The position numbers and the translations under genes were made by a program. Positions 1 through 64,000 of a stretch of 64,000 nt of DNA are shown piece by piece (position 1 is the stretch's first letter; every line of letters begins with the position of its first letter). The notes beneath the pieces were generated by a model. The model had not been told where the DNA came from, ran no database searches, and worked only from the letters and a program-made list of their open reading frames with translations. This DNA is from Methylobacterium sp. WL1 (GTDB lineage Bacteria > Pseudomonadota > Alphaproteobacteria > Rhizobiales > Beijerinckiaceae). The DNA lies in the NCBI RefSeq assembly GCF_008000895.1, contig NZ_CP042823.1, positions 3,624,001 to 3,688,000 of the forward strand. Reading direction: 5' to 3'.

Positions 1-1193
1 GTGACGTAGTTGGTCGCCGGATAAGTCGGCAGCACCGCGTAGCTGTTGAGCCCGGGCGAGGCCGGCGTCGGGTCGACGCTGCGCAGCACCTCCGAAGGCT
101 TGCGTGATTCGCCGGCCGTGTACCGGAAGGACGCGGTGGCCGCGCCGCGCAGGACAATGCCGAGGTAGGTTTCCGCATCCATGCCGAACAGCCACGGCGC
201 GGCTGCGGCAAGCTGGGTCGTATCGGAGTTGGCCGCGTGAACGTTGTTGTTCAGCGAGGACAGCCCGCCGAAGGGACCGACGGCTTCCCGTCCGCTCCAG
301 CTGAAGGGCTCGCCGTAGGCCGAGAAGCTCGACGGGATCGAGGTCGGGTTGGTCACCCGGTCGGCCGAGGAATCGAAGCTGCCCGGCGGCCAGCTCGCGA
401 CCTGAACCTTGGTGGCGGCCTCGACGGTCTCGGCATCCGGCAGGGCCGGGCCGGCTCCGGCCGAGCCCGCCTGCGGGGGATCGGCCTGGTTCACGCTGGC
501 ATGCATGAAGTAGGCGGACGAGTTCTTGGCCAGCGCCATCAGCAGCCCGGCATTGAGGTCGGTGTTGGGCGCCCCCTCGACGACCTTGCCGGTGCCGGGA
601 TCGACCGCGGCATGGCAGAGCGCGCAGGTGATGCCCATGCGCAGATGGCCCTGGTCCGAGAAGGTCTTGATCCCGATGATGAACGCGCCGCCCTTCGGCA
701 CGTCGAGCCCGGTCGGGACCAGCTCGCCCTTGCGGTAGTTGCGGTCGCCGACGCGCATATCTCGCGCCATGGCGACCTGCAGGTTCGTGGTGCCCTGCCC
801 GCGGAGCTTGGCCACCGCCAGGGCAACCGCGGTGGGCGTCAGGCCGCCGTCGAGCATGCCCATCACGTCGGTGAGGAAGACCTCGTTGCCGAACGTCTCC
901 TGGTAGAACGCCTGCCGCCCGCGCTCGACCATGGCGGGATCGATCGCCACGGCGCCGTTGCTGGCCGAGAGTTCCTTCCGGCCGGCCTCGGTGCCGTTGA
1001 GGCGGTCCGCCTCCGCACGCAAGACCCGGCGTCCGAGGACGTCGAAGGCGGTCTGGATCGGATAGCGATCGGGGTTGAGCAGGTCGGCCCTGTCGGGCAT
1101 CGGCGCGTAGCTGAAGCGCCCGAAACTGATCGTGACACCGGCCGCGACGGTCGCGAGCCCGGCGGTGAGGAGGATACGGCGAGGCCAACCCAT
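1..1193 (-). CDS. c-type cytochrome family protein (3' end outside window)
   Basis: The reading frame starts at ATG 1193 and runs open off the left edge, giving at least 397 residues. The first 25 residues (MGWPRRILLTAGLATVAAG...) look like an export signal or membrane anchor. A single CxxCH haem-c motif, CALCH, lies at about residues 190-194, so the visible part binds at least one covalent haem in the periplasm. Long periplasmic c-type proteins of this shape often carry further haem motifs in the C-terminal half, which is not visible here. Electron-transfer partner and substrate cannot be told. The 175 bp between this start and the AraC remnant downstream of it must hold its promoter. Confidence 0.7.
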   Translation of the reverse strand, partial: MGWPRRILLTAGLATVAAGVTISFGRFSYAPMPDRADLLNPDRYPIQTAFDVLGRRVLRAEADRLNGTEAGRKELSASNGAVAIDPAMVERGRQAFYQETFGNEVFLTDVMGMLDGGLTPTAVALAVAKLRGQGTTNLQVAMARDMRVGDRNYRKGELVPTGLDVPKGGAFIIGIKTFSDQGHLRMGITCALCHAAVDPGTGKVVEGAPNTDLNAGLLMALAKNSSAYFMHASVNQADPPQAGSAGAGPALPDAETVEAATKVQVASWPPGSFDSSADRVTNPTSIPSSFSAYGEPFSWSGREAVGPFGGLSSLNNNVHAANSDTTQLAAAAPWLFGMDAETYLGIVLRGAATASFRYTAGESRKPSEVLRSVDPTPASPGLNSYAVLPTYPATNYV

Positions 1194-1368
1194 GAACGGT
1201 CTTCGATATCCGTGGCCGATCCGCCCCGCGGGTGTGCGGGGATCGGCGGCCGGCGATCAACGGGCGTCCGCAGCCGAGGTTCACCCAGGCGGGCGCGCCC
1301 GGGTGTCACGTTCTCGCCAGCGGAGGCGGCGTCAGAACCGCCCATCGGCCTGATCCGCGACGTCGCGA

Positions 1369-1557
1369 TCAACCCCGGTCGACGCTCTCCACAGGCGGCG
1401 GCCGGAAGTACGCGCCCGGCGGACGCCCGAAGGAGCGTCGGAATACGGCCGCGAAGGCGCTCGGACTGTCGTAGCCGCAATCCAGCGCGACCGAGAGGAT
1501 GGCCCGGCCCTCCGCCAGCAGCGGCAGGGCGTGGAGCATCCGGGCTTGCTGGCACCA
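1369..1557 (-). pseudogene. AraC-family regulator remnant (C-terminal HTH half only)
   Basis: The frame encodes WCQQARMLHALPLLAEGRAI...ALDCGYDSPSAFAAVFRRSFGRPPGAYF, the second half of an AraC-type DNA-binding domain, ending at a normal stop at 1369. The effector domain and first HTH helix of a usual 250-300 residue AraC protein are missing. Family similarity begins abruptly at the Trp codon (1555-1557); upstream codons on this strand lack the expected first helix. The sequence immediately beyond belongs to a leuA remnant on the other strand. An ATG at 1578 could give a 69-residue peptide, but this is best read as a decaying fragment. Confidence 0.7.
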
Positions 1558-1740
1558 GTGGTGGATTATTCGGAGCATGCGCTCCGGCGTGGTTTGGATG
1601 CGCAGGCGGCGGCCTATCTCGAATGCACCCTCGCGGACGGCAGCCCGGTGTTCGGCGTGGCGATCGACAGCGACGTGGCGACCGCGACCGTGAAAGCCGT
1701 GTTGAGTGCGGCGAGTGCGGCCGCATCGCCCGGCCGATAA
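1558..1740 (+). pseudogene. 2-isopropylmalate synthase remnant (C-terminal regulatory domain)
   Basis: From GTG 1558 the frame reads VVDYSEHALRRGLDAQAAAYLEC, then FGVAIDSDVATATVKAVLSA, then a stop at 1740. This matches the end of the LeuA C-terminal (leucine-sensing, dimerisation) domain, where VxDYxEHAL, DAQAAAYxE and GVxID...ASxKAVxSA are conserved. About 60 of the usual 550 or so residues remain; the catalytic barrel is absent. The upstream boundary coincides with the AraC remnant on the opposite strand. It is non-functional for leucine synthesis; a complete leuA presumably exists elsewhere. Confidence 0.7.
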
Positions 1741-2110
1741 GGCTGCGCCGTCGCGGCGCGCATCTCAAGCCGGGTTCGAGGCGGGACATACCAGTCCGAC
1801 CGACTCGCCAGGAGCCCAAAAGCATCACCCCATCAGGGTGGGCAATGCGGTCACACAATTTTTCTGACCCTACGCCAAAGACTTTTTCAGCAGCACGTCC
1901 GGGTCATTATGCGTTAGCATGACGTCACGGGCTTGTTTTTACTGCAATGCCGCAAATCTTTGATGCGGCGCAACAGTGCTGACGGTCAGAAATTTGGTCG
2001 ACAATGCGCTGAACCCTGCGGGCTCTGCGTCGCCGGCCGCTAACAGACTCGGAGACGGACGGCGCACACGCCGTCCGGACATCCGGGCCGGAGGGAGGAT
2101 CGTGGGCTTC
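1741..2110. other. intergenic region upstream of the CoA-transferase gene
   Basis: No credible gene was seen. The stretch is less GC-rich than its surroundings around 1855-1990. It holds a 6-bp dyad GCCGCA/TGCGGC (1949-1954 and 1964-1969) and a purine-rich ribosome-binding run (AGGGAGG, about 2092-2098). It presumably carries the promoter of the CoA-transferase gene. Confidence 0.5.
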
Positions 2111-4090
2111 ATGAAGAAGAACAAGGTCATCACGGCGGACGAGGCGATCGCGCTGATCCGCGTGAACGACGTCGTGACCACCACGGGCTTCGTCCAGAGC
2201 TGCATCCCGGAGGCGCTGCACGCGGCGCTGGAGAAGCGCTTCGTCGAGACCGGCTCGCCGCGCGGCCTGACCCTGATCATGACCGCCGGAGCGGGCGACA
2301 GCAAAGGCCTCGGCACCGGACGCCTGCATCATGACGGCTTGCTCGCGCGGGTCATCGCCGCCAATTTCGGCCGGATGCCGAAGGTCGCGCAGGCTGCGCA
2401 GAACAACCTGATCCGCGGCTACAACCTGCCCCAGGGGGTGATCTCGCAGCTCTACCGGGCCTGCGCCGCGGGCCAGCCCGGCCTGTTCTCGAAGGTCGGC
2501 CTGCAGACCTACGTCGATCCGCGCCACGGCGGCGCGAAGGTCAACACGCTGACCACGGAGGACATCGTCAAGCTGGTCGAGGTCGATGGCGAGGAGTGGC
2601 TGTTCTACACCGCCACCAAGATCGACGTGGCCTTCATCCGCGCCACCTCGGCCGATCCGTCGGGCAACCTCTCCTACGAGAAGGAGGCGCTGACGCTGGA
2701 TTGCCTGGCCCAGGCCATGGCGGCGCGCAACAACGGCGGCATCGTCATCGCCCAGGTCGAGCGGATCGTCGAGGACGGCTACCTGCTGCCCAAGGACGTG
2801 CGCGTGCCCGGCATCCTGGTCGACTGCGTCGTGGTGGCCGAGCCCGAGATGCACCGCATGAACTACGGCGTCATGCACGACGCCGCGCTCGCCGGCGAGA
2901 TCCGCGTGCCCGTCACCGGCATCAAGCGGATGCCGCTCAACGAGCGCAAGATCATCGCCCGCCGGGCCGCCTTCGAGCTGCCGCCGAACGGCGTGGTCAA
3001 TCTCGGGGTCGGCGCGCCGGAGGGCATCTCGTCGGTGGCCAACGAGGAGAAGATCACCCCCTACATCACCCTCACCACCGAGGCCGGGGCGGTCGGCGGC
3101 GTGCTGGCCTCAGGCTCCAGCTTCGGGGCTGCCACCAACGCCGACTGCATCATCGACCAGAACCAGATGTTCGACTTCTACGACGGCGGCGGCCTCGACA
3201 TGACCTGCCTGGGCATGGCCGAGTGCGACGAGGCCGGCAACGTCAACACGTCGAAGTTCGGCGGCAAGCTCAACGGCTGCGGCGGCTTCATCAACATCTC
3301 GCAGAACGCCCGCACCGTGGTGTTCGCCGGCACCTTCACGGCGGGCGGGCTGGAGATCACCGTGGACGACGGCGTGGTCCGGATCGTCAGCGAGGGCCGG
3401 GCCCGCAAGTTCGTCACCCGGGTCCAGCAGAACACCTTCTCGGGGCCCTACGCGGTGGAACGCTCGCAGCCGGTCCTCTACGTCACCGAGCGCTGCGTGT
3501 TCCAGCTGACCGCCGACGGCCTGGAGCTGATCGAGGTCGCGCCCGGCATCGACATCGAGCGCGACATCCTCGCCCACATGGATTTCAAGCCGGTGGTGCG
3601 CAATCCTGTGCTCATGGACCCGCGCATCTTCCGCGACGAACCGATGGAACTGCTCTCCGATCTGCTCAACCTCGATCTGTCCTCGCGCATCAGCTACGAC
3701 GGCGAGCGCAACATCCTCTTCATCAACCTGGAAGGCTGGTACTGCCGGGTGAAGAGCGACATGGACGAGTTGCGCATGAGCATTGTCGGGGCCTGCCGCA
3801 AGGCCGGCCAGCGGGTCAACGCCGTGATCAACCACGACGGTTTCCGGCTCAACGAGAACCTGATCGACGACTATGCCGGGATGATCCAGTATCTCCAGGC
3901 GAACTACTACGCGACCACGACGCGCTACGTCACCAGCGCGTTCTTGCGCCTGAAAATGGAGGAGGCGCTGACCCGACGCGGCGTCGCCCCCCACGTGTTC
4001 GAGCGCAAGGAAGAGGCCCAGGCCTTCCTGGGCACCACCGACTCGAAGGCGCGCAAGCGAATCTCACCGGCGGTCGCCTCGGCCGCGTAG
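2111..4090 (+). CDS. acyl-CoA:acetate/3-ketoacid CoA-transferase (fused alpha-beta, with C-terminal extension)
   Basis: This is a family I CoA-transferase of 659 residues that moves CoA between carboxylic acids through a glutamyl-CoA intermediate in the cytoplasm. The alpha part comes first (VITADEAIALI, then TAGAGDSKGLG) and the beta part second, with the VNLGVGAPEG loop and the catalytic Glu in LTTEAGAVGG. From about residue 502 (MDPRIFRDEP) a further 155 residues follow that are not part of the two-domain core. Two starts are possible: GTG 2102 or ATG 2111, both near the AGGGAGG site; ATG is used here. The gene converges on ghrA with a gap of 5 bp. Natural substrates are unknown; 3-ketoacid or short acyl-CoA is the family expectation. 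Confidence 0.85.
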   Translation: MKKNKVITADEAIALIRVNDVVTTTGFVQSCIPEALHAALEKRFVETGSPRGLTLIMTAGAGDSKGLGTGRLHHDGLLARVIAANFGRMPKVAQAAQNNLIRGYNLPQGVISQLYRACAAGQPGLFSKVGLQTYVDPRHGGAKVNTLTTEDIVKLVEVDGEEWLFYTATKIDVAFIRATSADPSGNLSYEKEALTLDCLAQAMAARNNGGIVIAQVERIVEDGYLLPKDVRVPGILVDCVVVAEPEMHRMNYGVMHDAALAGEIRVPVTGIKRMPLNERKIIARRAAFELPPNGVVNLGVGAPEGISSVANEEKITPYITLTTEAGAVGGVLASGSSFGAATNADCIIDQNQMFDFYDGGGLDMTCLGMAECDEAGNVNTSKFGGKLNGCGGFINISQNARTVVFAGTFTAGGLEITVDDGVVRIVSEGRARKFVTRVQQNTFSGPYAVERSQPVLYVTERCVFQLTADGLELIEVAPGIDIERDILAHMDFKPVVRNPVLMDPRIFRDEPMELLSDLLNLDLSSRISYDGERNILFINLEGWYCRVKSDMDELRMSIVGACRKAGQRVNAVINHDGFRLNENLIDDYAGMIQYLQANYYATTTRYVTSAFLRLKMEEALTRRGVAPHVFERKEEAQAFLGTTDSKARKRISPAVASAA

Positions 4091-4095
4091 ACGGA

Positions 4096-5037
4096 TTAGT
4101 ACCCTCGCCCCGCATCGACGCCCTGCGGCGGATGACCGGTGCTGCGGTATTCCCGCAGGTTGGCTGCCACCGTGGTGGCCGCCGAGTCCATGTCGGTGGG
4201 GCCGGAGATGTGCGGCAGCACGGTCACGCCCGGATGGGTCCAGAGCGGGGATCCGGCCGGCAGAGGCTCGGTGTCGAACACGTCGAGCACCGCGTGCGAC
4301 AGGTGACCGGAATCGAGGGCGGCGATCAGGTCCTCGGTCACCACGATCGGGCCACGGGCGAAGTTGATCAGCGCCGCCCCGGGCTTGAGCGCCGCGAGCC
4401 TCGCATCGTTCACCAGGCCGCGCGTCTCCGGCGTCAGCGGCACCAGGCAGACGAGGATGTCGCAGCCGCCGAGCATCGTCCCGAGGCCGTCCCCACCGTG
4501 GAATGTGGCGATGCCCGGGACGGTCTTCGGCGTCCGGCTCCAACCGGTGACGGGGAACCCCGCGCCGGTGAGCCGCCCGGCCGCCGCGGTGCCGAGCGCC
4601 CCGAGGCCGAGAAGGCCGACCACCGTGTCGGCGGGCTTGCGGTAGGGGTGCGGCCGCCAGACCCGCTCGCGCTGCTGGCGCGCGTAGGTGGGCATGTCGC
4701 GCTGGAGATAGTGAGTCCAGGCCAGCACCGCCTCCGCCATGGCCCGGGCCATCTCGCGATCCACCAGCCGGACGATCGGGAGCGGCCGGTCGAAGGCGCC
4801 GACGAGCTTCTCCACGCCGGCCCACAGGCTCTGCACCCAGACCAGGCTCGGCAGGGCGGCGACCTCCGCGGGATCGGGGTTGGCCACGATGGCGACCCGC
4901 GCGGCCGCACGCTCGGCCTCCGCCATCAGCCGGAACGGAACCAGCCGCTCACCCGGCATCGCGGCCGACAGGATCTGCAGGTACTCCGCCTCCTGGTCGG
5001 GCCCCTTGCAGCCGACCAGCGCGACAACCTCCGCCAT
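4096..5037 (-). CDS. ghrA: glyoxylate/hydroxypyruvate reductase A
   Basis: This 313-residue protein is of the D-2-hydroxyacid dehydrogenase type and reduces glyoxylate or hydroxypyruvate with NAD(P)H in the cytoplasm. It has the dinucleotide-binding loop GLLGLGALGTAAAGRL, a substrate-loop Arg in NFARGPIV, and the terminal His in LPHISGPT. An EPLP segment precedes the His, as is typical of the GhrA branch. GGAGG lies 5 nt before ATG 5037. A role in glyoxylate or serine metabolism fits a methylotroph, but substrate preference is inferred from family only. Confidence 0.85.
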   Translation of the reverse strand: MAEVVALVGCKGPDQEAEYLQILSAAMPGERLVPFRLMAEAERAAARVAIVANPDPAEVAALPSLVWVQSLWAGVEKLVGAFDRPLPIVRLVDREMARAMAEAVLAWTHYLQRDMPTYARQQRERVWRPHPYRKPADTVVGLLGLGALGTAAAGRLTGAGFPVTGWSRTPKTVPGIATFHGGDGLGTMLGGCDILVCLVPLTPETRGLVNDARLAALKPGAALINFARGPIVVTEDLIAALDSGHLSHAVLDVFDTEPLPAGSPLWTHPGVTVLPHISGPTDMDSAATTVAANLREYRSTGHPPQGVDAGRGY

Positions 5038-5136
5038 CCCAGACCTCCGTCGACATTTCGGCTCATGCCCGATCCGGGCGATGCAGCCGCTGTGCCTGCC
5101 CGGAGCGCGATCGCCAAGCTCGGCGGCACCCCGCCG

Positions 5137-5427
5137 TCAGCGGGCCTCGATCAGCGCCGGGTAGACCAAGCGGACGCTGCGGCGGTCCTCGGTGATCGCG
5201 GTCGCGATGCGCTTGCGCAGGCTGCCGGTGGTGATCGGCACTGCAACCTCGGTGGGCCGCAACCGCCACCGCTCGGCCGCCGCCATCTCGATCCGCGGTT
5301 TCGGCCTGTCGAGATGGCGGTCGGCGCCCTCCGTGGGCACGGTGGCGAGCCCGGCCACCGTCACGGCGGCAAGCAGGCCGTAACGGGACCGGCGCAAGGG
5401 CCCGGAACGAGGTGACGGAGCGAACAT
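5137..5427 (-). CDS. small exported protein of unknown function
   Basis: This 96-residue protein begins MFAPSPRSGPLRRSRYG and has a hydrophobic stretch LLAAVTVAGLATV that looks like a signal peptide, with possible cleavage near EGA. The mature part is basic and Arg-rich, with no recognised domain. An upstream in-frame start at 5454 is possible, but the ATG at 5427 puts the signal sequence at the N-terminus. It is flanked by ghrA on the same strand and a divergent MFS gene, and the link is unclear. No function is assigned. Confidence 0.5.
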   Translation of the reverse strand: MFAPSPRSGPLRRSRYGLLAAVTVAGLATVPTEGADRHLDRPKPRIEMAAAERWRLRPTEVAVPITTGSLRKRIATAITEDRRSVRLVYPALIEAR

Positions 5428-5586
5428 GACAGGGAACCCGCGTGGACACGTCACCTGTGCCCATCACGCGTGAAGACGGGATCGAACCGAATCGATTCCC
5501 AACCTGTTCCCAACACCTGCGTCGAGTCGCGGTAAACACCCGGTCTTGAGGCACGGTAAACGAACCCGTCGGGAGGATGCGCGAGC

Positions 5587-7059
5587 ATGGCGAGCAAGGT
5601 TGAGGGGGGTGCCGGGACACCCGAGCGCGCGGAGATCGGACGCGTCATCGACACCGATATCTCCGCGCGCCTGGACCGGCTGCCGTGGGGTCGCTTCCAC
5701 GTGCTCGTCATCGTGGCGCTCGGCATCACCTGGGTCCTGGACGGGCTTGAGGTGACGCTGGCCGGATCCCTGGTGGGCGCCCTGCGCCAGCCGCCGATGT
5801 CGTTCTCGGAGTTCGACGTCGGCCTGGCAGCCTCCTGCTACCTCGTCGGCGCCGTGACCGGTGCGCTCGGCTTCGGCTGGCTGACCGACCGGATCGGCCG
5901 CAAGAAGCTGTTCTTCATCACCCTGGCCCTCTACCTGGTCGCCACCGCGGCCACGGGCCTGTCCTGGAACGTCGCCAGCTTCTGCGTCTTCCGCTTCTTC
6001 ACCGGTGCGGGCATCGGCGGCGAGTACACGGCGATCAATTCGACCATCCAGGAGCTGGTCCCGGCCCGGGTCCGCGGCTGGACCAACCTGGTCATCAACG
6101 GCTCGTTCTGGATCGGCGCCGCGCTCGGCTCGTTCATGTCGATCGTGCTGCTGCGGCCCGAGGTGATCGATCCGGCCTGGGGCTGGCGCGTGGCGTTCTT
6201 CACCGGCGGCGCCATCGGCCTCGTGATCCTGCTGCTGCGCACCTGGATCCCCGAAAGCCCGCGCTGGCTCGCCACCCACGGCTACGCCGCAGAGGCCGAC
6301 CGGGTCGTCACCGGTATCGAGAAGCGCTTCACCGACGAGGGCGTCACCCTGCCGCCGGTGGACGAGAGCAAGCGCATGAAGGTCCGGACCCGGGACCACA
6401 CCCCCCTGTCGGAGGTGTTCCGGGCCCTGTTCGTGACGAACCGGCTGGCCACGATGGTCGGCCTCGCCCTGATGGTCGCGCAGGCGTTCTTCTACAACGC
6501 GCTGTTCTTCACCTACGCACTGGTGCTGGAGCGGTTCTACGATGTGCCGGGCAACAGCGTCGGCTGGTACCTGCTGCCGTTCGCGCTCGGCTCGTTCCTC
6601 GGCCCGCTGCTCCTCGGGCGGCTGTTCGACACGATCGGCCGGCGCCAGATGATCGCGTTCACCTACGGCATCTCGGCGGTGCTGCTCGTGGCCGTTGGCC
6701 TGCTGTTCCGGCTCGATGTGGTCGGTCCGGTGGGGCAGACCGCGGCCTGGATGGTCGTGTTCTTCTTCGCCTCGGCGGCGGCGAGCTCGGCCTACCTGAC
6801 CGTCTCCGAGACCTTCCCGCTGGAGATCCGGGCACTGGCCATCGCGGCCTTCTACGCGGTCGGCACCGGCATCGGCGGCGTCTCAGGCCCGCTCCTGTTC
6901 GGCAGCCTGGTCGAGACCGGCTCCCGCGACTGGGTGCTGTTCGGCTACGGGCTCGGCGCCGCGCTCATGCTGATCGCCGCGATCGTCGGCGGCGTCTGGG
7001 GAACGGCTGCGGAGGGCAAGTCCCTGGAGGACGTCTCGAAGCCGCTCGCGGCGGCTTGA
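5587..7059 (+). CDS. MFS transporter (sugar/metabolite:H+ symporter type)
   Basis: This 490-residue inner-membrane carrier has about twelve hydrophobic segments. The loop 2-3 signature GWLTDRIGRKK and its repeat GRLFDTIGRRQ in the second half are diagnostic for the Major Facilitator Superfamily. ESPRWL after TM6 is the mark of the sugar-porter and metabolite:H+ symporter branches. A soluble N-terminal tail of about 35 residues precedes TM1. Substrate cannot be deduced. It converges on glk, with a shared hairpin terminator between them, so a role in sugar uptake is plausible but is only inference. Confidence 0.8.
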   Translation: MASKVEGGAGTPERAEIGRVIDTDISARLDRLPWGRFHVLVIVALGITWVLDGLEVTLAGSLVGALRQPPMSFSEFDVGLAASCYLVGAVTGALGFGWLTDRIGRKKLFFITLALYLVATAATGLSWNVASFCVFRFFTGAGIGGEYTAINSTIQELVPARVRGWTNLVINGSFWIGAALGSFMSIVLLRPEVIDPAWGWRVAFFTGGAIGLVILLLRTWIPESPRWLATHGYAAEADRVVTGIEKRFTDEGVTLPPVDESKRMKVRTRDHTPLSEVFRALFVTNRLATMVGLALMVAQAFFYNALFFTYALVLERFYDVPGNSVGWYLLPFALGSFLGPLLLGRLFDTIGRRQMIAFTYGISAVLLVAVGLLFRLDVVGPVGQTAAWMVVFFFASAAASSAYLTVSETFPLEIRALAIAAFYAVGTGIGGVSGPLLFGSLVETGSRDWVLFGYGLGAALMLIAAIVGGVWGTAAEGKSLEDVSKPLAAA

Positions 7060-7069
7060 GCATCGAAGA

Positions 7070-7100
7070 CCGTCAGGTGGCCTGGGGGGCTGCCTGACGG
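7070..7100. terminator. bidirectional hairpin terminator between MFS gene and glk
   Basis: A 13-bp stem with two G-T wobbles is formed by CCGTCAGGTGGCC (7070-7082) and GGCTGCCTGACGG (7088-7100), with a TGGGG loop. It sits in the 48-bp gap between two convergent genes. There is no long T-run on either side. Confidence 0.65.
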
Positions 7101-7107
7101 GGCTTGA

Positions 7108-8115
7108 TCAACCCTCCTTCCGCCACACCTGCCCGTGGTAGACGAAACGCCTTCCCTCATTGGCGAGGGCCGCCAGGCCCCGGAAGGCGGGATCCTGGAC
7201 CGTGATGACGCTGGTCGGGATCTGGCGCATCATCGCGGCAAAGGGCGCCTTGCGCTCGAACGCGTCGCGAAACCCGCTCTCCTCCAGAACCTTGACGATG
7301 CGGGGGGCGATGCCGCCGCCGATATAGACGCCGCTGGTGGCCAGGAAGGTCAGGGCGAGGTCGCCGCAGACGCGGCCGAGCAGACGGCCGAACAGCTCCA
7401 GCGCCTCGGCGGCGTGCGGGTCCGACGCGTTCAGCCCGGCGTCGGTCACCGCCGCCGGATCGATCTTGTCGTGCGGCCGGCCGGTGCGGACATGCGCCAC
7501 CGCCGCGTGCAGCCGCGCCAAGCCCGGGCCCGACAGCACCGCCTCGACGGTCACGCGTCCCTCGACGCGCTCCAACGCGTGCCAGACCTTCTCCTCGAAC
7601 TCGTCCGCCGGGCCGATATCGGTATGCCCGGCCTCGGTGGAGACGATCGCCAGATGAGCGGCGTAGGGCACCAGGGCCGCCGCCCCGAAGCCGGTGCCGG
7701 GTCCGAGCACGACGCGGGCGCCGCCCGGCACGGCCGGACAGGGCCCGACCGGCGTGAGATCGTGCGGCTCGATATCGGCCGCGCCGGCCGCGACCGGCAC
7801 GTAATCGTTCACCACCACCGCCGAGGAGAGCCCGAAATCCTTCGCGATGCGCTCGCCGCCGATCCGCCAGTGCGCGTTGGTGAGCTGCGGCTCCGGCCCG
7901 TCGACCCGTCCGCCCATCGCCAAGATGGTCGAGCGCGGGGGCGGCAGAGCGTCGCCGCTCTTGGCCAGCGCCGCCTTGATGGCGTGGGACGGATCGGGAT
8001 GCTCGGCGGTGGCTTCGTGGGAGAGGAGCTGGGGCGCGGCACCCTTCTCGGCGATCAGGCCGAAACGGGCGTTGGTGCCCCCGATGTCACCGATGAGAAC
8101 CGGGAATTCGAACAT
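7108..8115 (-). CDS. glk: glucokinase
   Basis: This 335-residue protein is of the bacterial ROK-independent glucokinase (Glk) type and phosphorylates glucose with ATP in the cytoplasm. The N-terminal phosphate loop is IGDIGGTNARFGLI, followed by VVNDYVPVA, the GPGTGFGAA loop and the EAGHTDIGP substrate motif. GVYIGGGIAPRI near the C-terminus is the adenosine-binding segment. Length and motif order are normal. otsB lies 81 bp upstream on the same strand, so the two may be co-transcribed and link glucose and trehalose metabolism. Confidence 0.92.
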   Translation of the reverse strand: MFEFPVLIGDIGGTNARFGLIAEKGAAPQLLSHEATAEHPDPSHAIKAALAKSGDALPPPRSTILAMGGRVDGPEPQLTNAHWRIGGERIAKDFGLSSAVVVNDYVPVAAGAADIEPHDLTPVGPCPAVPGGARVVLGPGTGFGAAALVPYAAHLAIVSTEAGHTDIGPADEFEEKVWHALERVEGRVTVEAVLSGPGLARLHAAVAHVRTGRPHDKIDPAAVTDAGLNASDPHAAEALELFGRLLGRVCGDLALTFLATSGVYIGGGIAPRIVKVLEESGFRDAFERKAPFAAMMRQIPTSVITVQDPAFRGLAALANEGRRFVYHGQVWRKEG

Positions 8116-8196
8116 CGACGCGTAGCCTTTTCCTGGGCGGGCTCACCGCGAGGCAGACAGCGTGCCTGCCGCCGCGCCGCGAATGATAGGGCGGGT

Positions 8197-8940
8197 TCAG
8201 GCCGGCGGCAGGGCCTCGGGATCGATGCGGCCGCCCGCGGCCCAGTCCCGCAGCAGGGCGCGGACGGCGGCCGGGTCGGGCAGGCGCCGGGTGGCCACGG
8301 TGTCGCCGTCGCCGACCCGGACCGCGATGCCGCCATCCGCGTTCACGGACGCGAAGGCGATCTCGTCGGTCCGGTCGTCGCCGAAGAACACCGGGCGGCG
8401 ACCCGCGTAGGGGGATCGCTCCATGAAGGCGCGGATCGCATGGGCCTTGGTGGCGTGGGCCGGCACGATCTCGCCCACCGCCTTGCCGAGCTGGAGCCGG
8501 TAGGCGCCCCCGAGCGACGCGGCCGCGTCCTTGACCAGCGCCTCGGCCCGGCCGGCATCGTCCGCGCTCGCCAGCCGCCAATGCACCGCCACCGAGGCGC
8601 CCTTGTCCTCGATCAGGACGTCGGCGAGCGCCTGGCTCTCCGCACGAAGGCGCTCGACCTGACGGCGCAGCTCCGGATGGTCCTCCGCCTGCCCCCCCGA
8701 CAACGCTCCGCCTACCCGATGCTCGACGCCGTGAAGCCCGGCAGCATCAAGGTGCGAGGGTGCCAGGAAGCCGTCGATCACCGAGACCGGCCGGCCGGTG
8801 ACGATCGCGAGCGCCCCGCCGAGCCGGTCGCGCAGCCGCTCCAGGGCCTCGACCAGTCCGGGCTCGACCTGCACCGCGTCCGGCCGCGGGGCGATCTCCG
8901 CGAGGGTGCCGTCGAAGTCGAGGAAGAGAGCGATGTCCAT
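8197..8940 (-). CDS. otsB: trehalose-6-phosphate phosphatase
   Basis: This 247-residue HAD-superfamily phosphatase removes phosphate from trehalose 6-phosphate, the last step of the OtsAB pathway for the osmoprotectant trehalose. Motif I is FLDFDGTLAEIAP (nucleophile and acid Asp), motif II is the Thr in IVTGRP, and motif III/IV is FFGDDRTDEIAF. Length is normal. No otsA is seen nearby. It sits upstream of glk on the same strand. Confidence 0.9.
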   Translation of the reverse strand: MDIALFLDFDGTLAEIAPRPDAVQVEPGLVEALERLRDRLGGALAIVTGRPVSVIDGFLAPSHLDAAGLHGVEHRVGGALSGGQAEDHPELRRQVERLRAESQALADVLIEDKGASVAVHWRLASADDAGRAEALVKDAAASLGGAYRLQLGKAVGEIVPAHATKAHAIRAFMERSPYAGRRPVFFGDDRTDEIAFASVNADGGIAVRVGDGDTVATRRLPDPAAVRALLRDWAAGGRIDPEALPPA

Positions 8941-9058
8941 CGCGGTCGGTCCCGGGCCGTGAATGTCGGCCCCGGGCTAGCACGAGGCGGCTGTTCGCGG
9001 AACGGTGAGAAGCTTCAACCTAGCGTTCAATGTGGATACGATATACGCCAGGGGCGTC

Positions 9059-9568
9059 ATGGCACGCCCGCTCGCACGCCCCGTTCCCGATCCGATCCAG
9101 CCCGGCCAGCAGAGCGTCTGGGATTACCCGCGGCCGCCCCGGCTGGAGCGCGTGACGGAGACGCTCCGGGTGGTGCTCGGCGGGATGGAGATCGCGCAGA
9201 CGGACGCCGGCTACCGGGTGCTGGAGACGTCCCATCCTCCAACCTACTACCTGCCGCCCGGCGACGTGCTGGCCGGCGCTCTTTCGGGGCCGCGCCGCGG
9301 CGGCATCTGCGAGTGGAAGGGCCAAGCCGTGCTGTTCGACGTGCATGGCGGCGACCGTCTCGCGCCCAGCGCCGCGTGGTCCTACCCCGATCCGACGGCG
9401 GGTTTCGACGCGATCGCCGGCTACGTCGCGTTCTACGCCTTGCCGATGGATGCCTGCTTCGTCGGCGCTGCTCGGGTCACGCCGCAGCCCGGAACCTTCT
9501 ACGGCGGCTGGATCACCCCCGGCATCGTCGGCCCGTTCAAGGGCGGCCCGGGCACGATGGGCTGGTGA
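9059..9568 (+). CDS. DUF427 domain protein
   Basis: The 169-residue protein matches the DUF427 fold family: RVVLGGMEIAQTDAGYRVLETSHPPTYYLPPGDV, then CEWKGQAVLFD and AWSYPDPTAGFDAIAGYVAFYALPMDACFV. Family members are small cytoplasmic proteins without a firmly known reaction. ATG 9059 is chosen over the in-frame ATG at 9005 because it has AGGGG just upstream and gives the family-type N-terminus. The C-terminus ITPGIVGPFKGGPGTMGW is typical. The gene lies 58 bp before a serine hydrolase gene and may be co-transcribed with it. Confidence 0.8.
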   Translation: MARPLARPVPDPIQPGQQSVWDYPRPPRLERVTETLRVVLGGMEIAQTDAGYRVLETSHPPTYYLPPGDVLAGALSGPRRGGICEWKGQAVLFDVHGGDRLAPSAAWSYPDPTAGFDAIAGYVAFYALPMDACFVGAARVTPQPGTFYGGWITPGIVGPFKGGPGTMGW

Positions 9569-9626
9569 TCTCGCTGGAGCCGCGCTTTATCCTCCTGGTC
9601 GAGCCGCACCGGCCCGAGGAGACGAC

Positions 9627-10850
9627 ATGAGCGCGCTGACCGAGATCGACCCGAAGGGCGCAGGGCTCAGCCCGGTGGGGCTCGCCCGAATCGCGCCGTG
9701 GATGGACCGGCTCGTGGCGGAGGGTCGGCTCGCCGGCCTGTCGGTCACCGTGGCACGGCGGGGCCGCATCGCCTTCGCCCGCGCCTGCGGACAAGCCGAC
9801 CTCGCCCGCGGAACGCCGTTCACCCTCGATACGGTGACGCGGATCTACTCGATGACCAAGCCGCTCACCTCGGTGGCGGTGATGCAGCTCTACGAGCAGG
9901 GCCTGTTCCAGCTCGACGATCCGGTCGCCCGGGTGCTGCCGGACTTCGCCGAGATGCGCGTGGCCGTGGGCGGCAACCGGGCGAAGCTGGAGACCGAGCC
10001 GGCGCGTCGTCCGATCACCGTGCGCGATCTCCTCACCCACACGGCGGGCCTGACCTACGGCTTCATGGAGGCGACCCTCGTCGACGCGCAGTATCGTGAG
10101 CACGGGGTCGATTTCCTGGCGCCGGAAGGCAGCCTCGCCGACATGACCGCCCGGGTCGCCCGGATGCCGCTGCTCGCCCAGCCGGGCAGCGCCTGGAACT
10201 ACAGCGTCGCCACCGATGTGCTCGGCCAGTACGTCGCCGCCCTCACCGGCCGACCGTTCGCGGACTATCTGCGCGATGAGGTGATCCGCCCGCTCGGCAT
10301 GGTCGACACGGATTTCCACGTCCGGCCCGAACTGATGCCGCGCTTCTGCGCGACCTACGCGTATGACCGCGCGCGCCAACTCAGGCTGTTCGACGATTCC
10401 GTGGAGACCAGCTTCGCGAGAGTCCCGGCCATCGCGTCCGGCGGCGGCGGACTCGTCTCGACCGCATCGGACTATCAGCGCTTCTGCCGCATGATCCTCA
10501 ACCGGGGCACCCTCGACGGGAACCGCCTGCTCGGCCGGAAGAGCGTCGCGCTGATGCTTGCGAACCATCTCACGGGGGATCTGGCAGCCATGGGCACGCC
10601 GCGCTTCGCCGAGACCTCCTACTCGGGGATCGGGTTCGGCCTGGGCTTCTCCGTGATGCTCGACCCGGCCCGGGCCCAGATCCTCGGCACGCCCGGCGAG
10701 GTCGCCTGGGGCGGCCTGGCCTCGACGGCCTTCTGGATCGACCCGGCCGAGGAACTCTCGGTCGTGCTCATGACGCAGCTCGTGCCGTCCTCGGCACTGC
10801 CGATCCGGCGGGAGCTGCGGGTCCTGACCTACGCGGCGCTCGACGATTGA
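9627..10850 (+). CDS. serine hydrolase, beta-lactamase class C / esterase family
   Basis: This 407-residue protein is of the class C beta-lactamase-like family (EstB-type esterases and peptidases). The nucleophile motif SxxK is SMTK (context TRIYSMTKPLTS), the second motif is YxV/N-like in WNYSVATDVLG, and ITVRDLLTHTAGLTYGF is typical. No signal peptide is evident, so it is probably a cytoplasmic esterase and not an antibiotic-resistance enzyme. ATG 9627 is preceded by GAGGAGACGAC. Substrate is unknown. Confidence 0.85.
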   Translation: MSALTEIDPKGAGLSPVGLARIAPWMDRLVAEGRLAGLSVTVARRGRIAFARACGQADLARGTPFTLDTVTRIYSMTKPLTSVAVMQLYEQGLFQLDDPVARVLPDFAEMRVAVGGNRAKLETEPARRPITVRDLLTHTAGLTYGFMEATLVDAQYREHGVDFLAPEGSLADMTARVARMPLLAQPGSAWNYSVATDVLGQYVAALTGRPFADYLRDEVIRPLGMVDTDFHVRPELMPRFCATYAYDRARQLRLFDDSVETSFARVPAIASGGGGLVSTASDYQRFCRMILNRGTLDGNRLLGRKSVALMLANHLTGDLAAMGTPRFAETSYSGIGFGLGFSVMLDPARAQILGTPGEVAWGGLASTAFWIDPAEELSVVLMTQLVPSSALPIRRELRVLTYAALDD

Positions 10851-10858
10851 GCGCCGCC

Positions 10859-10910
10859 GGAGCATCGTGCCGTCGGACGGTCGCCCGTCTCTGAACCGCG
10901 ACGATGCTCC
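10859..10910. terminator. inverted repeat between convergent genes (candidate terminator)
   Basis: A perfect 10-bp inverted repeat, GGAGCATCGT (10859-10868) and ACGATGCTCC (10901-10910), encloses 32 nt in the 67-bp gap between the serine hydrolase gene and the opposing DUF2147 gene. The position suggests bidirectional termination; there is no T-run. Confidence 0.5.
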
Positions 10911-10917
10911 TCCTCGC

Positions 10918-11532
10918 TCATTGCGGAGCCGGAGCGTCGGCCGCGGCGGGCTTGGCCGACGGCTTAGCGCCTGTCTTGGCGGCGGGCCGGGGCGAGGTCG
11001 TGGCGAATTCCGGGTCGCTGCGCGGGCCGTTCGGCGTGTTGGTCGCGCCGGCGAGCTGGCCGGGCAGAAGGTCGACGACCTTGTTCCAGGTCTGCGACTT
11101 GCACAGGAAGGCGATCAGGCAGCCCCGAACCGTCAACTCGTTCGGCGCGTCGGTCCAGATGGTGACGTCGTAGGACTTGCCGTCCTCGGAATTGTAGATC
11201 TTGCCCTCGTAATGGGCGTCGGCGTTCGGCTTCAGGCCCAGGATCAGCTGGTGGCCGAGCGAGGGGCGCGCCTGCTTCTTCGGATCCGGGTTCTTGAAGT
11301 CGATCCGGGGCTCGCCCTTGTCGTTGAGCGGGACCTTCAGCCAGACCACGTAACCGCACAGCCGGTCGTTGGCGGTGCCGCACTTTTCGAGGCGGACGCG
11401 GGCGCGGCCATCCTCGGTGATGTAGGTGCCGCTGGGGTCAGCCGGTGTCGCGGCATGCGCGGGCGACCCGAGCGCGGCGAGCGCCAGGGCCGCGAGCGGC
11501 GCAACCCGCCGACCGATCGAAGACATCATCAT
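10918..11532 (-). CDS. exported DUF2147 domain protein
   Basis: This 204-residue protein has a signal peptide (MMMSSIGRRVAPLAALALAALGSPAHA) followed by the DUF2147 domain: DPSGTYITEDGRARVRLEKCG, LCGYVVWLKVP, GKIYNSEDGKSYD and LTVRGCLIAFLCKSQTW. Family members are periplasmic or outer-membrane-associated and of unknown role. The last 45 residues are Ala/Pro/Lys-rich and low in complexity. The start is taken at the first of three Met codons, directly before the signal sequence. Confidence 0.75.
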   Translation of the reverse strand: MMMSSIGRRVAPLAALALAALGSPAHAATPADPSGTYITEDGRARVRLEKCGTANDRLCGYVVWLKVPLNDKGEPRIDFKNPDPKKQARPSLGHQLILGLKPNADAHYEGKIYNSEDGKSYDVTIWTDAPNELTVRGCLIAFLCKSQTWNKVVDLLPGQLAGATNTPNGPRSDPEFATTSPRPAAKTGAKPSAKPAAADAPAPQ

Positions 11533-11744
11533 ACCCGAACTCCCCTGCCTCGCGCGCCCCGAAGGAACAAGACCACCCACTTTGCGGACGGCCTCCGCGC
11601 TCGCGTCATCGCGCTCTCGCCGGGCCGAGCACCGGGCGGCTTGCGCGTCCTGCCCGCCGTCTCTCGCGCGAAGTTGTCCGCATCATGACGGTGCAGTCTT
11701 GGGCTGAGCCGCGATGACCAGTCTTCATGCCGATAGCCCGCCGG

Positions 11745-12274
11745 TCAGGTGCGGGTCGGCGGGGCGCTCCGGCCGGATCCGAGCGGTCGCTGCATCAAGG
11801 TCACGTCGAGCCAGCGATCGTGCTTGTAGCCCACGCCCGCGAGGGTGCCGACCGCCGTGAAACCGAAGGCGGCGTGGAGCGCCACGGAGGCGGGAGAGTC
11901 GCTCTCGGCGATGACCGCGACCATCGTCCGGCCGCCGATCCGTTCGGCTTCGAAGATCAATGCGCCGAGCAAGGCGCGTCCGACGCCGGTACCCCGGGCG
12001 GAGCGAGCGACGTAGATCGAATCCTCGAGGGTCGAACGATAGGCCGCGCGCTGGTGATAGGGACCGGCATAGGCGAAGCCGGAGACCGCACCGCCGCTGA
12101 TAGCCACGAGGTAGGGGAACCCGCCGTCGTTCAGGACGGCGAAACGGCGCCCCATTTCCACGGCATCCGGCGGCTCCAGCTCGAAGCTCGCCGTGCCGGT
12201 CCGGACGGCATCGCCGTAGATGGCCGCAATCGCCGGGATGTCGGCCTGGGTCGCGGGCGGATCGCGTGGCTCAT
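11745..12274 (-). pseudogene. GNAT N-acetyltransferase broken by a one-base deletion
   Basis: The downstream frame encodes a GNAT acyltransferase, probably the phosphinothricin/methionine sulfone acetyltransferase type: TQADIPAIAAIYGDAV, FPYLVAISGGAVSGFAY, then acetyl-CoA loop ARSARGTGVGRALL and FGFTAVGTLAGVGYK. The expected N-terminus MSHAIRP is present at ATG 12274 but in another frame; adding one G next to position 12253-12254 would restore MSHAIRPATQADIPAI. The only start left in the catalytic frame is GTG 12161, which would remove about 38 residues including the first strand and helix. It is called a pseudogene unless the base is a sequencing error. Confidence 0.75.
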
Positions 12275-12429
12275 GGCCCGACCATACGGCTGCCGGAGCC
12301 AGAACGGCAATGCGCGACCACCCCGTGGGGCCGGGTGATCGCGCGGGTCGTCACGGGTGGATCGCGGTGCAGGACGGCGCGGGGATGGACGCCCAGCCGG
12401 CCCCGCGATCGCGGGGCCGCGCGCTCCGA

Positions 12430-12639
12430 TTACTCGGCGGCGGACATCTCGGCGGTGAAGTGGCCGCACCAATCCTTGGAGGCCACCACCGGCCACAGGC
12501 CCTTGGACTGGGGAGCCGGCTGGCTGACCGGCGGATTGAAGCGGCAGAGGCCCTCGTCGCCCTGAGCCTTGGCGCCGTTGAGCTTGTGGTCGTCGAAGAA
12601 GCGGCAGCTCTCGCAAGCGGCGTTCGCGGTACCGGTCAT
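12430..12639 (-). CDS. small Cys-containing conserved protein
   Basis: This 69-residue cytoplasmic protein has four cysteines: CESCRFF near the start, then LCRFNPPV and DWCGHF. The spacing (CxxC plus two single Cys) suggests a metal or Fe-S site like those of small rubredoxin- or HiPIP-like proteins, but the identity of the ligand is a guess. ATG 12639 follows a purine-rich GGAGAG site. No operon partner is evident; the GNAT remnant lies downstream on the same strand. Confidence 0.6.
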   Translation of the reverse strand: MTGTANAACESCRFFDDHKLNGAKAQGDEGLCRFNPPVSQPAPQSKGLWPVVASKDWCGHFTAEMSAAE

Positions 12640-12807
12640 CGTCTCTCTCCGTCGTCGCAATGTCTTGCGGCAGGGACCGGTAGCTGGCCACCCGCCTACA
12701 GTTCTTAATTAGAACAACTCCAAACAATGGTCAAGGGTTCTCCATCGTCGAGTGGCGCCGCGGATCGGGCGCCGGGCCGTCAGGCCCAACCCTGGCATCC
12801 GAAACGC

Positions 12808-12843
12808 GTGAAGCCGGATCCCCGGTTGGGGATCCGGCTTCAC
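12808..12843. terminator. perfect 16-bp hairpin
   Basis: GTGAAGCCGGATCCCC (12808-12823) and GGGGATCCGGCTTCAC (12828-12843) pair without mismatch around a GGTT loop. It lies downstream of the 66-residue exported-protein gene and upstream of the Cys-rich gene on the minus strand, so it may terminate the former. No T-run follows on either strand. Confidence 0.55.
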
Positions 12844-12911
12844 AGGCCGCGCCGCATGGTGCAGGTCACCGCCGCCCCCATCGCGGGGCGGCGGTGTTCG
12901 CAGGGATGCGA

Positions 12912-13112
12912 TCAGCCCTGCTTGTCCTTCTTGTTGGCCCGGTGGTGACCGATCGCGCAGCCGGCGGCGGCGCCCATCTTGCCGTGTCCGGCCATATGGC
13001 CCGCGACACCGCCGACCACCGCCCCCTTGAGACACCCCTTCGCCTCGGCGGGGGCGCCGATCACGAGAGCTCCGATCGTCAGCGCGGAGGCCAGTGCGAT
13101 CCGATACGTCAT
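12912..13112 (-). CDS. small exported Gly/Ala-rich protein
   Basis: This 66-residue product has a signal peptide (MTYRIALASALTIGALVIGAPAEA) followed by KGCLKGAVVGGVAGHMAGHGKMGAAAGCAIGHH and a basic tail. The Gly-zipper-like, short helical segment resembles small periplasmic or inner-membrane-associated proteins common in Rhizobiales. ATG 13112 is preceded by AGGAGA at 7 nt, which decides the start over an upstream in-frame Met. Function is unknown. Confidence 0.65.
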   Translation of the reverse strand: MTYRIALASALTIGALVIGAPAEAKGCLKGAVVGGVAGHMAGHGKMGAAAGCAIGHHRANKKDKQG

Positions 13113-13185
13113 GATGTTGTCTCCTGTCGTGTTGGTTGAAACGGCCTCGCGAGGCGACCCGTTCCGCAACCCGTCAGACGGCGAA

Positions 13186-14322
13186 CTACCGCGCCAAGCC
13201 CATCACGAGCCGGAGCAGGTCCGATTGCCGGGTCACGCCGGTCTTGGCGAAGATCGCCTTCAGCTGCGAGCGCGCGGTGGCGGCGGTGATCGCGAAGCGG
13301 CTCGCCGCCTCCGCCAGGGGAATCCCATCGGACAAGGCTTGAGCGAGGCGCGCCTCCGCGGGGGTCAACCGGTAGGCGGATTGAAGAACGAAGGCGGCGG
13401 GCGCCGTCATGGTCCCGGGAATGCTGGCCATCAGCAGCGTGCTCCCGCCCGCGAACAGGCCGCGGCTCGGACCGACCAGCGGGACCACGTGGAGCACGAT
13501 CGGCGAAGCGTCCCGGCGGGACACCACGATCGCGGAGATCGGCGCCCGCCCGGACGGCCGCGACAGCGCCTCCAACTGGCGTGCCGCCTCACCTTCCTCG
13601 ACGGCCAGGCGCCCACCTGCGAGCCTCAGGTCGCGGCCGAGGAGTGCCCCGAACGCCGTGTTCCAGTGCACGGCCCGCCCCTCGGAATCGAGGATCATGG
13701 CCGCTCGCTCGATGATGTCGAAGGCCTGCGTCAGGCCGGCCAAACGCGCCTTCTCGACCATCGCGGTGAGGAGGCCCGCGCGCCGGAGCAGCGGCGACAG
13801 GGTAGCCAGGCGCGCCTGCTCGTGCGGCTCGTACAGGCCCTGCGCCACCGTCCGCTGCAGGGCCAAACACCAGAGCCGGCCCTTCACCTCGAAGCCGATC
13901 CCGGCGAACCAGCGCAGCCCGCTGGAGGCCAGCAGATCCTGATAGAACGGCAGCCGCTGGATCTCTTCGGGGGTGGTGAAGTCCTGATCGACCGCGATGC
14001 CGCGGGCGCGGATCATCGGCATGCCGCGGAAGCGGTGATCCTCCCGATGCCAGCCCTCCTCGAAGTAGCGCTTCGAGGATTCGGCGAGCGAGGCCGTGGT
14101 GAGCGCATCCAGGGCCGTCCGGTCGGTGCGCAGGAGCAGCGCGCCCTCGCTCCCGGACGCCAGCGACACGCGCTCGATCAGATCGGGCCAGCGCGCCGGA
14201 TCGACCACCGCCTCCTCCAGGTCCTCCTGAAAGGACGCCTCGAGGTCGTCGCTGAGGCGTGCGAACAGCGCGGGGTTCAGGCCGGGCATGGCGCTCGACT
14301 CCGGGCCGGTGAATGCCGGCAT
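13186..14322 (-). CDS. LuxR-type HTH transcriptional regulator
   Basis: This 378-residue protein has a sensory N-terminal and middle region, with PAS-like segment FDIIERAAMILDSEGRAVHWN at about 200-225. A C-terminal LuxR/GerE-type helix-turn-helix follows at about 315-375 (RLTPAEARLAQALSDGIPLAEAA, AITAATARSQLKAIFAKTGV). Similar regulators pair a PAS-like fold with a LuxR HTH; the signal is unknown. It is divergent from the exopolysaccharide operon, with 550 bp between the two, and could regulate it; this is inference from position. Start ATG 14322 or ATG 14289. Confidence 0.8.
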   Translation of the reverse strand: MPAFTGPESSAMPGLNPALFARLSDDLEASFQEDLEEAVVDPARWPDLIERVSLASGSEGALLLRTDRTALDALTTASLAESSKRYFEEGWHREDHRFRGMPMIRARGIAVDQDFTTPEEIQRLPFYQDLLASSGLRWFAGIGFEVKGRLWCLALQRTVAQGLYEPHEQARLATLSPLLRRAGLLTAMVEKARLAGLTQAFDIIERAAMILDSEGRAVHWNTAFGALLGRDLRLAGGRLAVEEGEAARQLEALSRPSGRAPISAIVVSRRDASPIVLHVVPLVGPSRGLFAGGSTLLMASIPGTMTAPAAFVLQSAYRLTPAEARLAQALSDGIPLAEAASRFAITAATARSQLKAIFAKTGVTRQSDLLRLVMGLAR

Positions 14323-14872
14323 TCAGGACCGCGCCGCCCCAGCCTCGTCTTAATATCCAAGGCGATTCGATCAAGTTATTGTTAACCGATCGCTCAAGCT
14401 TGGGCAAGAGACTTAGGAGATACACTTTTCGATCGAACCTTTAGATCGATCGACAGTCATCGCGCCGACTGCGTTCGGATCGGACACCGCATCTGATTGG
14501 ATCCGGCTCAGCGCGCCGTCACCGCATGCCTAAGACGGACCGTTGCACGATCCCGGGCGGCAAGGATCCTGAAATCCGAGCGTGACCGTTCCTTAAGATC
14601 CATCTGCAAGCAGGGTCGTTCCGTTGGCCGGCACCGCCACCACGCAAGCGCCGCCTTCGACGAGCCGATGCGTCCGGCGCGCAGCTGTCGCGGCCTGTCC
14701 GCATGCGCGGGCTCCGCAGTTTGCCACAGGCCGGCTTTCACAACTTCTGATAGAGTTGAGCGGGGCGAGCTTCAAGCCTCGTTAACCAAACCCGTCGATT
14801 GTATCGCTTGCGCGGTTCGATCACGAGTTGTCATCGGACGGGCGCAGTCGAGCATGGTGCGGCTGAAGGTCG
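14323..14872. other. divergent promoter region between LuxR-type gene and exopolysaccharide operon
   Basis: Five hundred and fifty bases carry no convincing gene. The part near 14355-14460 is AT-richer than its surroundings and carries the TCGATCGA pair listed separately. The remainder shows no recognised RNA or repeat. Confidence 0.5.
14429..14453. promoter_or_regulatory. paired TCGATCGA palindromes (candidate operator)
   Basis: Two copies of the self-complementary octamer TCGATCGA (14429-14436 and 14446-14453) lie 17 bp apart centre to centre, inside the intergenic region shared by the regulator and the EPS operon. Two phased palindromes in a divergent promoter region fit a dimer-of-dimers operator. 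The cognate protein is unknown. Confidence 0.35.
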
Positions 14873-16048
14873 ATGGCGTTTTCCCTGTCTGCGTTCCTCG
14901 GCGCGGCGACCCGGCGCGCCCCCCGGGCATCCCGCGTCGCGGATCATCCACGATGCCGCGCCGCCGCGCTGGCGGTGCTCGCTTGCGCACCGCTGTTGAG
15001 CGGTTGCATGTCCTCCGGCAAACCCCGCTCGGCAGGGCGGTCCGGCCCGGACGTGACCCAGACCGGCTCGATCGCCGATGCCGTGCCGCCCTCTGTCGTC
15101 GCCGCCGCCGAGGAGGAGGTCGGGCGCACCATGCGCCTGGGTCTCGCCAATTACCGGTTGAACGTCGGCGACAACCTCGAAGTCTCGTTCCTGATCGACT
15201 CCAGCGTGGTCCAGCCGACCTACCGGCTCAACCCGAGCGACGAGTTCGACGTCGATTTCCGTACCCACCCGGAATACAACCGTACGGTGATCGTCCGACC
15301 GGATGGCCGGATCTCGTTGCCGGGCAAGAACGGCATCAAGGTCGCCGGTCTGTCGCCCGAGTCCGCCGCCACGCTGATCAAGAGCACCTACGACGACGTA
15401 CTGATCGACCCGGTCGTCACGATCATGCTGCGCAAATTCAGAACCGTGACCGATGATTTCCGCGATCTCACCCAGCGGGCCGATATGGGCCGCGTGAAGG
15501 TCCTGGCGATCGAGCCCGACGGCAAGATCAACCTGCCGATGGTCCCGCCGGTCCAGGCCGCCGGCCGGACCGTGGCCGAGGTCGCCAGCAACCTCACCGC
15601 CGCCTACCACCGCCAGCTCGCCACGGTGAGCACGAGCGTGCGGCTGGCGAGCCTGGTGCCGGCCAACACGATGGTGTTCGGCGAGGTCCGGGCCCCCGGG
15701 CCGGTCACCCTGCAGGGTGCCCGCACGCTGGCGCAGGTGCTCGGCTCGGCCGGCGGCATCCTGCCGACCGCCGCGGGCGATGCCGTCCGCATCATCCGGT
15801 TCGATGGCGGGGCCGCGGGCAGCGTCCGCATCGTCGACATCGGCGAGCCGGGGCTGGCCGACTCGATCATCGTGCCCCCGAACGCCACGGTCTACGTGCC
15901 GCCCTCGCTGCTGGCGAAGACCGCCCGCGCCGTCGACCTCGTGGTCCGCCAGATCCTGCTCTTCAACGGCACCGGCTTCGGCGTGAACTACATCACCGGC
16001 CCGTCCGCCAACACCTCCACCAGCGCCACCGTGAGGTCCGGGACGTGA
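14873..16048 (+). CDS. polysaccharide export lipoprotein, Wza-like
   Basis: This 391-residue outer-membrane lipoprotein should form the export channel for the exopolysaccharide. A lipobox LLSGC puts the lipidated Cys at about residue 45. The polysaccharide export (Poly_export) domain follows (YRLNPSDEFDVDF, VIVRPDGRISLPG, VAGLSPESAATLI), with SLBB-type domains after it (MVFGEVRAPGPVTLQGARTLAQVLGSAGG). Its stop overlaps the GTG start of the Wzz-like gene, so they are translationally coupled. It is the first gene of the operon. Confidence 0.88.
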   Translation: MAFSLSAFLGAATRRAPRASRVADHPRCRAAALAVLACAPLLSGCMSSGKPRSAGRSGPDVTQTGSIADAVPPSVVAAAEEEVGRTMRLGLANYRLNVGDNLEVSFLIDSSVVQPTYRLNPSDEFDVDFRTHPEYNRTVIVRPDGRISLPGKNGIKVAGLSPESAATLIKSTYDDVLIDPVVTIMLRKFRTVTDDFRDLTQRADMGRVKVLAIEPDGKINLPMVPPVQAAGRTVAEVASNLTAAYHRQLATVSTSVRLASLVPANTMVFGEVRAPGPVTLQGARTLAQVLGSAGGILPTAAGDAVRIIRFDGGAAGSVRIVDIGEPGLADSIIVPPNATVYVPPSLLAKTARAVDLVVRQILLFNGTGFGVNYITGPSANTSTSATVRSGT

Positions 16049-17619
16049 CGAAGTCCGACATGTCCCGGCCCGACCGGGCCGCCCCCGAGGACGTCGAAGG
16101 CCCCGCCTTCGACCTCCGCGACGCCCTGGCGGCCCTGTTCCGGCACATCCGGCCGGCCCTCCTGATCCTGGCCGCCGCGATCCTGGGGGCCGGCATCTAC
16201 CTGCTGCTGACGCCCGCCGAGTACACCGCCGACGCCAAGCTGATCATCCGCCTCGGCCGCGAGAAGGCGGCCGCCCCGGTCCAGGGCGGCGCCAACCAGA
16301 ACTACATGTTCTCCGAGCGTGCGCAGAACGTGAACAACGAGGTCGAGATCCTGCGGGACCCGAGCATCGTGCGCGACGAGTTCGCGGCGCTGAAGGCGAT
16401 CACCCCGACGGGCGACCTCGGCCCGCCCCCCGCGGACTGGATGGATTGGCTGGTCTACCAGGGCCGGGTCGCCATGCGCGGCGCCAAGGCGGTCAAGACC
16501 TGGGTCGTGGACACGGCCCGCGTCCCGTTCGAGGCGCTGGGCCTGCTGCGCCACCTTAGTCCCGACGAGAAACTCTACGAGGCCTATCTCGCCTCCTTCA
16601 AGGTCGTGTTCGTCAAGGAAACGGACGTGATCCTGACCGGCTTCACCTGGACGGACCCGAACTTCGCCGCCCAGGCGCTGAACCGGCTGCTCGATGCCTA
16701 TAAGCGGCGCCACGTCGAGGTCTACGCCGACGAGACGCCGGCCACGTTCTACCAGGGCAAACTGGAGCAGGCGCGCGCCGACCTCGCCGCCATCGACGCG
16801 CAGCTGGCGACCTCCCTGAAGGGCAACAACACCGCCAGCTTCGAGATCGAGCAGCAGAACGACCTCGGCACGCTCTCCGACCTCGCCCGGCAGAAGTCGG
16901 CCGCCCAGATCGAGCGCGAAGGCGTCGAGTCCCGGCTCAAGCGCACCCGCGAGACCGGCCCCGACCGCTGGCAGCCGACGCCGCCCGACGCCGACCCGAC
17001 GGTGGCGGCCTTCGACACGCGCTGGGCCGATCTCAGGACCAAGCGGGCGGAGATCGCCGTCCGGTTCAGGCCAACCGCACCCGAATTCATCAGCCTCGAC
17101 CGGGACCTCATTGCCCTGACGCGGCAGAAGTACCAGGCGCTGATCGCCGCCGACACGGCGCGGCTCGCGGTGCTCGCGGAGAAGATCCAGACCATCACGG
17201 GGATCGAAGCGAGCCGCCGCAAAGCCGCCATCGGCCAGAGCGACGCGGCTCTGGCCTACGGCCGGCTCGCGCAGCAGAAGTCCCTGCTCAGCGACGAGAT
17301 CACCGACACCCAGAAGCGGATCGACGCGCTGCGCACGGGCACCGGGCTCGACGCGCAATCCGTGACCTCCTCCGCGTTGGTGGCGCGTGCCGTGCCGCCG
17401 CGGCTGCCCTCCGGCCCGAACCGGCCGCTGATCCTCGGCCTCGCGGCCGGGCTCGGGCTGCTCGCCGCCCTGGCCTACGTCGCGCTGGCGGAGATCCTCG
17501 CCCAGACCTACCGCAGCGCCGCCGAGGTCGCCCGCTCCCTGCGCGTGCCTGTCCTTGCCGCAGTCCCGCTGCGCTCCGGCGCCGAGCGGCGGCCGCGCTT
17601 CGGTGGAGCCGCCGCATGA
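16045..17619 (+). CDS. exopolysaccharide chain-length determinant, Wzz/GumC-like
   Basis: This 524-residue inner-membrane protein has TM1 near residues 30-50 (ALLILAAAILGAGIYLLL) and TM2 near 455-475 (LILGLAAGLGLLAALAYVAL). Between them is a large periplasmic coiled-coil-rich region, typical of Wzz/PCP proteins that set polymer length and contact the Wza-like exporter. The cytoplasmic tail is short and lacks a fused kinase domain; the next gene encodes that domain separately. The GTG start at 16045 overlaps the previous stop; an ATG at 16060 is an alternative. Confidence 0.85.
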   Translation: MTKSDMSRPDRAAPEDVEGPAFDLRDALAALFRHIRPALLILAAAILGAGIYLLLTPAEYTADAKLIIRLGREKAAAPVQGGANQNYMFSERAQNVNNEVEILRDPSIVRDEFAALKAITPTGDLGPPPADWMDWLVYQGRVAMRGAKAVKTWVVDTARVPFEALGLLRHLSPDEKLYEAYLASFKVVFVKETDVILTGFTWTDPNFAAQALNRLLDAYKRRHVEVYADETPATFYQGKLEQARADLAAIDAQLATSLKGNNTASFEIEQQNDLGTLSDLARQKSAAQIEREGVESRLKRTRETGPDRWQPTPPDADPTVAAFDTRWADLRTKRAEIAVRFRPTAPEFISLDRDLIALTRQKYQALIAADTARLAVLAEKIQTITGIEASRRKAAIGQSDAALAYGRLAQQKSLLSDEITDTQKRIDALRTGTGLDAQSVTSSALVARAVPPRLPSGPNRPLILGLAAGLGLLAALAYVALAEILAQTYRSAAEVARSLRVPVLAAVPLRSGAERRPRFGGAAA

Positions 17620-18254
17620 TCGCCGCCTACGCCCCGATGATCGACCCCGCCGTGCTCGAGCCGGCCCTGGTCCAGCTCAGCCGTTACGAGACCCGGCTGC
17701 GACGGGTCGGGATCACCGCGGTCCAACCCGGCGAGGGGGTGAGCACGCTCGCGCGCGAACTCGCCGGCGCCTATGCCCGCCGCGGCCGCACCGCCGCATT
17801 GATCGAGACCAACTGGTCCCGGCCGTCCCTGGCCGCGGCTTACGGGCTCGAGGGCCGGCCAGGCTTCGCCGATATCGTCGCCGGGGACGTGGCGCCGAGC
17901 CTCGGGGTCCACCCGGTCGCCGACGGCCTGAGCGTCGTGCCGGCCGGCAGCGCCGGGGCGATCCGGAAGGCGACCCTTGACGACGGCCGCGTCGAGGACT
18001 TCCTGGCACTGGTCGACGACCGCTTCGACCTTGCCATCCTGGATTGCGAACCGATCACCGAGATCGGCGACGCGGCGGCGCTCTCGCCCTTCGTGGATGG
18101 GTTCGTCGTGGTGATCGGCGCCGAGCGGACGCGCCGGGCCGTGGCCCAGCGGGCGCTTGCCGACCTCAAGGCCGCGGGCGGCGCACCGCTCGGCATCGTC
18201 CTCAACGGGACCCGGCGGCCGATCCCGAAATGGCTGTACCGGTGGCTCGGATGA
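17616..18254 (+). CDS. degenerate BY-kinase-type (CpsD/CapB-like) ATPase
   Basis: This 212-residue protein has the fold order of the separate cytoplasmic kinase partner of Wzz proteins. The Walker A region reads PGEGVST, where active enzymes have GEGKST, so the ATP-binding Lys is Val. Walker A' is ALIETNWSRPSL (usual LxDxDxRxPxL), with both Asp changed. Walker B is LAILDCEP. No C-terminal tyrosine cluster is seen, only PKWLYRWLG. It is probably catalytically dead and may act as a structural partner of the chain-length protein. ATGA overlaps join it to both neighbours. Confidence 0.75.
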   Translation: MIAAYAPMIDPAVLEPALVQLSRYETRLRRVGITAVQPGEGVSTLARELAGAYARRGRTAALIETNWSRPSLAAAYGLEGRPGFADIVAGDVAPSLGVHPVADGLSVVPAGSAGAIRKATLDDGRVEDFLALVDDRFDLAILDCEPITEIGDAAALSPFVDGFVVVIGAERTRRAVAQRALADLKAAGGAPLGIVLNGTRRPIPKWLYRWLG

Positions 18255-19864
18255 GCGGCGCCCCGGTTCGCGCACTCCGCGCACTGCCGGTGGCCGGCCT
18301 CGGCCTCGCGGCGGCGGCCGGTGCCGTGGCGCTGAGCGCTGCACCGCTGAAGTTCGCCGTGGTCGGGTTGGCCGCGGCCTTCGGCGGGGTCGGCGCCCTG
18401 ATCGCCGGGCAGCGCTACCGCCTGACGCCCCTGCTGCTGGTCGCCCTCGCGGTCGGGCTGACCGTGAAGCTGGATGTCAGCTTCTTCCAGCATTTCGAAG
18501 CCGTCGGCCAATACCTGCCGAGCATCGGCGGCGGTGCCGGACTGACCGTGAGCGTGGCGCTCCTGGTGGCGCTGACGCTGATCCTCTCGAAGGTCACAGG
18601 CATCGGAGAGCGGGTCTCGGGGCTGCGCCTCGACCGGCCGCTCGTGCTCACGCAGCTCGCCTTCCTGACCGCCGGCCTGCTCTCGCTGGCCAACGCCACC
18701 GACACCGCCTACCTGTGGTTCGATGCGTGGCGGTTCCTCGGACTGCTCCTCGTCTCGGTGGCCGTCTCGAACCTGTCCGGCGCCGATATCCGCACCCTCG
18801 CGCTGGCGATCTGCGCGTTGTGCCTGGTGCAGACTGCGGTGGCGGGGCTGCAATACGTCTCCGGGTCCGAACTCGGCCTTTCCGTGCTCGGCGAGGAGCA
18901 GATCGTCGAGGAGAACATCAACTTCTCCGCGCAGCGCCGCGCCGGCGGTCTGAAGGTCCACCCGAATATTCTTGGGTACTATTACGAGTTCGTTTGGCCG
19001 CTGGCACTGGCGCTAGCCCTCTCTCGGGGCCCGAAACTCCTGCGCCTCGTCGGCGCCGCCGGGGCCGGTTCGGCCGTCGTCGGCGTGGTGCTGACCCTGT
19101 CGCGCGCCTCCTGGCTGACCTATCCGCTCTCGGCGACCCTGGTGATCCTGCTGGTCTACCGGGACCGGCTGTTCACCCGGGCGAGCCTGATCGTGTTCGC
19201 CCTTCTGGTCGTCGCGGCCGGGATCGGGGCGATCTATGCCGGGCCGCTGGTCTGGGAACGCCTGACCGCGGATGACGGCGGCTCCGCGGCGCAACGTGGA
19301 CCGCTCAACGCGGCCGCCCTGGCGCTGTTCGCGCAATTCCCGATCTTCGGCGTCGGGCTGAACAATTTCGGCAACCAGTTCGCGGTGCTCGATCAGACCG
19401 GCCTGTCCCGCCTCGCCGGCCTGTTCGACCGCTCGAACCACGTCGTGCACAACCTGCACATCCTGATCCTCACCGAGGTCGGGATCGTCGGCTACACCGC
19501 CTTCGCGCTGGTCTTTTCGGTCGGGATTTTCCGCGGGTTCCGGGCGGCGTGGCGCGCACCGGTGGGCGATCCGCTGGCGGCCATCGCGGCCGCCTGCGCG
19601 GTCGGCCTCATCGCCCACCTGCTGCACGGGCTCGTCGACCCGGGCTTCCGCCTGAACCTCGGCATCGCCGAACTGCTCTACACCGGCCTCGGGCTGATCG
19701 CGGGCGTGCGGGCGGCGCAGCGCCGTGCCGCTGCGGAGATCGGCAGCGCGACGCGCTCCCTCTCGGCGCAGGAGCAAGGAGCCGCGACCGCGTTGGGTAT
19801 CCGTCCGAGACCGTCCGCTGCCCATAACCGCCCAGCCGTCAGAGCGCGGAGAGATCGACAATGA
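18251..19864 (+). CDS. O-antigen ligase/polymerase family membrane protein (Wzy-like)
   Basis: This 537-residue polytopic protein has about ten to twelve hydrophobic segments. It carries the family segment VVLTLSRASWLTYPLSATLVILL and a large periplasmic loop containing FGVGLNNFGNQF and SNHVVHNLHILILTEVGIVGY, as in Wzy_C/WaaL domain proteins. In this operon it is the likely polymerase for lipid-linked repeat units. It starts within the stop of the ATPase gene (ATGA at 18251) and ends in an ATGA with the GT2 gene. Confidence 0.85.
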   Translation: MSGAPVRALRALPVAGLGLAAAAGAVALSAAPLKFAVVGLAAAFGGVGALIAGQRYRLTPLLLVALAVGLTVKLDVSFFQHFEAVGQYLPSIGGGAGLTVSVALLVALTLILSKVTGIGERVSGLRLDRPLVLTQLAFLTAGLLSLANATDTAYLWFDAWRFLGLLLVSVAVSNLSGADIRTLALAICALCLVQTAVAGLQYVSGSELGLSVLGEEQIVEENINFSAQRRAGGLKVHPNILGYYYEFVWPLALALALSRGPKLLRLVGAAGAGSAVVGVVLTLSRASWLTYPLSATLVILLVYRDRLFTRASLIVFALLVVAAGIGAIYAGPLVWERLTADDGGSAAQRGPLNAAALALFAQFPIFGVGLNNFGNQFAVLDQTGLSRLAGLFDRSNHVVHNLHILILTEVGIVGYTAFALVFSVGIFRGFRAAWRAPVGDPLAAIAAACAVGLIAHLLHGLVDPGFRLNLGIAELLYTGLGLIAGVRAAQRRAAAEIGSATRSLSAQEQGAATALGIRPRPSAAHNRPAVRARRDRQ

Positions 19865-20793
19865 GCGGCATCGGCCTCAGCGTCCTGATCGTCACCTACA
19901 ACACTGGCGCCGACATCGAGACCTGCCTGCGCCTGCTGGCGGCCAGCCGGATCGACCGATCCTACGAGGTGATCGTCGTCGACAACGCCTCGTCGGACGG
20001 GACGCCGGAGCGGATCGCCGGTACCTTCCCGTGGGTACGGCTCATCGCAGAGCGGACCAATCACGGCTTCGCTGGGGGAAATGCCGTCGCGCTGGCTGCG
20101 GCGCGGGGCGACACGATCCTGCTTCTGAACCCCGACGCGTTCCTGCGCGACCCGGAGGCGCTGGCCGGAACGCTTACCCATCTCGACGCGCACCCCGATG
20201 TCGGCGCAGTCGGTCCGCGCCTGATCTTCCCGGACGGCCGCCATCAGGTCGGCGATGCCGGCTACGAGCCGCGCCCGCTCTCGACCCTGGTCCATGCCGC
20301 CGGTCTGTCCGGGCGCTTCGGCCTGCGCGGCCTCTACCTCGCGAGCCGGCAGGCCCGGGGGCGCGAGGCCCTGGACGTGGACTGGGTCTGCGGCGCGTTC
20401 ATCCTGATGCGTCGGAAGGCGATCGAGGCGATCGGTGGCCTGGAAAGCGCGCTGTTCCTCTACGGCGAGGACGTCGATTGGGGCTGCCGCCTGCGCGATG
20501 CCGGCTGGCGGGTCGCCTACCTGCCGGGGATCGCGGTCGTCCACCTCCAAGGCGGCTCGGCCGGCACGCGCTCGGCCCGCTGGCTCGACGGTCTGGCGGG
20601 GATCTACCGCCTGCGCAACGCCGGCCGGCTCCTGTCCTCTCCGGCCTTCTTCGTAGCCCCGCTGCGCCTCGGCTTCACGCTGCGGGCGCTGGCCTACGGC
20701 CTCGCCGGCCGCCTGAAACGGCAGCCGGAACTCGCCCGCAAGGCCGAGGACATGCGCAGGTTTTCCAACCACCTGCGCAGTCTTCGAATTTGA
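19861..20793 (+). CDS. family 2 glycosyltransferase
   Basis: This 310-residue GT-A enzyme has N-terminal SVLIVTYNTGADIETCL, VIVVDNASSDGT, the metal-binding region LLLNPDAFL, and the acceptor-side motif LYGEDVDWGCRLRDAG. It is rhamnosyltransferase-like in style and should add one sugar to the lipid-linked repeat unit at the inner face of the membrane. It is the last of five genes linked by 4-bp overlaps. Donor sugar and linkage are unknown. Confidence 0.87.
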   Translation: MSGIGLSVLIVTYNTGADIETCLRLLAASRIDRSYEVIVVDNASSDGTPERIAGTFPWVRLIAERTNHGFAGGNAVALAAARGDTILLLNPDAFLRDPEALAGTLTHLDAHPDVGAVGPRLIFPDGRHQVGDAGYEPRPLSTLVHAAGLSGRFGLRGLYLASRQARGREALDVDWVCGAFILMRRKAIEAIGGLESALFLYGEDVDWGCRLRDAGWRVAYLPGIAVVHLQGGSAGTRSARWLDGLAGIYRLRNAGRLLSSPAFFVAPLRLGFTLRALAYGLAGRLKRQPELARKAEDMRRFSNHLRSLRI

Positions 20794-20806
20794 TCCCGTC
20801 AAATGC

Positions 20807-21544
20807 TCACGGCTTCTTGCGGATGAAAACCATGTGGTAGCCTTTCAACGGACCCGGCGTGAGCCGGAACAGCAGCTCCCAGAACTTGCCCAGGACGATG
20901 TTCTCGCCATGATAGAACGGCTGCCCGTCAAAACTGTAGGTGAAGTGCTCGAACCGATCAGTTGGGAAAAGCCGCTTCCGCGCCGCCTCCGTGTTCATCG
21001 TGTAGAGCGGCACGAACGAGTCGATCTCGACCAGCCGCGGCTCGACCCAGCGCAGGACCTGTGCGTGCAGGCGCTTCGGGATGAGCCGCGCGCCGACCCC
21101 GACATAGCCCCAGCGGTTGGGAGTCCAGGCGCAGAGCCAGCCCCCCGGAGCGAGGACCCGGCCGAGCTCGGCCGCGGTGACATCGGCATGCTCGATATGT
21201 TCGAGGACCGAGAACGCCGAGATCAGGTCGAAGCTCCCATCCGGGAATGGAAGGATCCCGTCGTGGCCGATCAGACGGACCTCGTCGGCCGACTTGTTCT
21301 CGAGGACCGCCTCGTCCACGTCGCAGGCCATGACGTGGGCGCAGCGCCCGCGGAAGTCGCCGAGGTGCCGGCGGAGTGGAACCGGGTCATCGGTCCACTT
21401 GCCGCGCCCGGCCCCGAACTCCATCACCCGCATATCCGGCCGGAGCAGCGCGTTGACGCGCACGATGTACTCCATCCGGTGGTCCTGCCGGGAGTAACCC
21501 CCGGCCCCCATCTCCCGGAACAGGCGCTGTTCGACGGTGACCAT
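20807..21544 (-). CDS. class I SAM-dependent methyltransferase
   Basis: This 245-residue cytoplasmic enzyme has motif I VMEFGAGRGKW, the acidic post-I region ACDVDEAVL, GILPFPDGSFDLISAFSVLEHIEH, and LAPGGWLCAWTPNRWG. It fits the UbiE/Methyltransf_11 group. Set inside the EPS locus in the opposite orientation, it may methylate a sugar or a lipid-linked intermediate; this is inference from position. Its start is 36 bp from that of the divergent GT4 gene, so the promoters overlap. Confidence 0.8.
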   Translation of the reverse strand: MVTVEQRLFREMGAGGYSRQDHRMEYIVRVNALLRPDMRVMEFGAGRGKWTDDPVPLRRHLGDFRGRCAHVMACDVDEAVLENKSADEVRLIGHDGILPFPDGSFDLISAFSVLEHIEHADVTAAELGRVLAPGGWLCAWTPNRWGYVGVGARLIPKRLHAQVLRWVEPRLVEIDSFVPLYTMNTEAARKRLFPTDRFEHFTYSFDGQPFYHGENIVLGKFWELLFRLTPGPLKGYHMVFIRKKP

Positions 21545-21580
21545 ACTTCAGGCTCCTCTGAGGACGCGACGCGCGCCGGA

Positions 21581-22762
21581 GTGGTGAATTGGGATGGGCC
21601 GGACGGGCGCCCGGCGGTGGCGATCCTCGGCACCCGCGGGGTGCCGGCCGCGCATGGGGGCTTCGAGACCCTGGCCGAGCGTCTGGCGCTGGATCTCGTC
21701 GAGCGGGGCTGGCGGGTCGAGGTCTATTGCCAGGTGAGCACGCCGACCCCGCCGAGCGTCTGGCGCGGCGTCGCGCTGATCCCGGTCGCGGTGCGGGGCG
21801 ACGGCGCCTTCGCCACGATCGTGTTTGACCTCAAATGCACCCTGCGGGCGGCGTTCCGGCCGGCCCTGCCGCTGGTGCTCGGCTACAACACGGCCCTGTT
21901 CTCGATCCTGTACCGCCTCACGGGCAAGCGCAGCGTGATGAACATGGACGGGATCGAGTGGAAGCGCGACCGCTGGTCGAAGCCCGCAAAGGCGTGGTTC
22001 TGGCTGAACGAGCGCCTCGGCAGCCTGTTCTCCACGTATCTGGTCGCGGACCATCCGGAGATCGCGAAGCACCTCGCCCGCAACACCGCGGCGAAGCGGA
22101 TCACCACGATCGCGTACGGCGCCGACCCGGTGCTGGAGGCGTCGACGACGCCGCTGTCCGCGTTCGGCGTCCGCCCCCGCGACTACGGGCTGCTGATCGC
22201 CCGGGTCGTGCCCGAAAACCTGGTGCTCCAGATCGTCCGCGCCTGGAGCGAGATCCGCCCCGGCCTGCCCCTCGTCGTGCTCGGCAAGCTGATGGACTCG
22301 GATTCCTACCACCGTGCCGTGAAGGCCGCGGGCGGGCCGGACGTGATCTTCGCGGGCGCGATCTACGAGGCCGACCGGGTGTCCGCCCTCCGTCTCCACG
22401 CCCGCTTCCACATCCACGGCCACACGGTTGGCGGCACCAACCCGTCCCTGGTCGAGGCCCTCGGCGCCGGCTCGCCGATCCTGGCGCACGACAATCCGTT
22501 CAACCGTTGGGTGGCGGGCGACGGCGCCGTGTTCTTCGGCGACGAGACCGAGTTGCGCCGGGGCATCCTGAACCTTGTGCGCGCTGCGCCGAGCCGGCTC
22601 GACGCGATGTCGGCGGCCTCTCGCGACCGGCACGCGGACGCGTTCGGCTGGCGCGGCATCGTCGATGCCTACGAGGGTGTGCTCCGCCGTCAGCTCCCGT
22701 CCCGGCGCGCCGCCCGCGGAGGCCGGGAAGCCATCCGCCGACACGAGCACGGGCCGGCCTGA
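21581..22762 (+). CDS. DUF1972-type glycosyltransferase (GT4-like)
   Basis: This 393-residue protein begins near VAILGTRGVPAAHGGFETLAERLALDL, the DUF1972 N-terminal signature found in rhamnosyl- and related transferases. The C-terminal half has the GT-B nucleotide-sugar site: HIHGHTVGGTNPSLVEALGAGSPILAHDNPFN. No ATG precedes the domain; GTG 21581 (or 21584) is the likely start. It should act in repeat-unit assembly. It converges on the acetyltransferase pair. Confidence 0.8.
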   Translation: MVNWDGPDGRPAVAILGTRGVPAAHGGFETLAERLALDLVERGWRVEVYCQVSTPTPPSVWRGVALIPVAVRGDGAFATIVFDLKCTLRAAFRPALPLVLGYNTALFSILYRLTGKRSVMNMDGIEWKRDRWSKPAKAWFWLNERLGSLFSTYLVADHPEIAKHLARNTAAKRITTIAYGADPVLEASTTPLSAFGVRPRDYGLLIARVVPENLVLQIVRAWSEIRPGLPLVVLGKLMDSDSYHRAVKAAGGPDVIFAGAIYEADRVSALRLHARFHIHGHTVGGTNPSLVEALGAGSPILAHDNPFNRWVAGDGAVFFGDETELRRGILNLVRAAPSRLDAMSAASRDRHADAFGWRGIVDAYEGVLRRQLPSRRAARGGREAIRRHEHGPA

Positions 22763-22790
22763 CCGGCTGGCCGACGTTGGAGGGTGGGCG

Positions 22791-23408
22791 CTAAACTGCA
22801 TCGCCGCCCTCCGGAACATCGGAGCGGCTGCGGATCTGCCGCTGCGCCACCATCGTGACGGTGCCGGCGGGGACTTCCCGCAGGCTGCACACGCCGATCC
22901 CGATCGTGGCTCCGGCCCCGACCGTGACAGCACCCTGGACGGCCGCGTGGGCCCCGACCACGGCATTGTCCCCGAGGCGCGGCGCGTCCGCGGGGAATGG
23001 CGCGCCGGGGAAAACCCAATCCCGCGGCCCCACGAGCGTCCCGGGAAGCAGCACCAGGTCGATCCCCGCGCTGCCGCAGAAAACGATGCGGGCCGGGTGG
23101 GGCACGAACAGGCCCGGCCCGATCGGCGATCCGGGATGCAGGCTCGCGCCGGTCAACCGCAGCGACAGGTTCGAGACGGCGGCCGCGCATCGCCGCCAGC
23201 CGTGTCCGTGCAGCAGATGCGCCACGCGGTGGAAGATCGCGACCTGCATGGCGGGCAGCGTCAGGTGCATCAGGCGTCGCAGCCGGGAGGTCGGCTTGCC
23301 GCCCGTGGTCTGGCGCAGGACGCGGGCGAAGTCGGCCGAGAGCAGCCGGCGCACCTCCGCGTAGCCGGTCGGACCGTGCGGATCGGTGTTCACGACGGCG
23401 CCGGTCAT
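22791..23408 (-). CDS. serine acetyltransferase-like hexapeptide-repeat protein (copy 1)
   Basis: This 205-residue protein of the left-handed beta-helix acyltransferase family has segments such as LTGASLHPGSPIGPGLFVPHPARIVF and VGAHAAVQGAVTVGAGATIGIGV. In an EPS locus these usually add O-acetyl groups from acetyl-CoA to sugars, not to serine. The ATG overlaps the stop of the upstream acetyltransferase (23405-23408), so the two are coupled. It is shorter and more diverged than CysE. Acceptor is unknown. Confidence 0.72.
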   Translation of the reverse strand: MTGAVVNTDPHGPTGYAEVRRLLSADFARVLRQTTGGKPTSRLRRLMHLTLPAMQVAIFHRVAHLLHGHGWRRCAAAVSNLSLRLTGASLHPGSPIGPGLFVPHPARIVFCGSAGIDLVLLPGTLVGPRDWVFPGAPFPADAPRLGDNAVVGAHAAVQGAVTVGAGATIGIGVCSLREVPAGTVTMVAQRQIRSRSDVPEGGDAV

Positions 23409-24019
23409 GCCGCGGCTCCCCGGCCCGGGAGGGCACGCCAGGGCTGGGGCATCACCGTCTCGCCGGGCTCGACGTCCTTGAGGATGGTGGTGCGGGGGCC
23501 GAGCCGGGCCCGATCGCCGATCCGCACCGCACCGAGCACGATCGCGCCGGCCTCCAGCACCACGCCGTCGCCCAGCAGCGGCAGGCCGGGGCCCCCGCCG
23601 ATATCCTGATCGGGCTCCTTCAACAGGCCGCCGATCGAGGCCTGCACGCCGAAGGCCGCGTCACGCCCGACGGCGCCCGCGATGACCGCGCCGAACGGAT
23701 ACGGGAGGAACAATCCCCCGGCGATCCGGCTCGAGGGGGGGATATCGGAGCCGGTCCACCAGCCGTTGAACAGCCACAGCAGCCAGGCCGCCATGCGCCA
23801 GCCGCGCTCGTGGCTGTAGCGCGAGAGCCGATAGAGCCAGACCGCGTGATAGCCCCGGTACAGTCGCGCCGAACCGTGGCCCCGGCGATGCCAGTGGGCA
23901 CGGTCGGCCGCGAGCGCAATGCGCATCTGTGCCCAGCATTGTCGCCGCCCGTCTGCGAATTTCGATGCGCCCGCGAGGGGGATCCCTCGGGCGGCGTCAG
24001 TCTCTGCGCGCTCGGACAT
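23405..24019 (-). CDS. serine acetyltransferase-like hexapeptide-repeat protein (copy 2)
   Basis: This 204-residue protein has an N-terminal helical part (HGSARLYRGYHAVWLYRLSRYSHERGWRMAAWLLWLFNGWW). A hexapeptide beta-helix follows (IPPSSRIAGGLFLPYPFGAVIAG, GDGVVLEAGAIVLGAVRIGDRARLGPRTTIL). The layout resembles serine O-acetyltransferases recruited to polysaccharide loci. The start is placed at ATG 24019 (MSERAETD), not the upstream in-frame ATG at 24103. It is divergent from the flippase gene and forms a two-gene operon with copy 1, to which it is only distantly similar. Confidence 0.72.
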   Translation of the reverse strand: MSERAETDAARGIPLAGASKFADGRRQCWAQMRIALAADRAHWHRRGHGSARLYRGYHAVWLYRLSRYSHERGWRMAAWLLWLFNGWWTGSDIPPSSRIAGGLFLPYPFGAVIAGAVGRDAAFGVQASIGGLLKEPDQDIGGGPGLPLLGDGVVLEAGAIVLGAVRIGDRARLGPRTTILKDVEPGETVMPQPWRALPGRGAAA

Positions 24020-24054
24020 ACGCAGTCCTCCGGTTTCCTCAGACGCTTTATCTC

Positions 24055-24083
24055 TGCAACCATAAATTGAAGATACGGTTGCA
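24055..24083. promoter_or_regulatory. dyad in the divergent acetyltransferase/flippase promoter region
   Basis: TGCAACC (24055-24061) and GGTTGCA (24077-24083) form a perfect 7-bp dyad with a 15-nt AT-rich spacer. It lies between two divergent EPS genes, 36 bp upstream of one start and 65 bp upstream of the other. It is a candidate operator controlling both; no regulator is known. Confidence 0.35.
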
Positions 24084-24147
24084 AGCCATACGCACCCTGC
24101 CACGATGCAATCGTAGGTCGCGGTTTTCAGTAAGGCTCCACCGAGAG

Positions 24148-25629
24148 ATGGTCCGCTTGGTAAATCGATTGCGCGGACGTGGCCGCCCGGGCGGCATGCG
24201 GTACGGCGCCAATCTGCTTGGACAGGCCGCGGGCCGCGGGGTTTACTTGGCCGCCGGCTTCGCCGCCTTCGTGATGGTCGGGCACGGCGTCGGCCCGGCG
24301 GCGCTCGGCCGCTACGGCCTGGCCCTCGCGGTGCTGGCGGTGGCGCTCATCGCGGCCGATTTTGGTACCACGCTGACCTTCGGGTCACGCCTCGGCGCCG
24401 GCGCGCCGGAGATGCGGGCTGCGGAATTCGGCCGCATGATATCGGCCCGGCTGCTCCTCGGCGGCGGCACCGGATTGCTGCTGCTCGGCGCCCTGCCGCT
24501 GCTGCCCGGGGAGATCCGGCCGGCGCTGGCCCTCGCCGCCGTGCTGATGCCGCTCGCGGCCGCGCGCTTCCAGGATTCCCTGTTCCAGGTCTGCGGGAGG
24601 CCGGGCTGGTCGGTCTGGCCGTCCCTGGCCAACGCCGTGGTCCTGGTCGGCGGCACGGCACTCGCGCTCTGGTTGCAGCTCCCCGAGGCGGCCCTGAGCA
24701 TCGTCGCGGTGGCCTCGGGCATCGTCTACGGCGTGGTCGGGCTGATCCTGGCCGCCAAGCTTCTGCCTCTGCGTCCCGCTTCCCTGTCGCAGGGCTGGGC
24801 GACGATCCGGGCCGCGGCCGGCGTCGGGATCTCGAACGCCCTCGGCTCACTCAACGGCCGCATCAGCTTGATCATGCTGGCGGCGCTGGCGGGTGCGGCG
24901 GAACTCGGCCAGTTCACCGCGGGCTTCCGGTTCTTCGAGCTCGGCGCCGCGGTGGCGATCACCCTGTGCGCGCCGCTCGTGCCCGTGTTCGGCCGGGCAG
25001 TCGGCGCCATCGATGCCGGCGCGACACGTTCCGGCACCGATCGGCTGCGCTCCAGCGTGCGCCCCGCACTGATCGTGATCCTGGCGGCCGCGGTGGCCGG
25101 AACCGTGGCGGCCTGCGCGGTCGCCGATCCTCTGGTGCGTGTGATCTTCGGGCCGGATTTCGCTGCGGCCGCGCCGGTCCTGCGCATCGCAGCCGCGATG
25201 AGCGCCCTGCTGATTACCGCCACGGTGCTGTTCGCCGGTCTGGTTCCCCTCGGTCGGACCGGCTTCGCGGTGCGCGGCAGTGCGGCCGCCTGCGCCACGA
25301 ATCTGGCCGCTTGCGCGGTGCTGATCCCCCTGGATCCGCTGCTCGGCGCGGCCTGGGCCGCCCTCCTGGCCGAGGTCGCGATGCTGGCGGTGGTCGCCCA
25401 CGCCTTCTGGCGCGAAGCCGGCGCACCACTGGCGCCCGGCGATGCCCCGACTGTGCTGGGCCCCGGCCTCGTCACCGCCCTCGCCTGGGCCGCCGGCCCG
25501 GCGACGCTCGCGCCGATCACGGTGCCTTTCGCCGCCGTCCTCTCCGCTGCGGTGGCGGCTTGGCTGTGCCTGCGCGGCCGCTCCACCGCCGCTCCCCTCC
25601 CCCTCTCGATCCCGGAAGCTTCGTCATGA
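24148..25629 (+). CDS. polysaccharide flippase, Wzx-like
   Basis: This 493-residue polytopic membrane protein of the MOP/MATE-like polysaccharide exporter group begins MRYGANLLGQAAGRGVYLAAGFAAFVMVG, with about twelve to fourteen hydrophobic segments. GISNALGSLNGRISLIMLAALAGAAELGQFTAGFRFFEL is typical of Wzx/RfbX repeats. It should flip the lipid-linked repeat unit to the periplasm for the Wzy-like polymerase. ATG 24148 is preceded by a weak GAGAG site. Its stop overlaps the next gene's ATG. Confidence 0.83.
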   Translation: MVRLVNRLRGRGRPGGMRYGANLLGQAAGRGVYLAAGFAAFVMVGHGVGPAALGRYGLALAVLAVALIAADFGTTLTFGSRLGAGAPEMRAAEFGRMISARLLLGGGTGLLLLGALPLLPGEIRPALALAAVLMPLAAARFQDSLFQVCGRPGWSVWPSLANAVVLVGGTALALWLQLPEAALSIVAVASGIVYGVVGLILAAKLLPLRPASLSQGWATIRAAAGVGISNALGSLNGRISLIMLAALAGAAELGQFTAGFRFFELGAAVAITLCAPLVPVFGRAVGAIDAGATRSGTDRLRSSVRPALIVILAAAVAGTVAACAVADPLVRVIFGPDFAAAAPVLRIAAAMSALLITATVLFAGLVPLGRTGFAVRGSAAACATNLAACAVLIPLDPLLGAAWAALLAEVAMLAVVAHAFWREAGAPLAPGDAPTVLGPGLVTALAWAAGPATLAPITVPFAAVLSAAVAAWLCLRGRSTAAPLPLSIPEASS

Positions 25630-26567
25630 GCGACGTCCCCGTGCTCTCGGTCATCATCCCGACCTACAACCGCGCCGACACGCTGCGCCTGTGCCTGCGG
25701 GCCTTCGACCGACAGACGACCGACCGGCCGTTCGAGATCGTCGTCTGCGACGACGGCTCCGCCGACGCCACCGGCACGGTGATCAGCCACGCGGTCGCCA
25801 CCGGCCGCATACCGGTCGTGCACCTGCGCCAGGAGAATGCCGGCGCCAACGCGGCCAGGAACCGGGCGATCGCGTCGGCCCGGGGCGCGCGGCTCCTGAT
25901 CGTCAACGACGACACGATCCCGGCCCCCAGCCTCGTCGATGCGCATCTCGCCGCCCATGCCAGGCGGGGCGGACGCGAGACCGCGATCCTCGGGCGCATG
26001 ACCATCGACCCGGCTCTGCCGTTCTCGCCGTTCTCCGCCCTGCACCACGACGCGTCGTACGACGCGCTCGCGGGCCGGGTGGAAGTGGGCTGGGACGCCT
26101 TCCTGACCTGCAACGTCAGCGTTGATCGCCGCCTGCTCGAAGAGGCGGGCGGCTTCGATCCGCGCCTGACCTGGCATGAGGACATCGAACTCGGCGAGCG
26201 GCTGGCCCGGCGCGGCATGCACCTGTTCTATGAGCCGGAGGCGCTGGCCTATCACCACCACCTCCTGGACGAGACGGCCTACCTGCGCATCGCCGAGCGC
26301 GAGGGGGCGGCGCTGGTGCTGTGGTACCGGAAGCGCCCGGACCTCGCGCCCGATCTCACCCGGCTCGGCCTCGTCGGCCCGCCGCCGCTGGCCGCCGCCC
26401 CGCGCCACCGCGTCGCCGACCTGGCGATGCCCACGGCGCTGCTGCCCGGCTGGCAGATGGCGGCACGTGTCCTCACTCGGATCAGTCCCGAGGCCGGCCG
26501 CACGGTCTGGCGCCGCCTGTTCCAGCGCCAGAAACGCCTCGCCATCGCCCGGGCGCTGGCGGCGTGA
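25626..26567 (+). CDS. family 2 glycosyltransferase
   Basis: This 313-residue GT-A enzyme starts VLSVIIPTYNRADTLRLCLRAF, with VVCDDGSADAT and the DDT metal site in LLIVNDDTIPAP. TCNVSVDRRLLEEAGGFDPRLTWHEDIELGERL is the acceptor-side region. The C-terminal 80 residues are helical and basic. It should add a sugar at the cytoplasmic face during repeat-unit assembly. ATGA overlap with the flippase gene and GTGA overlap with the beta-helix gene show tight coupling. Confidence 0.87.
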   Translation: MSDVPVLSVIIPTYNRADTLRLCLRAFDRQTTDRPFEIVVCDDGSADATGTVISHAVATGRIPVVHLRQENAGANAARNRAIASARGARLLIVNDDTIPAPSLVDAHLAAHARRGGRETAILGRMTIDPALPFSPFSALHHDASYDALAGRVEVGWDAFLTCNVSVDRRLLEEAGGFDPRLTWHEDIELGERLARRGMHLFYEPEALAYHHHLLDETAYLRIAEREGAALVLWYRKRPDLAPDLTRLGLVGPPPLAAAPRHRVADLAMPTALLPGWQMAARVLTRISPEAGRTVWRRLFQRQKRLAIARALAA

Positions 26568-27946
26568 GCGGCTCCCGGATGCACGCTCAGAACCTTTTCG
26601 CCGCCCTGCTGCTACCGGCGCTTGCCGCCTGCGGCGCGGCCGATGCGCAATCACAGCAGCGCATCCTGGTCGATCCCGCAGGCGGCGCGATGGAAAACTA
26701 CCGCACGGTGGCCCGGCTCGCAGACGTCCCGTTCGCGAGCCTCGGGCCCGGATCGAGCGTGCTGATCCGCGGCGGCAGCTACGGCGACGTGGCGGTGATC
26801 GGCACCCGCGGCAGCGCCGAGGCACCGGTCACCGTGGCGGCCGTCGCCGGGACCAGGCCGGTCCTGTCGAACTCGGTGGTGTTCGAGAACGCCGCCTACG
26901 TCACGGTGACCGGCCTGACCGTGCAGGGCGCGGTCAATTCCGGCTTCATCATCCGCCGCGGCTCGCACCACGTGACGGTGGCGGACTCCACGGTTTCGAG
27001 ATCCGGTCTCGGCATCTGGATCGGCGACGGCGCCGGGGCCGGCCACCGCATCACCGGCAACACGCTCTCCGACAACAAGACCCATGGCGTCGCCATCGAC
27101 GTGATCAACGTGCCGCCGGAGGATCCGAGCTACATCCTGGCCAACACGGTGACCGGCAACGGCATCCACGGGATGGAGATCAACGGCTCCGGCTACGTGG
27201 TCGAGGGCAACCGGGTCTCGGGCAACGGCGTCGGCATGTCGGGCACCTCCGGCATCCACGTCTACGCCAAGGATGCAGCCCAGGACGCGGGCGACCGCAA
27301 TACCATCCGGTACAACATCGTCACCGGCCAGAAGGAAACCACCGGCCAGGACGGCAACGGCATCCAGATCGACCAATGGTGCGACGGCAATACCGTCGCG
27401 TTCAACGTCGCGACCGACAACGACGGTGCCGGCATCAACCTGTTCGACGCCGGCTCGAACACGGTGGTGAACAACACCGTCACCGGCAACATGCGCGATT
27501 CCGGCGGCAAGCACGTCTACCGCGGCGAGATCGTGCTGGCCTCGGACTACACCAAGTCGGTCGACCGCACCGCGGGCAACCGGGTGCTGAACAACATCGC
27601 CTTCGCCACCCGGCCCGGCATCGCAGCCATCGCGGTCGAGGCGACCACCGCCGACAACGGGAACGCCATCGGGCCGAACTTCATCGGCAGCCGCGTCGGC
27701 GCGCCGCTCTATCGCTGGGCCGCCACGACCACCAGCGACGGGGCGAGCCTGCCGCTGCACGGCCAAGGCCCCGACCTGACCGGCACCCCCGCCTTCCGCG
27801 ACCCGGCCGCCCCACTCTCGGGCGGCCTCGCGCTGACCAAGCCCCCCGCCCGCGCCGGCATCCCGCTCGGCGCAACCCGCGACCTCGCCGGTCAAGCCTA
27901 CGTGGCCGGCGAAGCCCCGACCTTCGGCGCCTACAGGAGCCCGTAA
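26564..27946 (+). CDS. exported right-handed parallel beta-helix protein
   Basis: This protein of about 455-460 residues has a signal peptide ending in a lipobox-like LPALAACG, so it may be a lipoprotein. The mature part is rich in short repeats of the NosD/PbH1 type: HRITGNTLSDNKTHGVAI, LANTVTGNGIHGMEING, VEGNRVSGNGVG, NTVVNNTVTGNMRD. Such solenoids are seen in polysaccharide lyases, epimerases and carbohydrate-binding proteins. Placed between two glycosyltransferase genes, it may trim, epimerise or bind the polymer. Start GTG 26564 (overlap) or ATG 26579. Confidence 0.78.
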   Translation: MSGSRMHAQNLFAALLLPALAACGAADAQSQQRILVDPAGGAMENYRTVARLADVPFASLGPGSSVLIRGGSYGDVAVIGTRGSAEAPVTVAAVAGTRPVLSNSVVFENAAYVTVTGLTVQGAVNSGFIIRRGSHHVTVADSTVSRSGLGIWIGDGAGAGHRITGNTLSDNKTHGVAIDVINVPPEDPSYILANTVTGNGIHGMEINGSGYVVEGNRVSGNGVGMSGTSGIHVYAKDAAQDAGDRNTIRYNIVTGQKETTGQDGNGIQIDQWCDGNTVAFNVATDNDGAGINLFDAGSNTVVNNTVTGNMRDSGGKHVYRGEIVLASDYTKSVDRTAGNRVLNNIAFATRPGIAAIAVEATTADNGNAIGPNFIGSRVGAPLYRWAATTTSDGASLPLHGQGPDLTGTPAFRDPAAPLSGGLALTKPPARAGIPLGATRDLAGQAYVAGEAPTFGAYRSP

Positions 27947-27947
27947 C

Positions 27948-29075
27948 ATGCTACGCATCGGTATCGACGCGCACGTGCTCACCGGCAAGCCCCAGGGCAG
28001 CCGCACCTGGCTCGTGAACATCATCGGGCGCGCCGCCGCCCGCCATCCGGACGCGACCTACGTGGTCTATTCCGGAGACCCGGAGGCCTGCGCCCGCCTC
28101 GTTTCGGGCGCCAATATCGAGCACCAGAAGCTGCCGCGGGTGTTGGCGAGCCTGCGCCTGCTCGCGATCTGGCCGTGGCTGGTCTTCCGCGACCGCCTCG
28201 ATACCCTGCTGACCACCTACATCGCCCCGCCGCTGGTGCCGGGCGACCGCCAGGTGGTGGTGGTCCACGACATCCTGTTCGAGACCCATCCCGAGTTCTT
28301 CACGTGGCGTATGCGCTGGCGGAACCGCATCCTCACGCGGCTCTCGGCCCGGCGCGCCAAGCTGGTCCTGACCATCTCCGATTACAGCCGCGATTCCATC
28401 GCGAAGGTCTACGGCATCGATCGCAGCCGGATCGCCGAGGTGCGCTGCGGATCGACCCCGCCACGGGCTTCGGCCGAGCGGCATCCGCTCGCGGACGGAC
28501 GCCCGTACCTGCTGATGGTCGGCCGCCTGGAGCCACGCAAGAATCTCGGCCTGGTGCTCGATGCGTTCGCACGCCTGCCGGAGGGCGCGGCCCGGCTGAT
28601 CGTCGTCGGCAAGGGCGACGGCGAGCGGCCCGAGACCCTCGACCGGCTGACCCGGACCCCGGACGCGGTGCACATCGCCGGGATCGATGATAACGGCCTG
28701 TCCGACCTCTACGGCCGGGCCGCCGCGCTGGTCTTCCCGAGCCGCGGCGAAGGCTGGGGGATCCCGGTGCTCGACAGCCTCGCCCGGGGCACGCCGGTGA
28801 TCGCCTCGAGCCTCACCGCGATCCCGGAGGCGGGGGGCAGCGCGGCGAGCTACTTCGATCCGGACGCCCCGGACCGGGTCGAGCGGCTGGCCGAGCTGAT
28901 GGGCGCCGCGATCGACGGGCGGCTGCCGTTCGATGCGGGCGCCGCCCGGGCGCATGCCGCCCGGCACGACTGGGACGGGCCCGCCGCGACCTTCGTCGAC
29001 CTGATGCGCCGGAATTTCCCGGCCCGGACGCCGGCGCGCGATCTCCACGCACCGGTGCCGCACCTGCGCGGCTGA
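27948..29075 (+). CDS. family 4 glycosyltransferase
   Basis: This 375-residue GT-B enzyme has RIGIDAHVLTGKPQGSRTWL at the N-terminus, PYLLMVGRLEPRKNLGLVLDAF at the domain junction, and the donor-binding FPSRGEGWGIPVLDSLARGTPVIAS with the E-x7-E type motif. It resembles WsaF/mannosyltransferase-like enzymes in EPS operons. It is the last gene of the flippase-led operon and starts right after the beta-helix gene. It converges on an MFS gene at 7 bp. Confidence 0.87.
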   Translation: MLRIGIDAHVLTGKPQGSRTWLVNIIGRAAARHPDATYVVYSGDPEACARLVSGANIEHQKLPRVLASLRLLAIWPWLVFRDRLDTLLTTYIAPPLVPGDRQVVVVHDILFETHPEFFTWRMRWRNRILTRLSARRAKLVLTISDYSRDSIAKVYGIDRSRIAEVRCGSTPPRASAERHPLADGRPYLLMVGRLEPRKNLGLVLDAFARLPEGAARLIVVGKGDGERPETLDRLTRTPDAVHIAGIDDNGLSDLYGRAAALVFPSRGEGWGIPVLDSLARGTPVIASSLTAIPEAGGSAASYFDPDAPDRVERLAELMGAAIDGRLPFDAGAARAHAARHDWDGPAATFVDLMRRNFPARTPARDLHAPVPHLRG

Positions 29076-29082
29076 CCGCCGC

Positions 29083-30396
29083 CTAAGCGGCCGGCTTAAG
29101 CCCGGCGATGAAGGTCTCCGCGGGCGCCTCCGCGGCGATCGGGTCCTGGATCAGCGTCCAGTATCCGAGCGCCGCCACGACGGCGATCACCGCGCCGGTG
29201 ATGAAGGCCATGGAGAAATGACCGGTCCCGCCAACGATGAAGCCGGTGATCATCGGGGCCAGGGCGCCGCCGATATAGCCGCCGAAATTCTGCATGGCGC
29301 CGAGCGAAGCGGTGGCGTTGGCCGGCGCCGCCACGGAGGCCATCGCCCAGGCGGCCGACGAACTCACGTAGACCAGGAACAGTGACGCCGAAATGCACGC
29401 GATGGCGAGCGTGTCGCTCGGCGTCAGTGCCGCCACCACGGTGCAGGCCGCGGTCGCCAGAAGGCCCACCACCATCGGGATCTTGCGGCTCCGGATCGGA
29501 TCGACCCCGCGCCGGATCAGGATGTCGACGATCCGGCCGCCGAGGATGCCGCCCAGCACCCCGAAGGCGAACGGGATCGCCCCGACGATTCCGGTCTTCT
29601 GCAGGGTGAAGTGGCGCTCGATCTCGAGGTAGCTCGGCAGCCAGGCCGTGTAGAGCCAGGTCATGTAGATGCAGCCGAAGTAGCCCATGATCATGCCCCA
29701 GCTGGTGCGGTAGCGGAACAGCCGCTTCCACGCGTTCCAGGTGACGCGGCGGTCGGTGTTGGGCGCATCGCCCTCCTCCAGGAAGGCGCGCTCGGCCGGG
29801 GTCAGGTCTATCTCCGGCGGGTTGCGGAACACCAGGTAGACGATCCCGGCGAGCGCCAGCCCGGCCACACCCATGATGATGAACATGGCCCGCCAGCCGA
29901 AGGCGACCATCAGGAAGGTAAGCAGCGGCAGGGCCAGGAAGGTGCCGAGGGAGGATGCGCAGTTCCAGATCCCCGTGGCGGTGCCGCGCTGGCGGATGTT
30001 GAACCAGTCCCGCGAGACCCGGGCGCAGGTCGGGAAATGCGGCGCCTCGCCGAGGCCGAGCACGATACGCGCGCCGACGAACTGCCAGAACGAGGTCACG
30101 GCTCCACCGAGCATCTGGCCGAGCGACCAGCAGCTCAGCCCGATGGTCAGCGTCAGCCGCGGACCCAGCCGGTCGGCCAGGGCGCCGGCCGGGAGCTGCG
30201 CGAAGGCATAGGCCCACAGGAATGCCGAGAGCAGCAATCCCATGTCGGGGATCGACAGGCCGAGATCCTGCCGGATCAGCGGGTTGGCCACCGCCAGCGT
30301 GGCGCGGTCGACGTAATTGACCACTCCGGCCGTCACCAGAAGGGCGAGCGAGATCGTCTGGATGCGCTTCACGCGCGGCGTTGCGACTGGAGTCAC
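29083..30396 (-). CDS. MFS transporter, anion:cation symporter type
   Basis: This 437-residue carrier of about twelve TM segments has GALADRLGPRLTLTIGL in loop 2-3 and a second-half DILIRRGVDPIRSRKIP loop. The N-terminus (QTISLALLVTAGVVNYVDRATLAVANPLI) is the signature of the ACS group, which imports sugar acids and other organic anions such as galactonate or glucarate with protons. The frame opens with GTG at 30396. Substrate is unassigned. It lies in the opposite orientation to the EPS genes. Confidence 0.8.
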   Translation of the reverse strand: MTPVATPRVKRIQTISLALLVTAGVVNYVDRATLAVANPLIRQDLGLSIPDMGLLLSAFLWAYAFAQLPAGALADRLGPRLTLTIGLSCWSLGQMLGGAVTSFWQFVGARIVLGLGEAPHFPTCARVSRDWFNIRQRGTATGIWNCASSLGTFLALPLLTFLMVAFGWRAMFIIMGVAGLALAGIVYLVFRNPPEIDLTPAERAFLEEGDAPNTDRRVTWNAWKRLFRYRTSWGMIMGYFGCIYMTWLYTAWLPSYLEIERHFTLQKTGIVGAIPFAFGVLGGILGGRIVDILIRRGVDPIRSRKIPMVVGLLATAACTVVAALTPSDTLAIACISASLFLVYVSSSAAWAMASVAAPANATASLGAMQNFGGYIGGALAPMITGFIVGGTGHFSMAFITGAVIAVVAALGYWTLIQDPIAAEAPAETFIAGLKPAA

Positions 30397-30591
30397 TGCT
30401 TCCCCCTTGGCTGACGCGCACTCTTCAGGGTGCTTCGGGACCGATCGCGCGTCCGCGACTCACGGCGTCCGAGCGATATTCTGCACCGAATGCCGGCGAG
30501 GGGAAGGTGCCGGCTGACAGTCGGGGGCCTCGCGTCGCAGCGCCGGGCGTCGTAGACCGCTCGCACCCGTCACCGACCGAGACCGTCCCGC

Positions 30592-31743
30592 GTGCGCCTG
30601 ATCCAGATCACCCACCACGACCTCGACGGCTACGGCGCCGCCACGGTCGCCGCAGCCTGCACGGCGGTCGAGCGCGTCGTCCACGTACCCCGCTACAGCG
30701 ATGTCGGCCCCGTCTTCGAGGACGAGACCAAACGCCTGGCCCGGGCGGGCGAGGGCGAGATCCTGCTCATGACCGACCTCGGCCTGGAGGAGCAGACCAT
30801 CGCGGGCCTGAAGAAGTTCGCGGCCATGAACCGCCGCCGCGAGGACGGAAGGAAGCATAAGCTCGTGGTCCTCGACCACCACGCCTCCTCGCTGGACCAG
30901 TTGCGCCGCCAGGGACTGGAGCCCGTGGCCGATCCCGAACGTCCGGGCTTGAGCCGGATCGATCTCGGCGATCCGGATTGCGTCGTGCTGATCGACGAAA
31001 ACGTCTGCGCCACCCGGATGACCTTCGATCACCGGGCCCTGTTCGCCACCCACGAGCCCGAGACCGACCTCTCCGCCCTGGTGGCGGCGATCGATGCGGT
31101 GGACCTCTGGCGCAAGGACAGCCCAGCCTTCCCGGGGGGCCTGGCACTGGACGAGCTGTTCTGGGAGAGCGTGTCGAGCTTCGTGCCCGTCGGCCATCCC
31201 TGGCATGAGGCCTTCATGTCCGGGCTGCTGCGTGCGGCCGCCGTTTCCCTGCGCGAGGGCGCCACCCCGGCCGACCTGGAGCGGCGTGCCCTGGCGATCC
31301 GCTCCGAGGTGGTCGAGACCCTCCTGCGCGACGCGCCGGACGACGACCGGGCGCTCACAACGCGCATGCGTCTCGCCCGGGCGCTCGCCCGCTCGGACGC
31401 GCTGTTCCGCCCGCTCAAGGACGGCACGCTCCTGTCCTTCGCCCTCGATTCGGGCACGTTCCAGCGGGTCTCGGACCTGATCATGGATGCCGGCCGGGCC
31501 AAGCGCGTCGTCAACGTACAGCGGATGGGCACCATGTCGTTCCGCTCGAACGACGGCACGGCCCTCGACGGCGCCCGCCTGTTCCGCGGCGGCGGCCATC
31601 GCGACGCCGCCGGCGGCCGGCTCCAGAGCGGATCCGTCTTCTCGATGGCGGACGCCATCGCGCAGGTCGAGCCGGTGCTGAACCCGGACAAGCCCCCGGA
31701 GGCCGATAGCCCGTTCGCGGCGCTGAAGAACTGGAAGGGGTGA
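30592..31743 (+). CDS. DHH-family phosphoesterase
   Basis: This 383-residue cytoplasmic protein of the DHH/DHHA1 superfamily (NrnA/NrnB or cyclic-nucleotide phosphodiesterase-like) has metal-binding motifs ITHHDLDGYGA at the N-terminus, a DLG segment (LMTDLGLEEQ), and VVLDHHASSLDQL. The C-terminal GGGHRDAAGGRL is the DHHA1 RNA/substrate-binding loop. It probably degrades short oligonucleotides or related phosphodiesters. The start is a GTG at 30592, immediately before the first conserved strand. No operon partner. Confidence 0.82.
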   Translation: MRLIQITHHDLDGYGAATVAAACTAVERVVHVPRYSDVGPVFEDETKRLARAGEGEILLMTDLGLEEQTIAGLKKFAAMNRRREDGRKHKLVVLDHHASSLDQLRRQGLEPVADPERPGLSRIDLGDPDCVVLIDENVCATRMTFDHRALFATHEPETDLSALVAAIDAVDLWRKDSPAFPGGLALDELFWESVSSFVPVGHPWHEAFMSGLLRAAAVSLREGATPADLERRALAIRSEVVETLLRDAPDDDRALTTRMRLARALARSDALFRPLKDGTLLSFALDSGTFQRVSDLIMDAGRAKRVVNVQRMGTMSFRSNDGTALDGARLFRGGGHRDAAGGRLQSGSVFSMADAIAQVEPVLNPDKPPEADSPFAALKNWKG

Positions 31744-31754
31744 TTGGCTTCGGA

Positions 31755-31785
31755 GCGGAGCAGGACCGTCGCGGATCTGCTCCGC
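31755..31785. terminator. hairpin between convergent DHH and lptB genes
   Basis: GCGGAGCAG (31755-31763) pairs with CTGCTCCGC (31777-31785) around a 13-nt loop, extended outwards by CGGA/TCCG with one bulge. It fills the 65-bp convergent gap and probably stops transcription from both sides. Confidence 0.6.
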
Positions 31786-31808
31786 GTCCGAGCATCAGGT
31801 CCAGGCTG

Positions 31809-32669
31809 TCAGAGCCTGAAATCCTCGCCGAGATACAGCCGCCGGGCGTCGGGGTTCGCCACGATCTCCTCCGGGGTCCCCTCAGTGAGGATGCGGCCGG
31901 AATGGGCGATGTAGGCGCGGTCGATCAGGCCCAGGGTCTCGCGGACGTTGTGGTCGGTGATCAGCACGCCGATACCGCGCTGCTTGAGGTGCTTCACCAG
32001 GTCCTGGATGTCGCCCACCGCGATCGGGTCGATGCCGGCGAAGGGCTCGTCGAGCAGCATGAAGGTCGGCGACGAGGCCAGCGCCCGGGCGATCTCGCAG
32101 CGCCGCCGCTCACCGCCCGACAGGGCGATCGAGGGCGACTTGCGCAGCCGCGCGATGTCGAACTCCTCGAGCAGGGAATCGAGCTTGCGGGCCCGCGCCT
32201 TGCGGTCGGGCTCGGCCACTTCGAGCACCGCGCGGATGTTGTCCTCGACGGTCAGCCCGCGGAAGATCGAGGCTTCCTGCGGCAGGTAGCCGATGCCGAG
32301 GCGCGCCCGCTGATACATCGGCAGATGGGTGATCGGCAGGCCATCCAGGGTGATGTGGCCGCGATCGGCCACCACCAGACCGGTGATCATGTAGAAGATC
32401 GTGGTCTTGCCGGCGCCGTTGGGCCCGAGCAGCCCGACCGCCTCGCCGGTGCGGACCGTGAGCCCGGCCTCGTGCACGACGGTGCGGGCGCCGTAGCTCT
32501 TGCGCAGGCCGCGCACGCTGAGGATCCCGGGTCCGCCCTCTTCCGCGGCGGCGACTTCGTCGGCATCCGCGACAGGCGGGCTCGCGCGACGGCCGAACAG
32601 GCGACCGAGCAGTGTCGGGCGGCCCGCCGCGTCCTGCGGCTCCGCCCGGAACGCAACCGCGCCGCTCAA
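31809..32669 (-). CDS. lptB: LPS export ABC transporter ATP-binding protein
   Basis: This 286-residue cytoplasmic ATPase of the LptBFG complex drives LPS to the outer membrane. The core has Walker A GPNGAGKTT, the Q-loop in GYLPQEASIF, signature LSGGERRRCEIARAL and Walker B FMLLDEPFAGIDP, all in the LptB-specific form. An N-terminal extension of about 45 residues precedes ILSVRGLRKSYG. No ATG or GTG is available there; TTG 32669 overlaps the lptA stop as TTGA and is the best start. It is the last gene of lptC-lptA-lptB. Confidence 0.92.
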   Translation of the reverse strand: MSGAVAFRAEPQDAAGRPTLLGRLFGRRASPPVADADEVAAAEEGGPGILSVRGLRKSYGARTVVHEAGLTVRTGEAVGLLGPNGAGKTTIFYMITGLVVADRGHITLDGLPITHLPMYQRARLGIGYLPQEASIFRGLTVEDNIRAVLEVAEPDRKARARKLDSLLEEFDIARLRKSPSIALSGGERRRCEIARALASSPTFMLLDEPFAGIDPIAVGDIQDLVKHLKQRGIGVLITDHNVRETLGLIDRAYIAHSGRILTEGTPEEIVANPDARRLYLGEDFRL

Positions 32670-33343
32670 TTGACCTGCGCCCGCGGCTTGACCGGCGGCT
32701 GAGCGCAGCCCTTCCCCTTGCCATCCTTGGCGTCGGCCTTCTCGCCGGGCACGAACAGCGCCGAGACGCGGCCGCCAGCCACCGGATCCATGTTCGCGCG
32801 CCCGGTGCCCATGTCGTAGACCAGCCGCTGGCCGCGGGTGACGTTCTGGCATTGGCTCAGCACGACGTTGCCGGTGAGCACGATGCGCTTGGCGTCCTGA
32901 TCGAACACCGCGTGATCGCCGGTGGCGACCTGGTCCTTCTGGACCACCGTGACCGGACCGGCGCAATCGACCTTCTGAATGCCGTTCTCGGCCGGATTCT
33001 TCGGCGCCGGCGCCTCGTCGGCGGTGTCCGCAGCCTTGCCGTCCGCATCCTTGCTCGCGGAGGCCTTGCCGGCGCCGTCCTTGCCGCGCTTGTAGTAGAC
33101 CGTCATGGTCGAGCAGCGGATCGTGCTCTCCCCCTGCACGGCCACGACGTTGCCGACGAACACCGCCCGGTTCTCCCGGTCGAACACGTCGAGGCGGTCG
33201 GCGTCGATCTTGATCGGATCCTTGCCGCCGCCGCCGATATTGCCGAAGGGCGAGTCCTTCTTGGCCGGCTTCTCGGCCAGCGCGGGGCCGGCGAGTGCCA
33301 GGCAACCGGCCAGGGCCACGCAGAGGGTTGCGCGCGCGCTCAT
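32666..33343 (-). CDS. lptA: LPS transport periplasmic protein
   Basis: This 225-residue periplasmic bridge protein has signal peptide MSARATLCVALAGCLALAGPALA. The OstA/LptA beta-jellyroll follows: PIKIDADRLDVFDRENRAVFVGNVVAVQG, STMTVYY, DHAVFDQDAKRIVLTGNVVLSQ, VYDMGTGRA. An insert of about 45 residues rich in Lys/Ala/Asp (KDGAGKASASKDADGKAADT) interrupts the jellyroll. The start overlaps the lptC stop (ATGA). It works with LptC and LptB encoded on either side. Confidence 0.88.
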   Translation of the reverse strand: MSARATLCVALAGCLALAGPALAEKPAKKDSPFGNIGGGGKDPIKIDADRLDVFDRENRAVFVGNVVAVQGESTIRCSTMTVYYKRGKDGAGKASASKDADGKAADTADEAPAPKNPAENGIQKVDCAGPVTVVQKDQVATGDHAVFDQDAKRIVLTGNVVLSQCQNVTRGQRLVYDMGTGRANMDPVAGGRVSALFVPGEKADAKDGKGKGCAQPPVKPRAQVN

Positions 33344-34059
33344 CGGCCGGTTTCCGCGGGCTCGGCGTTCGAGGTCAGGATGCGCGGGGGCGCCTTGTCG
33401 GCCGGGTCGTCGTTCGCGATCACGACATGCACGTTCCCGACGAAGGAGATCCGCTTGCCGTTCTCGACCACGTCGAGGGCGTTGGCGTTCACGGTGGCGC
33501 GCGGGGTCGAGACGGTGACCGGCTCCTGGGAGCTCACCGAGCCGGTCTTGAACACCACGGCGGCCGAGCGCAGGCGCGCTTCCTCGCCCTTGTCGGTCCA
33601 AATGCGGATGTCGTCTTTGAGGTCGAGCGCCTCGCGGGCGGTGTCGAACAGGCCAGAGGCCGCCGAGAGTCGGGCGACGCCGCCCTGATCGTCGGTGGCG
33701 AGGTGGCCGCGCATCCGCTCCAGCTCGATCAGGCTCGGCTTGCGCACATCCTGCAGGGCAGCATCGGCCGTCACCTCGTACCCGCGGTTGCCCTGGCGGA
33801 AGCCCGCGAGCCGGGGGTTCTCCATGCGGACCTTGGAGCCGGCCACCGTCACGGGGCCGACCGAGACTCCCGGCAGGCTCGTCCCGAACGGATTGAACAG
33901 GTACGCGAGCAGCAGCGCCACCGCGCCGCCCGCAGCGACCGGGATGAGTCGGCGCATCGTGCGCACGCGGCCGCTGTGGCGGTACGCCCGGGCGTGAGCC
34001 CGCGTGCGTGCCGCCAAGACCGCCTGTCCGTTGCCGGCTTGAGCCTCGACCGGGTTCAT
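33340..34059 (-). CDS. lptC: LPS export complex protein, inner-membrane anchored
   Basis: This 239-residue protein has one N-terminal membrane helix (LIPVAAGGAVALLLAYLF, about residues 38-55) after a basic cytoplasmic tail, then a periplasmic jellyroll: SKVRMENPRLAGFRQGNRGYEVTADAALQD, LSAASGLFDT, and DVVENGKRISFVGNVHVVI. This is the LptC/YrbK layout of alphaproteobacteria. It accepts LPS from LptBFG and hands it to LptA. It is the first gene of the operon; its promoter lies upstream of 34059. Confidence 0.85.
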   Translation of the reverse strand: MNPVEAQAGNGQAVLAARTRAHARAYRHSGRVRTMRRLIPVAAGGAVALLLAYLFNPFGTSLPGVSVGPVTVAGSKVRMENPRLAGFRQGNRGYEVTADAALQDVRKPSLIELERMRGHLATDDQGGVARLSAASGLFDTAREALDLKDDIRIWTDKGEEARLRSAAVVFKTGSVSSQEPVTVSTPRATVNANALDVVENGKRISFVGNVHVVIANDDPADKAPPRILTSNAEPAETGR

Positions 34060-34141
34060 GCAGCGTCCGTGAGGCGCGCAGGCCGCGCGCGAGTGAGGAA
34101 TCGGCTCAGACGCCTGCGGCCCCCACCGCGCCCGCGCCTCC

Positions 34142-34162
34142 GGTCGGGAAATGGTCCCGACC
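34142..34162. repeat. 8-bp perfect hairpin upstream of lptC
   Basis: GGTCGGGA (34142-34149) and TCCCGACC (34155-34162) pair around an AATGG loop, 83 bp upstream of lptC. It may be an RNA hairpin or operator in the lptCAB leader; nothing else supports a role. Confidence 0.4.
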
Positions 34163-34224
34163 AGTGGCGAAGTTATGGCTCGCCCGTTTCGGAATGATCA
34201 ACCGAACTTAGAAACTTTCGACGC

Positions 34225-34252
34225 CGATGTGCGTGAGCACACACGCACATCG
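34225..34252 (-). terminator. 11-bp perfect hairpin downstream of htpG
   Basis: CGATGTGCGTG (34225-34235) and CACGCACATCG (34242-34252) pair perfectly around AGCACA. It lies 68 bp beyond the htpG stop on the minus strand and probably ends that transcript. A T-run is absent. Confidence 0.5.
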
Positions 34253-34319
34253 TGAAGCATCGTGGGCGCGAAGAGCCCGGCGCCGCGGCTCGGGCGGATG
34301 CCGGGCCGCGACCGGACCG

Positions 34320-36158
34320 TCAGCGCGAAGTGCTTCGGGCTGCGGCCAGCGCCGCCGCGATGGTCCGGGCGAAGGCCGCCGGATCGCGGGGGCTGTCGCC
34401 GTCCTGGATCCGGGCGAGATCAAGCAGCGTGCCCGCTTCCTGGGGGATCTCCGATTCGGCAGAGGCCGCAAGCGCCCGGATCAACGGATGACGCGGGTTG
34501 ATCTCCAGCACCGGCTGCCCGGCACCGCCGCGGCCGGCCCGGCGCATCAGCCGCTGCATCTGCAGGTCGGGTCCAGCAGTACCGGACGAGAGCACCACGG
34601 CCGAGTCCACCAGCCGGTCGGTGGTGCGCACGTCCGAGACCTCACCGGCCAGCGCCACCTTCACAGCCGCCACGAAGGCGTCGATGCCTTCCGGCGCCTC
34701 CGGCTGCTCACCCTCGGGTGCGAATTTCGACAGGTCGAGGCCGCCCTTGGTGATCGACTTGAGCGGCTTCTCCTCGAAGTTGCCGAGCTGGTCGGGCCAG
34801 AAGGCATCGACGTGGTCGGAGAGCAGCAGCACCTCCAGGCCCCGGGCCCTGAAGCCTTCGAGCTGCGGCGACGATTTCAGCGCCTCGGCATCGTCGGCCA
34901 CGAGGTAGTAGATCGCCTCCTGGCCGTCCTTCATGCGGGCCACGTAGTCCGGCAGGGAGGTCCAGCCGTCCTCGGCCGAGGAGCGGAAGCGCAGAAGGGG
35001 CGCGATCTCGCCGCGGCGCTCGAAATCCTCGTAGATGCCCTCCTTGAGCACCGCGCCGAAATTCTCCCAGAAGGTCTGGTAGCTCTCGGCATCCTTGGCG
35101 CGGGTGGTCAGCTCGGACACGACGCGGCCCGTGACGGCGCGTCGGATCCGGGCGAGCGCCGGCGTCGATTGCAGCATCTCACGGGAGACGTTGAGCGGCA
35201 GGTCCTCGGTGTCGACGACGCCCTGGACGAAGCGCAGCCACGGCGGCAGCAACTCGGCCTCGTCGGTGATGAACATCCGGCGGACGTGGAGGCGGACCTT
35301 GCTCTGCCGGTCGTTCTCCAGCGCCTGGAACGGCTTAGCGCCGGGCACGAACAACAGCGCAGAGAATTCCAGCTGGCCCTCGGCGCGCCAGTGCAGGGTC
35401 GCCCACGGCTTGTCGAAGTTCATCCCGAGGGCGTGGTAGAACGCCTCGTACTGTTCCTCGGTCACCTCGGATTTCGGCTTGCGCCAGAGCGCGGTGCCCT
35501 GGTTGGCCGATTCGTCCTTGCCATCCCGCGCAATGGCGATCGGCACGGTGATGAAGTCGGCCCATTTCCGCACCAAGTGGTCGAGGCGGTAGGGTTCGAG
35601 GTACTCGTCGGCGTCCGCCTTGAGATGCAGCACGATGTCGGTGCCGGGCTCAGGCCGATCGGCGAGCTCCAGGGTGTAGCTGCCCTGGCCCTCGGACGCC
35701 CAAGTCCAGGCCTCGTCGCTGCCGGCCCGGCGCGACGTGACCGTGACCCGGTCGGCGACCATGAAGGCCGAGTAGAAGCCGACGCCGAACTGGCCGATCA
35801 GGCTCGGACGATCCTCGGCCTTGGCCGCATCCAGCGTCTGCGAGAAGGCCCGCGTCCCGGAGCGGGCGATGGTGCCGAGGTTGGACGCCAGATCCTCCTT
35901 GGTCATGCCGATGCCGGCATCCGAGACGGTCAGGGTGCGCGCCTCCTTGTCGGGCACGATCCGGACCTTGGCGTCCGGCGGCAGGGCGCTCGCCGCCGAG
36001 GTCAGCGCCTCGAACCGGCGCCGGTCCATGGCGTCGGCGGCGTTGGCGACGAGTTCGCGCAGGAAGATCTCGCGGTCGGAATAGAGCGCGTGCACGACGA
36101 GGTCGAGGAGTCGACCCACCTCCGCCCCGAATTCGTGCCGCTCAATCGTCTCGCTCAC
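34320..36158 (-). CDS. htpG: molecular chaperone HtpG (Hsp90)
   Basis: This 612-residue ATP-dependent cytoplasmic chaperone has the N-terminal GHKL ATPase signatures [49 protein letters not shown] and GTDIVLHL. The middle domain ([38 protein letters not shown]) and C-terminal dimerisation domain follow. An open TTG at 36164 exists, but GGAGG is 8 nt before GTG 36158 and only 2 nt before the TTG, so GTG 36158 ([10 protein letters not shown]) is preferred. Confidence 0.95.
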
Positions 36159-36257
36159 GGGCAATGCCTCCGCATAGGGGAAAATGCGGTGGCGATATGC
36201 CCGCCCGGCCGGCCGTTTTCAATGAGGCGGCGACGGGTTCGGCGGGACGCGCGCGGC

Positions 36258-38243
36258 TCAGATCTCGATTTCTGTTCCCACTTCCACGATTTGCCGGGTC
36301 GGCAGGCAGAAATGGGCGCCGGTGCGCTCGGCGTTGCGCTTCAGGAAGGCGAACAGCCCCTGGCGCCACAGCGCCATGCCGGGCTTGGCCGACGGGATGA
36401 CCACCTCGTGGCCGACGAAGAAGGTCAGGTCCTCCAGGTATTCCGGCGGGAGCAGGCCGCTCCTCACGGCGCATTGCAGGCCTTCGGGGATCGAGGCGGT
36501 CTGCATGAAGCCGTAGCGCAACACGACGCGCTCCATCCCGGGGGTGTATTGCGAGATCGCCTTACGGATGCCTTGAGCGACCAGGGTAACCTGCGCCCGC
36601 TCCTCGGCGGGGATCATCGGCGCCTCCTCGTAGATCACGGTGATCAGCAGGATGCGCTCGTGCAGGCATCGGCTGCGTTCGACCAGCCGGCCCAGGGCCA
36701 TGGGGATGCCCTCGGTGGCTGCGGTGAGGAAGGCCGCCGTTCCCGGCAGTGTCACCGGCGGGTGCGAGGCGAGGCGGGCCAAGAACGTCGCCTCGGGCTG
36801 GCGCATGGTCTCGCGCACCGCCTCGAGGACGTGGTTGCCCTTCATCCAGGTCAGCATCAGGAACGCGACCGCCGCGGCCAGTACCAGGGGAAACCAGCCA
36901 CCCTCGAACAGCTTCACGCTGTTGGCCGCGAAGAACAAAGCGTCGATGGCCAGGAAGAAGCCATTGACCGCCACGACCAGGATCGGGTTGTAACCCCACC
37001 GCAGGGCGATCAGGGCGGCCAGCAGGGTGGTGATGCCCATCAGCGCCGAGACCGCGATGCCGTAGGCGCCGGCCAGCGCATCGGAGGAGCCGAACACCAC
37101 CACGGCCGTGAGGGTACCGATGGCGAGCAGCCAGTTCACCGCAGGCACGTAGATCTGGCCGCGCTCGTCCTGATCGGTGTGGACCACCCGCATCATCGGC
37201 ATGAAGCCGAGCTGGATCGATTGCTGGGTCAGCGAGTAGACGCCCGAGACCACCGCCTGCGAGGCGATGACGGTGGCCATCGTGGCCAGCGCCACCAGCG
37301 GGTAATGCGCCCAGTCGGGGGCCAGCAGGTAGAACGGGTTCTCGATCGCGCCCGGGTCGGCGATCAGCAGGGCGCCCTGGCCGCAATAGTGGATCAGCAG
37401 GGCCGGCAGCACCAGGCCGAACCAGGCCGCGCGAATCGCCGGGGCGCCGAAATGGCCGAGATCGGCGTACATCGCCTCGCCGCCGGTAACCGCCAGGAAG
37501 GCCGCGCCCAGCATCATGAAACTCACGTGCCAGCCGGCATGGGCCAGGAAGTCCACGGCCCGCCACGGATTGACCGCCCCCAGGATCTCCGGCGCCCGCA
37601 GGATGCTGGGGATCGCCAGCAGGACCAGCACCGTGAACCAGACGAGCATCACCGGACCGAACACCCGGCCGATCGCCGCCACGCCCTTGTGCTGCACGGC
37701 GAACAGCGCGACCAGGATCACCAAGGTGATCGGCACCACGAACGGTGTCAGCACCGGCGCATCGATCTTCAGCCCCTCGATCGCCGAGAGCACCGAGATC
37801 GCCGGGGTGATCGCGCCGTCTCCGTAGAGCAAAGCCGCGCCGACGAGGCCGACCACCAGGAGCACGGCCTTCCACGTGCCGGGCTGCGCCTGCCGGGCGC
37901 CCAGCAGCGCCAGCATGGCGACGATGCCGCCCTCGCCCCGGTTGTCCGCGCGCAGGATCAGCACCGCGTATTTCAACGACACGATGAGGATCAGCGACCA
38001 CAGGATCAGCGACACGGCCCCGAGCGCCGCAGCCGGCACCGCGGCGCCTCCGGCGGTGGCCGCCTTCACGGCCTCCTTGAAGGCGTAGAGCGGGCTGGTG
38101 CCGATATCCCCGTAGACGACGCCGAGCGCCCCCATCATCAGCGCGGGCCCGGGCCCGTGCCGAACGGCGCCCGGCTTTCGCGCCACCGGCGCAGCAGGCA
38201 GAACGACCGCAGGACCAGCCGCGGGACTGAAGACTTGGCGCAC
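36258..38243 (-). CDS. kup: low-affinity potassium transporter Kup
   Basis: This 661-residue K+:H+ symporter of the KUP/HAK/KT family has GALGVVYGDIGTSPLYAFKEAVKA at TM1, GEGGIVAMLALLGARQ, YGDGAITPAISVLSAIEGLKI, and about twelve TM segments in the first 440 residues. A cytoplasmic tail of about 200 residues follows. The frame opens with GTG 38243; the next Met (38138) lies just before the TM1 signature. Length is close to normal. It stands alone between htpG and the nad operon. Confidence 0.93.
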   Translation of the reverse strand: MRQVFSPAAGPAVVLPAAPVARKPGAVRHGPGPALMMGALGVVYGDIGTSPLYAFKEAVKAATAGGAAVPAAALGAVSLILWSLILIVSLKYAVLILRADNRGEGGIVAMLALLGARQAQPGTWKAVLLVVGLVGAALLYGDGAITPAISVLSAIEGLKIDAPVLTPFVVPITLVILVALFAVQHKGVAAIGRVFGPVMLVWFTVLVLLAIPSILRAPEILGAVNPWRAVDFLAHAGWHVSFMMLGAAFLAVTGGEAMYADLGHFGAPAIRAAWFGLVLPALLIHYCGQGALLIADPGAIENPFYLLAPDWAHYPLVALATMATVIASQAVVSGVYSLTQQSIQLGFMPMMRVVHTDQDERGQIYVPAVNWLLAIGTLTAVVVFGSSDALAGAYGIAVSALMGITTLLAALIALRWGYNPILVVAVNGFFLAIDALFFAANSVKLFEGGWFPLVLAAAVAFLMLTWMKGNHVLEAVRETMRQPEATFLARLASHPPVTLPGTAAFLTAATEGIPMALGRLVERSRCLHERILLITVIYEEAPMIPAEERAQVTLVAQGIRKAISQYTPGMERVVLRYGFMQTASIPEGLQCAVRSGLLPPEYLEDLTFFVGHEVVIPSAKPGMALWRQGLFAFLKRNAERTGAHFCLPTRQIVEVGTEIEI

Positions 38244-38385
38244 GGGCGTATCCAGTCGAGGGCGGCACTGACGTGCGCGACCTTAGCAAGCCGGATGCGG
38301 TGCGAAAGACTTGATCTGTCGCCGCCACCAACACGGTGAAGACTTGTCACCCAAACGTGATGACGGCCGCATGAAGCGCGCGGCC

Positions 38386-38410
38386 CCCTCCCCCGCACAT
38401 CGGGAGAGGG
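38386..38410 (-). terminator. hairpin downstream of nadC
   Basis: CCCTC (38386-38390) pairs with GAGGG (38406-38410) and, after one mismatch, CCC (38392-38394) with GGG (38402-38404). It lies 10 bp past the nadC stop in the minus direction, so it may end the nadABC transcript. Confidence 0.45.
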
Positions 38411-38419
38411 TTCTGTCGA

Positions 38420-39292
38420 TCAGGCGGCGTCCAGCCCCAGGTCGATGATCGCCGCCGAGTGGGTGATCCAGCCGCAGGAGATCAGGTCCACGCCCGAGGC
38501 CGCGACCGCGCCCACGGTCTCGCGGGTGATGCGGCCGGAGGCTTCCGAGAGGGCACGGCCGTCGATCATCGCCACGGCGCGGGTCAGCAGGTCGGGGCCC
38601 ATATTGTCGAGGAGGACCGCATCCACGCCGACCGAGAGGGCTTCCTCGAGCTGCTCCAGGCTATCGACCTCGCACTCGATTTTCACGAGGTGGCCGGCCC
38701 GTGCGCGGGCCCGCTGGATCGCCGGCACGATGCCGCCGGCCACCGCCACGTGGTTGTCCTTGATCAAAACCGCATCGTCGAGGCCGAAGCGGTGGTTCGA
38801 ACCACCCCCGGCCCGCACGGCGTGCTTCTCCAGCGCGCGCAGGCCCGGCGTCGTCTTGCGGGTGCAGACGATCGAGGCCTTGCCGTGCGGGCGAGCCGCC
38901 TCCACGAGGCCGTTCGTCGCCGTCGCGACCCCCGACATCCGGCAGAGCAGGTTCAGGGCGACGCGCTCGGCGGTCAGGATCGCCCGGGCCGGGCCGTCGA
39001 GGCGCAACACCACGTCGCCGGGCGCGACCCGGGCCCCGTCGCCGCGCTCGACCGTCACGGTCACGGCCGGGTCGATGAGCGCGAACGCGATCGCGGCGGC
39101 GTCGGTGCCGGAGATTACCCCGTCCTGGCGGGACGCGATGACGCCGCGCATCCGCTCGCCGGGCGGCACGATCGCGTCGGTGGTAATGTCGCCGGCCCGG
39201 CCGAGATCCTCGATCAGGGCGGCACGCACCACCGGCTCCACCAGGAGCCGCGGCAAGGGCAGGATCTCTTCCGTCAGGACCGATTGCGTCAT
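38420..39292 (-). CDS. nadC: nicotinate-nucleotide pyrophosphorylase (carboxylating)
   Basis: This 290-residue quinolinate phosphoribosyltransferase makes nicotinate mononucleotide from quinolinate and PRPP. Motifs seen are EDLGRAGDITTDAIV, LNLLCRMSGVATAT, TRKTTPGLRALEKHAVRAGGGSNHRFGLDDAVLIKDNH (split here as one conserved block), IECEVDSLEQLEEAL and VLLDNM. The ATG overlaps the nadB stop (39289-39292). It is the third enzyme of de novo NAD synthesis and last gene of nadABC. Confidence 0.95.
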   Translation of the reverse strand: MTQSVLTEEILPLPRLLVEPVVRAALIEDLGRAGDITTDAIVPPGERMRGVIASRQDGVISGTDAAAIAFALIDPAVTVTVERGDGARVAPGDVVLRLDGPARAILTAERVALNLLCRMSGVATATNGLVEAARPHGKASIVCTRKTTPGLRALEKHAVRAGGGSNHRFGLDDAVLIKDNHVAVAGGIVPAIQRARARAGHLVKIECEVDSLEQLEEALSVGVDAVLLDNMGPDLLTRAVAMIDGRALSEASGRITRETVGAVAASGVDLISCGWITHSAAIIDLGLDAA

Positions 39293-40812
39293 GATGCCAA
39301 CTCCGTCCCGGCGGTCGTGGTTTCGCGGTACTCGGCTTTCAGCGTGGCGAGCGTCGTGTCCGTGTGGGCTGCCGGGGCGACATGCGGAAAGTCGCTGCGC
39401 CAGTGGGCGCCGCGGCTCTCCCGGCGGGTGAGCGCTCCGCGGGCGATCATCAGCGCCACCAGGGAGGCGTCGCAGGTCTCGCTGTGAGCTTCGAGCGTGG
39501 CGACCGCCTGCTCGAGGCCGGCGGCATCGCGGACCACGCCGACCTGGGCCTCCATGAGCCTGCGGATCGACGACAGATCCGCGACCGAACGGGGAGTTAT
39601 CGTCTCGGGTGCGACCGCGCCTGGAAGCGGCACGTCGAGGGCGTCGGCGATGAAGCCGGCATAGGCGAGCCCTTCCAGCAGGGAATTGCTGGCGAGCCGG
39701 TTCGCACCGTGGAGGCCCGTGGAGGAGACCTCGCCGCAGGCATAGAGGCCCGGCACCGACGTGGCTCCATGCGCATCCACCTTCACGCCGCCCATGTGGT
39801 AGTGCGCCGCCGGGCGGACCGGGATCGGCTGAACGGCGGGATCGATGCCGGCGGCGGCACACAGGCCGGCCACCGTCGGGAACCGCTTCGGCATCGCGGC
39901 CCCGAGGGCGCCGCGGGCATCGAGATAGACCGTGCGGCCGCGTTGGAGCGCCTGGAAGATGCCCCGGGCAACCACGTCGCGCGGGGCGAGGTCGCCGCCG
40001 GTGATTCCGGCCATGACCGCTTCGCCGGCCCCGTCGATCAGCCGGGCGCCCTCCCCGCGCAACGCCTCGGTGGCCAGCGGCATCGGATCGGCCCCGGCCG
40101 CGATCGCGGTGGGGTGGAACTGCACGAACTCCATGTCGCGCATCACCGCCCCCGCCCGCGCGGCCAGCGCGAGCCCCCCGCCGACGGCGCCGGGCGGGTT
40201 CGTGGTCGCCGCGTAGAGGGCGCCGACGCCGCCGGTGGCCAGCACCACGGCGCGCGCCAAGATGCGGAACCGGGCGCCGTCGCGCTCGGCCACGATGCCG
40301 GCGACCGCGCCGCGCGTGTCCCGCAGCAGGTCGCAGGCACGGGCTTCGACCACCTCCACAGACGACGTGGCCAGGACAGCGCGGACCAATCCTTCGAGGA
40401 CGCGGGCCCCGGTGGCATCACCGCCCGAGCGGACGATGCGGCGGCGGCCATGCGCCGCCTCCAGGCCGAGCGCCAGGGCGCCATCCTCGGTGCGATCGAA
40501 CGGGACGCCGATCCGCACCAGCCAGTCGATCAGCCCCGGGCCCGCCTGGGCGACCCGGAGCGCCACGTCGGGCTCGGTCAGCCCGGCGCCCGCGGCTACG
40601 GTATCGGCGGCGTGGAGAGACGCCGCGTCGTCGGCGCCGACCGAGGCGGCGATGCCGCCCTGGGCCCAGCCGGTAGCGGTGCCGAGGCCCAGGGCCGAAG
40701 CGGTGATCAGCGTCACGGGGCGCGGCGCGAGCCGCAACGCGACGCTGAGGCCGGCGACGCCGCCGCCGACCACGACGATGCGGTCGGCCATGTTGGGAGT
40801 GACGGCGTTCAT
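39289..40812 (-). CDS. nadB: L-aspartate oxidase
   Basis: This 507-residue FAD enzyme oxidises L-aspartate to iminoaspartate for quinolinate synthesis. The FAD-binding motif is VVVGGGVAGLSVAL. GWAQGGIAASVG, the active-site EFVQFHPTAI, and PAAHYHMGGVKVD with HGANRLASNSLLEGL are as in NadB and the succinate dehydrogenase flavoprotein family. It lies between nadA (2 bp upstream) and nadC (4-bp overlap), so all three steps to NaMN come from one transcript. Confidence 0.95.
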   Translation of the reverse strand: MNAVTPNMADRIVVVGGGVAGLSVALRLAPRPVTLITASALGLGTATGWAQGGIAASVGADDAASLHAADTVAAGAGLTEPDVALRVAQAGPGLIDWLVRIGVPFDRTEDGALALGLEAAHGRRRIVRSGGDATGARVLEGLVRAVLATSSVEVVEARACDLLRDTRGAVAGIVAERDGARFRILARAVVLATGGVGALYAATTNPPGAVGGGLALAARAGAVMRDMEFVQFHPTAIAAGADPMPLATEALRGEGARLIDGAGEAVMAGITGGDLAPRDVVARGIFQALQRGRTVYLDARGALGAAMPKRFPTVAGLCAAAGIDPAVQPIPVRPAAHYHMGGVKVDAHGATSVPGLYACGEVSSTGLHGANRLASNSLLEGLAYAGFIADALDVPLPGAVAPETITPRSVADLSSIRRLMEAQVGVVRDAAGLEQAVATLEAHSETCDASLVALMIARGALTRRESRGAHWRSDFPHVAPAAHTDTTLATLKAEYRETTTAGTELAS

Positions 40813-40814
40813 CG

Positions 40815-41825
40815 TCAGCGCACCAGCAGCATGCGCTCGACCGCCGCCCGGGCGCGGTCGGCCAAGGCGGGATCGACGGTAACCTCGTGGGTCAACGTCT
40901 CCAGGGCCCTGCGGATGTTGCTCAGGCTCATCCGCTTCATGTGCGGGCACATGTTGCAGGGCTTGATGAACTCGATGTCCGGGTTTGCCGCCGCGATGTT
41001 GTCGGCCATGGAGCACTCGGTCACCAGGACGACCTGGCTCGGGCGCTTCTGCAGCACGAAATCCATCATCATCGCGGTGGAACCGGAGAAGTCCGATTCG
41101 GCCACGACGTCGGGCGGACATTCCGGGTGCGCGATCACCGTGACGCCGGGATAGCTGTCCCGCACGTCGCGGATGTCGGCGGGCGTGAAGCGCTCGTGCA
41201 CCTCGCAATGGCCAGCCCAGGTCAGGATTTCGACCTCGGGAACCTCGGCCTGGACGTTCTGGGCCAGGAACTCGTCCGGGATCATCAGGACCCGGGGCGC
41301 GTTCAGCGACCGCACGACGGCCACGGCGTTGCCGCTCGTGCAGCACAGGTCCGATTCGGCCTTCACGGCGGCCGACGTGTTCACGTAGGTCACGATCGGC
41401 ACGCCCGGGTATTTGGCCCGCAGGCCGCGCACGTCGGCGGCCGTGATCGAATCGGCCAGCGAGCAGCCCGCGCCCATGTCGGGGATCAGTACGGTCTTGC
41501 TCGGGTTCAGGAGCTTGGCGGTCTCGGCCATGAAGTGCACGCCGGCCAACACGATCACGTCGGCATCGACATTCACCGCCTCGCGCGCCAGCGCCAGGCT
41601 GTCGCCGACGATGTCGGCCACCGTGTGGAAGATCTCCGGCGCCTGGTAATTGTGCGCCAGGATCACCGCGTTGCGCTCGCGCTTCAGCCGCAGGATCGCC
41701 TCGATATCGGGGGCGAGCGCCGGCCATTCGATTGCTGGAACGTGACGGCTGACACGGGCGTAGAGTTCCGGCAGCGGCAGGCCTGGAACCAACGTACGGG
41801 AGACGGGTGACACGGTCGCCGTCAT
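40815..41825 (-). CDS. nadA: quinolinate synthase
   Basis: This 336-residue [4Fe-4S] enzyme condenses iminoaspartate with dihydroxyacetone phosphate to quinolinate. It has [26 protein letters not shown], cysteine ligands in [19 protein letters not shown] and [14 protein letters not shown], and HPECPPDVV. Upstream in-frame Met codons exist at 41837 and 41855, but GGAGG ends 5 nt before ATG 41825, and the 41855 start would lie inside the operator. It is the first gene of nadABC. Confidence 0.94.
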
Positions 41826-41838
41826 GGCGTCCTCCATT

Positions 41839-41855
41839 ATGCTCAGTTTGAGCAT
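41839..41855. promoter_or_regulatory. nadABC operator 1 (perfect dyad)
   Basis: ATGCTCA-GTT-TGAGCAT is a perfect 7-bp inverted repeat just upstream of the nadA ribosome-binding site. In several alphaproteobacteria nadABC is controlled by the repressor NadQ through an inverted-repeat operator; this site is a candidate for that, although the exact NadQ consensus could not be checked. Confidence 0.6.
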
Positions 41856-41866
41856 TGTGCCGTCTA

Positions 41867-41894
41867 ACTTATGGGCGCCGCACCCGTCTGTCTA
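41867..41894 (-). promoter_or_regulatory. candidate nadA promoter between the two operators
   Basis: On the minus strand TAGACA (41894-41889) and ATAAGT (41872-41867) are spaced by 16 nt. The match to sigma-70 boxes is only partial. The placement between two operator dyads makes it a sensible promoter that bound repressor would block. Confidence 0.4.
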
Positions 41895-41897
41895 GAT

Positions 41898-41914
41898 ATG
41901 CTAGCCTTGAGCAT
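41898..41914. promoter_or_regulatory. nadABC operator 2 (imperfect dyad)
   Basis: ATGCTAG-CCT-TGAGCAT repeats operator 1 with changes in two arm positions and the spacer. Its centre is 59 bp from that of operator 1. Together they flank the candidate promoter. Confidence 0.5.
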
Positions 41915-41964
41915 AAATCTTTTGCGGCGCAGTGTTATGCGGCGGCGCAAAAGGGCCCGTGCGC

Positions 41965-42795
41965 TCAGCAGAAGGTCGCGGGATCGGGCCCGATCCGTCC
42001 GTCGGGCCGGTCGAGGGCGGCGATCTGGGTCATCTCCTGATCGCTGAGCGCAAAGTCGAACACCGAAACGTTCTCGACGATGCGCTCGGGTCGGGCGGTC
42101 TTCGGGATCGCGACGCAGCCGATCTGCACCTGCCAGCGCAGCACCACCTGGGCCGGGCTCCTGCCGTGCGCCTGGGCGATGGCGACGATGACCGGGTCGT
42201 TCAGCTCCTTGCCCTGGCCGAGCGGGCTCCACGACTCGGTGACGATCGTGTGCCGGGCATCATCGGCGCGGGGCTCCTTCCGCTGGAAATGCGGGTGGAG
42301 TTCGATCTGGTTGACGGCTGGCGCGACGCCGGTCTCGCCGATCAACGTGACGATGTGCTCCGGGGTGAAGTTCGAAACCCCGATCGACTTCGCGCGGCCT
42401 TCGTCGCGCAGCTGGATCATGGTCCGCCAGCTCTCCACGAACAGGCGCCGCTGCGGACAGGGCCAATGGATCAGGTAGAGGTCGACATAATCCTGGCCGA
42501 GACGCTTGAGGCTCTCGTCGAAGGCCTGCCGCGTCGCATCCCGGCCCTGGCGGTCGTTCCACAGTTTGGTGGTGAGAAACACGTCTTCGCGCGGGACCGA
42601 CGATGCGCGGATACCACGGCCGACGCCTTCCTCGTTGCCGTAGGCGGCGGCGGTGTCGATCAGGCGATACCCGGCCCTGAGCGCGTGGCCGACGAGATCG
42701 GGCGCCTGTGACTCCGATAATTGCCAGCATCCGAAGCCGATCTGCGGGATGCGACGCCCGTCGTTGAGGGGCAAGGTCGGGATTGTGACGGCCAT
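41965..42795 (-). CDS. aldo/keto reductase
   Basis: This 276-residue NADPH-dependent TIM-barrel oxidoreductase reduces aldehydes or ketones in the cytoplasm. The catalytic tetrad is seen in LIDTAAAYGNEEGVGRGI (Asp, Tyr), FLTTKLWND (Lys) and YLIHWPCP (His). The cofactor region is VVLRWQVQIGCVAIPKTARPERIVENV. It is of the 2,5-diketo-gluconate reductase (DkgA/B) type. GGAG lies 8 nt before ATG 42795; an in-frame GTG at 42804 is less likely. It is divergent from paoABC and may share its aldehyde-related role. Confidence 0.88.
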   Translation of the reverse strand: MAVTIPTLPLNDGRRIPQIGFGCWQLSESQAPDLVGHALRAGYRLIDTAAAYGNEEGVGRGIRASSVPREDVFLTTKLWNDRQGRDATRQAFDESLKRLGQDYVDLYLIHWPCPQRRLFVESWRTMIQLRDEGRAKSIGVSNFTPEHIVTLIGETGVAPAVNQIELHPHFQRKEPRADDARHTIVTESWSPLGQGKELNDPVIVAIAQAHGRSPAQVVLRWQVQIGCVAIPKTARPERIVENVSVFDFALSDQEMTQIAALDRPDGRIGPDPATFC

Positions 42796-42999
42796 ACTGA
42801 GCACTCCGGACGAGGTGTTGCGCCCGCGTCACCTGGATCGAGCCGAGGGATCGACCAGGGTTGAAATCTGACGCCCCGGGGAATGGCCGCGGTGAAGGGG
42901 CGCAGTCTGGACCGGATCTAATTTACGGACGCTGACGTTGGGACACTGAATTCCAGGCTGCGCTTCGCCGTGAGCGTCGCGCATGGGCGGGATAGCAGC

Positions 43000-43653
43000 A
43001 TGACAGACGACACTCCGACGAAGCCGTTCGCTCTCACGCGGCGTGCTGTCGTGGAAGGCTGCGCCGCAGCCGGGGCATTCGGCGCCCTCGGCTTCCGGCC
43101 GGCGGCCGCCGCGACTGCGGCCCCCGGCGATCCGGCCGCGCAGACGATGCCTGTGCGCCTCACGATCAACGGCGAGGCGCGCGACTTGGTCCTGGACACG
43201 CGCACGACCCTGCTCGACGCCCTGCGCGAGCACCTGGCCCTCACCGGCACCAAGAAGGGCTGTGACCATGGTCAGTGTGGTGCCTGCACGGTGCTGGTGG
43301 ATGGCCGGAGGATCAATTCCTGCCTGACGCTCGCAGCGATGCACGACGGTGACGCGGTCACGACGATCGAGGGACTGGCGACCGGGGACACGCTCCATCC
43401 GATGCAGGCCGCCTTCATCGCGCATGATGGCTTCCAGTGCGGCTATTGCACGCCCGGCCAGATCTGCTCCTCGGTGGGCATGCTGAGCGAGGCGAAGGCC
43501 GGATGGCCCAGCCACGTCACCGAAGACGTCGCGTCCACCCCGAGCCTCAGCAACGACGAGATCCGGGAGCGGATGAGCGGCAACATCTGCCGCTGCAGTG
43601 CCTATCCGAACATCGTCGCGGCGATCCGCGATACCGCCGCCAGCAACCTCTGA
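43000..43653 (+). CDS. paoA: aldehyde oxidoreductase iron-sulfur subunit, Tat-exported
   Basis: This 217-residue subunit carries two [2Fe-2S] clusters of a xanthine-oxidase-family enzyme. A twin-arginine signal ([23 protein letters not shown]) precedes the ferredoxin-like domain with [22 protein letters not shown]; the second cluster is bound by [12 protein letters not shown] and [12 protein letters not shown]. Length and Tat signal match E. coli PaoA. The complex is folded with cofactor in the cytoplasm and exported. ATG 43000 is used; an ATG 30 nt upstream is less likely. Confidence 0.92.
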
Positions 43654-43663
43654 GGGGGCGGAC

Positions 43664-44638
43664 ATGAAGGCTTTCACGTACGAGCGTCCGGCCACCGTGC
43701 AGGACGCAGCCAAGCTTGCGGCCGAGCGGCCGAACGCGAAGTTCATCGCGGGCGGCACCAATCTGCTCGACCTGATGAAGCTTCAGATCGAGACCCCGGC
43801 GACGCTGATCGACGTCAACCGGCTGCCCCTCGACAAAGTCGAAGCGACGCCGGAGGGCGGCCTGCGCATCGGCGCACTGGTGCGCAACGCCGACCTCGCC
43901 GCGGACGTGCGCGTGCGCAAGGATTACGCAGTTCTGGCGAAGGCCCTGCTGGCCGGCGCCTCGGGCCAGCTGCGCAACAAGGCGACCACCGCCGGCAACC
44001 TGCTGCAGCGTACGCGCTGCTATTATTTCTACGACACCGCGATGCCCTGCAACAAGCGCGAGCCCGGCTCCGGCTGCTCCGCGATCGGCGGGTTCAACCG
44101 GATCATGGCCGTGCTGGGCGCCAGCGAGGCCTGCATCGCCACCAACCCGTCCGACATGAATGTCGCGATGCGGGCGCTGGATGCCTCCATCGAGACCATG
44201 GATCCGGCCGGGCAGGCGCGGAACATCCCGATCGCCGACTTCCACCGGCTGCCGGGCGACACGCCGCAGGTTGAGACCGACCTGCGCAAGGGCGAGATCA
44301 TCACCGCGGTGACGCTGCCGAAGCCGGTGGCCGGTCAGCACATCTACCGCAAGGTCCGCGACCGGGCGTCCTACGCCTTCGCGACCGTGTCGGTGGCCGC
44401 GATCATCACGGGTGCCGAGGGCGGTAAGCCGACTGCGGCGCGACTCGCTTTCGGCGGCCTGGCGCACAAGCCCTGGCGCGTGGCCGAGGCCGAGGAGGTG
44501 CTGGTACGGACCGGCTCCGCCGATGCCGCCGCCGACGCGGTGCTGAAGGGCGCCCGCGGCTACGGCGCCAACGACTTCAAGATCCCGCTGACGCGGCGGA
44601 CCCTGCGCGCCGTCATGGCGCAGGCGACCCGCGCGTAG
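43664..44638 (+). CDS. paoB: aldehyde oxidoreductase FAD-binding subunit
   Basis: This 324-residue FAD subunit has the FAD loop [15 protein letters not shown] and [23 protein letters not shown] Cys-rich insertion ([21 protein letters not shown]) is the mark of the PaoB type, where it binds an extra [4Fe-4S] cluster absent from xanthine dehydrogenases. It starts 10 bp after paoA with a GGGGG-rich ribosome site. It passes electrons between the molybdenum subunit, Fe-S clusters and an acceptor. Confidence 0.92.
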
Positions 44639-44661
44639 AGAACCCGGCAAGGACAAGTCCC

Positions 44662-46884
44662 ATGGAGATGAACCAGCCGATCGGCCGGACGCCCCTCGAC
44701 GACCGTCCCGACGGCCTCGTCGGTAAACCGCTGGACCGGGTCGACGGACCGCTGAAGGTCACTGGGCACGCGCCCTACGCCTACGAGACCAGGGCGCTCA
44801 AGAACCCCGCCTACGGTTACATCGTCCCGGCGACCATCGCGGCCGGCACGATCCGGGCGATCGACGCCGAGGCCGCGCGCCGAGCCCCGGGGACGATCCT
44901 GGTCCTGACCCACGAGAACGTGCCGGAGCAGGGTGAGAAGAAGGAGCAGGTCTGGCCGCAGCTCCAGGGCACCGACATCAAGTTCTACGGGCAGCCCGTG
45001 GCGTTCGTGGTCGCTGAGACCTTCGAGCAGGCCCGGGCCGCCGCCATGCTGGTCAAGGTCCGCTACGATGCGGCCAAGCCCAAGGCGCTGCTGAAGGACA
45101 ACATGGCGGCGGCCTACGAGCCGAAGCCGGTCAACTCGCCCCCGGACTCGAAGCTCGGCGATTTCGATGCCGCCTTCGTGGCGGCACCCGTGAAGCTCGA
45201 CGTGGAATACACCACGCCGCCGCAGATCCACGCCCAGATGGAGCCGCACGCCACGATCGCCTCCTGGGAGGATGACGGCGTGGTGCTGCACACCGCCAAC
45301 CAGATGCCGAACCGCGGCCAGAAGGCCCTCGGCTCGGTGCTCAAGCTGCCGCCCGAGAAGGTGCGGATCGTCAGCCCGTATATTGGCGGCGGCTTCGGTG
45401 CCAAGCTGCAGGTGCAGCCCGAGGCGACCCTGGCGATCCTGGCCTCCAAGGTGATCCGTCGGCCCGTGAAGGTCGCGATGACCCGGCAGCAGGAATTCCA
45501 CGTCGCGACCCACCGCACGGACACGATCCAGCGGATTCGCCTGGGAGCCGACAAGGACGGACGTCTCTCGGCGATCGGGCACGAATCCTGGTCCGACACC
45601 GCCGAGGGCGACGGCTTCTTCGAGACCTCCGCCAACGTCACCCGCTCGCTCTACGCGGCGCAGAACCGGGTGACGCGCCATCGGCTCGTCAACCTGAACA
45701 TGCCGATCGCCTCGGCCATGCGCGCGCCGGGTGAGGCCGTGGGGCAGCTCGCCTTCGAATGCGCCATGGACGAGTTGGCCGAGCACCTGAAGATCGACCC
45801 CGTCGAGCTGCGGGTGCGCAACGAGCCCGCCGAGGACCCCGAGAAGAAGGTGCCGTTCTCGACCCGCCAGCTCGTGCCCTGCATGCGCGAGGGCGCCCGC
45901 CTGTTCGGCTGGGACAAGCGGCAGGCGGCGGGCAGCCGGCGCGAGGGCAACTGGCTCGTCGGCATGGGCATGTCGGCCGCCGCCAGGCTCAACCCGCTGA
46001 TGCCGTCCTCGGCCAAGGTGCGGCTTGGGCCCGACGGGGTGCTGGTCGTCCGCATGGCCATGACCGATCCCGGCACCGGCACCTACACGATCCTCACGCA
46101 GATCGCCGGCGAGATGCTGGGGCTTCCGGTCGAGCGTGTCCGGGTCGAGATGGGCGATACCGACTTCCCGTTCGCGTCCGGCTCGGGAGGCTCGTTCGGG
46201 GCCGGATCGGCCGGATCCGCGCTCTACGTCGCCTGCGACAACCTCCGGCAGGCGCTGCTGAAGGCGGGCGACCTGAACCCGGAGGGCGCGACCTTCCGGG
46301 ACGGCGCCGTGACTTCGGGCAACCGCACGGACTCGCTGAAAGACCTCGCGGGCACCGGCCTGGAGGCCTCCGGCGAGATCAAGCCGGGGGAGATGAAGCA
46401 GAAATTTTCACAGTACTCCTACGGCGCACACTTCGCGGAAGTCGGCGTCGATGCCGATACCGGGGAGATCAGGCTTCGCAGGATGCTGGGCGTCTTCACC
46501 GGCGGGCGCATCCTCAATGCGAAGACGGCGCGAAGTCAGGCGATCGGCGGCATGACCTTCGGCGTTGGCGCGGCGTTGATGGAGGATGCGGTGGTGGATT
46601 CCCGCTACAGCTTCTTCGTCAACCACGACTTGGCCGAGTACCACGTACCCGTCCACGCCGATGTGCCGGTGATCGACGCGGTGTTCCTGCCCGAACTGGA
46701 CGCCAAGACGAACCCGCTGAAGAGCAAAGGTCTCGGCGAGCTCGGTATCTGCGGCGCCGGGGCGGCCCTCGCCAACGCGATCCACAATGCCACCGGCATC
46801 CGGATCCGCGCGTATCCCATGACCCTCGACAAGGTGCTCGAGGGGTTCGAGGAGCAGGAGGGTCAGGCCCAACGCCGGACCTGA
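44662..46884 (+). CDS. paoC: aldehyde oxidoreductase molybdenum-binding subunit
   Basis: This 740-residue catalytic subunit of the PaoABC (YagTSR) periplasmic aldehyde oxidoreductase oxidises aldehydes, in E. coli mainly aromatic ones, to carboxylic acids at a molybdenum-cytosine-dinucleotide cofactor. Motifs: YIGGGFGAKLQVQPEATLAI, MRAPGEAVGQLAFECAMDELA, and the base Glu in LGELGICGAGAALANAI. Length is normal. Its chaperone PaoD (XdhC-like) is not in the window. An acyl-CoA synthetase gene follows 94 bp downstream. Confidence 0.92.
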   Translation: MEMNQPIGRTPLDDRPDGLVGKPLDRVDGPLKVTGHAPYAYETRALKNPAYGYIVPATIAAGTIRAIDAEAARRAPGTILVLTHENVPEQGEKKEQVWPQLQGTDIKFYGQPVAFVVAETFEQARAAAMLVKVRYDAAKPKALLKDNMAAAYEPKPVNSPPDSKLGDFDAAFVAAPVKLDVEYTTPPQIHAQMEPHATIASWEDDGVVLHTANQMPNRGQKALGSVLKLPPEKVRIVSPYIGGGFGAKLQVQPEATLAILASKVIRRPVKVAMTRQQEFHVATHRTDTIQRIRLGADKDGRLSAIGHESWSDTAEGDGFFETSANVTRSLYAAQNRVTRHRLVNLNMPIASAMRAPGEAVGQLAFECAMDELAEHLKIDPVELRVRNEPAEDPEKKVPFSTRQLVPCMREGARLFGWDKRQAAGSRREGNWLVGMGMSAAARLNPLMPSSAKVRLGPDGVLVVRMAMTDPGTGTYTILTQIAGEMLGLPVERVRVEMGDTDFPFASGSGGSFGAGSAGSALYVACDNLRQALLKAGDLNPEGATFRDGAVTSGNRTDSLKDLAGTGLEASGEIKPGEMKQKFSQYSYGAHFAEVGVDADTGEIRLRRMLGVFTGGRILNAKTARSQAIGGMTFGVGAALMEDAVVDSRYSFFVNHDLAEYHVPVHADVPVIDAVFLPELDAKTNPLKSKGLGELGICGAGAALANAIHNATGIRIRAYPMTLDKVLEGFEEQEGQAQRRT

Positions 46885-46978
46885 CGCGCTCCGCATCGGC
46901 GCTGTCCTCACCCGAGGTTGACGGGCGGCGCGCCGATGCGGGACACCCGGGCAAAACCCAAGATGCGGGGAACGCCCT

Positions 46979-48525
46979 TTGTCCGACGCCCTCCGGCTCC
47001 ATGATCATCGCCATCCCCCGGCCCGCTTCAACGCGGCCCGGTACTGCCTGGCGGAGAATGCGCGGCTGCGCCCAGACAAGACCGCGCTGGTGCTGGTCGG
47101 CGACGGCACCGCGAGCCGGCTCAGCTTCGGCGATGTCGACCGCGCGGTGCGCAGCATCGCGGCGGGGCTGCTCGGGCTCGGGCTGACGCCCGGCGACCGG
47201 GTGATGATCCGGATGGGCAACGAGGCCGATTACGTCCTGATCTACTTCGGCGCCCTAGCGGCCGGCCTGGTGGCCCTGCCGTCCTCGCCCCAGCTGACCG
47301 AGGGCGAAGCCGAATTCCTGATGGAGAATTCCGGCGCCCGGGCGATCGTGGTCGGCGGCGGCTGCGCGGTGCCGCCCGCGGCCCTGGGCAGCCGCATCCT
47401 GCTCGACGCCGCCGCGATCACCGCCCTGAAGGGCACCGCCCCGCTTCCGGACTACGCCGACACCGCCGCAGACGACCCGGCGATGCTGATCTACACCTCC
47501 GGCACGACCAGCCGGCCCAAGGGGGTGCTCCATGCCCACAGGGCCGCCCATGGCCGCTGGCCCATGGTCGAGCACTGGATCGGGCTCGGCGAGTCCGACG
47601 TGATGCTGCATGCCGGCACCATGAACTGGACCTACACGCTGGGCGTCGGCCTGAGCGATCCGTGGTCGGTGGGCGCCACCGCGGTGCTCTACAACGGCCC
47701 CCGCGACCCGTCGGTCTGGCCGCGCCTGATCGCGGAATACCGCGCCACCCTGTTCGCGGCGGTCCCGACCCTCTACCGCCAGATCCTGAAGTACGGCGCC
47801 CTCGAAAGCCACGACCTGTCGAGCCTGCGCCACGGCTGCACCGCCGGCGAGCCGCTGTCGATCGAGCTGCTCGAGGCCTGGACCCGCGCCACCGGCAAGC
47901 CCCTCTACGAGGCGCTCGGGATGAGCGAGATCTCGACCTACATCTCCAGCGGGCCCACCATCCCGGTGCGCTCCGGCTCCCCGGGCCGGCCGCAGCCCGG
48001 CCGGCGCGTCGCGATCCTCCCCGGTGGAGGGGGGAGCCCGTGCCGCTGCCCGCCGGCGAGACCGGCCTCCTGGCGGTCCACCGCTCGGAGCCCGCGCTGA
48101 TGCTCGGCTATTGGAACCGCCCCGACGAGGAAGCCGAGGTGATGCGCGGCGACTGGTTCGTCGGCGGTGACCTCGCCCGGCTCGATGCCGACGGCTACGT
48201 CTGGTTCGAGGGCCGCAACAACGACCTGATGAAGGCGATGGGCTATCGGGTCTCGCCGAACGAGGTCGAGGTCGTGCTCTCGGCCCACCCGTCCGTGGCG
48301 GAAGTCGGGGTGGCCGAGCTGCCGGTGCGCGCCGATGTCTCGGTGATCTGCGGCTTCGTGGTGCTTCAGCCCGGTGCCGAACCCGACGCCGAGGCCCTGC
48401 TCGCGTGGTGCGAGGCCCGGCTTGCCGCCTACAAGCGGCCGCGGGAGATCCGGTTCCTGGACGCGCTGCCCCGAACGGCCAACGGCAAGGTGCAGCGCAA
48501 GCGGCTGGCCGAGGCCATGGGGTGA
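46979..48525 (+). pseudogene. acyl-CoA synthetase (AMP-forming, benzoate-CoA-ligase-like), frameshifted
   Basis: The first frame (to 48100) encodes the adenylation domain: LIYTSGTTSRPKGVLHAHRA (P-loop), MNWTYTLGVGL, and YEALGMSEISTYIS. The second frame carries on with GETGLLAVHRSEPALMLGYW, FVGGDLARLDADGYVWFEGR and PRTANGKVQRKRL, ending at 48525. The shift falls in a six-G run at 48029-48034: one G more or two fewer would restore VAILPGGG...EPVPLPAGE. The whole would be about 515 residues, as usual. The start is TTG 46979 behind GGGGA. It lies in line with paoABC. It may be a real inactivation, slippage or an assembly error. Confidence 0.8.
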
Positions 48526-48634
48526 AGCGGCCTCTTCAAACCTCTCCGCGGAAGGAGAGCTCCGAGGAATACATCCGGAGCGCTCCGGACATCCGCCCTG
48601 TCATTCCCGGCCGGAAGCAACCGCAAACGCGCCC

Positions 48635-50005
48635 CTACAGCAGCGTCCCCCGCAGGATCAGCAGCGCCACGGAGAAGTAGATCACCAGCCCGGTCACATC
48701 GACCAGCGTGGCCACGAACGGGGCCGAGGCGGTGGCGGGGTCGAAGCCGATCCGTTGCAGAATGAACGGCAGCATCGAGCCGGCGAGCGAGCCGAACATC
48801 ACAATCCCGATCAGGGCCGAACCCACCGTGGCGGCCACCAGCGGCCAATGCTCGCCGTAATCGTAGAGGCCGAGCTTCTGCCAGGCCACGATCCGGATCA
48901 CTGCGATGACCCCCAGGATGCTGCCCAGCACGATGCCGGTGGGCAGCTCGCGTAGCGCCACCCGCCACCAGTCGCCGAGGCGGATCTGGTGCAGGGCGAG
49001 TGCCCGGATCAGCAGAGAGGTCGCCTGCGAGCCGGAATTGCCGCCCGAGCTCATGATCAGCGGGATGAACAGGGTCAGGACGATCGCCTTCTCCAGTTCG
49101 CCCTCAAAACCCTGCATCGCCGAGGCGGTGAGCATTTCGGAGAGGAACAGCGCGCATAGCCAGCCGGCGCGCTTCCGGATCATCGTGAAGAAGCCGATAT
49201 CCATATAGGGCTCGGGCAGCGCCTCCATGCCGCCGAAGCGCTGCACGTCCTGGGTCTGCTTCTCGACCATGGCGTCGATCATGTCGTCCACCGTGACAAT
49301 GCCGATCAGGTGCCCGACCGCGTCGACCACGGGCAGCGCCAGCAGGTCGTATTTCGAGATCAGCCGGGCGGCCTCCTCGCGACTCGCCGTGGGCGACACC
49401 GCCAGCGGCCGCCGCCCCGGGGCGACGCTGAGCACGTTGTCGCTCGGGTCGCCCGAGATCAGGCGGCGCAGGGGTACCGCCTTGGTCAGCGCCCGGGTGC
49501 GCGGATCGAGCACGAAGATCGCGTAGATGGTCTCGCGGGTCTTCTCGACGTGGCGGATGTGCTCCAGCGTCTGGCCCACCGTCCAGGTGCCCGGCACCGT
49601 GACGAACTCGGTGGTCATCAGCGAGCCGACCGTCTCCTCGCCGTAGGCCGACAGCCGATCGACGGCGCCGCGGGTCTCGGCGTCGAGGCGGGCGCGCAGG
49701 TCGGAACGGCCGGGTTCCTCGATCTCCCGGAACACGTCCGTGACCCGGTCGGCCGACATGCCCGAAAGGTAGGCCGCCACCCGGTCGCGCGGCAGCATCT
49801 CGATGATGTCGGCGGCCATATCGAGTTCAGGCTGGTCCAGCACCTCGATCGCCCGATCCATCGGCAGGCCAAGGATGATCGCGGCAGCGACCTCGGGGGC
49901 CTCGTCGTTCAATGCTTCGACGATGTCGGGGGCGCGCTCGTCCGAGAGGCGTGCGGCCAGCACGGAGGGGTCGACGCGCGCGTCGATGGGGGCGATCTCG
50001 TTCAT
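48635..50005 (-). CDS. mgtE: magnesium transporter MgtE
   Basis: This 456-residue inner-membrane Mg2+ channel has the cytoplasmic N domain (DMAADIIEMLPRDRVAAYLSGM), then a tandem CBS pair (SLMTTEFVTVPGTWTVGQTLEHIR and LPVVDAVGHLIGIVTVDDMIDAM). Five TM helices follow with the pore signature PLIMSSGGNSGSQATSLLIRALAL and FVATLVDVTGLVIYFSVA. All parts are present. The start is ATG 50005; open sequence upstream to 50086 is low in plausibility. Confidence 0.93.
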   Translation of the reverse strand: MNEIAPIDARVDPSVLAARLSDERAPDIVEALNDEAPEVAAAIILGLPMDRAIEVLDQPELDMAADIIEMLPRDRVAAYLSGMSADRVTDVFREIEEPGRSDLRARLDAETRGAVDRLSAYGEETVGSLMTTEFVTVPGTWTVGQTLEHIRHVEKTRETIYAIFVLDPRTRALTKAVPLRRLISGDPSDNVLSVAPGRRPLAVSPTASREEAARLISKYDLLALPVVDAVGHLIGIVTVDDMIDAMVEKQTQDVQRFGGMEALPEPYMDIGFFTMIRKRAGWLCALFLSEMLTASAMQGFEGELEKAIVLTLFIPLIMSSGGNSGSQATSLLIRALALHQIRLGDWWRVALRELPTGIVLGSILGVIAVIRIVAWQKLGLYDYGEHWPLVAATVGSALIGIVMFGSLAGSMLPFILQRIGFDPATASAPFVATLVDVTGLVIYFSVALLILRGTLL

Positions 50006-50438
50006 GGCCTCGCCTCGCGGATGACGAGACGGCGCGCCGCCGGTCTTGCTGGTTGAGGGCCGCGACCGGCGGCCAACGCCGCTCACCCCGCGGCCGGGCC
50101 TCTCAGCGGCTCAGGCGGGATGACGGCGCGTCGCCGGGCACGGCAGGCACGATCGGTCTGGCACGTCGCTTCGCTGTCGATGCTGAAAGGGAGCGCGGGC
50201 CACCCGCATGGAGGCCCGACGCGGCTGCCTCGTGCCCCTACGGGAATAGTCCGTCAAGCCGAAACCACTGCGTGTTCCCAGTTCGCTTTCACGATCGCGC
50301 CGGGGCGTGGCCGAGAAGCCGCGACGGCACCCGCGCCCTACGCCCCAGCTCCCTATGAGAAATATAAGTGTTGTGCTCGCTTGTATTGCGCCCAAGATAT
50401 TGCCTATATGGATCTCAGCAACAACGAGGAGAAACGCC
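50006..50438. other. intergenic region upstream of mgtE and pqqA1 (divergent)
   Basis: Four hundred and thirty-three bases hold no gene I can support. The last 90 bases are unusually AT-rich for this genome and contain the candidate pqqA promoter. No riboswitch was recognised upstream of mgtE. Confidence 0.5.
50381..50410 (+). promoter_or_regulatory. candidate promoter of the pqqA pair
   Basis: TTGTAT (50381-50386) and TATATG (50405-50410) are 18 nt apart, within an AT-rich island starting near 50355. TTGTGC at 50371 is an alternative upstream box. The pqqA1 start follows after 28 nt, so the leader would be about 20 nt. Confidence 0.4.
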
Positions 50439-50528
50439 ATGGCTTGGTCCGCCCCCATCGTGTCTGAGATCTGCGTCGGCATGGAAGTCACCAGCTACGA
50501 GTCGGCCGAGATCGACACCTTCAACTGA
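50439..50528 (+). CDS. pqqA: coenzyme PQQ precursor peptide, copy 1
   Basis: This 29-residue peptide has an N-terminal half MAWSAPIVSEICVGM and a C-terminal half EVTSYESAEIDTFN. The Glu16 and Tyr20 of the E-V-T-x-Y motif are the two residues that PqqE, PqqF/G, PqqB and PqqC join and excise to form pyrroloquinoline quinone, the cofactor of methanol and other alcohol dehydrogenases. GAGGAG lies 7 nt before the ATG. No pqqBCDE is present nearby. Copy 2, with identical protein, follows 81 bp downstream. Confidence 0.93.
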   Translation: MAWSAPIVSEICVGMEVTSYESAEIDTFN

Positions 50529-50530
50529 GC

Positions 50531-50574
50531 AGGCCCTACCCTGGGTTGGCTCTGCGACCCGGGGAGTTAGGCCT
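50531..50574 (+). promoter_or_regulatory. hairpin between the two pqqA genes
   Basis: Just after the first stop, CCCTGGGT (50539-50546) pairs with ACCCGGGG (50557-50564) with one wobble and a 10-nt loop. The stem is extended by CTA/TAG and AGGC/GCCT around small bulges. TTGTTC follows. It could attenuate read-through into copy 2 or protect a short pqqA1 mRNA. Confidence 0.5.
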
Positions 50575-50609
50575 TGTTCGTCCCATCATTTCCATTTTGG
50601 AGTCATATC

Positions 50610-50699
50610 ATGGCTTGGTCCGCCCCCATCGTGTCCGAAATCTGCGTCGGCATGGAAGTCACCAGCTACGAGTCGGCTGAGATCGACACATTCAACTAA
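50610..50699 (+). CDS. pqqA: coenzyme PQQ precursor peptide, copy 2
   Basis: This 29-residue peptide is identical in sequence to copy 1, but the DNA differs at four codons, all silent (Ser9, Glu10, Ala23, Thr27), and in the stop codon (TAA in place of TGA). The ribosome site is different too: GGAG at 8 nt within TTTTGGAGTC. The flanks show no similarity to those of copy 1, so only the coding part has been kept. A rho-independent terminator follows 28 bp after the stop, so the unit contains just the two peptides. Confidence 0.93.
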   Translation: MAWSAPIVSEICVGMEVTSYESAEIDTFN

Positions 50700-50727
50700 G
50701 ACGTCTATCGTTCGACAGAACGAAGGA

Positions 50728-50759
50728 AGGCGCCGCTTCAATCGAAGCGGCGCCTTTTT
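50728..50759 (+). terminator. rho-independent terminator of the pqqA pair
   Basis: AGGCGCCGCTTC (50728-50739) pairs perfectly with GAAGCGGCGCCT (50744-50755) around AATC, followed by a T5 run. It is the strongest intrinsic terminator in the window and separates the pqqA pair from anything downstream. Confidence 0.85.
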
Positions 50760-51196
50760 CATGCGCAACACACGGTCAGGATGCCGGATACCGGTTTGTC
50801 GGACATCAGGCCGCCTGATCTTCAGCTTGCGCGGCAGCTTTAAAGACCGGCTCCACCCGCCAAAGCGGCAGCGGATCCTGTACTGCTCCGATGAAGCTGG
50901 CGCGCGATAAACCGGAACGGCAACGCCAGTGGTGGTTCGAATCCATTACGCGCGGTGCAGCACAACAGTCGCACAAGTAGCGCCCATGCCCGCTCAAGGG
51001 CGCATGACCGTCTGTACTGACGCCCAACTAGGCAGATATTACGTGTGACAACAGAGATATGAGGGTTTCACAGAACCAACCCCAAATCTGTTCGTCCCGT
51101 CGATCAAGTGCAGCGTGATGCGGCTGCCACCGCACTCAGCCCTTGTGTCGACGCACTCGCGCACGCCGAACCAGTACCCACTTCCGCGGCGAGCGC
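50760..51196. other. intergenic region downstream of the pqqA pair
   Basis: No gene is supported in these 437 bases. A tRNA T-arm-like string GGTTCGAATCC occurs at 50934-50944 without the rest of a tRNA. The segment near 51040-51090 is AT-richer. It may be a degraded integration site or plain spacer. Confidence 0.4.
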
Positions 51197-51337
51197 TCAG
51201 AGAGTGCCGATCAGGACCAGCAGCATCGTCGTAGCGACGGTCGTGCTGATGAAGCCGCAGAGGGCAGCTGCGAAGGATGGTCCGGTGCGGTTGGCGGTGG
51301 GCGCCTGGAGGTCGGACGACAGCAGGGCGGTGGTCAT
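51197..51337 (-). CDS. small single-span membrane protein (46 residues)
   Basis: The frame begins MTTALLSSDLQAPTANR and ends with a hydrophobic helix GFISTTVATTMLLVLIGTL directly before the stop. This tail-anchored layout is common in small bacterial membrane proteins. AAGG lies about 10 nt before ATG 51337. No family is recognised, and coding potential cannot be tested here. The next minus-strand gene upstream (51426-51794) encodes another small exported or membrane protein. Confidence 0.45.
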   Translation of the reverse strand: MTTALLSSDLQAPTANRTGPSFAAALCGFISTTVATTMLLVLIGTL

Positions 51338-51425
51338 CGGCGCATAACCTTGTCGGCGACGTGCGTCGCTCGTGTCGGGATGATGCTGCAGGGCCTGAAC
51401 GTATGCGGTGCGTGAACGCACCCGA

Positions 51426-51794
51426 TCAGTCGCAGCGGTTGATCTTCTTGGCGATGCGGAGACCGCGCAGCTCGCTGCGCAGGTCAATGGCCACCACGCC
51501 CTCGCCGCAGCGCTCGAAGGCGTCACGGGCGTCGTCGTAGCGGTCGCCGACCTCGTCCAGCGTATCGCAGACGCGGTCATGGTTCCCCAGCCGCGCCTCC
51601 TGGCGCGCCTGGAAGCGGAGGGCGCTGGCCTCGTCCACCTTGCGCTGAGCGTCGAGGCATGCCGGCAGGGCCAGCACCGCGTTGCTCAGAGCGAGGAGAG
51701 ACAGACCCCCGACCAACGCCGACTTGGCGAGGCCGGACAGGGTGGAGAAGCCGGTCTTGGGAGAGGCCGAACGGATACGCACGGGATCACTCAC
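51426..51794 (-). CDS. small exported or membrane-anchored protein with paired cysteines
   Basis: This protein of about 122 residues has an N-terminal hydrophobic segment SALVGGLSLLALSNAVLALPACL, then a helical, charged region: DAQRKVDEASALRFQARQEAR, VCDTLDEVGDRYDDARDAFERCG. It ends RIAKKINRCD. Four cysteines after the hydrophobic part could form disulfides in the periplasm. The best start is GTG 51794; open frame continues further upstream without similarity. Function is unknown. Confidence 0.55.
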   Translation of the reverse strand: MSDPVRIRSASPKTGFSTLSGLAKSALVGGLSLLALSNAVLALPACLDAQRKVDEASALRFQARQEARLGNHDRVCDTLDEVGDRYDDARDAFERCGEGVVAIDLRSELRGLRIAKKINRCD

Positions 51795-51910
51795 GGAACG
51801 GTCAATTCGGTAGCCCCGCAGGCGGGGCGCCGGGTTTCTCTGGAGCGGATCAAGTCCGCCCCCTCTCTGTCCGCTGAAACGGTGAAGCTGGCGTGAAGGT
51901 TCCGACCGGA

Positions 51911-52420
51911 TTACGCCTTCCGACGGAGCCGTGAGGTGAGGATTGCGGAGAGTCCCACCGGGGCCGGCCCCATCGGGTCGACGCCGACATCGTACTGCTT
52001 CGGCATCGGCTTGAGCTTGCCGTGGCTGTGGCCGTGCAGGTTGAGGGCACCCCGGCCCATCCCGTTCCAGGTCCGGAACGCGTAGTGGCACAGCACCACC
52101 ATCCGGTCGTCGACCACGCGTTCGGCGTAATGGCGCACCGAGGCCCAACCGGGTGCTGCGAGGGTGTCGGGGCCGTCGTTGTTGCCCACGATCAGGTGCT
52201 TTTCGCCGTTGAGCCCGTCGAGGATCTCGCGGATCCGCGCACCGCTCGGGCCGAGGGCGAAGTCCCCGAGGTGCCAGACTGTGTCGCCGGGCGCGACCGC
52301 GGCGTTCCAGGCGGCGATCAGGCCGGCATCGTGGGCGTCCAGATCCGGGTAGGGCCTGTGGTCGAACCGCAGGGCGCGCAGGTCGCCGAAATGGGTATCG
52401 CCCGTGAAGAAGGTGGCCAC
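51911..52420 (-). CDS. metallophosphoesterase
   Basis: This 169-residue calcineurin-like phosphoesterase has the full motif set: FFTGDTHFGD (metal-binding Asp and His), VWHLGDFALG, VGNND, LCHYAFRTW and LHGHSHG. It is short, like the single-domain phosphoesterases often linked to phages or nucleic-acid end processing. The frame opens with GTG 52420. Substrate is unknown. No obvious operon partner. Confidence 0.82.
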   Translation of the reverse strand: MATFFTGDTHFGDLRALRFDHRPYPDLDAHDAGLIAAWNAAVAPGDTVWHLGDFALGPSGARIREILDGLNGEKHLIVGNNDGPDTLAAPGWASVRHYAERVVDDRMVVLCHYAFRTWNGMGRGALNLHGHSHGKLKPMPKQYDVGVDPMGPAPVGLSAILTSRLRRKA

Positions 52421-52553
52421 CTGTGCGATCCCTCAGCGTTCGTCCCGATGTCCATACGACCGACCATGGCGATGGCCATCGGAAACCGCATCGGGTGCGG
52501 CCGACCCCGCGTTCACGCCGCGGGATCGGCAGGACCTGCGCCGTGCGAAATCC

Positions 52554-53132
52554 TCAGGCCGCCAGCTGCCGGGTGCCGTGGCCGCCTTCCTGGATCTCCT
52601 CGACGATCTTCGCGCAGAAGGCATCGAGGTCGCCTGGGTTGCGGCTGGTGACGACGCCTTGGTCGGTCACGACCTCCCGGTCGTGCCAGCGGCCGCCGGC
52701 GTTGATCACGTCGGTTCGGATGGACGCGAACGAGGTCATGTCGCGGCCCTTGGCCGCGCCGGCCTCGATCAGCAGCCACGGCGCGTGACAGATGGCGGCG
52801 ACCACCTTGCCGGAGGTGAAAAAGCTCCGGATCACCTCAAGCGCCTTGGGCTCGAGCCTCAGCTTGTCGGGATTGATCTGGCCGCCCGGAAGCACCAGGG
52901 CGTCGTAGTCGGCGGGATCGACGCGCTCGAGATCAATGTCGACCGCGACCTCCTTGCCCCAGTCGGTCTTGTCCCAGCCGCGGATCGTGCCCTTGCTCTC
53001 GCGCGATTGCGGTGCGGACACCGCGACCGAGGCGCCAGCGTCGGCCAGCTTGGCTTGCGGAACGGTCAGTTCGCTCTCCTCGAAGCCGTCCGTTGCGAGG
53101 ATCAGGATCTTGGCCTGGCGGATATCGGGCAT
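52554..53132 (-). CDS. DJ-1/PfpI family protein (type 1 glutamine amidotransferase-like)
   Basis: This 192-residue cytoplasmic protein has KILILATDGFEESELTVPQ with the conserved Glu, DYDALVLPGGQINPDKLRL, and the nucleophile Cys in VVAAICHAPWLLIEAG. The PfpI/YhbO group is linked to stress resistance and possible deglycase or protease activity. AGGAGG lies 6 nt before ATG 53132, which settles the start. It is divergent from the proline-rich small gene. Confidence 0.88.
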   Translation of the reverse strand: MPDIRQAKILILATDGFEESELTVPQAKLADAGASVAVSAPQSRESKGTIRGWDKTDWGKEVAVDIDLERVDPADYDALVLPGGQINPDKLRLEPKALEVIRSFFTSGKVVAAICHAPWLLIEAGAAKGRDMTSFASIRTDVINAGGRWHDREVVTDQGVVTSRNPGDLDAFCAKIVEEIQEGGHGTRQLAA

Positions 53133-53276
53133 GGCGAGCCTCCTTCTGGGGGTTTGCCCGGACAACCGAGGTCGATTGGCCGTGTTCCGATGGCGGCGGA
53201 TCGCGAGGCCGTCGCCTGGAACCGCCGGAGAATCGGCCCGTTGGTCCGGCATCTCGAAAACCAACAGGAGACCGCC

Positions 53277-53480
53277 ATGGCTAATCCAGGCCTCCCCGAG
53301 CCTACGCCCGGCGATCTGCCGCCTCCGCCGCCTACGCCCGATGAGGAGCCGGATATCGGTCCGACCGGGCCGCGCTCGCCCTATCCCGTGAACGATCCCG
53401 GCATCGGCGAGCCGGGCGGGCCGGGCTCGGAGCCCGATGTCTTCCCGGGTGCGCCCACCGACCCGGGAACCCGGATGTAA
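53277..53480 (+). CDS. small proline/glycine-rich protein
   Basis: This 67-residue protein is made of Pro, Gly, Asp and Glu: MANPGLPEPTPGDLPPPPP, GTGPRSPYP-like and PGIGEPGGPGSEPDVFPG segments. An AGGAG site 6 nt before ATG 53277 makes translation likely. It is expected to be disordered and acidic. There is no signal peptide. Similar short proline-rich proteins occur in Methylobacterium and are unassigned. It converges on the 129-residue gene with a 15-bp gap. Confidence 0.6.
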   Translation: MANPGLPEPTPGDLPPPPPTPDEEPDIGPTGPRSPYPVNDPGIGEPGGPGSEPDVFPGAPTDPGTRM

Positions 53481-53495
53481 TCGACCCGGATGTGA

Positions 53496-53885
53496 TCAAT
53501 GGCCGCCGTGTGAGGTGCGTACGTCGCGCGGCGCGCTGAGGATCTCGGAGAGGCTCGTCACCACGTGGCGGGCCTCTTCGTCCGTCAGGCGCAGCTGGAA
53601 CGGCGGCAACGCGCCCGCCTGGAGCGCAACGACAGCCTGGCCCTCCTCGTCGGTGCCGATCTCGATCGCCGAGGATGTCACGTCCAGCATGGCGATCTCC
53701 TCGTCGCCCAGGCCATCGCCCAGGTCCGGCTCGTCCGTGTCGTCGATGGCCGTGAGAAGCTGGCCGACGGCGCGCACCAGCGCGCGCGCGGCGCGGGCAT
53801 CCATCACCACCGCCGTCGCCTGATCGTCCTTCTGAAAGGACAGCTGGATGTTCGCACCGTCCAGCGAGACCGAAATGCCTGCCAT
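53496..53885 (-). CDS. hypothetical protein, acidic alpha/beta
   Basis: This 129-residue cytoplasmic protein begins MAGISVSLDGANIQLSFQKDDQATAVVMDARAARALVRAVGQLL. An acidic stretch (DDTDEPDLGDGLGDEE) follows, then VVALQAGALPPFQLRLTDEEARHVVTSLSEIL. Two halves each end in an Ala/Leu-rich helix, as if from an internal duplication. The start at 53885 places the first beta strand at the N-terminus. No known family was recognised. Confidence 0.6.
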   Translation of the reverse strand: MAGISVSLDGANIQLSFQKDDQATAVVMDARAARALVRAVGQLLTAIDDTDEPDLGDGLGDEEIAMLDVTSSAIEIGTDEEGQAVVALQAGALPPFQLRLTDEEARHVVTSLSEILSAPRDVRTSHGGH

Positions 53886-54201
53886 GTATCGCCCGGGAGC
53901 CTCGCGCCTTAACTGCCTGTCCGCGTTCCGTATATGCATCGGGCCCGGCGGAAATCCCAGGGGGCGTCACGCCGCCGCGCCGGCCCAGTCGCGGCCTGCG
54001 ACGCAGAAGTTGTGCCCGAAACGCCTTGTTGCCGCCGCAGCCAACGCCTAAATAGAGCCCCGGGGGGCTTACCCACCGAGACCGGTGCTTTTTAACGCCC
54101 AGCGTCTCGCGCCCTGCCACACTGGCCAACCCAGCAAGACCGTGGTGCATCGCGCGGCTTTTTCGCCGTGCGCATGGCCTATGGACGATGAGGTATCCTA
54201 C
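53886..54201. other. cspA upstream region and long leader
   Basis: Three hundred and sixteen bases without a gene. They contain the promoter listed below and, from it, a leader of about 140 nt up to the cold-shock gene. Long structured leaders are known to control cold-shock mRNAs; sequence here includes self-complementary AGCCCC/GGGGCT runs near 54056-54070. Confidence 0.5.
54026..54054 (+). promoter_or_regulatory. sigma-70-like promoter of the cold-shock gene
   Basis: TTGTTG (54026-54031) and TAAATA (54049-54054) have the ideal 17-nt spacing. Transcription would start near 54061. Confidence 0.55.
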
Positions 54202-54411
54202 GTGAACACCGGCACTGTGAAGTGGTATAACGAGACCAAGGGCTACGGCTTCATCCAGCCCGATGACGGCGGCAAGGACGTTTTCGTTCACATCTCCGCT
54301 GTAGAGCGGGCTGGGATGCGCAACTTGGTCGAGGGCCAGCGGCTCTCGTACGAGATCCTGACGGACAAGCGCAGCGGCAAGGACGCCGCCGGCAACCTTC
54401 AGGCGGCCTGA
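54202..54411 (+). CDS. cold-shock domain protein
   Basis: This 69-residue CspA-type single OB-fold RNA chaperone has RNP1 KGYGFIQ and RNP2 VFVHI in the context TGTVKWYNETKGYGFIQPDD and GGKDVFVHISAVERAG. The start is GTG 54202, preceded by GAGGT and giving the family N-terminus MNTGTVKW; ATG 54181 is an alternative. The usual Phe in the KWFN motif is Tyr here. The gene has a long leader and a hairpin after the stop. Confidence 0.93.
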   Translation: MNTGTVKWYNETKGYGFIQPDDGGKDVFVHISAVERAGMRNLVEGQRLSYEILTDKRSGKDAAGNLQAA

Positions 54412-54449
54412 ACCCCAGCGGGTTCTTACCGGCCGCGCGGCGGCTCCCC

Positions 54450-54501
54450 CTTCCGACGCTTCCATCCGGGCGAGACCGCTCGGTCGAGGGGGCGTCGGAG
54501 G
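54450..54501. terminator. nested inverted repeat after the cold-shock gene
   Basis: CTTCCGACGC (54450-54459) pairs with GCGTCGGAGG (54492-54501) with one wobble, enclosing a second stem CGAG (54471-54474)/CTCG (54479-54482) with an ACCG loop. It could end the cold-shock mRNA or attenuate read-through into the next small gene. Confidence 0.45.
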
Positions 54502-54568
54502 CAACCAGCAGAAACGACGCCGGGCGCACACAGACGTTCGGTCCAGAAAAGAAAAGACACACGCGATA

Positions 54569-54805
54569 ATGATGTTCGAATACACGCGGCGCCGCGGCGT
54601 CCGCTCTCCCGTCACCGATGCATCGACTTTCCGGGTCGGTCGGCTGGCACGGGCCAATTCCGCGAATGAGGCCAAGACCGATCTGAGCAACTTGATCGAT
54701 CGGTCCTACAATTATCACTCCCCCCGCGAACTGCGCTGGCATCTGGCCGAGCGTCTGGGGCTGGCCCCCAACGCTGTGGTCATCCGCGAGGCGGCGGCGG
54801 CCTGA
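54569..54805 (+). CDS. small conserved-type hypothetical protein
   Basis: This 78-residue protein is basic at the N-terminus (MMFEYTRRRGVRSPVTDA). The second half, DLSNLIDRSYNYHSPRELRW then HLAERLGLAPNAVVIREAAAA, reads like a compact helical domain. A purine-rich AAAAGAAAAG run lies about 16 nt upstream. It follows the cold-shock gene in the same direction and may be expressed from the same promoter. Function is not recognised. Confidence 0.5.
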   Translation: MMFEYTRRRGVRSPVTDASTFRVGRLARANSANEAKTDLSNLIDRSYNYHSPRELRWHLAERLGLAPNAVVIREAAAA

Positions 54806-55036
54806 GGGCCGACGTTCCTCAGCGGATCTGCCAGGCACGCCTGACGTACAGGGCCGTGTTCGATCTCGGATCGAACGCGGCTTCTTACGTGCGATAGGTC
54901 GTGCAGCGGCGCTGCTCCTCTCGCGCCGTCGCTTTCCCCGTCGCATGCAGCGCTTTGACTGCCGGTTCGGATCACCGTCCACGAACGTGCCGGGTGTCCG
55001 GGAAAGGGGTCGCGCCCGGTGCGGGTTGGTTCGACC

Positions 55037-55852
55037 TTATCGGTCCCAGGCCGCCAGGACCGGGTCGCGCAGCACGACCGGCGTGGCCAGCAATTCGCCG
55101 TGGACGGGGTCCGGCCGATTATAGGTGGTCGCCTCGCCCTTGAGGTCGCAGACCGTTCCGCCCGCCTCGCGCAGGATCAGGTCGGCCGCGGCGATGTCCC
55201 AGTCGCGGGCATTGCCGGAGATCAGCCCGACATCGACCGAGCCTTCCGCGACCCGGGCGAGCCGCAGGGCGAGTGATGGGATGCGGTCGATCCGCTCGAA
55301 ATCGACGCCGGCGCCGGCCCCGCGCGACAGCCGGTCGAGCATCGGCTTGGGGCCGGTGATGCGCGCGCCCTGAAGCGTCTCCTTGGGATCGACCCGGATC
55401 GGCTCGCCGTTGCGGGTCGCGCCGCGTCCGAGAACGGCCTCGTAATCGGCGTTCCCCACCGGGGCGTGGACGAAGCCGATCCGCGGCTGGCCGCCGGCCA
55501 GCAGGGCGACCGCGATTGACCAGTCGGGATGCCCGGACAGGAACGCCCGGGTGCCGTCGATCGGATCGACGATCCACACGAGGTCGTGGCCGAGGCGCGC
55601 CGGATCGTCCGCGGTCTCCTCGGACAACCACGCGGCCGCGGGCACCAGGGCGCTCAAGCGAATCTTCAGGAAGGTGTCGACCGCGACATCCGCCTCCGTC
55701 ACCGGAGACCCGCCCGCCTTCGACCAGATCCGCGCGGAGGTCTGTCCGCCCAGCTTGAAGTACGGGCGGGCGATGTCGGCGGCCTCGCGCATGACCGCGC
55801 GCAGGTCCGGCATCAGGGCGGAGACGGCCGCGTCGGTGATGGGCTCGGGCAT
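55037..55852 (-). CDS. inositol-phosphatase-family enzyme (histidinol-phosphatase or 3'(2'),5'-bisphosphate nucleotidase)
   Basis: This 271-residue metal-dependent phosphatase has GGSPVTEADVAVDTFLK, the catalytic block IVDPIDGTRAFLSGHPDWSIAVAL with the D-P-I-D-G-T metal site, and the C-terminal WDIAAADLILREAGGTVCD. The family includes HisN, CysQ and SuhB; the substrate cannot be told by eye. The Asp-Gly-Thr-Arg-Ala-Phe run favours HisN/CysQ over SuhB. GGAG lies 5 nt before ATG 55852. Confidence 0.85.
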   Translation of the reverse strand: MPEPITDAAVSALMPDLRAVMREAADIARPYFKLGGQTSARIWSKAGGSPVTEADVAVDTFLKIRLSALVPAAAWLSEETADDPARLGHDLVWIVDPIDGTRAFLSGHPDWSIAVALLAGGQPRIGFVHAPVGNADYEAVLGRGATRNGEPIRVDPKETLQGARITGPKPMLDRLSRGAGAGVDFERIDRIPSLALRLARVAEGSVDVGLISGNARDWDIAAADLILREAGGTVCDLKGEATTYNRPDPVHGELLATPVVLRDPVLAAWDR

Positions 55853-56033
55853 CGCGCTCCGCGGGGCATGCGTCAGGCCCGGGATCGGGCCACATCGGGG
55901 CCTCCGCCCGGCAGGTCGGATGAAGTGAGCCGGCTCGGCAGGCGGTGTTGGGTACCGGAAGGCCATGCCGCCCGGTACCGTCCGTTGTAGGGCGCAGCCG
56001 GCACGGCCACAAGGATCCGCACTCTGCCCCCTG

Positions 56034-56055
56034 GATCGATCAAGACCGATCGATC
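56034..56055. repeat. GATCGATC palindrome pair
   Basis: GATCGATC occurs at 56034-56041 and 56048-56055 with a 6-nt spacer (AAGACC). Both halves are self-complementary. It sits just before the tandem 19-mer, upstream of the 170-residue gene. Confidence 0.45.
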
Positions 56056-56060
56056 TTCGC

Positions 56061-56098
56061 AAGGAAGTGTTGAGCATTCAAGGAAGCATTGAGCATTC
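56061..56098. repeat. tandem 19-bp direct repeat
   Basis: AAGGAAGTGTTGAGCATTC (56061-56079) is followed at once by AAGGAAGCATTGAGCATTC (56080-56098), differing at two positions. The exact tandem arrangement suggests two adjacent binding sites for a regulator of the downstream gene. Confidence 0.5.
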
Positions 56099-56229
56099 CT
56101 CAAATGACATCCCCGTCCAGAATCGCTTAACGACGGTGATTAAGCTGTGCGGAGGAGTTCGGGTGCGATTTTGCTTGGCATAACGGACGGCCCCGAGCGG
56201 GTCGCCACTTGCTCCAGGGACGCGCACAG

Positions 56230-56742
56230 ATGAACACTTCCTCGTTCACGGACGAACGCCGCGAAGGACCTTCGATGGATGCCCGTGGGGCCGCTGCTCT
56301 GGCCGATTTCGCCATCGTCGCATCGCCGCTTCCGGTGATCGGCCGCATCTCCGGCGCCCGCAAGGCCGCTGGAATCGCCCTGGCCTACGCCACTGAGGAT
56401 GCCGAGATCTGCGGCGCCGACCGGTTCAGCCTGATCCTGGTCGATGCCGAGGGCGAGGAGCTGGATCGCCTCGGCTGCTTCGACGAGGACGACGTGGTCG
56501 CCGTCTGGCGCGACATCGCCGCCCGGGCCGGGCTGGTCCGCATGATCGTCCGGGAGGACGGTGTCCTGGTGCCGGTCTCCGAGCAGATCGGCCGGCTGAT
56601 CCTTGGGCGCGTGCGCATCCGCCGCCGGCATGCCGGACTCGGTGCCCGTCGGCCGCGCTTCCTCGCCCGCCGCAAGACCGGCCGTCTGCCGGCCCGGCCG
56701 CAGATCTTTCGCGGTGAGAACGAGATCATCGCCCGCACCTGA
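56230..56742 (+). CDS. DUF6101-like hypothetical protein
   Basis: This 170-residue protein has a central part VIGRISGARKAAGIALAYAT, FSLILVDAEGEELDRLGCFDEDDVVAVWRDIAARAGL and VREDGVLVPVSEQIGRLILG. An Arg-rich tail follows (RRRHAGLGARRPRFLARRK, GENEIIART). The Arg-rich RRPRFLARRK and GExEIIAR ending resembles a Rhizobiales family (DUF6101) of unknown role; this match is from memory. The tail could bind nucleic acid. ATG 56230 is chosen over an in-frame ATG at 56209. Confidence 0.65.
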   Translation: MNTSSFTDERREGPSMDARGAAALADFAIVASPLPVIGRISGARKAAGIALAYATEDAEICGADRFSLILVDAEGEELDRLGCFDEDDVVAVWRDIAARAGLVRMIVREDGVLVPVSEQIGRLILGRVRIRRRHAGLGARRPRFLARRKTGRLPARPQIFRGENEIIART

Positions 56743-56757
56743 GACCCCGGCCGGAAC

Positions 56758-57705
56758 TCAGGACAGGCTGCGCACCACAGCGTCCGCCGCGAGGCCCACG
56801 AACAGGATCAGGCCGGCGTCCCGGTTCGAGCGGAACAGCGTGAGCGCCCCGCGCCCGTCACGTTCCCGGAACGAGAGGACCTGCCAGGCCAGGTGCCCGG
56901 CGAAGGCCGCGACCCCGATCGATCCGACCAGTCCAGCCCCCGCATCCCGGGCCGCCAGCGCCACGAAGGCCGCCGCGAGCGCGTAGCACAGGCCGACGGC
57001 CCCCCTCACGTGCCGGCCGAACAGCCGGGCCGAGGAGTGGATCCCGGCCATCTCGTCGTCCTCGATGTCTTGGACCGCGTAGATCGTATCGTAGCCCACC
57101 ACCCAGCAGATCGTGCCCGCGTAGAGCAGCAGCGCCGGGGCATCGAGCCGGGCGAACAGGGCCGCCCAGCCCATCAGCGCGCCCCACGCGAAGGCCAGCC
57201 CCAGCACCGCCTGTGGCATCGGCATCACCCGCTTCATGAACGGATAGATCGCCACCGGGAGAAGGGAGCAGAGCCCGACGATCACGGCCTGCTCGTTGAA
57301 CTGCAGCAGTACCGCCAGCCCGACCAGCGCCTGAGCCAGCAGGAACAGGGCCGCGTGGCGCGGCCGGATCTGTCCGGAGGGAAGTGGGCGTTGGCGCGTG
57401 CGCTCGACCTGCGCGTCGAGGTCGCGGTCGGCGATATCGTTGTAGGTCGAACCCGCCCCGCGCATCGCCACCGCACCCACCAGGAACAGCAGGCAGTGCC
57501 AGGGATCGGGAAAGGACAGGTCCGCCTTGATCGCCGCCAGCGCGGAGGACCACCAGCACGGCAGGAGGAGGAGCCACCAGCCGATCGGCCGGTCGATCCG
57601 CGCCAGGCGCAGATAGGGCCGCCAGGACCGTGGCGCCGCGCGCTCGACCCAATGTCCGGTGACCGCGTCGGCCGGACGCCCGTCCCCCGCTGCCGTCCCG
57701 CTCAT
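56758..57705 (-). CDS. ubiA: 4-hydroxybenzoate polyprenyltransferase
   Basis: This 315-residue integral membrane prenyltransferase attaches the polyprenyl tail to 4-hydroxybenzoate in ubiquinone synthesis. The first Asp-rich motif is GSTYNDIADRDLDAQVERT and the second is YDTIYAVQDIEDDEMAG. RIDRPIGWWLLLLPCWWS is the usual first helix, and about eight or nine TM segments follow. ATG 57705 (MSGTAAG) is preferred to an upstream GTG at 57729. Length is normal. Confidence 0.93.
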   Translation of the reverse strand: MSGTAAGDGRPADAVTGHWVERAAPRSWRPYLRLARIDRPIGWWLLLLPCWWSSALAAIKADLSFPDPWHCLLFLVGAVAMRGAGSTYNDIADRDLDAQVERTRQRPLPSGQIRPRHAALFLLAQALVGLAVLLQFNEQAVIVGLCSLLPVAIYPFMKRVMPMPQAVLGLAFAWGALMGWAALFARLDAPALLLYAGTICWVVGYDTIYAVQDIEDDEMAGIHSSARLFGRHVRGAVGLCYALAAAFVALAARDAGAGLVGSIGVAAFAGHLAWQVLSFRERDGRGALTLFRSNRDAGLILFVGLAADAVVRSLS

Positions 57706-57787
57706 CGGTCGGATCTCCGGTCGTCCCACGTACGCATCCCCCCCGCCCCGGAGGGGGTCGCGCCGCCCGCAATCCTCCCGGACGGCT

Positions 57788-58258
57788 CTACAGCGCGCCT
57801 TGCGGCAGCTTGAAGCTGCCGGTCAAGCCCGGTCCACCGAGAAGGCCGCTGCTGGCGCCGTTCTGCGCCTGGGCGCGGGCCTGCGCCTCCATCTTGGTGG
57901 CCTGAGCGGCGACGCTGCAGATCTTGGTGCGGATGCCGCTGACCTTCAGGTGGTCGGCCTTGAAGCCTTCGGCGAAGGAATCCGGGATCGAGCACCATTC
58001 CTTGTTGGCGGCGATCCACTTGATGCCTTCTGCGCCGTTGGACTGCAGCTTGCCGAACAGCGCGCAGGCCTCCTGCGGGGTCATCTTCTTCTTGCTGTTC
58101 GACGCCGCGTTTGCGCGGGAGACCAGCGCCTTGCGCTCGGCCAGGGTCTTCTGGATCGTGCCGCATTCCGGCGCGGCACCCTGCGCGAAGGCCGCCGTTC
58201 CGAACAGCAGACCGCCGACGAGCGCCGCCGCCCCCAGACTCAAGCTCCCGTGTGCCAT
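57788..58258 (-). CDS. exported hypothetical protein
   Basis: This 156-residue protein has a clear signal peptide (MAHGSLSLGAAALVGGLLFGTAAFA, cleavage after AFA). The mature part has four cysteines (PECGTIQ, EACALFG, EWCSIPD, KICSVAA), lysine-rich SNSKKKMTPQEACALFGKLQ and a Gln/Ala-rich tail. Likely periplasmic with two disulfides. No known family was recognised. The start is ATG 58258; upstream in-frame sequence is not signal-like. Confidence 0.68.
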   Translation of the reverse strand: MAHGSLSLGAAALVGGLLFGTAAFAQGAAPECGTIQKTLAERKALVSRANAASNSKKKMTPQEACALFGKLQSNGAEGIKWIAANKEWCSIPDSFAEGFKADHLKVSGIRTKICSVAAQATKMEAQARAQAQNGASSGLLGGPGLTGSFKLPQGAL

Positions 58259-58488
58259 CCTGCGACTCCCTCGACGCCTGCCGGAACCCGCGTGACGCCG
58301 GCTCCACTCCGTTCCGTTGGGTTCGCCATAGGAATGTGGCGTCAATCGAGCGGCAAACCGGCGAGGCGTTGCGCGTGTGGGAGAAGCGCCAAAAAGTCGC
58401 CCTCGTAACCTTTCGGCAACATGTCGTTGGACGCAGGTCGACGGCGCGGTGCGTTGACAGCCCGGCCGGGCCGCGCGACCACCCGGCC

Positions 58489-59241
58489 ATGCCGGCCTAC
58501 GACTTCACCGCCCCGCGCCTCCACGTCGAACCGGACCTCGCCGCCGGAACCGTGCTGCCGCTCGACCGCGCCCAGGCGAATTACCTGCTCAACGTCCTGC
58601 GTCGGGGACCCGACGATCCCGTGCTGGTGTTCAACGGACGGGACGGCGAGTGGCGCGCGCATTTGGTCCAGACCGGCCGGAAGGGCGCGGACCTCCACGT
58701 CGCCGAGCGTACCCGCGCGCAGACGCCACGCGCCGACCTGCACTACCTGTTCGCGCCCTTGAAGAGTGCGCGCCTGGATTACCTGGCCCAGAAGGCCGTG
58801 GAGATGGGCGCCGGGACGATTCATCCGGTGATCACGCGCTACACCCAGGGCGAGCGGATCAACATGGACCGCCTGCGTGCCAATGCCGTCGAGGCGGCCG
58901 AGCAATGCGGCATCCTGGCGATCCCCGAGTGTTGCGATCCGGACAAGCTCGGCCCCGCGCTTGCGGGCCTGGCGCCCGAGCGGCTGCTGGTGTTCTGCGA
59001 CGAGGACGCCCCGGTGAGCGACCCGGTGCGGGCGCTCCGGGAGACCGCCGACCCCGCCGCACCGCCGCCGCTGGCCGTTCTGGTCGGGCCGGAGGGCGGT
59101 TTCTCCGAGGAGGAGCGGGCGGCGATCCGGGCCCGGCCCAACACCGTGGCCCTCTCGCTGGGTCCGCGCATCCTGCGTGCCGACACGGCCGCGGTCGTGG
59201 CGCTGACCCTGGTCCAGGCAGTGCTCGGCGACGCGCGCTGA
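58489..59241 (+). CDS. rsmE: 16S rRNA (uracil(1498)-N(3))-methyltransferase
   Basis: This 250-residue SPOUT-class enzyme methylates U1498 of 16S rRNA with SAM. A PUA-like N-terminal domain (VLPLDRAQANYLLNVLRRGPDD) is followed by FAPLKSARLDYLAQKAVEMGAG. The knotted SAM site is LAVLVGPEGGFSEEE and LSLGPRILRADTAAVVALTLVQ. Length is normal. ATG 58489 gives the family N-terminus MPAYDFTAPRLHV. The next gene in the same direction is gshA, after 304 bp. Confidence 0.94.
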   Translation: MPAYDFTAPRLHVEPDLAAGTVLPLDRAQANYLLNVLRRGPDDPVLVFNGRDGEWRAHLVQTGRKGADLHVAERTRAQTPRADLHYLFAPLKSARLDYLAQKAVEMGAGTIHPVITRYTQGERINMDRLRANAVEAAEQCGILAIPECCDPDKLGPALAGLAPERLLVFCDEDAPVSDPVRALRETADPAAPPPLAVLVGPEGGFSEEERAAIRARPNTVALSLGPRILRADTAAVVALTLVQAVLGDAR

Positions 59242-59545
59242 CGTCGCCACCGACCGAGCGCATGTGTGCAGACGCACATCGGAGCGGTGCGGCGCGGGAT
59301 TGTTCCGTCGAACCGGGTCGAACGGGCGTCCGGGTCCACGGCGCCGCGTTGTCGGTTCCGAGCGCCTCGATTATGTCCCGGAACGGATGTTCGCCCGCGC
59401 CGCTCTCCCCAGAGGGCCGGTGCGGGTGTCCGTCCGGACTCCGCCCGCTGGATGGGGCGGGACGAGGTCGAACCGGACGGACACGCTGGAGCAGTCCGGT
59501 GCGCTCCCATCCCAGGCATAGTTCACAGGCACGGGCAGGCAGCGC
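59242..59545. other. intergenic region between rsmE and gshA
   Basis: Three hundred and four bases without a credible gene. It contains the large nested inverted repeat listed below and a GTGTGCAGACGCACAT dyad near 59265-59280 that could end the rsmE transcript. Confidence 0.5.
59426..59484. repeat. nested inverted repeat upstream of gshA
   Basis: GTGTCCGTCCGG (59426-59437) pairs perfectly with CCGGACGGACAC (59473-59484). Inside, CCGCCC (59441-59446) pairs with GGGCGG (59455-59460). The arrangement would give a two-tier RNA hairpin or cruciform 61 bp before gshA. Confidence 0.55.
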
Positions 59546-60913
59546 ATGGCGCGCGACAGCAACGACAACACGCCGCTCACCACGCGCGCTGAACTGATCG
59601 ACTGGTTCGCCGCCGGCGAGAAGCCGCGCGCGCGATTCGCCATCGGCACGGAGCACGAGAAGATCCCGTTCTACCGGGAGACCCGTGAGCCCGTGCCGTA
59701 TGACGGCGAGCGCGGCATCCGCGCCCTGCTGGAGGGGCTCGCCCGCGAGACCGGCTGGGAGCCGATCCTCGACCTCGGCAAGATCATCGGCCTGTCGGCC
59801 GAGGAAGGCGGGGCGATCTCGATCGAGCCGGGTGGACAGTTCGAGCTGTCCGGCGCGGCTCTGCCGGACGTGCACGGCACCGCGGCCGAACTCGCCACCC
59901 ATCTCGCGGCCACGAAGCGTGCGGCCGATCCCCTCGATATCGGCTTCCTCACATTGGGCATGAGCCCGCGCTGGCGCCGGGACGAGACCCCGGTCATGCC
60001 CAAGAGCCGCTACAAGATCATGGCCGGCTACATGCCGAAGGTCGGCTCGCTTGGCCTCGACATGATGCTGCGCACCGCCACCGTACAGGTGAATCTCGAC
60101 TTCGCCTCCGAGGCCGACATGGTGCGCAAGATGCGCGCCTCCCTGGCGCTGCAGCCGGTGGCCACCGCCTTGTTCGCCAACTCGCCGTTCACCGACGGGC
60201 GGCCCAACGGCTTCCTGTCCCGCCGCTCGGAGATCTGGCGCGACACCGATCCCAATCGCACCGGCATGCTGCCCTTCGCGTTCGAATCCGGCTTCGGCTA
60301 CGAGGCCTATGTCGACTGGCTGCTCGACATGCCGATGTACTTCGTCAAGCGCGGCGACATCTATCACGACGTGTCTGGCGCCTCCTTCCGCGACCTGATG
60401 GCCGGCAAGCTGGCGCAGCTCCCGGGCGAGTACGCTACGGTCGCAGACTGGGCCAACCACGCCTCCACGGCGTTCCCGGAAGTCCGGCTCAAGCGCTTCC
60501 TGGAGATGCGCGGCGCCGATGTCGGCGATCCCGGGATGATCGCCGCCCAGGCCGCGTTCTGGGCCGGCCTGCTCTACGACGAATCGGCCCTCGACGCGGC
60601 CCTCGACCTGGTGAAGGGCTGGAGCCCGGCCAACCGCGAGGCCGCCCGGGCGACGGCGCCGCGTCTGGGGCTCGCCACGCCGGTCGCCAACACCACGCTG
60701 GGCGCGGTCGCCGCCGAGGCGCTGGCCATCGCCCGCGCGGGTCTGCGCGCCCGGGCCCGCCGCGATGCCGAGGGCCGCGACGAGACCGTCTACCTCCAGC
60801 CCCTGGAGGCGATCGTCACGGCGGGGCGCACCCGGGCCGACGACCTGCTGGCCGATTACGAGGGCCGCTGGGGTGCCTGCGTGCGCCCGGCCTTCTCGGA
60901 ATGCGTGTTCTGA
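59546..60913 (+). CDS. gshA: glutamate-cysteine ligase
   Basis: This 455-residue cytoplasmic enzyme catalyses the first step of glutathione synthesis. It is of the alphaproteobacterial/plant type: RFAIGTEHEKIPFYRET, ISIEPGGQFELSGAALPDVH, LGMSPRWRRDETPVMPKSRYKIM, TVQVNLDFASEADMVRKM and SRRSEIWRDTDPNRTGML. All conserved blocks are present and length is normal. The ATG at 59546 follows a weak site; the leader contains the nested inverted repeat. In methylotrophs glutathione also serves formaldehyde handling in some lineages. Confidence 0.94.
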   Translation: MARDSNDNTPLTTRAELIDWFAAGEKPRARFAIGTEHEKIPFYRETREPVPYDGERGIRALLEGLARETGWEPILDLGKIIGLSAEEGGAISIEPGGQFELSGAALPDVHGTAAELATHLAATKRAADPLDIGFLTLGMSPRWRRDETPVMPKSRYKIMAGYMPKVGSLGLDMMLRTATVQVNLDFASEADMVRKMRASLALQPVATALFANSPFTDGRPNGFLSRRSEIWRDTDPNRTGMLPFAFESGFGYEAYVDWLLDMPMYFVKRGDIYHDVSGASFRDLMAGKLAQLPGEYATVADWANHASTAFPEVRLKRFLEMRGADVGDPGMIAAQAAFWAGLLYDESALDAALDLVKGWSPANREAARATAPRLGLATPVANTTLGAVAAEALAIARAGLRARARRDAEGRDETVYLQPLEAIVTAGRTRADDLLADYEGRWGACVRPAFSECVF

Positions 60914-61016
60914 ACCGGCAACTCCCGGGACCGTGCGGCCGCACACCGTGGCGCGGAACGAAGTGCGATATCTGACGGTCCTCACGCCGTTGGTTCAGCG
61001 CGTGGAGGAAGTGTCC

Positions 61017-61409
61017 ATGTCTCGCATCACCACATCGCTCGTCGCCGGCGCCTCGGCCCTGGCCATGATCGCCGGTTCATTCACCGCCGCTGAGGCGGCT
61101 CCCCTTCCGGCGCAGAATTCCGTGCAGGTCGGCGGCCCGAGCACCCAGATCGACACCGTCGGCTGGCGCCGGGGCTATGACGGTGGCGGCTACGGATACC
61201 GTCGCGGCTACGGCGGCCGTGTCGCCGGCGCCGTCGCGGCCGGTGCCGCCCTCGGCATCATCGGCGGTGCGCTGGCCGCCAGTGCGGCTCCCCGCTACGG
61301 CTATGACAGCGGCTACGGGTATCCGGCCTACGGCTACGCCCCGGTCCGCAGCTACGGCTATCCCGCTTATGGCTACCCAGCTTACGGCTACGACAATTAC
61401 GGCTGGTAA
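61017..61409 (+). CDS. exported Gly/Tyr-rich repeat protein (YGYPAYGY)
   Basis: This 130-residue protein has a signal peptide (SLVAGASALAMIAGSFTAAEA), a short Gln/Ser-rich linker, and a Gly/Arg/Tyr stretch RRGYDGGGYGYRRGYGGR. A hydrophobic Gly-zipper (VAGAVAAGAALGIIGGALAA) precedes a C-terminal YGYPAYGY repeat. The central helix suggests membrane association; the Tyr/Gly tail is probably disordered. GGAGG lies 8 nt before ATG 61017. Function unknown; a terminator follows the gene. Confidence 0.7.
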   Translation: MSRITTSLVAGASALAMIAGSFTAAEAAPLPAQNSVQVGGPSTQIDTVGWRRGYDGGGYGYRRGYGGRVAGAVAAGAALGIIGGALAASAAPRYGYDSGYGYPAYGYAPVRSYGYPAYGYPAYGYDNYGW

Positions 61410-61432
61410 GCCCAAATTCGAGCCTGCCCCAC

Positions 61433-61465
61433 ACTCCCGGTCCAATCGCGGCCGGGAGTTTTTTT
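61433..61465 (+). terminator. rho-independent terminator
   Basis: ACTCCCGG (61433-61440) pairs with CCGGGAGT (61452-61459) around an 11-nt loop and is followed by a T7 run (61459-61465). It ends the transcript of the Gly/Tyr-rich protein. Confidence 0.85.
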
Positions 61466-61624
61466 GCCGCCTGTCGGACGCGGTCGCCCGAGGCCTGGCC
61501 CGCTCTCCGAATCACCTTAAACGGGAGGCGCAAGCTTCGGCCAAGGCCCGCGATGCTAGTCTGTCGCCGGCCATGTGATCGGATCCCCCCGAGGCCGAAT
61601 CGTCCTCGTCAGGAGACCGACGCC

Positions 61625-61957
61625 ATGACTCGCCACACCGTCGCTCTCGCGGCCGGCGTATTATCCGCCGTGACGGCCGGCGGCGTTTGCTGCGCCGCGG
61701 ATCTGGGCCCGTATCGTGCCCAACGCGCCGTCCCGGTGGCACGCCCGCACGTGGGCGGCAGGTTCGTCGCCGCGGTCCCGGTCCGTCCGGAATACAGCTA
61801 TTACGGCGAGTACGGCTATCCGGCGCCGTTCGGTTACGGATACGGCTACGCGCCGACCCCTGGCCGCAGCATGGAATACGGCTATTACGGTCCGACCTAC
61901 TATGTGTTCGCGCCGGACACGTATCGCGGTCCGGTCTTCGGCTATCACGAGTGGTAG
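61625..61957 (+). CDS. exported Tyr/Pro-rich protein
   Basis: This 110-residue protein has a signal peptide (MTRHTVALAAGVLSAVTAGG, with VCCA near the cleavage site). The mature part is rich in Tyr, Gly and Pro: YSYYGEYGYPAPFGYGYGYAP, GYYGPTYYVFAP. It shares composition, not full sequence, with the protein at 61017. AGGAG lies upstream of ATG 61625. It is probably a surface or periplasmic protein. The CC pair near the signal end could be a lipobox-like site, but spacing is not ideal. Confidence 0.62.
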   Translation: MTRHTVALAAGVLSAVTAGGVCCAADLGPYRAQRAVPVARPHVGGRFVAAVPVRPEYSYYGEYGYPAPFGYGYGYAPTPGRSMEYGYYGPTYYVFAPDTYRGPVFGYHEW

Positions 61958-61982
61958 TCAGTCGTCGCGAGCGCGGGTCTCG

Positions 61983-62261
61983 GTGCGGGATGAGGCCGAC
62001 CCCGTGCAGGACGACGAACCGGATTGTGTCGAACTCGACCTGACCGGGCTGAAATGCCCGCTCCCGGTCCTGCGCACCCGCAAGGCCCTGCGCGCGCTGG
62101 GCACCGGGCGGGTCCTGGTGGTCGTCTGCACGGATCCGATGGCGATGATCGACATCCCGAACCTCGTGCGTGAGGAGGGTGTCCGGCTGGATTCGGCCGA
62201 GCGCTGCGGAGATCGCCTGTGTTTCCGCATGACCGCCTCCGCGAAGCCGCCGCATTCCTGA
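61983..62261 (+). CDS. TusA/SirA-family sulfur carrier protein
   Basis: This protein of about 92 residues has the TusA signature LDLTGLKCPLPVLRTRKAL with the active Cys in CPxP, then VVCTDPMAMIDIPNLVREEG. It is a two-layer sandwich that carries persulfide sulfur for tRNA or cofactor thiolation or for other sulfur transfer. No ATG precedes the domain in frame; GTG 61983 or GTG 62004 is used. It is followed by the Nudix gene after 38 bp and may be co-transcribed. Confidence 0.82.
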   Translation: MRDEADPVQDDEPDCVELDLTGLKCPLPVLRTRKALRALGTGRVLVVVCTDPMAMIDIPNLVREEGVRLDSAERCGDRLCFRMTASAKPPHS

Positions 62262-62299
62262 GCGATCCGTCCGTTTCTCAGGGATAGGGTGGAGACGGC

Positions 62300-62866
62300 A
62301 TGGCACCACGGATCGGGGGCGTGCGCCTCGTGCACGAGGGTTGGGCCCGCTACCTCGTGGCCGAGGTGATGCAGGACGATGGCACGCGCATCACGCGCGA
62401 GATGGAGGATCACGGCCGCGCCGTCGCGGTGCTGCCGTACGATCCGGTCCGGCGCGTGGCGACGCTGGTCTCGCAGTTCCGGGCGCCGGTGCTCTATTCC
62501 GGCGGTCCGCCGAGCCATGTCGAGGTGCCGGCAGGGCTGCTCGACGACGGCGCGCCGGAGGACGAGGTTCGGCGCGAGGCCGCCGAGGAGACCGGACTGC
62601 GCCTCGGCGCCCTCGACCTCGTGGCCAGCGCCTGGACGATGCCGGGCATCTCGACCGAGCGGATGGACCTGTTCCTGGCCGCCTACGGCGAATCCGACCG
62701 TACCGGCGCCGGCGGCGGCCTGGCCGCGGAGGGCGAGGCGGTGGCCGTGCACGAGATCCCACTGCCGGAACTCCTGGCCATGACCCGCCGCGGCGCCCTC
62801 ACCGACATGAAGTCGCTGCTGCTGCTCTTCGCGCTTCAACTGCGACGGCCGGAGCTGTTTGCGTAG
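62300..62866 (+). CDS. Nudix hydrolase, ADP-sugar pyrophosphatase-like
   Basis: This 188-residue protein contains the Nudix box GLLDDGAPEDEVRREAAEETGLRLG (G-x5-E-x7-R-E-x2-E-E pattern; the first Gly-Glu spacing is slightly altered). AVLPYDPVRRVATLVSQFRAPV before it and SAWTMPGISTERMDLFLAAY after it place it with ADP-ribose/GDP-mannose pyrophosphatases (NudK/NudF group). It is cytoplasmic. Substrate is inferred from family only. Confidence 0.85.
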   Translation: MAPRIGGVRLVHEGWARYLVAEVMQDDGTRITREMEDHGRAVAVLPYDPVRRVATLVSQFRAPVLYSGGPPSHVEVPAGLLDDGAPEDEVRREAAEETGLRLGALDLVASAWTMPGISTERMDLFLAAYGESDRTGAGGGLAAEGEAVAVHEIPLPELLAMTRRGALTDMKSLLLLFALQLRRPELFA

Positions 62867-62917
62867 CCGACTGAAGCTCGCCCGCGACACGTTGGAATGA
62901 CAGACCACGCTTCTCGC

Positions 62918-62940
62918 CGTCATTGCGAGCGCAGCGAACC
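62918..62940. repeat. copy of a dispersed extragenic element (CATTGCGAGC type)
   Basis: CGTCATTGCGAGCGCAGCGA begins at 62918 and matches the core of a widespread proteobacterial intergenic element usually written TCATTGCGAGCG(A/C)AGCGAAGCAATC. Only one half is seen here. It lies between convergent genes. Confidence 0.45.
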
Positions 62941-63021
62941 CGGACGAACCTCCATCCAATCACGCCGACGATCTGGGCGTCGATGGGATCGGGCTTGCGC
63001 ACCCGGCGCCGGCCCGCCCCC

Positions 63022-63846
63022 TCAATCCCGCCGGCCCGAAACGCGGTCGCGCACGGCGATGCCGATGAAGCGCCAGGATTCGATGAAGTAGCGCCGGAAG
63101 AGCCGGCGCGGGGCACACAGGAAGCGGAACACCCACTCGAGGCCGAGCCGCTGCATAAGCCGCGGGGCGCGGGGGAGGCAGCCGGCCGCGACCGACAGAG
63201 CGTCGCCGACGCAGAACACCACCGGGTTGCCGAGCGCCCGGCCCTGGCGATCGACCCACACTTCCGATTTCGGTGCGCCGACGCCCATCACCAGCAGGGT
63301 GGTGCCGTGGGCGCGGATCCGCTCGGCCAGGGCGCTGCCGTAAGACGCGTCGTCCTCGAAGCCGAAGGGCGGCACCGCACTCGCCACCGCGCCGTCCGGC
63401 AGACCGGCGGCCTGCAGGCGCGTGGTCAGCGTGTCGGCGACGTCCTGGCGTGCAGCGACGAAGAACACCCGGCGGGCGTAGGGCGGCGGGTCGGCCAGGA
63501 CGCAGGCCAGGAGGTCGTGGCCGGTGATCCGTTCCGCCGGCCGGCCGCTCGCGACACGGGCGAGCCAGACCAGAGGCATGCCGTCGAGGGTCCGGGCAGC
63601 GGCGCGCGCGTAGGCGCCCCGGAAATCCGCGTCCTCGGCCAGTTGGACGACGTGGTCGACGTTGGCGGTGACGATCGTCCGGGGACCGTCCGAGCGCCGT
63701 GCCGCCACCGCGGTCACGATCGCGGACGCGGTGCCGACGTGGAAGCCGTAGCCGAACAGCGTGGCAGTCGTGGACGGCTCCGGCGCAGCCCGGTCCCGCA
63801 ACGCCGCCTCCGGGTCTGCCAGGCTCGGAGCCTCGACATCACGCAT
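63022..63846 (-). CDS. WecB/TagA/CpsF family glycosyltransferase
   Basis: This 274-residue GT26-type enzyme has IVTANVDHVVQLAED, TLDGMPLVWLARVASG with the catalytic-type Asp, ERITGHDLL, LLVMGVGAPKSEVWVDRQG and RLGLEWVFRFLCAPRRLFRRY. The family adds N-acetylmannosamine or glucose-like residues in surface polymer assembly. The ATG overlaps the 3' end of a Wzz-like gene by 8 nt (63839-63846), so it belongs to a second polysaccharide operon running in from the right edge. Confidence 0.85.
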   Translation of the reverse strand: MRDVEAPSLADPEAALRDRAAPEPSTTATLFGYGFHVGTASAIVTAVAARRSDGPRTIVTANVDHVVQLAEDADFRGAYARAAARTLDGMPLVWLARVASGRPAERITGHDLLACVLADPPPYARRVFFVAARQDVADTLTTRLQAAGLPDGAVASAVPPFGFEDDASYGSALAERIRAHGTTLLVMGVGAPKSEVWVDRQGRALGNPVVFCVGDALSVAAGCLPRAPRLMQRLGLEWVFRFLCAPRRLFRRYFIESWRFIGIAVRDRVSGRRD

Positions 63847-64000
63847 CGGCGGCCCGGAAGCTGGTCCCGGGGCGGGCGACGGCGCGGCGGAACCGCCGAC
63901 GGTCGCTGTCGGCGCCGAGCGCCAACGCGATGGCTCCGCCGAGCAGCAGGCCGAGCACGAGGGCCACCGGCAGCACGATCTTCGGCGAGGGCGGGAAGGT
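63839..64000 (-). CDS. chain-length determinant/Wzz-like protein (C-terminal end only)
   Basis: Only the last 53 codons are in the window. They read TFPPSPKIVLPVALVLGLLLGGAIALALG, then charged DSDRRRFRRAVARPGTSFRAADA and a stop. The P-x2-P motif just before a final membrane helix is the standard end of Wzz/GumC-type polysaccharide co-polymerases. The rest lies beyond the right edge. Paired with the overlapping WecB-type gene, it marks a second exopolysaccharide cluster. Confidence 0.6.
   Translation of the reverse strand, partial: TFPPSPKIVLPVALVLGLLLGGAIALALGADSDRRRFRRAVARPGTSFRAADA

Follow-up and report, generated by a model that had tools for sequence, protein, structure and literature searches.

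Twin orphan pqqA genes and their conserved upstream element in Methylobacterium sp. WL1

The window, by which we mean the whole stretch of 64,000 nucleotides that was analysed, contains two pqqA genes of 29 codons each. Both ORFs translate to MAWSAPIVSEICVGMEVTSYESAEIDTFN, and both score 36.3 bits against the PqqA profile PF08042, well over the cut-off of 21.1. The E-x-x-x-Y spacing is present in both copies (E16, Y20), and its Glu and Tyr are the residues that are joined into PQQ. At the DNA level the ORFs differ silently at codons 9, 10, 23, and 27 and in their stop codons (TGA versus TAA), and the sequences 5' of the two ATGs appear unrelated by eye. The spacer between the genes is 81 bp long. 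The original prediction had described two 29-codon genes for the same PQQ precursor peptide, 81 bp apart, with four silently differing codons, different stops, and unrelated spacers and ribosome sites, which translation, codon comparison, and inspection by eye all bear out. By every sequence test the twin appears functional. The features of the locus are:

48638 to 50086, minus strand: mgtE, Mg2+ transporter, divergent neighbour (PF01769)
50352 to 50370, plus strand: upstream box CCTATGAGAAATATAAGTG, core of a conserved element (UP-element-like or activator site), from the footprint over 81 orphan loci
50381 to 50386, plus strand: proposed -35 TTGTAT, with TTG[TA][AG]T at an invariant position in 80 of 81 orphan loci
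50404 to 50409, plus strand: proposed -10 CTATAT, 17 nt past the -35, with CTAT[ACGT]T in 61 and CATAT[CT] in 13 of 81 orphan loci
50426 to 50431, plus strand: ribosome-binding site of copy 1, GAGGAG, by sequence reading
50439 to 50528, plus strand: pqqA copy 1, 29 codons plus TGA
50529 to 50577, plus strand: hairpin directly 3' of the copy 1 stop (fold, compensatory changes, z-scores)
50598 to 50602, plus strand: ribosome-binding site of copy 2, TGGAG, by sequence reading
50610 to 50699, plus strand: pqqA copy 2, 29 codons plus TAA, peptide identical to that of copy 1
50727 to 50760, plus strand: intrinsic terminator, an 11-bp stem with a 4-nt loop followed by TTTTT

The genome comprises 6.25 Mb in two contigs and contains one further PqqA match at C2:2692373. 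This third gene, pqqA1, encodes the peptide MKWAAPVVSEICVGMEVTSYESAEIDTFN, which differs from the twin peptide in three residues, and its stop is 34 nt from the start of pqqB. In a genome-wide profile search the over-cut-off matches to PqqA, PqqB, and PqqE besides the twin were found only at C2 2.692-2.696 Mb. All of them are outside the window (C2 3.624-3.688 Mb), which agrees with the earlier statement that there is no other pqq gene near the twin. PqqE (587.9 bits) and PqqB (396.6 bits) are each present once above cut-off, and PqqC/D was read as an ORF beside their matches. Because PqqB and PqqE adjoin pqqA1 about 0.98 Mb away, the twin is a true orphan unit. The arrangement is of the kind of pqqA2/pqqA3 in M. 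extorquens AM1: the tandem is located away from pqqBCDE, and pqqB is preceded by a pqqA1 of its own.

PqqA is present in all 111 genomes of the genus that were searched, and 106 of these, our genome included, have tandem pqqA genes (start-to-start distance of at most 283 bp). No tandem array was found in G025, G037, G039, G109, and G110; the assemblies of G037, G109, and G110 consist of 390 to 730 contigs. The family sample comprised 149 genomes, seven of them belonging to Methylobacterium. None of the 68 genomes outside the genus that contain PqqA (E <= 0.001) has a pair as close as 283 bp, the nearest pairs (G181, G231) being about 445-465 bp apart. A scan of named genomes for compact twins, in which records near the window's own genome were possibly left out, returned 64 stretches, and 63 of these are labelled as Methylobacterium, Methylorubrum, or MAGs of Methylobacteriaceae / Beijerinckiaceae; a match in Agreia sp. 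Leaf283 is without a PqqA ORF and was rejected as a chance match. The unit is kept in most of the sampled species of the genus. Scattered copies are found besides the arrays in some genomes, with six, five, and five pqqA matches in G013, G033, and G035, respectively.

We read 101 of the 106 tandem loci (leaving out those of G019, G077, G078, G107, and G108). The arrays consist of two copies at 91 loci, of three at nine, and of four at one. At 63 of the 101 loci, our own included, mgtE is located upstream on the opposite strand, and the MgtE of G028 is 100% identical to that of the window. At 19 loci the array is directly before pqqB, and the genomes with such an array heading pqqBCDE have no third pqqA listed and lack the upstream element described below. 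Neither mgtE nor pqqB was present in the stretch read at another 19 loci; for L081, one of these, the upstream sequence is only 68 nt long. L081 (G047, 69-635), at the start of a contig, is made up of four pqqA copies that do not differ in DNA, separated by 69-nt spacers that are likewise identical. Either the array was amplified recently or the assembly has truncated it. In the Methylorubrum-type locus L073 (777-3610) the orphan array is placed between serS-like and MarR-like ORFs, which were named by eye. The element is found about 160 nt upstream of the L073 array, and therefore the array has kept its element even among other neighbours.

This element upstream of the orphan arrays is about 58 bp long and extends from CCTATGAGAAATATAAGTG to CTATAT. 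Its 9-base seed AAATATAAG is found at most 400 nt upstream in 81 of the 82 orphan loci, the miss being L081 with its short upstream sequence. With the seed left out, the element is conserved at 1.45 bits per position, compared to 0.24 in the 22 positions directly before it. Its offset to pqqA is 77-82 nt in most arrays (79 nt in the window) and about 160-190 nt elsewhere. The CCTATGAGAAATATAAGTG box has one site in its own genome at zero mismatches, and a 36-bp core of the element (at most three mismatches) has exactly one site in 88 of the 111 genus genomes. The reversed pattern, as a control, has no site in the 111 genomes, and the core itself is absent from the 142 genomes of other genera that were sampled in the family. 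Of the 88 genomes with the core, 85 have it on the same contig as, and directly upstream of, a pqqA; in the other three (G037, G047, G110) the contig that carries it has no listed pqqA, and in G047 this is a different contig from that of the L081 array. The 23 genomes without the core are the 19 pqqAABCDE genomes and G025, G026, G077, and G109. A wider regulon was considered and rejected, because no second core site was found at this threshold in any of the 111 genus genomes.

Taking TTG[TA][AG]T and CTAT[ACGT]T as -35 and -10 would place the box about 46-62 bp before the predicted start site, and we infer that the element is a promoter. The proposed promoter is not listed by a general promoter scan; its basis is the cross-species footprint. 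A leader peptide starting from the ATG at 50355, in frame with copy 1, was rejected since the offset varies between loci and the substitutions, judged by eye, are not codon-like.

At the other end of the unit, a terminator-like site as defined by our own rule follows the last copy in 81 of the 82 orphan loci; after shuffling, such a site is present in 10 of 82. The original prediction had given the unit its own promoter candidate and terminator, and both were recovered here as a conserved promoter-like element and a T-tailed hairpin after copy 2. Because of its T counting, the general scan put the terminator hairpin on the minus strand only. A sub-threshold Rfam match on the opposite strand over the terminator (P17, 17.5 bits versus 45) was regarded as chance.

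The inner spacers are also predicted to fold close to the preceding stop codons. The 46 nt after the inner stops have a median z versus shuffles of -1.85 in the 67 mgtE-type, -2.59 in the 19 pqqB-type, and -1.34 in the 26 other spacers, compared to 0.01 in 392 flanking control windows and +0.26 to +0.35 in the last 35 nt of the spacers, which include the ribosome site. Folding of the whole spacers is unconvincing (median z of -0.8, with 12 of 112 below -2). In the mgtE-type two-copy loci a 7-pair stem has 88.2% of its cells paired versus 81.3% after shuffling (0 of 500 shuffles as high), and slid versions of the stem reach at most 60.7%; this test comprised 23 of the 24 closest loci (one with a longer spacer was excluded), and the alignment that served for the test had also served to derive the stem, which favours it. 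Four of the seven stem pairs of the mgtE-type alignment have compensated changes. The covariation is weak in the Methylorubrum-type spacers, where two of six pairs are changed on both sides in an alignment of 14 of the 19 other loci (five were left out). Only 23 of the 112 inner spacers meet the terminator rule, and the inner hairpin therefore looks less like a full terminator. It might rather be a site for processing, stabilisation, or weak attenuation.

The original prediction regarded the twin as an old duplication that has been preserved because selection acts on the peptide. In part this stands, as the arrangement is old and the 112 adjacent pairs have on average more silent (3.4) than replacement (1.2) codon changes. 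Against it, only 39 of the 112 pairs have identical peptides (six have identical DNA, three of these within the four-copy L081), and the likeness of copies within genomes points to homogenisation. Under a single ancient duplication without exchange, copy 1 and copy 2 should have diverged equally within and between genomes. At the 59 two-copy mgtE loci they differ by 6.3 nt within a genome and by 10.8 nt between genomes, with none of 5000 permutations as low. For the closest 24 loci the values are 5.8 versus 6.7 nt (3 of 5000), and the other locus groups show the same direction, although shared codon usage and relatedness may contribute to this likeness. Since the copies within a genome are more alike than those across genomes, homogenisation or repeated re-duplication very likely aids their identity, and the comparison suggests gene conversion (or re-duplication) among the copies within genomes. 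For the window pair itself, the copies of the nearest relative match by position (two and two differences versus five and three across), which speaks against recent homogenisation. For 50 of the 59 genomes, copy 1 has its nearest match in the copy 1 of another genome, as is expected with close relatives in the set.

One PqqA is consumed per PQQ, and therefore extra peptide genes can set PQQ supply. We consider it probable that the unit is a stand-alone, separately controlled source of the PQQ precursor peptide. The private promoter, consisting of box and -35/-10, would generate a short transcript with two PqqA cistrons, which would be framed by the hairpin past the first stop and the terminator past the second. 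The twin peptide would then join the pqqA1 peptide and be processed by the single PqqBCDE set that is encoded 0.98 Mb away. Extra and separately controlled peptide may thus raise or re-time the PQQ supply with the enzymes unchanged, while gene conversion between the copies would help to hold the peptides alike. Both the separate regulation and the benefit through dosage are our interpretation of the arrangement. Separate control does not extend to the whole genus, since the 19 pqqAABCDE genomes lack the element. Published expression would fit separate control in AM1 and M. aquaticum. The orphan pqqA2/pqqA3 of AM1 changed fourfold between Nd sources and most pqq genes were without a rise (PMC11317620). 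The paper is inconsistent on the direction: the results have the orphan pqqA higher on NdCl3, and the discussion implies that it rises on Nd2O3. For M. aquaticum 22A, PMC5784242 has pqqA1A2 going up on methanol with and without La, and pqqBCDE going up only with Ca. In Beijerinckiaceae strain RH AL1, pqqA copies fell on Nd (PMC10848612).

It could also be that the copies are purely redundant, a backup kept alike by gene conversion without a separate regulatory or dosage role. The greater than expected likeness of copies within genomes is in line with this, as are the two-copy loci L065, L090, and L104, whose ORFs are identical in DNA within unrelated flanks. A mere backup is nevertheless unlikely, because conservation in the upstream element far exceeds that of the adjoining sequence, because the element is unlike the regions upstream of pqqA1 and of the arrays in the pqqAABCDE clade, and because the published expression of orphan copies is unlike that of the operon. 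Considerably less probable is that the orphan peptide or its product has a non-cofactor role, for example in lanthanide handling, as suggested in the discussion of PMC11317620 and in keeping with the Nd-dependent change of the AM1 orphan copies reported there. The orphan peptides have kept the E-V-T-x-Y core and the whole PqqA profile, and there is no additional export or binding feature visible in the 29 residues. Moreover, mgtE is the only metal gene beside the unit and is replaced by serS-like and MarR-like neighbours at L073. The chances are slim, too, that the conserved upstream stretch is a structured, riboswitch-like RNA leader instead of a promoter. Its position 77-82 nt upstream of most arrays would be near enough, but the consensus fold of 64 distinct sequences from the 81 loci has only three pairs (-1.72 kcal/mol), no Rfam family was found over gathering score at 49.0-52.5 kb, and the -35/-10-like hexamers are at a fixed spacing of 17 nt. 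With almost no consensus structure, a promoter or operator acting at the DNA level is the simpler reading. Spacer, flanks, and silent sites differ between the copies, and 106 of 111 genomes, among them several single-contig assemblies, have the arrangement; an assembly duplication of the twin therefore has a negligible probability and was rejected.

The stand-alone peptide source that we favour is ordinary in kind. Orphan tandem pqqA genes are already known from M. extorquens AM1, and the tandem pqqA of M. aquaticum is in print as well. What we add is the distribution across the genus, the element present once per genome, the hairpins that frame the copies, and the signs of homogenisation; the testable novelty of the unit is its putative private promoter. 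In the open-licence PMC literature we came across no mention of the element or of a genus-wide pqqA survey, by which we do not claim that there is none. The Methylophilaceae belong to a different class of bacteria, and multiple pqqA genes of Methylophilaceae / Methylovorus were reportedly described by Ge in 2015. They resemble the unit in having several pqqA copies over one processing set (PMC4109929, PMC9851590). In this family five pqqA genes commonly accompany a single set of most of the remaining pqq genes (PMC4109929), and the strain of PMC9851590 has two pqqA in operons and three apart, but no compact twin as in the window. AM1, known here from print, likewise has two orphan copies, pqqA2/pqqA3 (MEXAM1_RS21885/RS21890), away from the pqq operon, whose adjacency is suggested by the neighbouring locus-tag numbers (PMC11317620, PMC6520949). 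The Methylorubrum-type genomes of our set carry orphan arrays as in AM1, and L073 differs from the window in its serS-like/MarR-like neighbours and the distance of its element (about 160 versus 79 nt). M. aquaticum 22A shares the tandem pqqA with a spacer, but there the twin heads pqqBCDE (pqqA1A2BCDE; PMC4392154, PMC5784242), whereas the window twin is apart from it. Our 19 pqqAABCDE loci are without the element and their genomes without a listed third pqqA; the window twin has the element, and its genome a third pqqA. The original prediction's explanation that orphan copies allow the loss of a single pqqA in M. extorquens is not new: PMC6520949 had already proposed it and pointed out that orphan copies need to be considered when single-pqqA deletions in this group are interpreted.

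In these plant-associated methylotrophs the methanol dehydrogenases use PQQ as cofactor, and the unit bears on the question of how the cells adjust PQQ supply to enzymes that depend on Ca or lanthanides. The pqq regulation that was observed is described as unexplained or counterintuitive in PMC5784242 and PMC10848612. A conserved candidate promoter that is present only before orphan peptide genes provides a direct handle on the factor that binds it. As a tentative extension, which we would not yet bet on, the unit could be a regulon of one: in most Methylobacterium a regulator would read the once-per-genome 58-bp element and set PQQ supply by the peptide alone, independent of pqqBCDE, and the hairpins after each cistron would cut the transcript into stable single-peptide messages.

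A minor observation is a position-specific codon choice at the conserved Glu16 within the E-V-T-x-Y core (50484-50486 and 50655-50657 in the window). The codon is GAA in 207 of 211 tandem copies (two of 213 were excluded for length). In other genera of the family, 19 of 20 loci provided PqqA copies, and 22 of these 22 copies have GAA. The seven ORFs around the twin have the opposite choice, with 107 GAG versus 22 GAA. Codon 10 of pqqA is free (95 GAA, 116 GAG); at codon 21, 200 of the 211 tandem copies have GAG.
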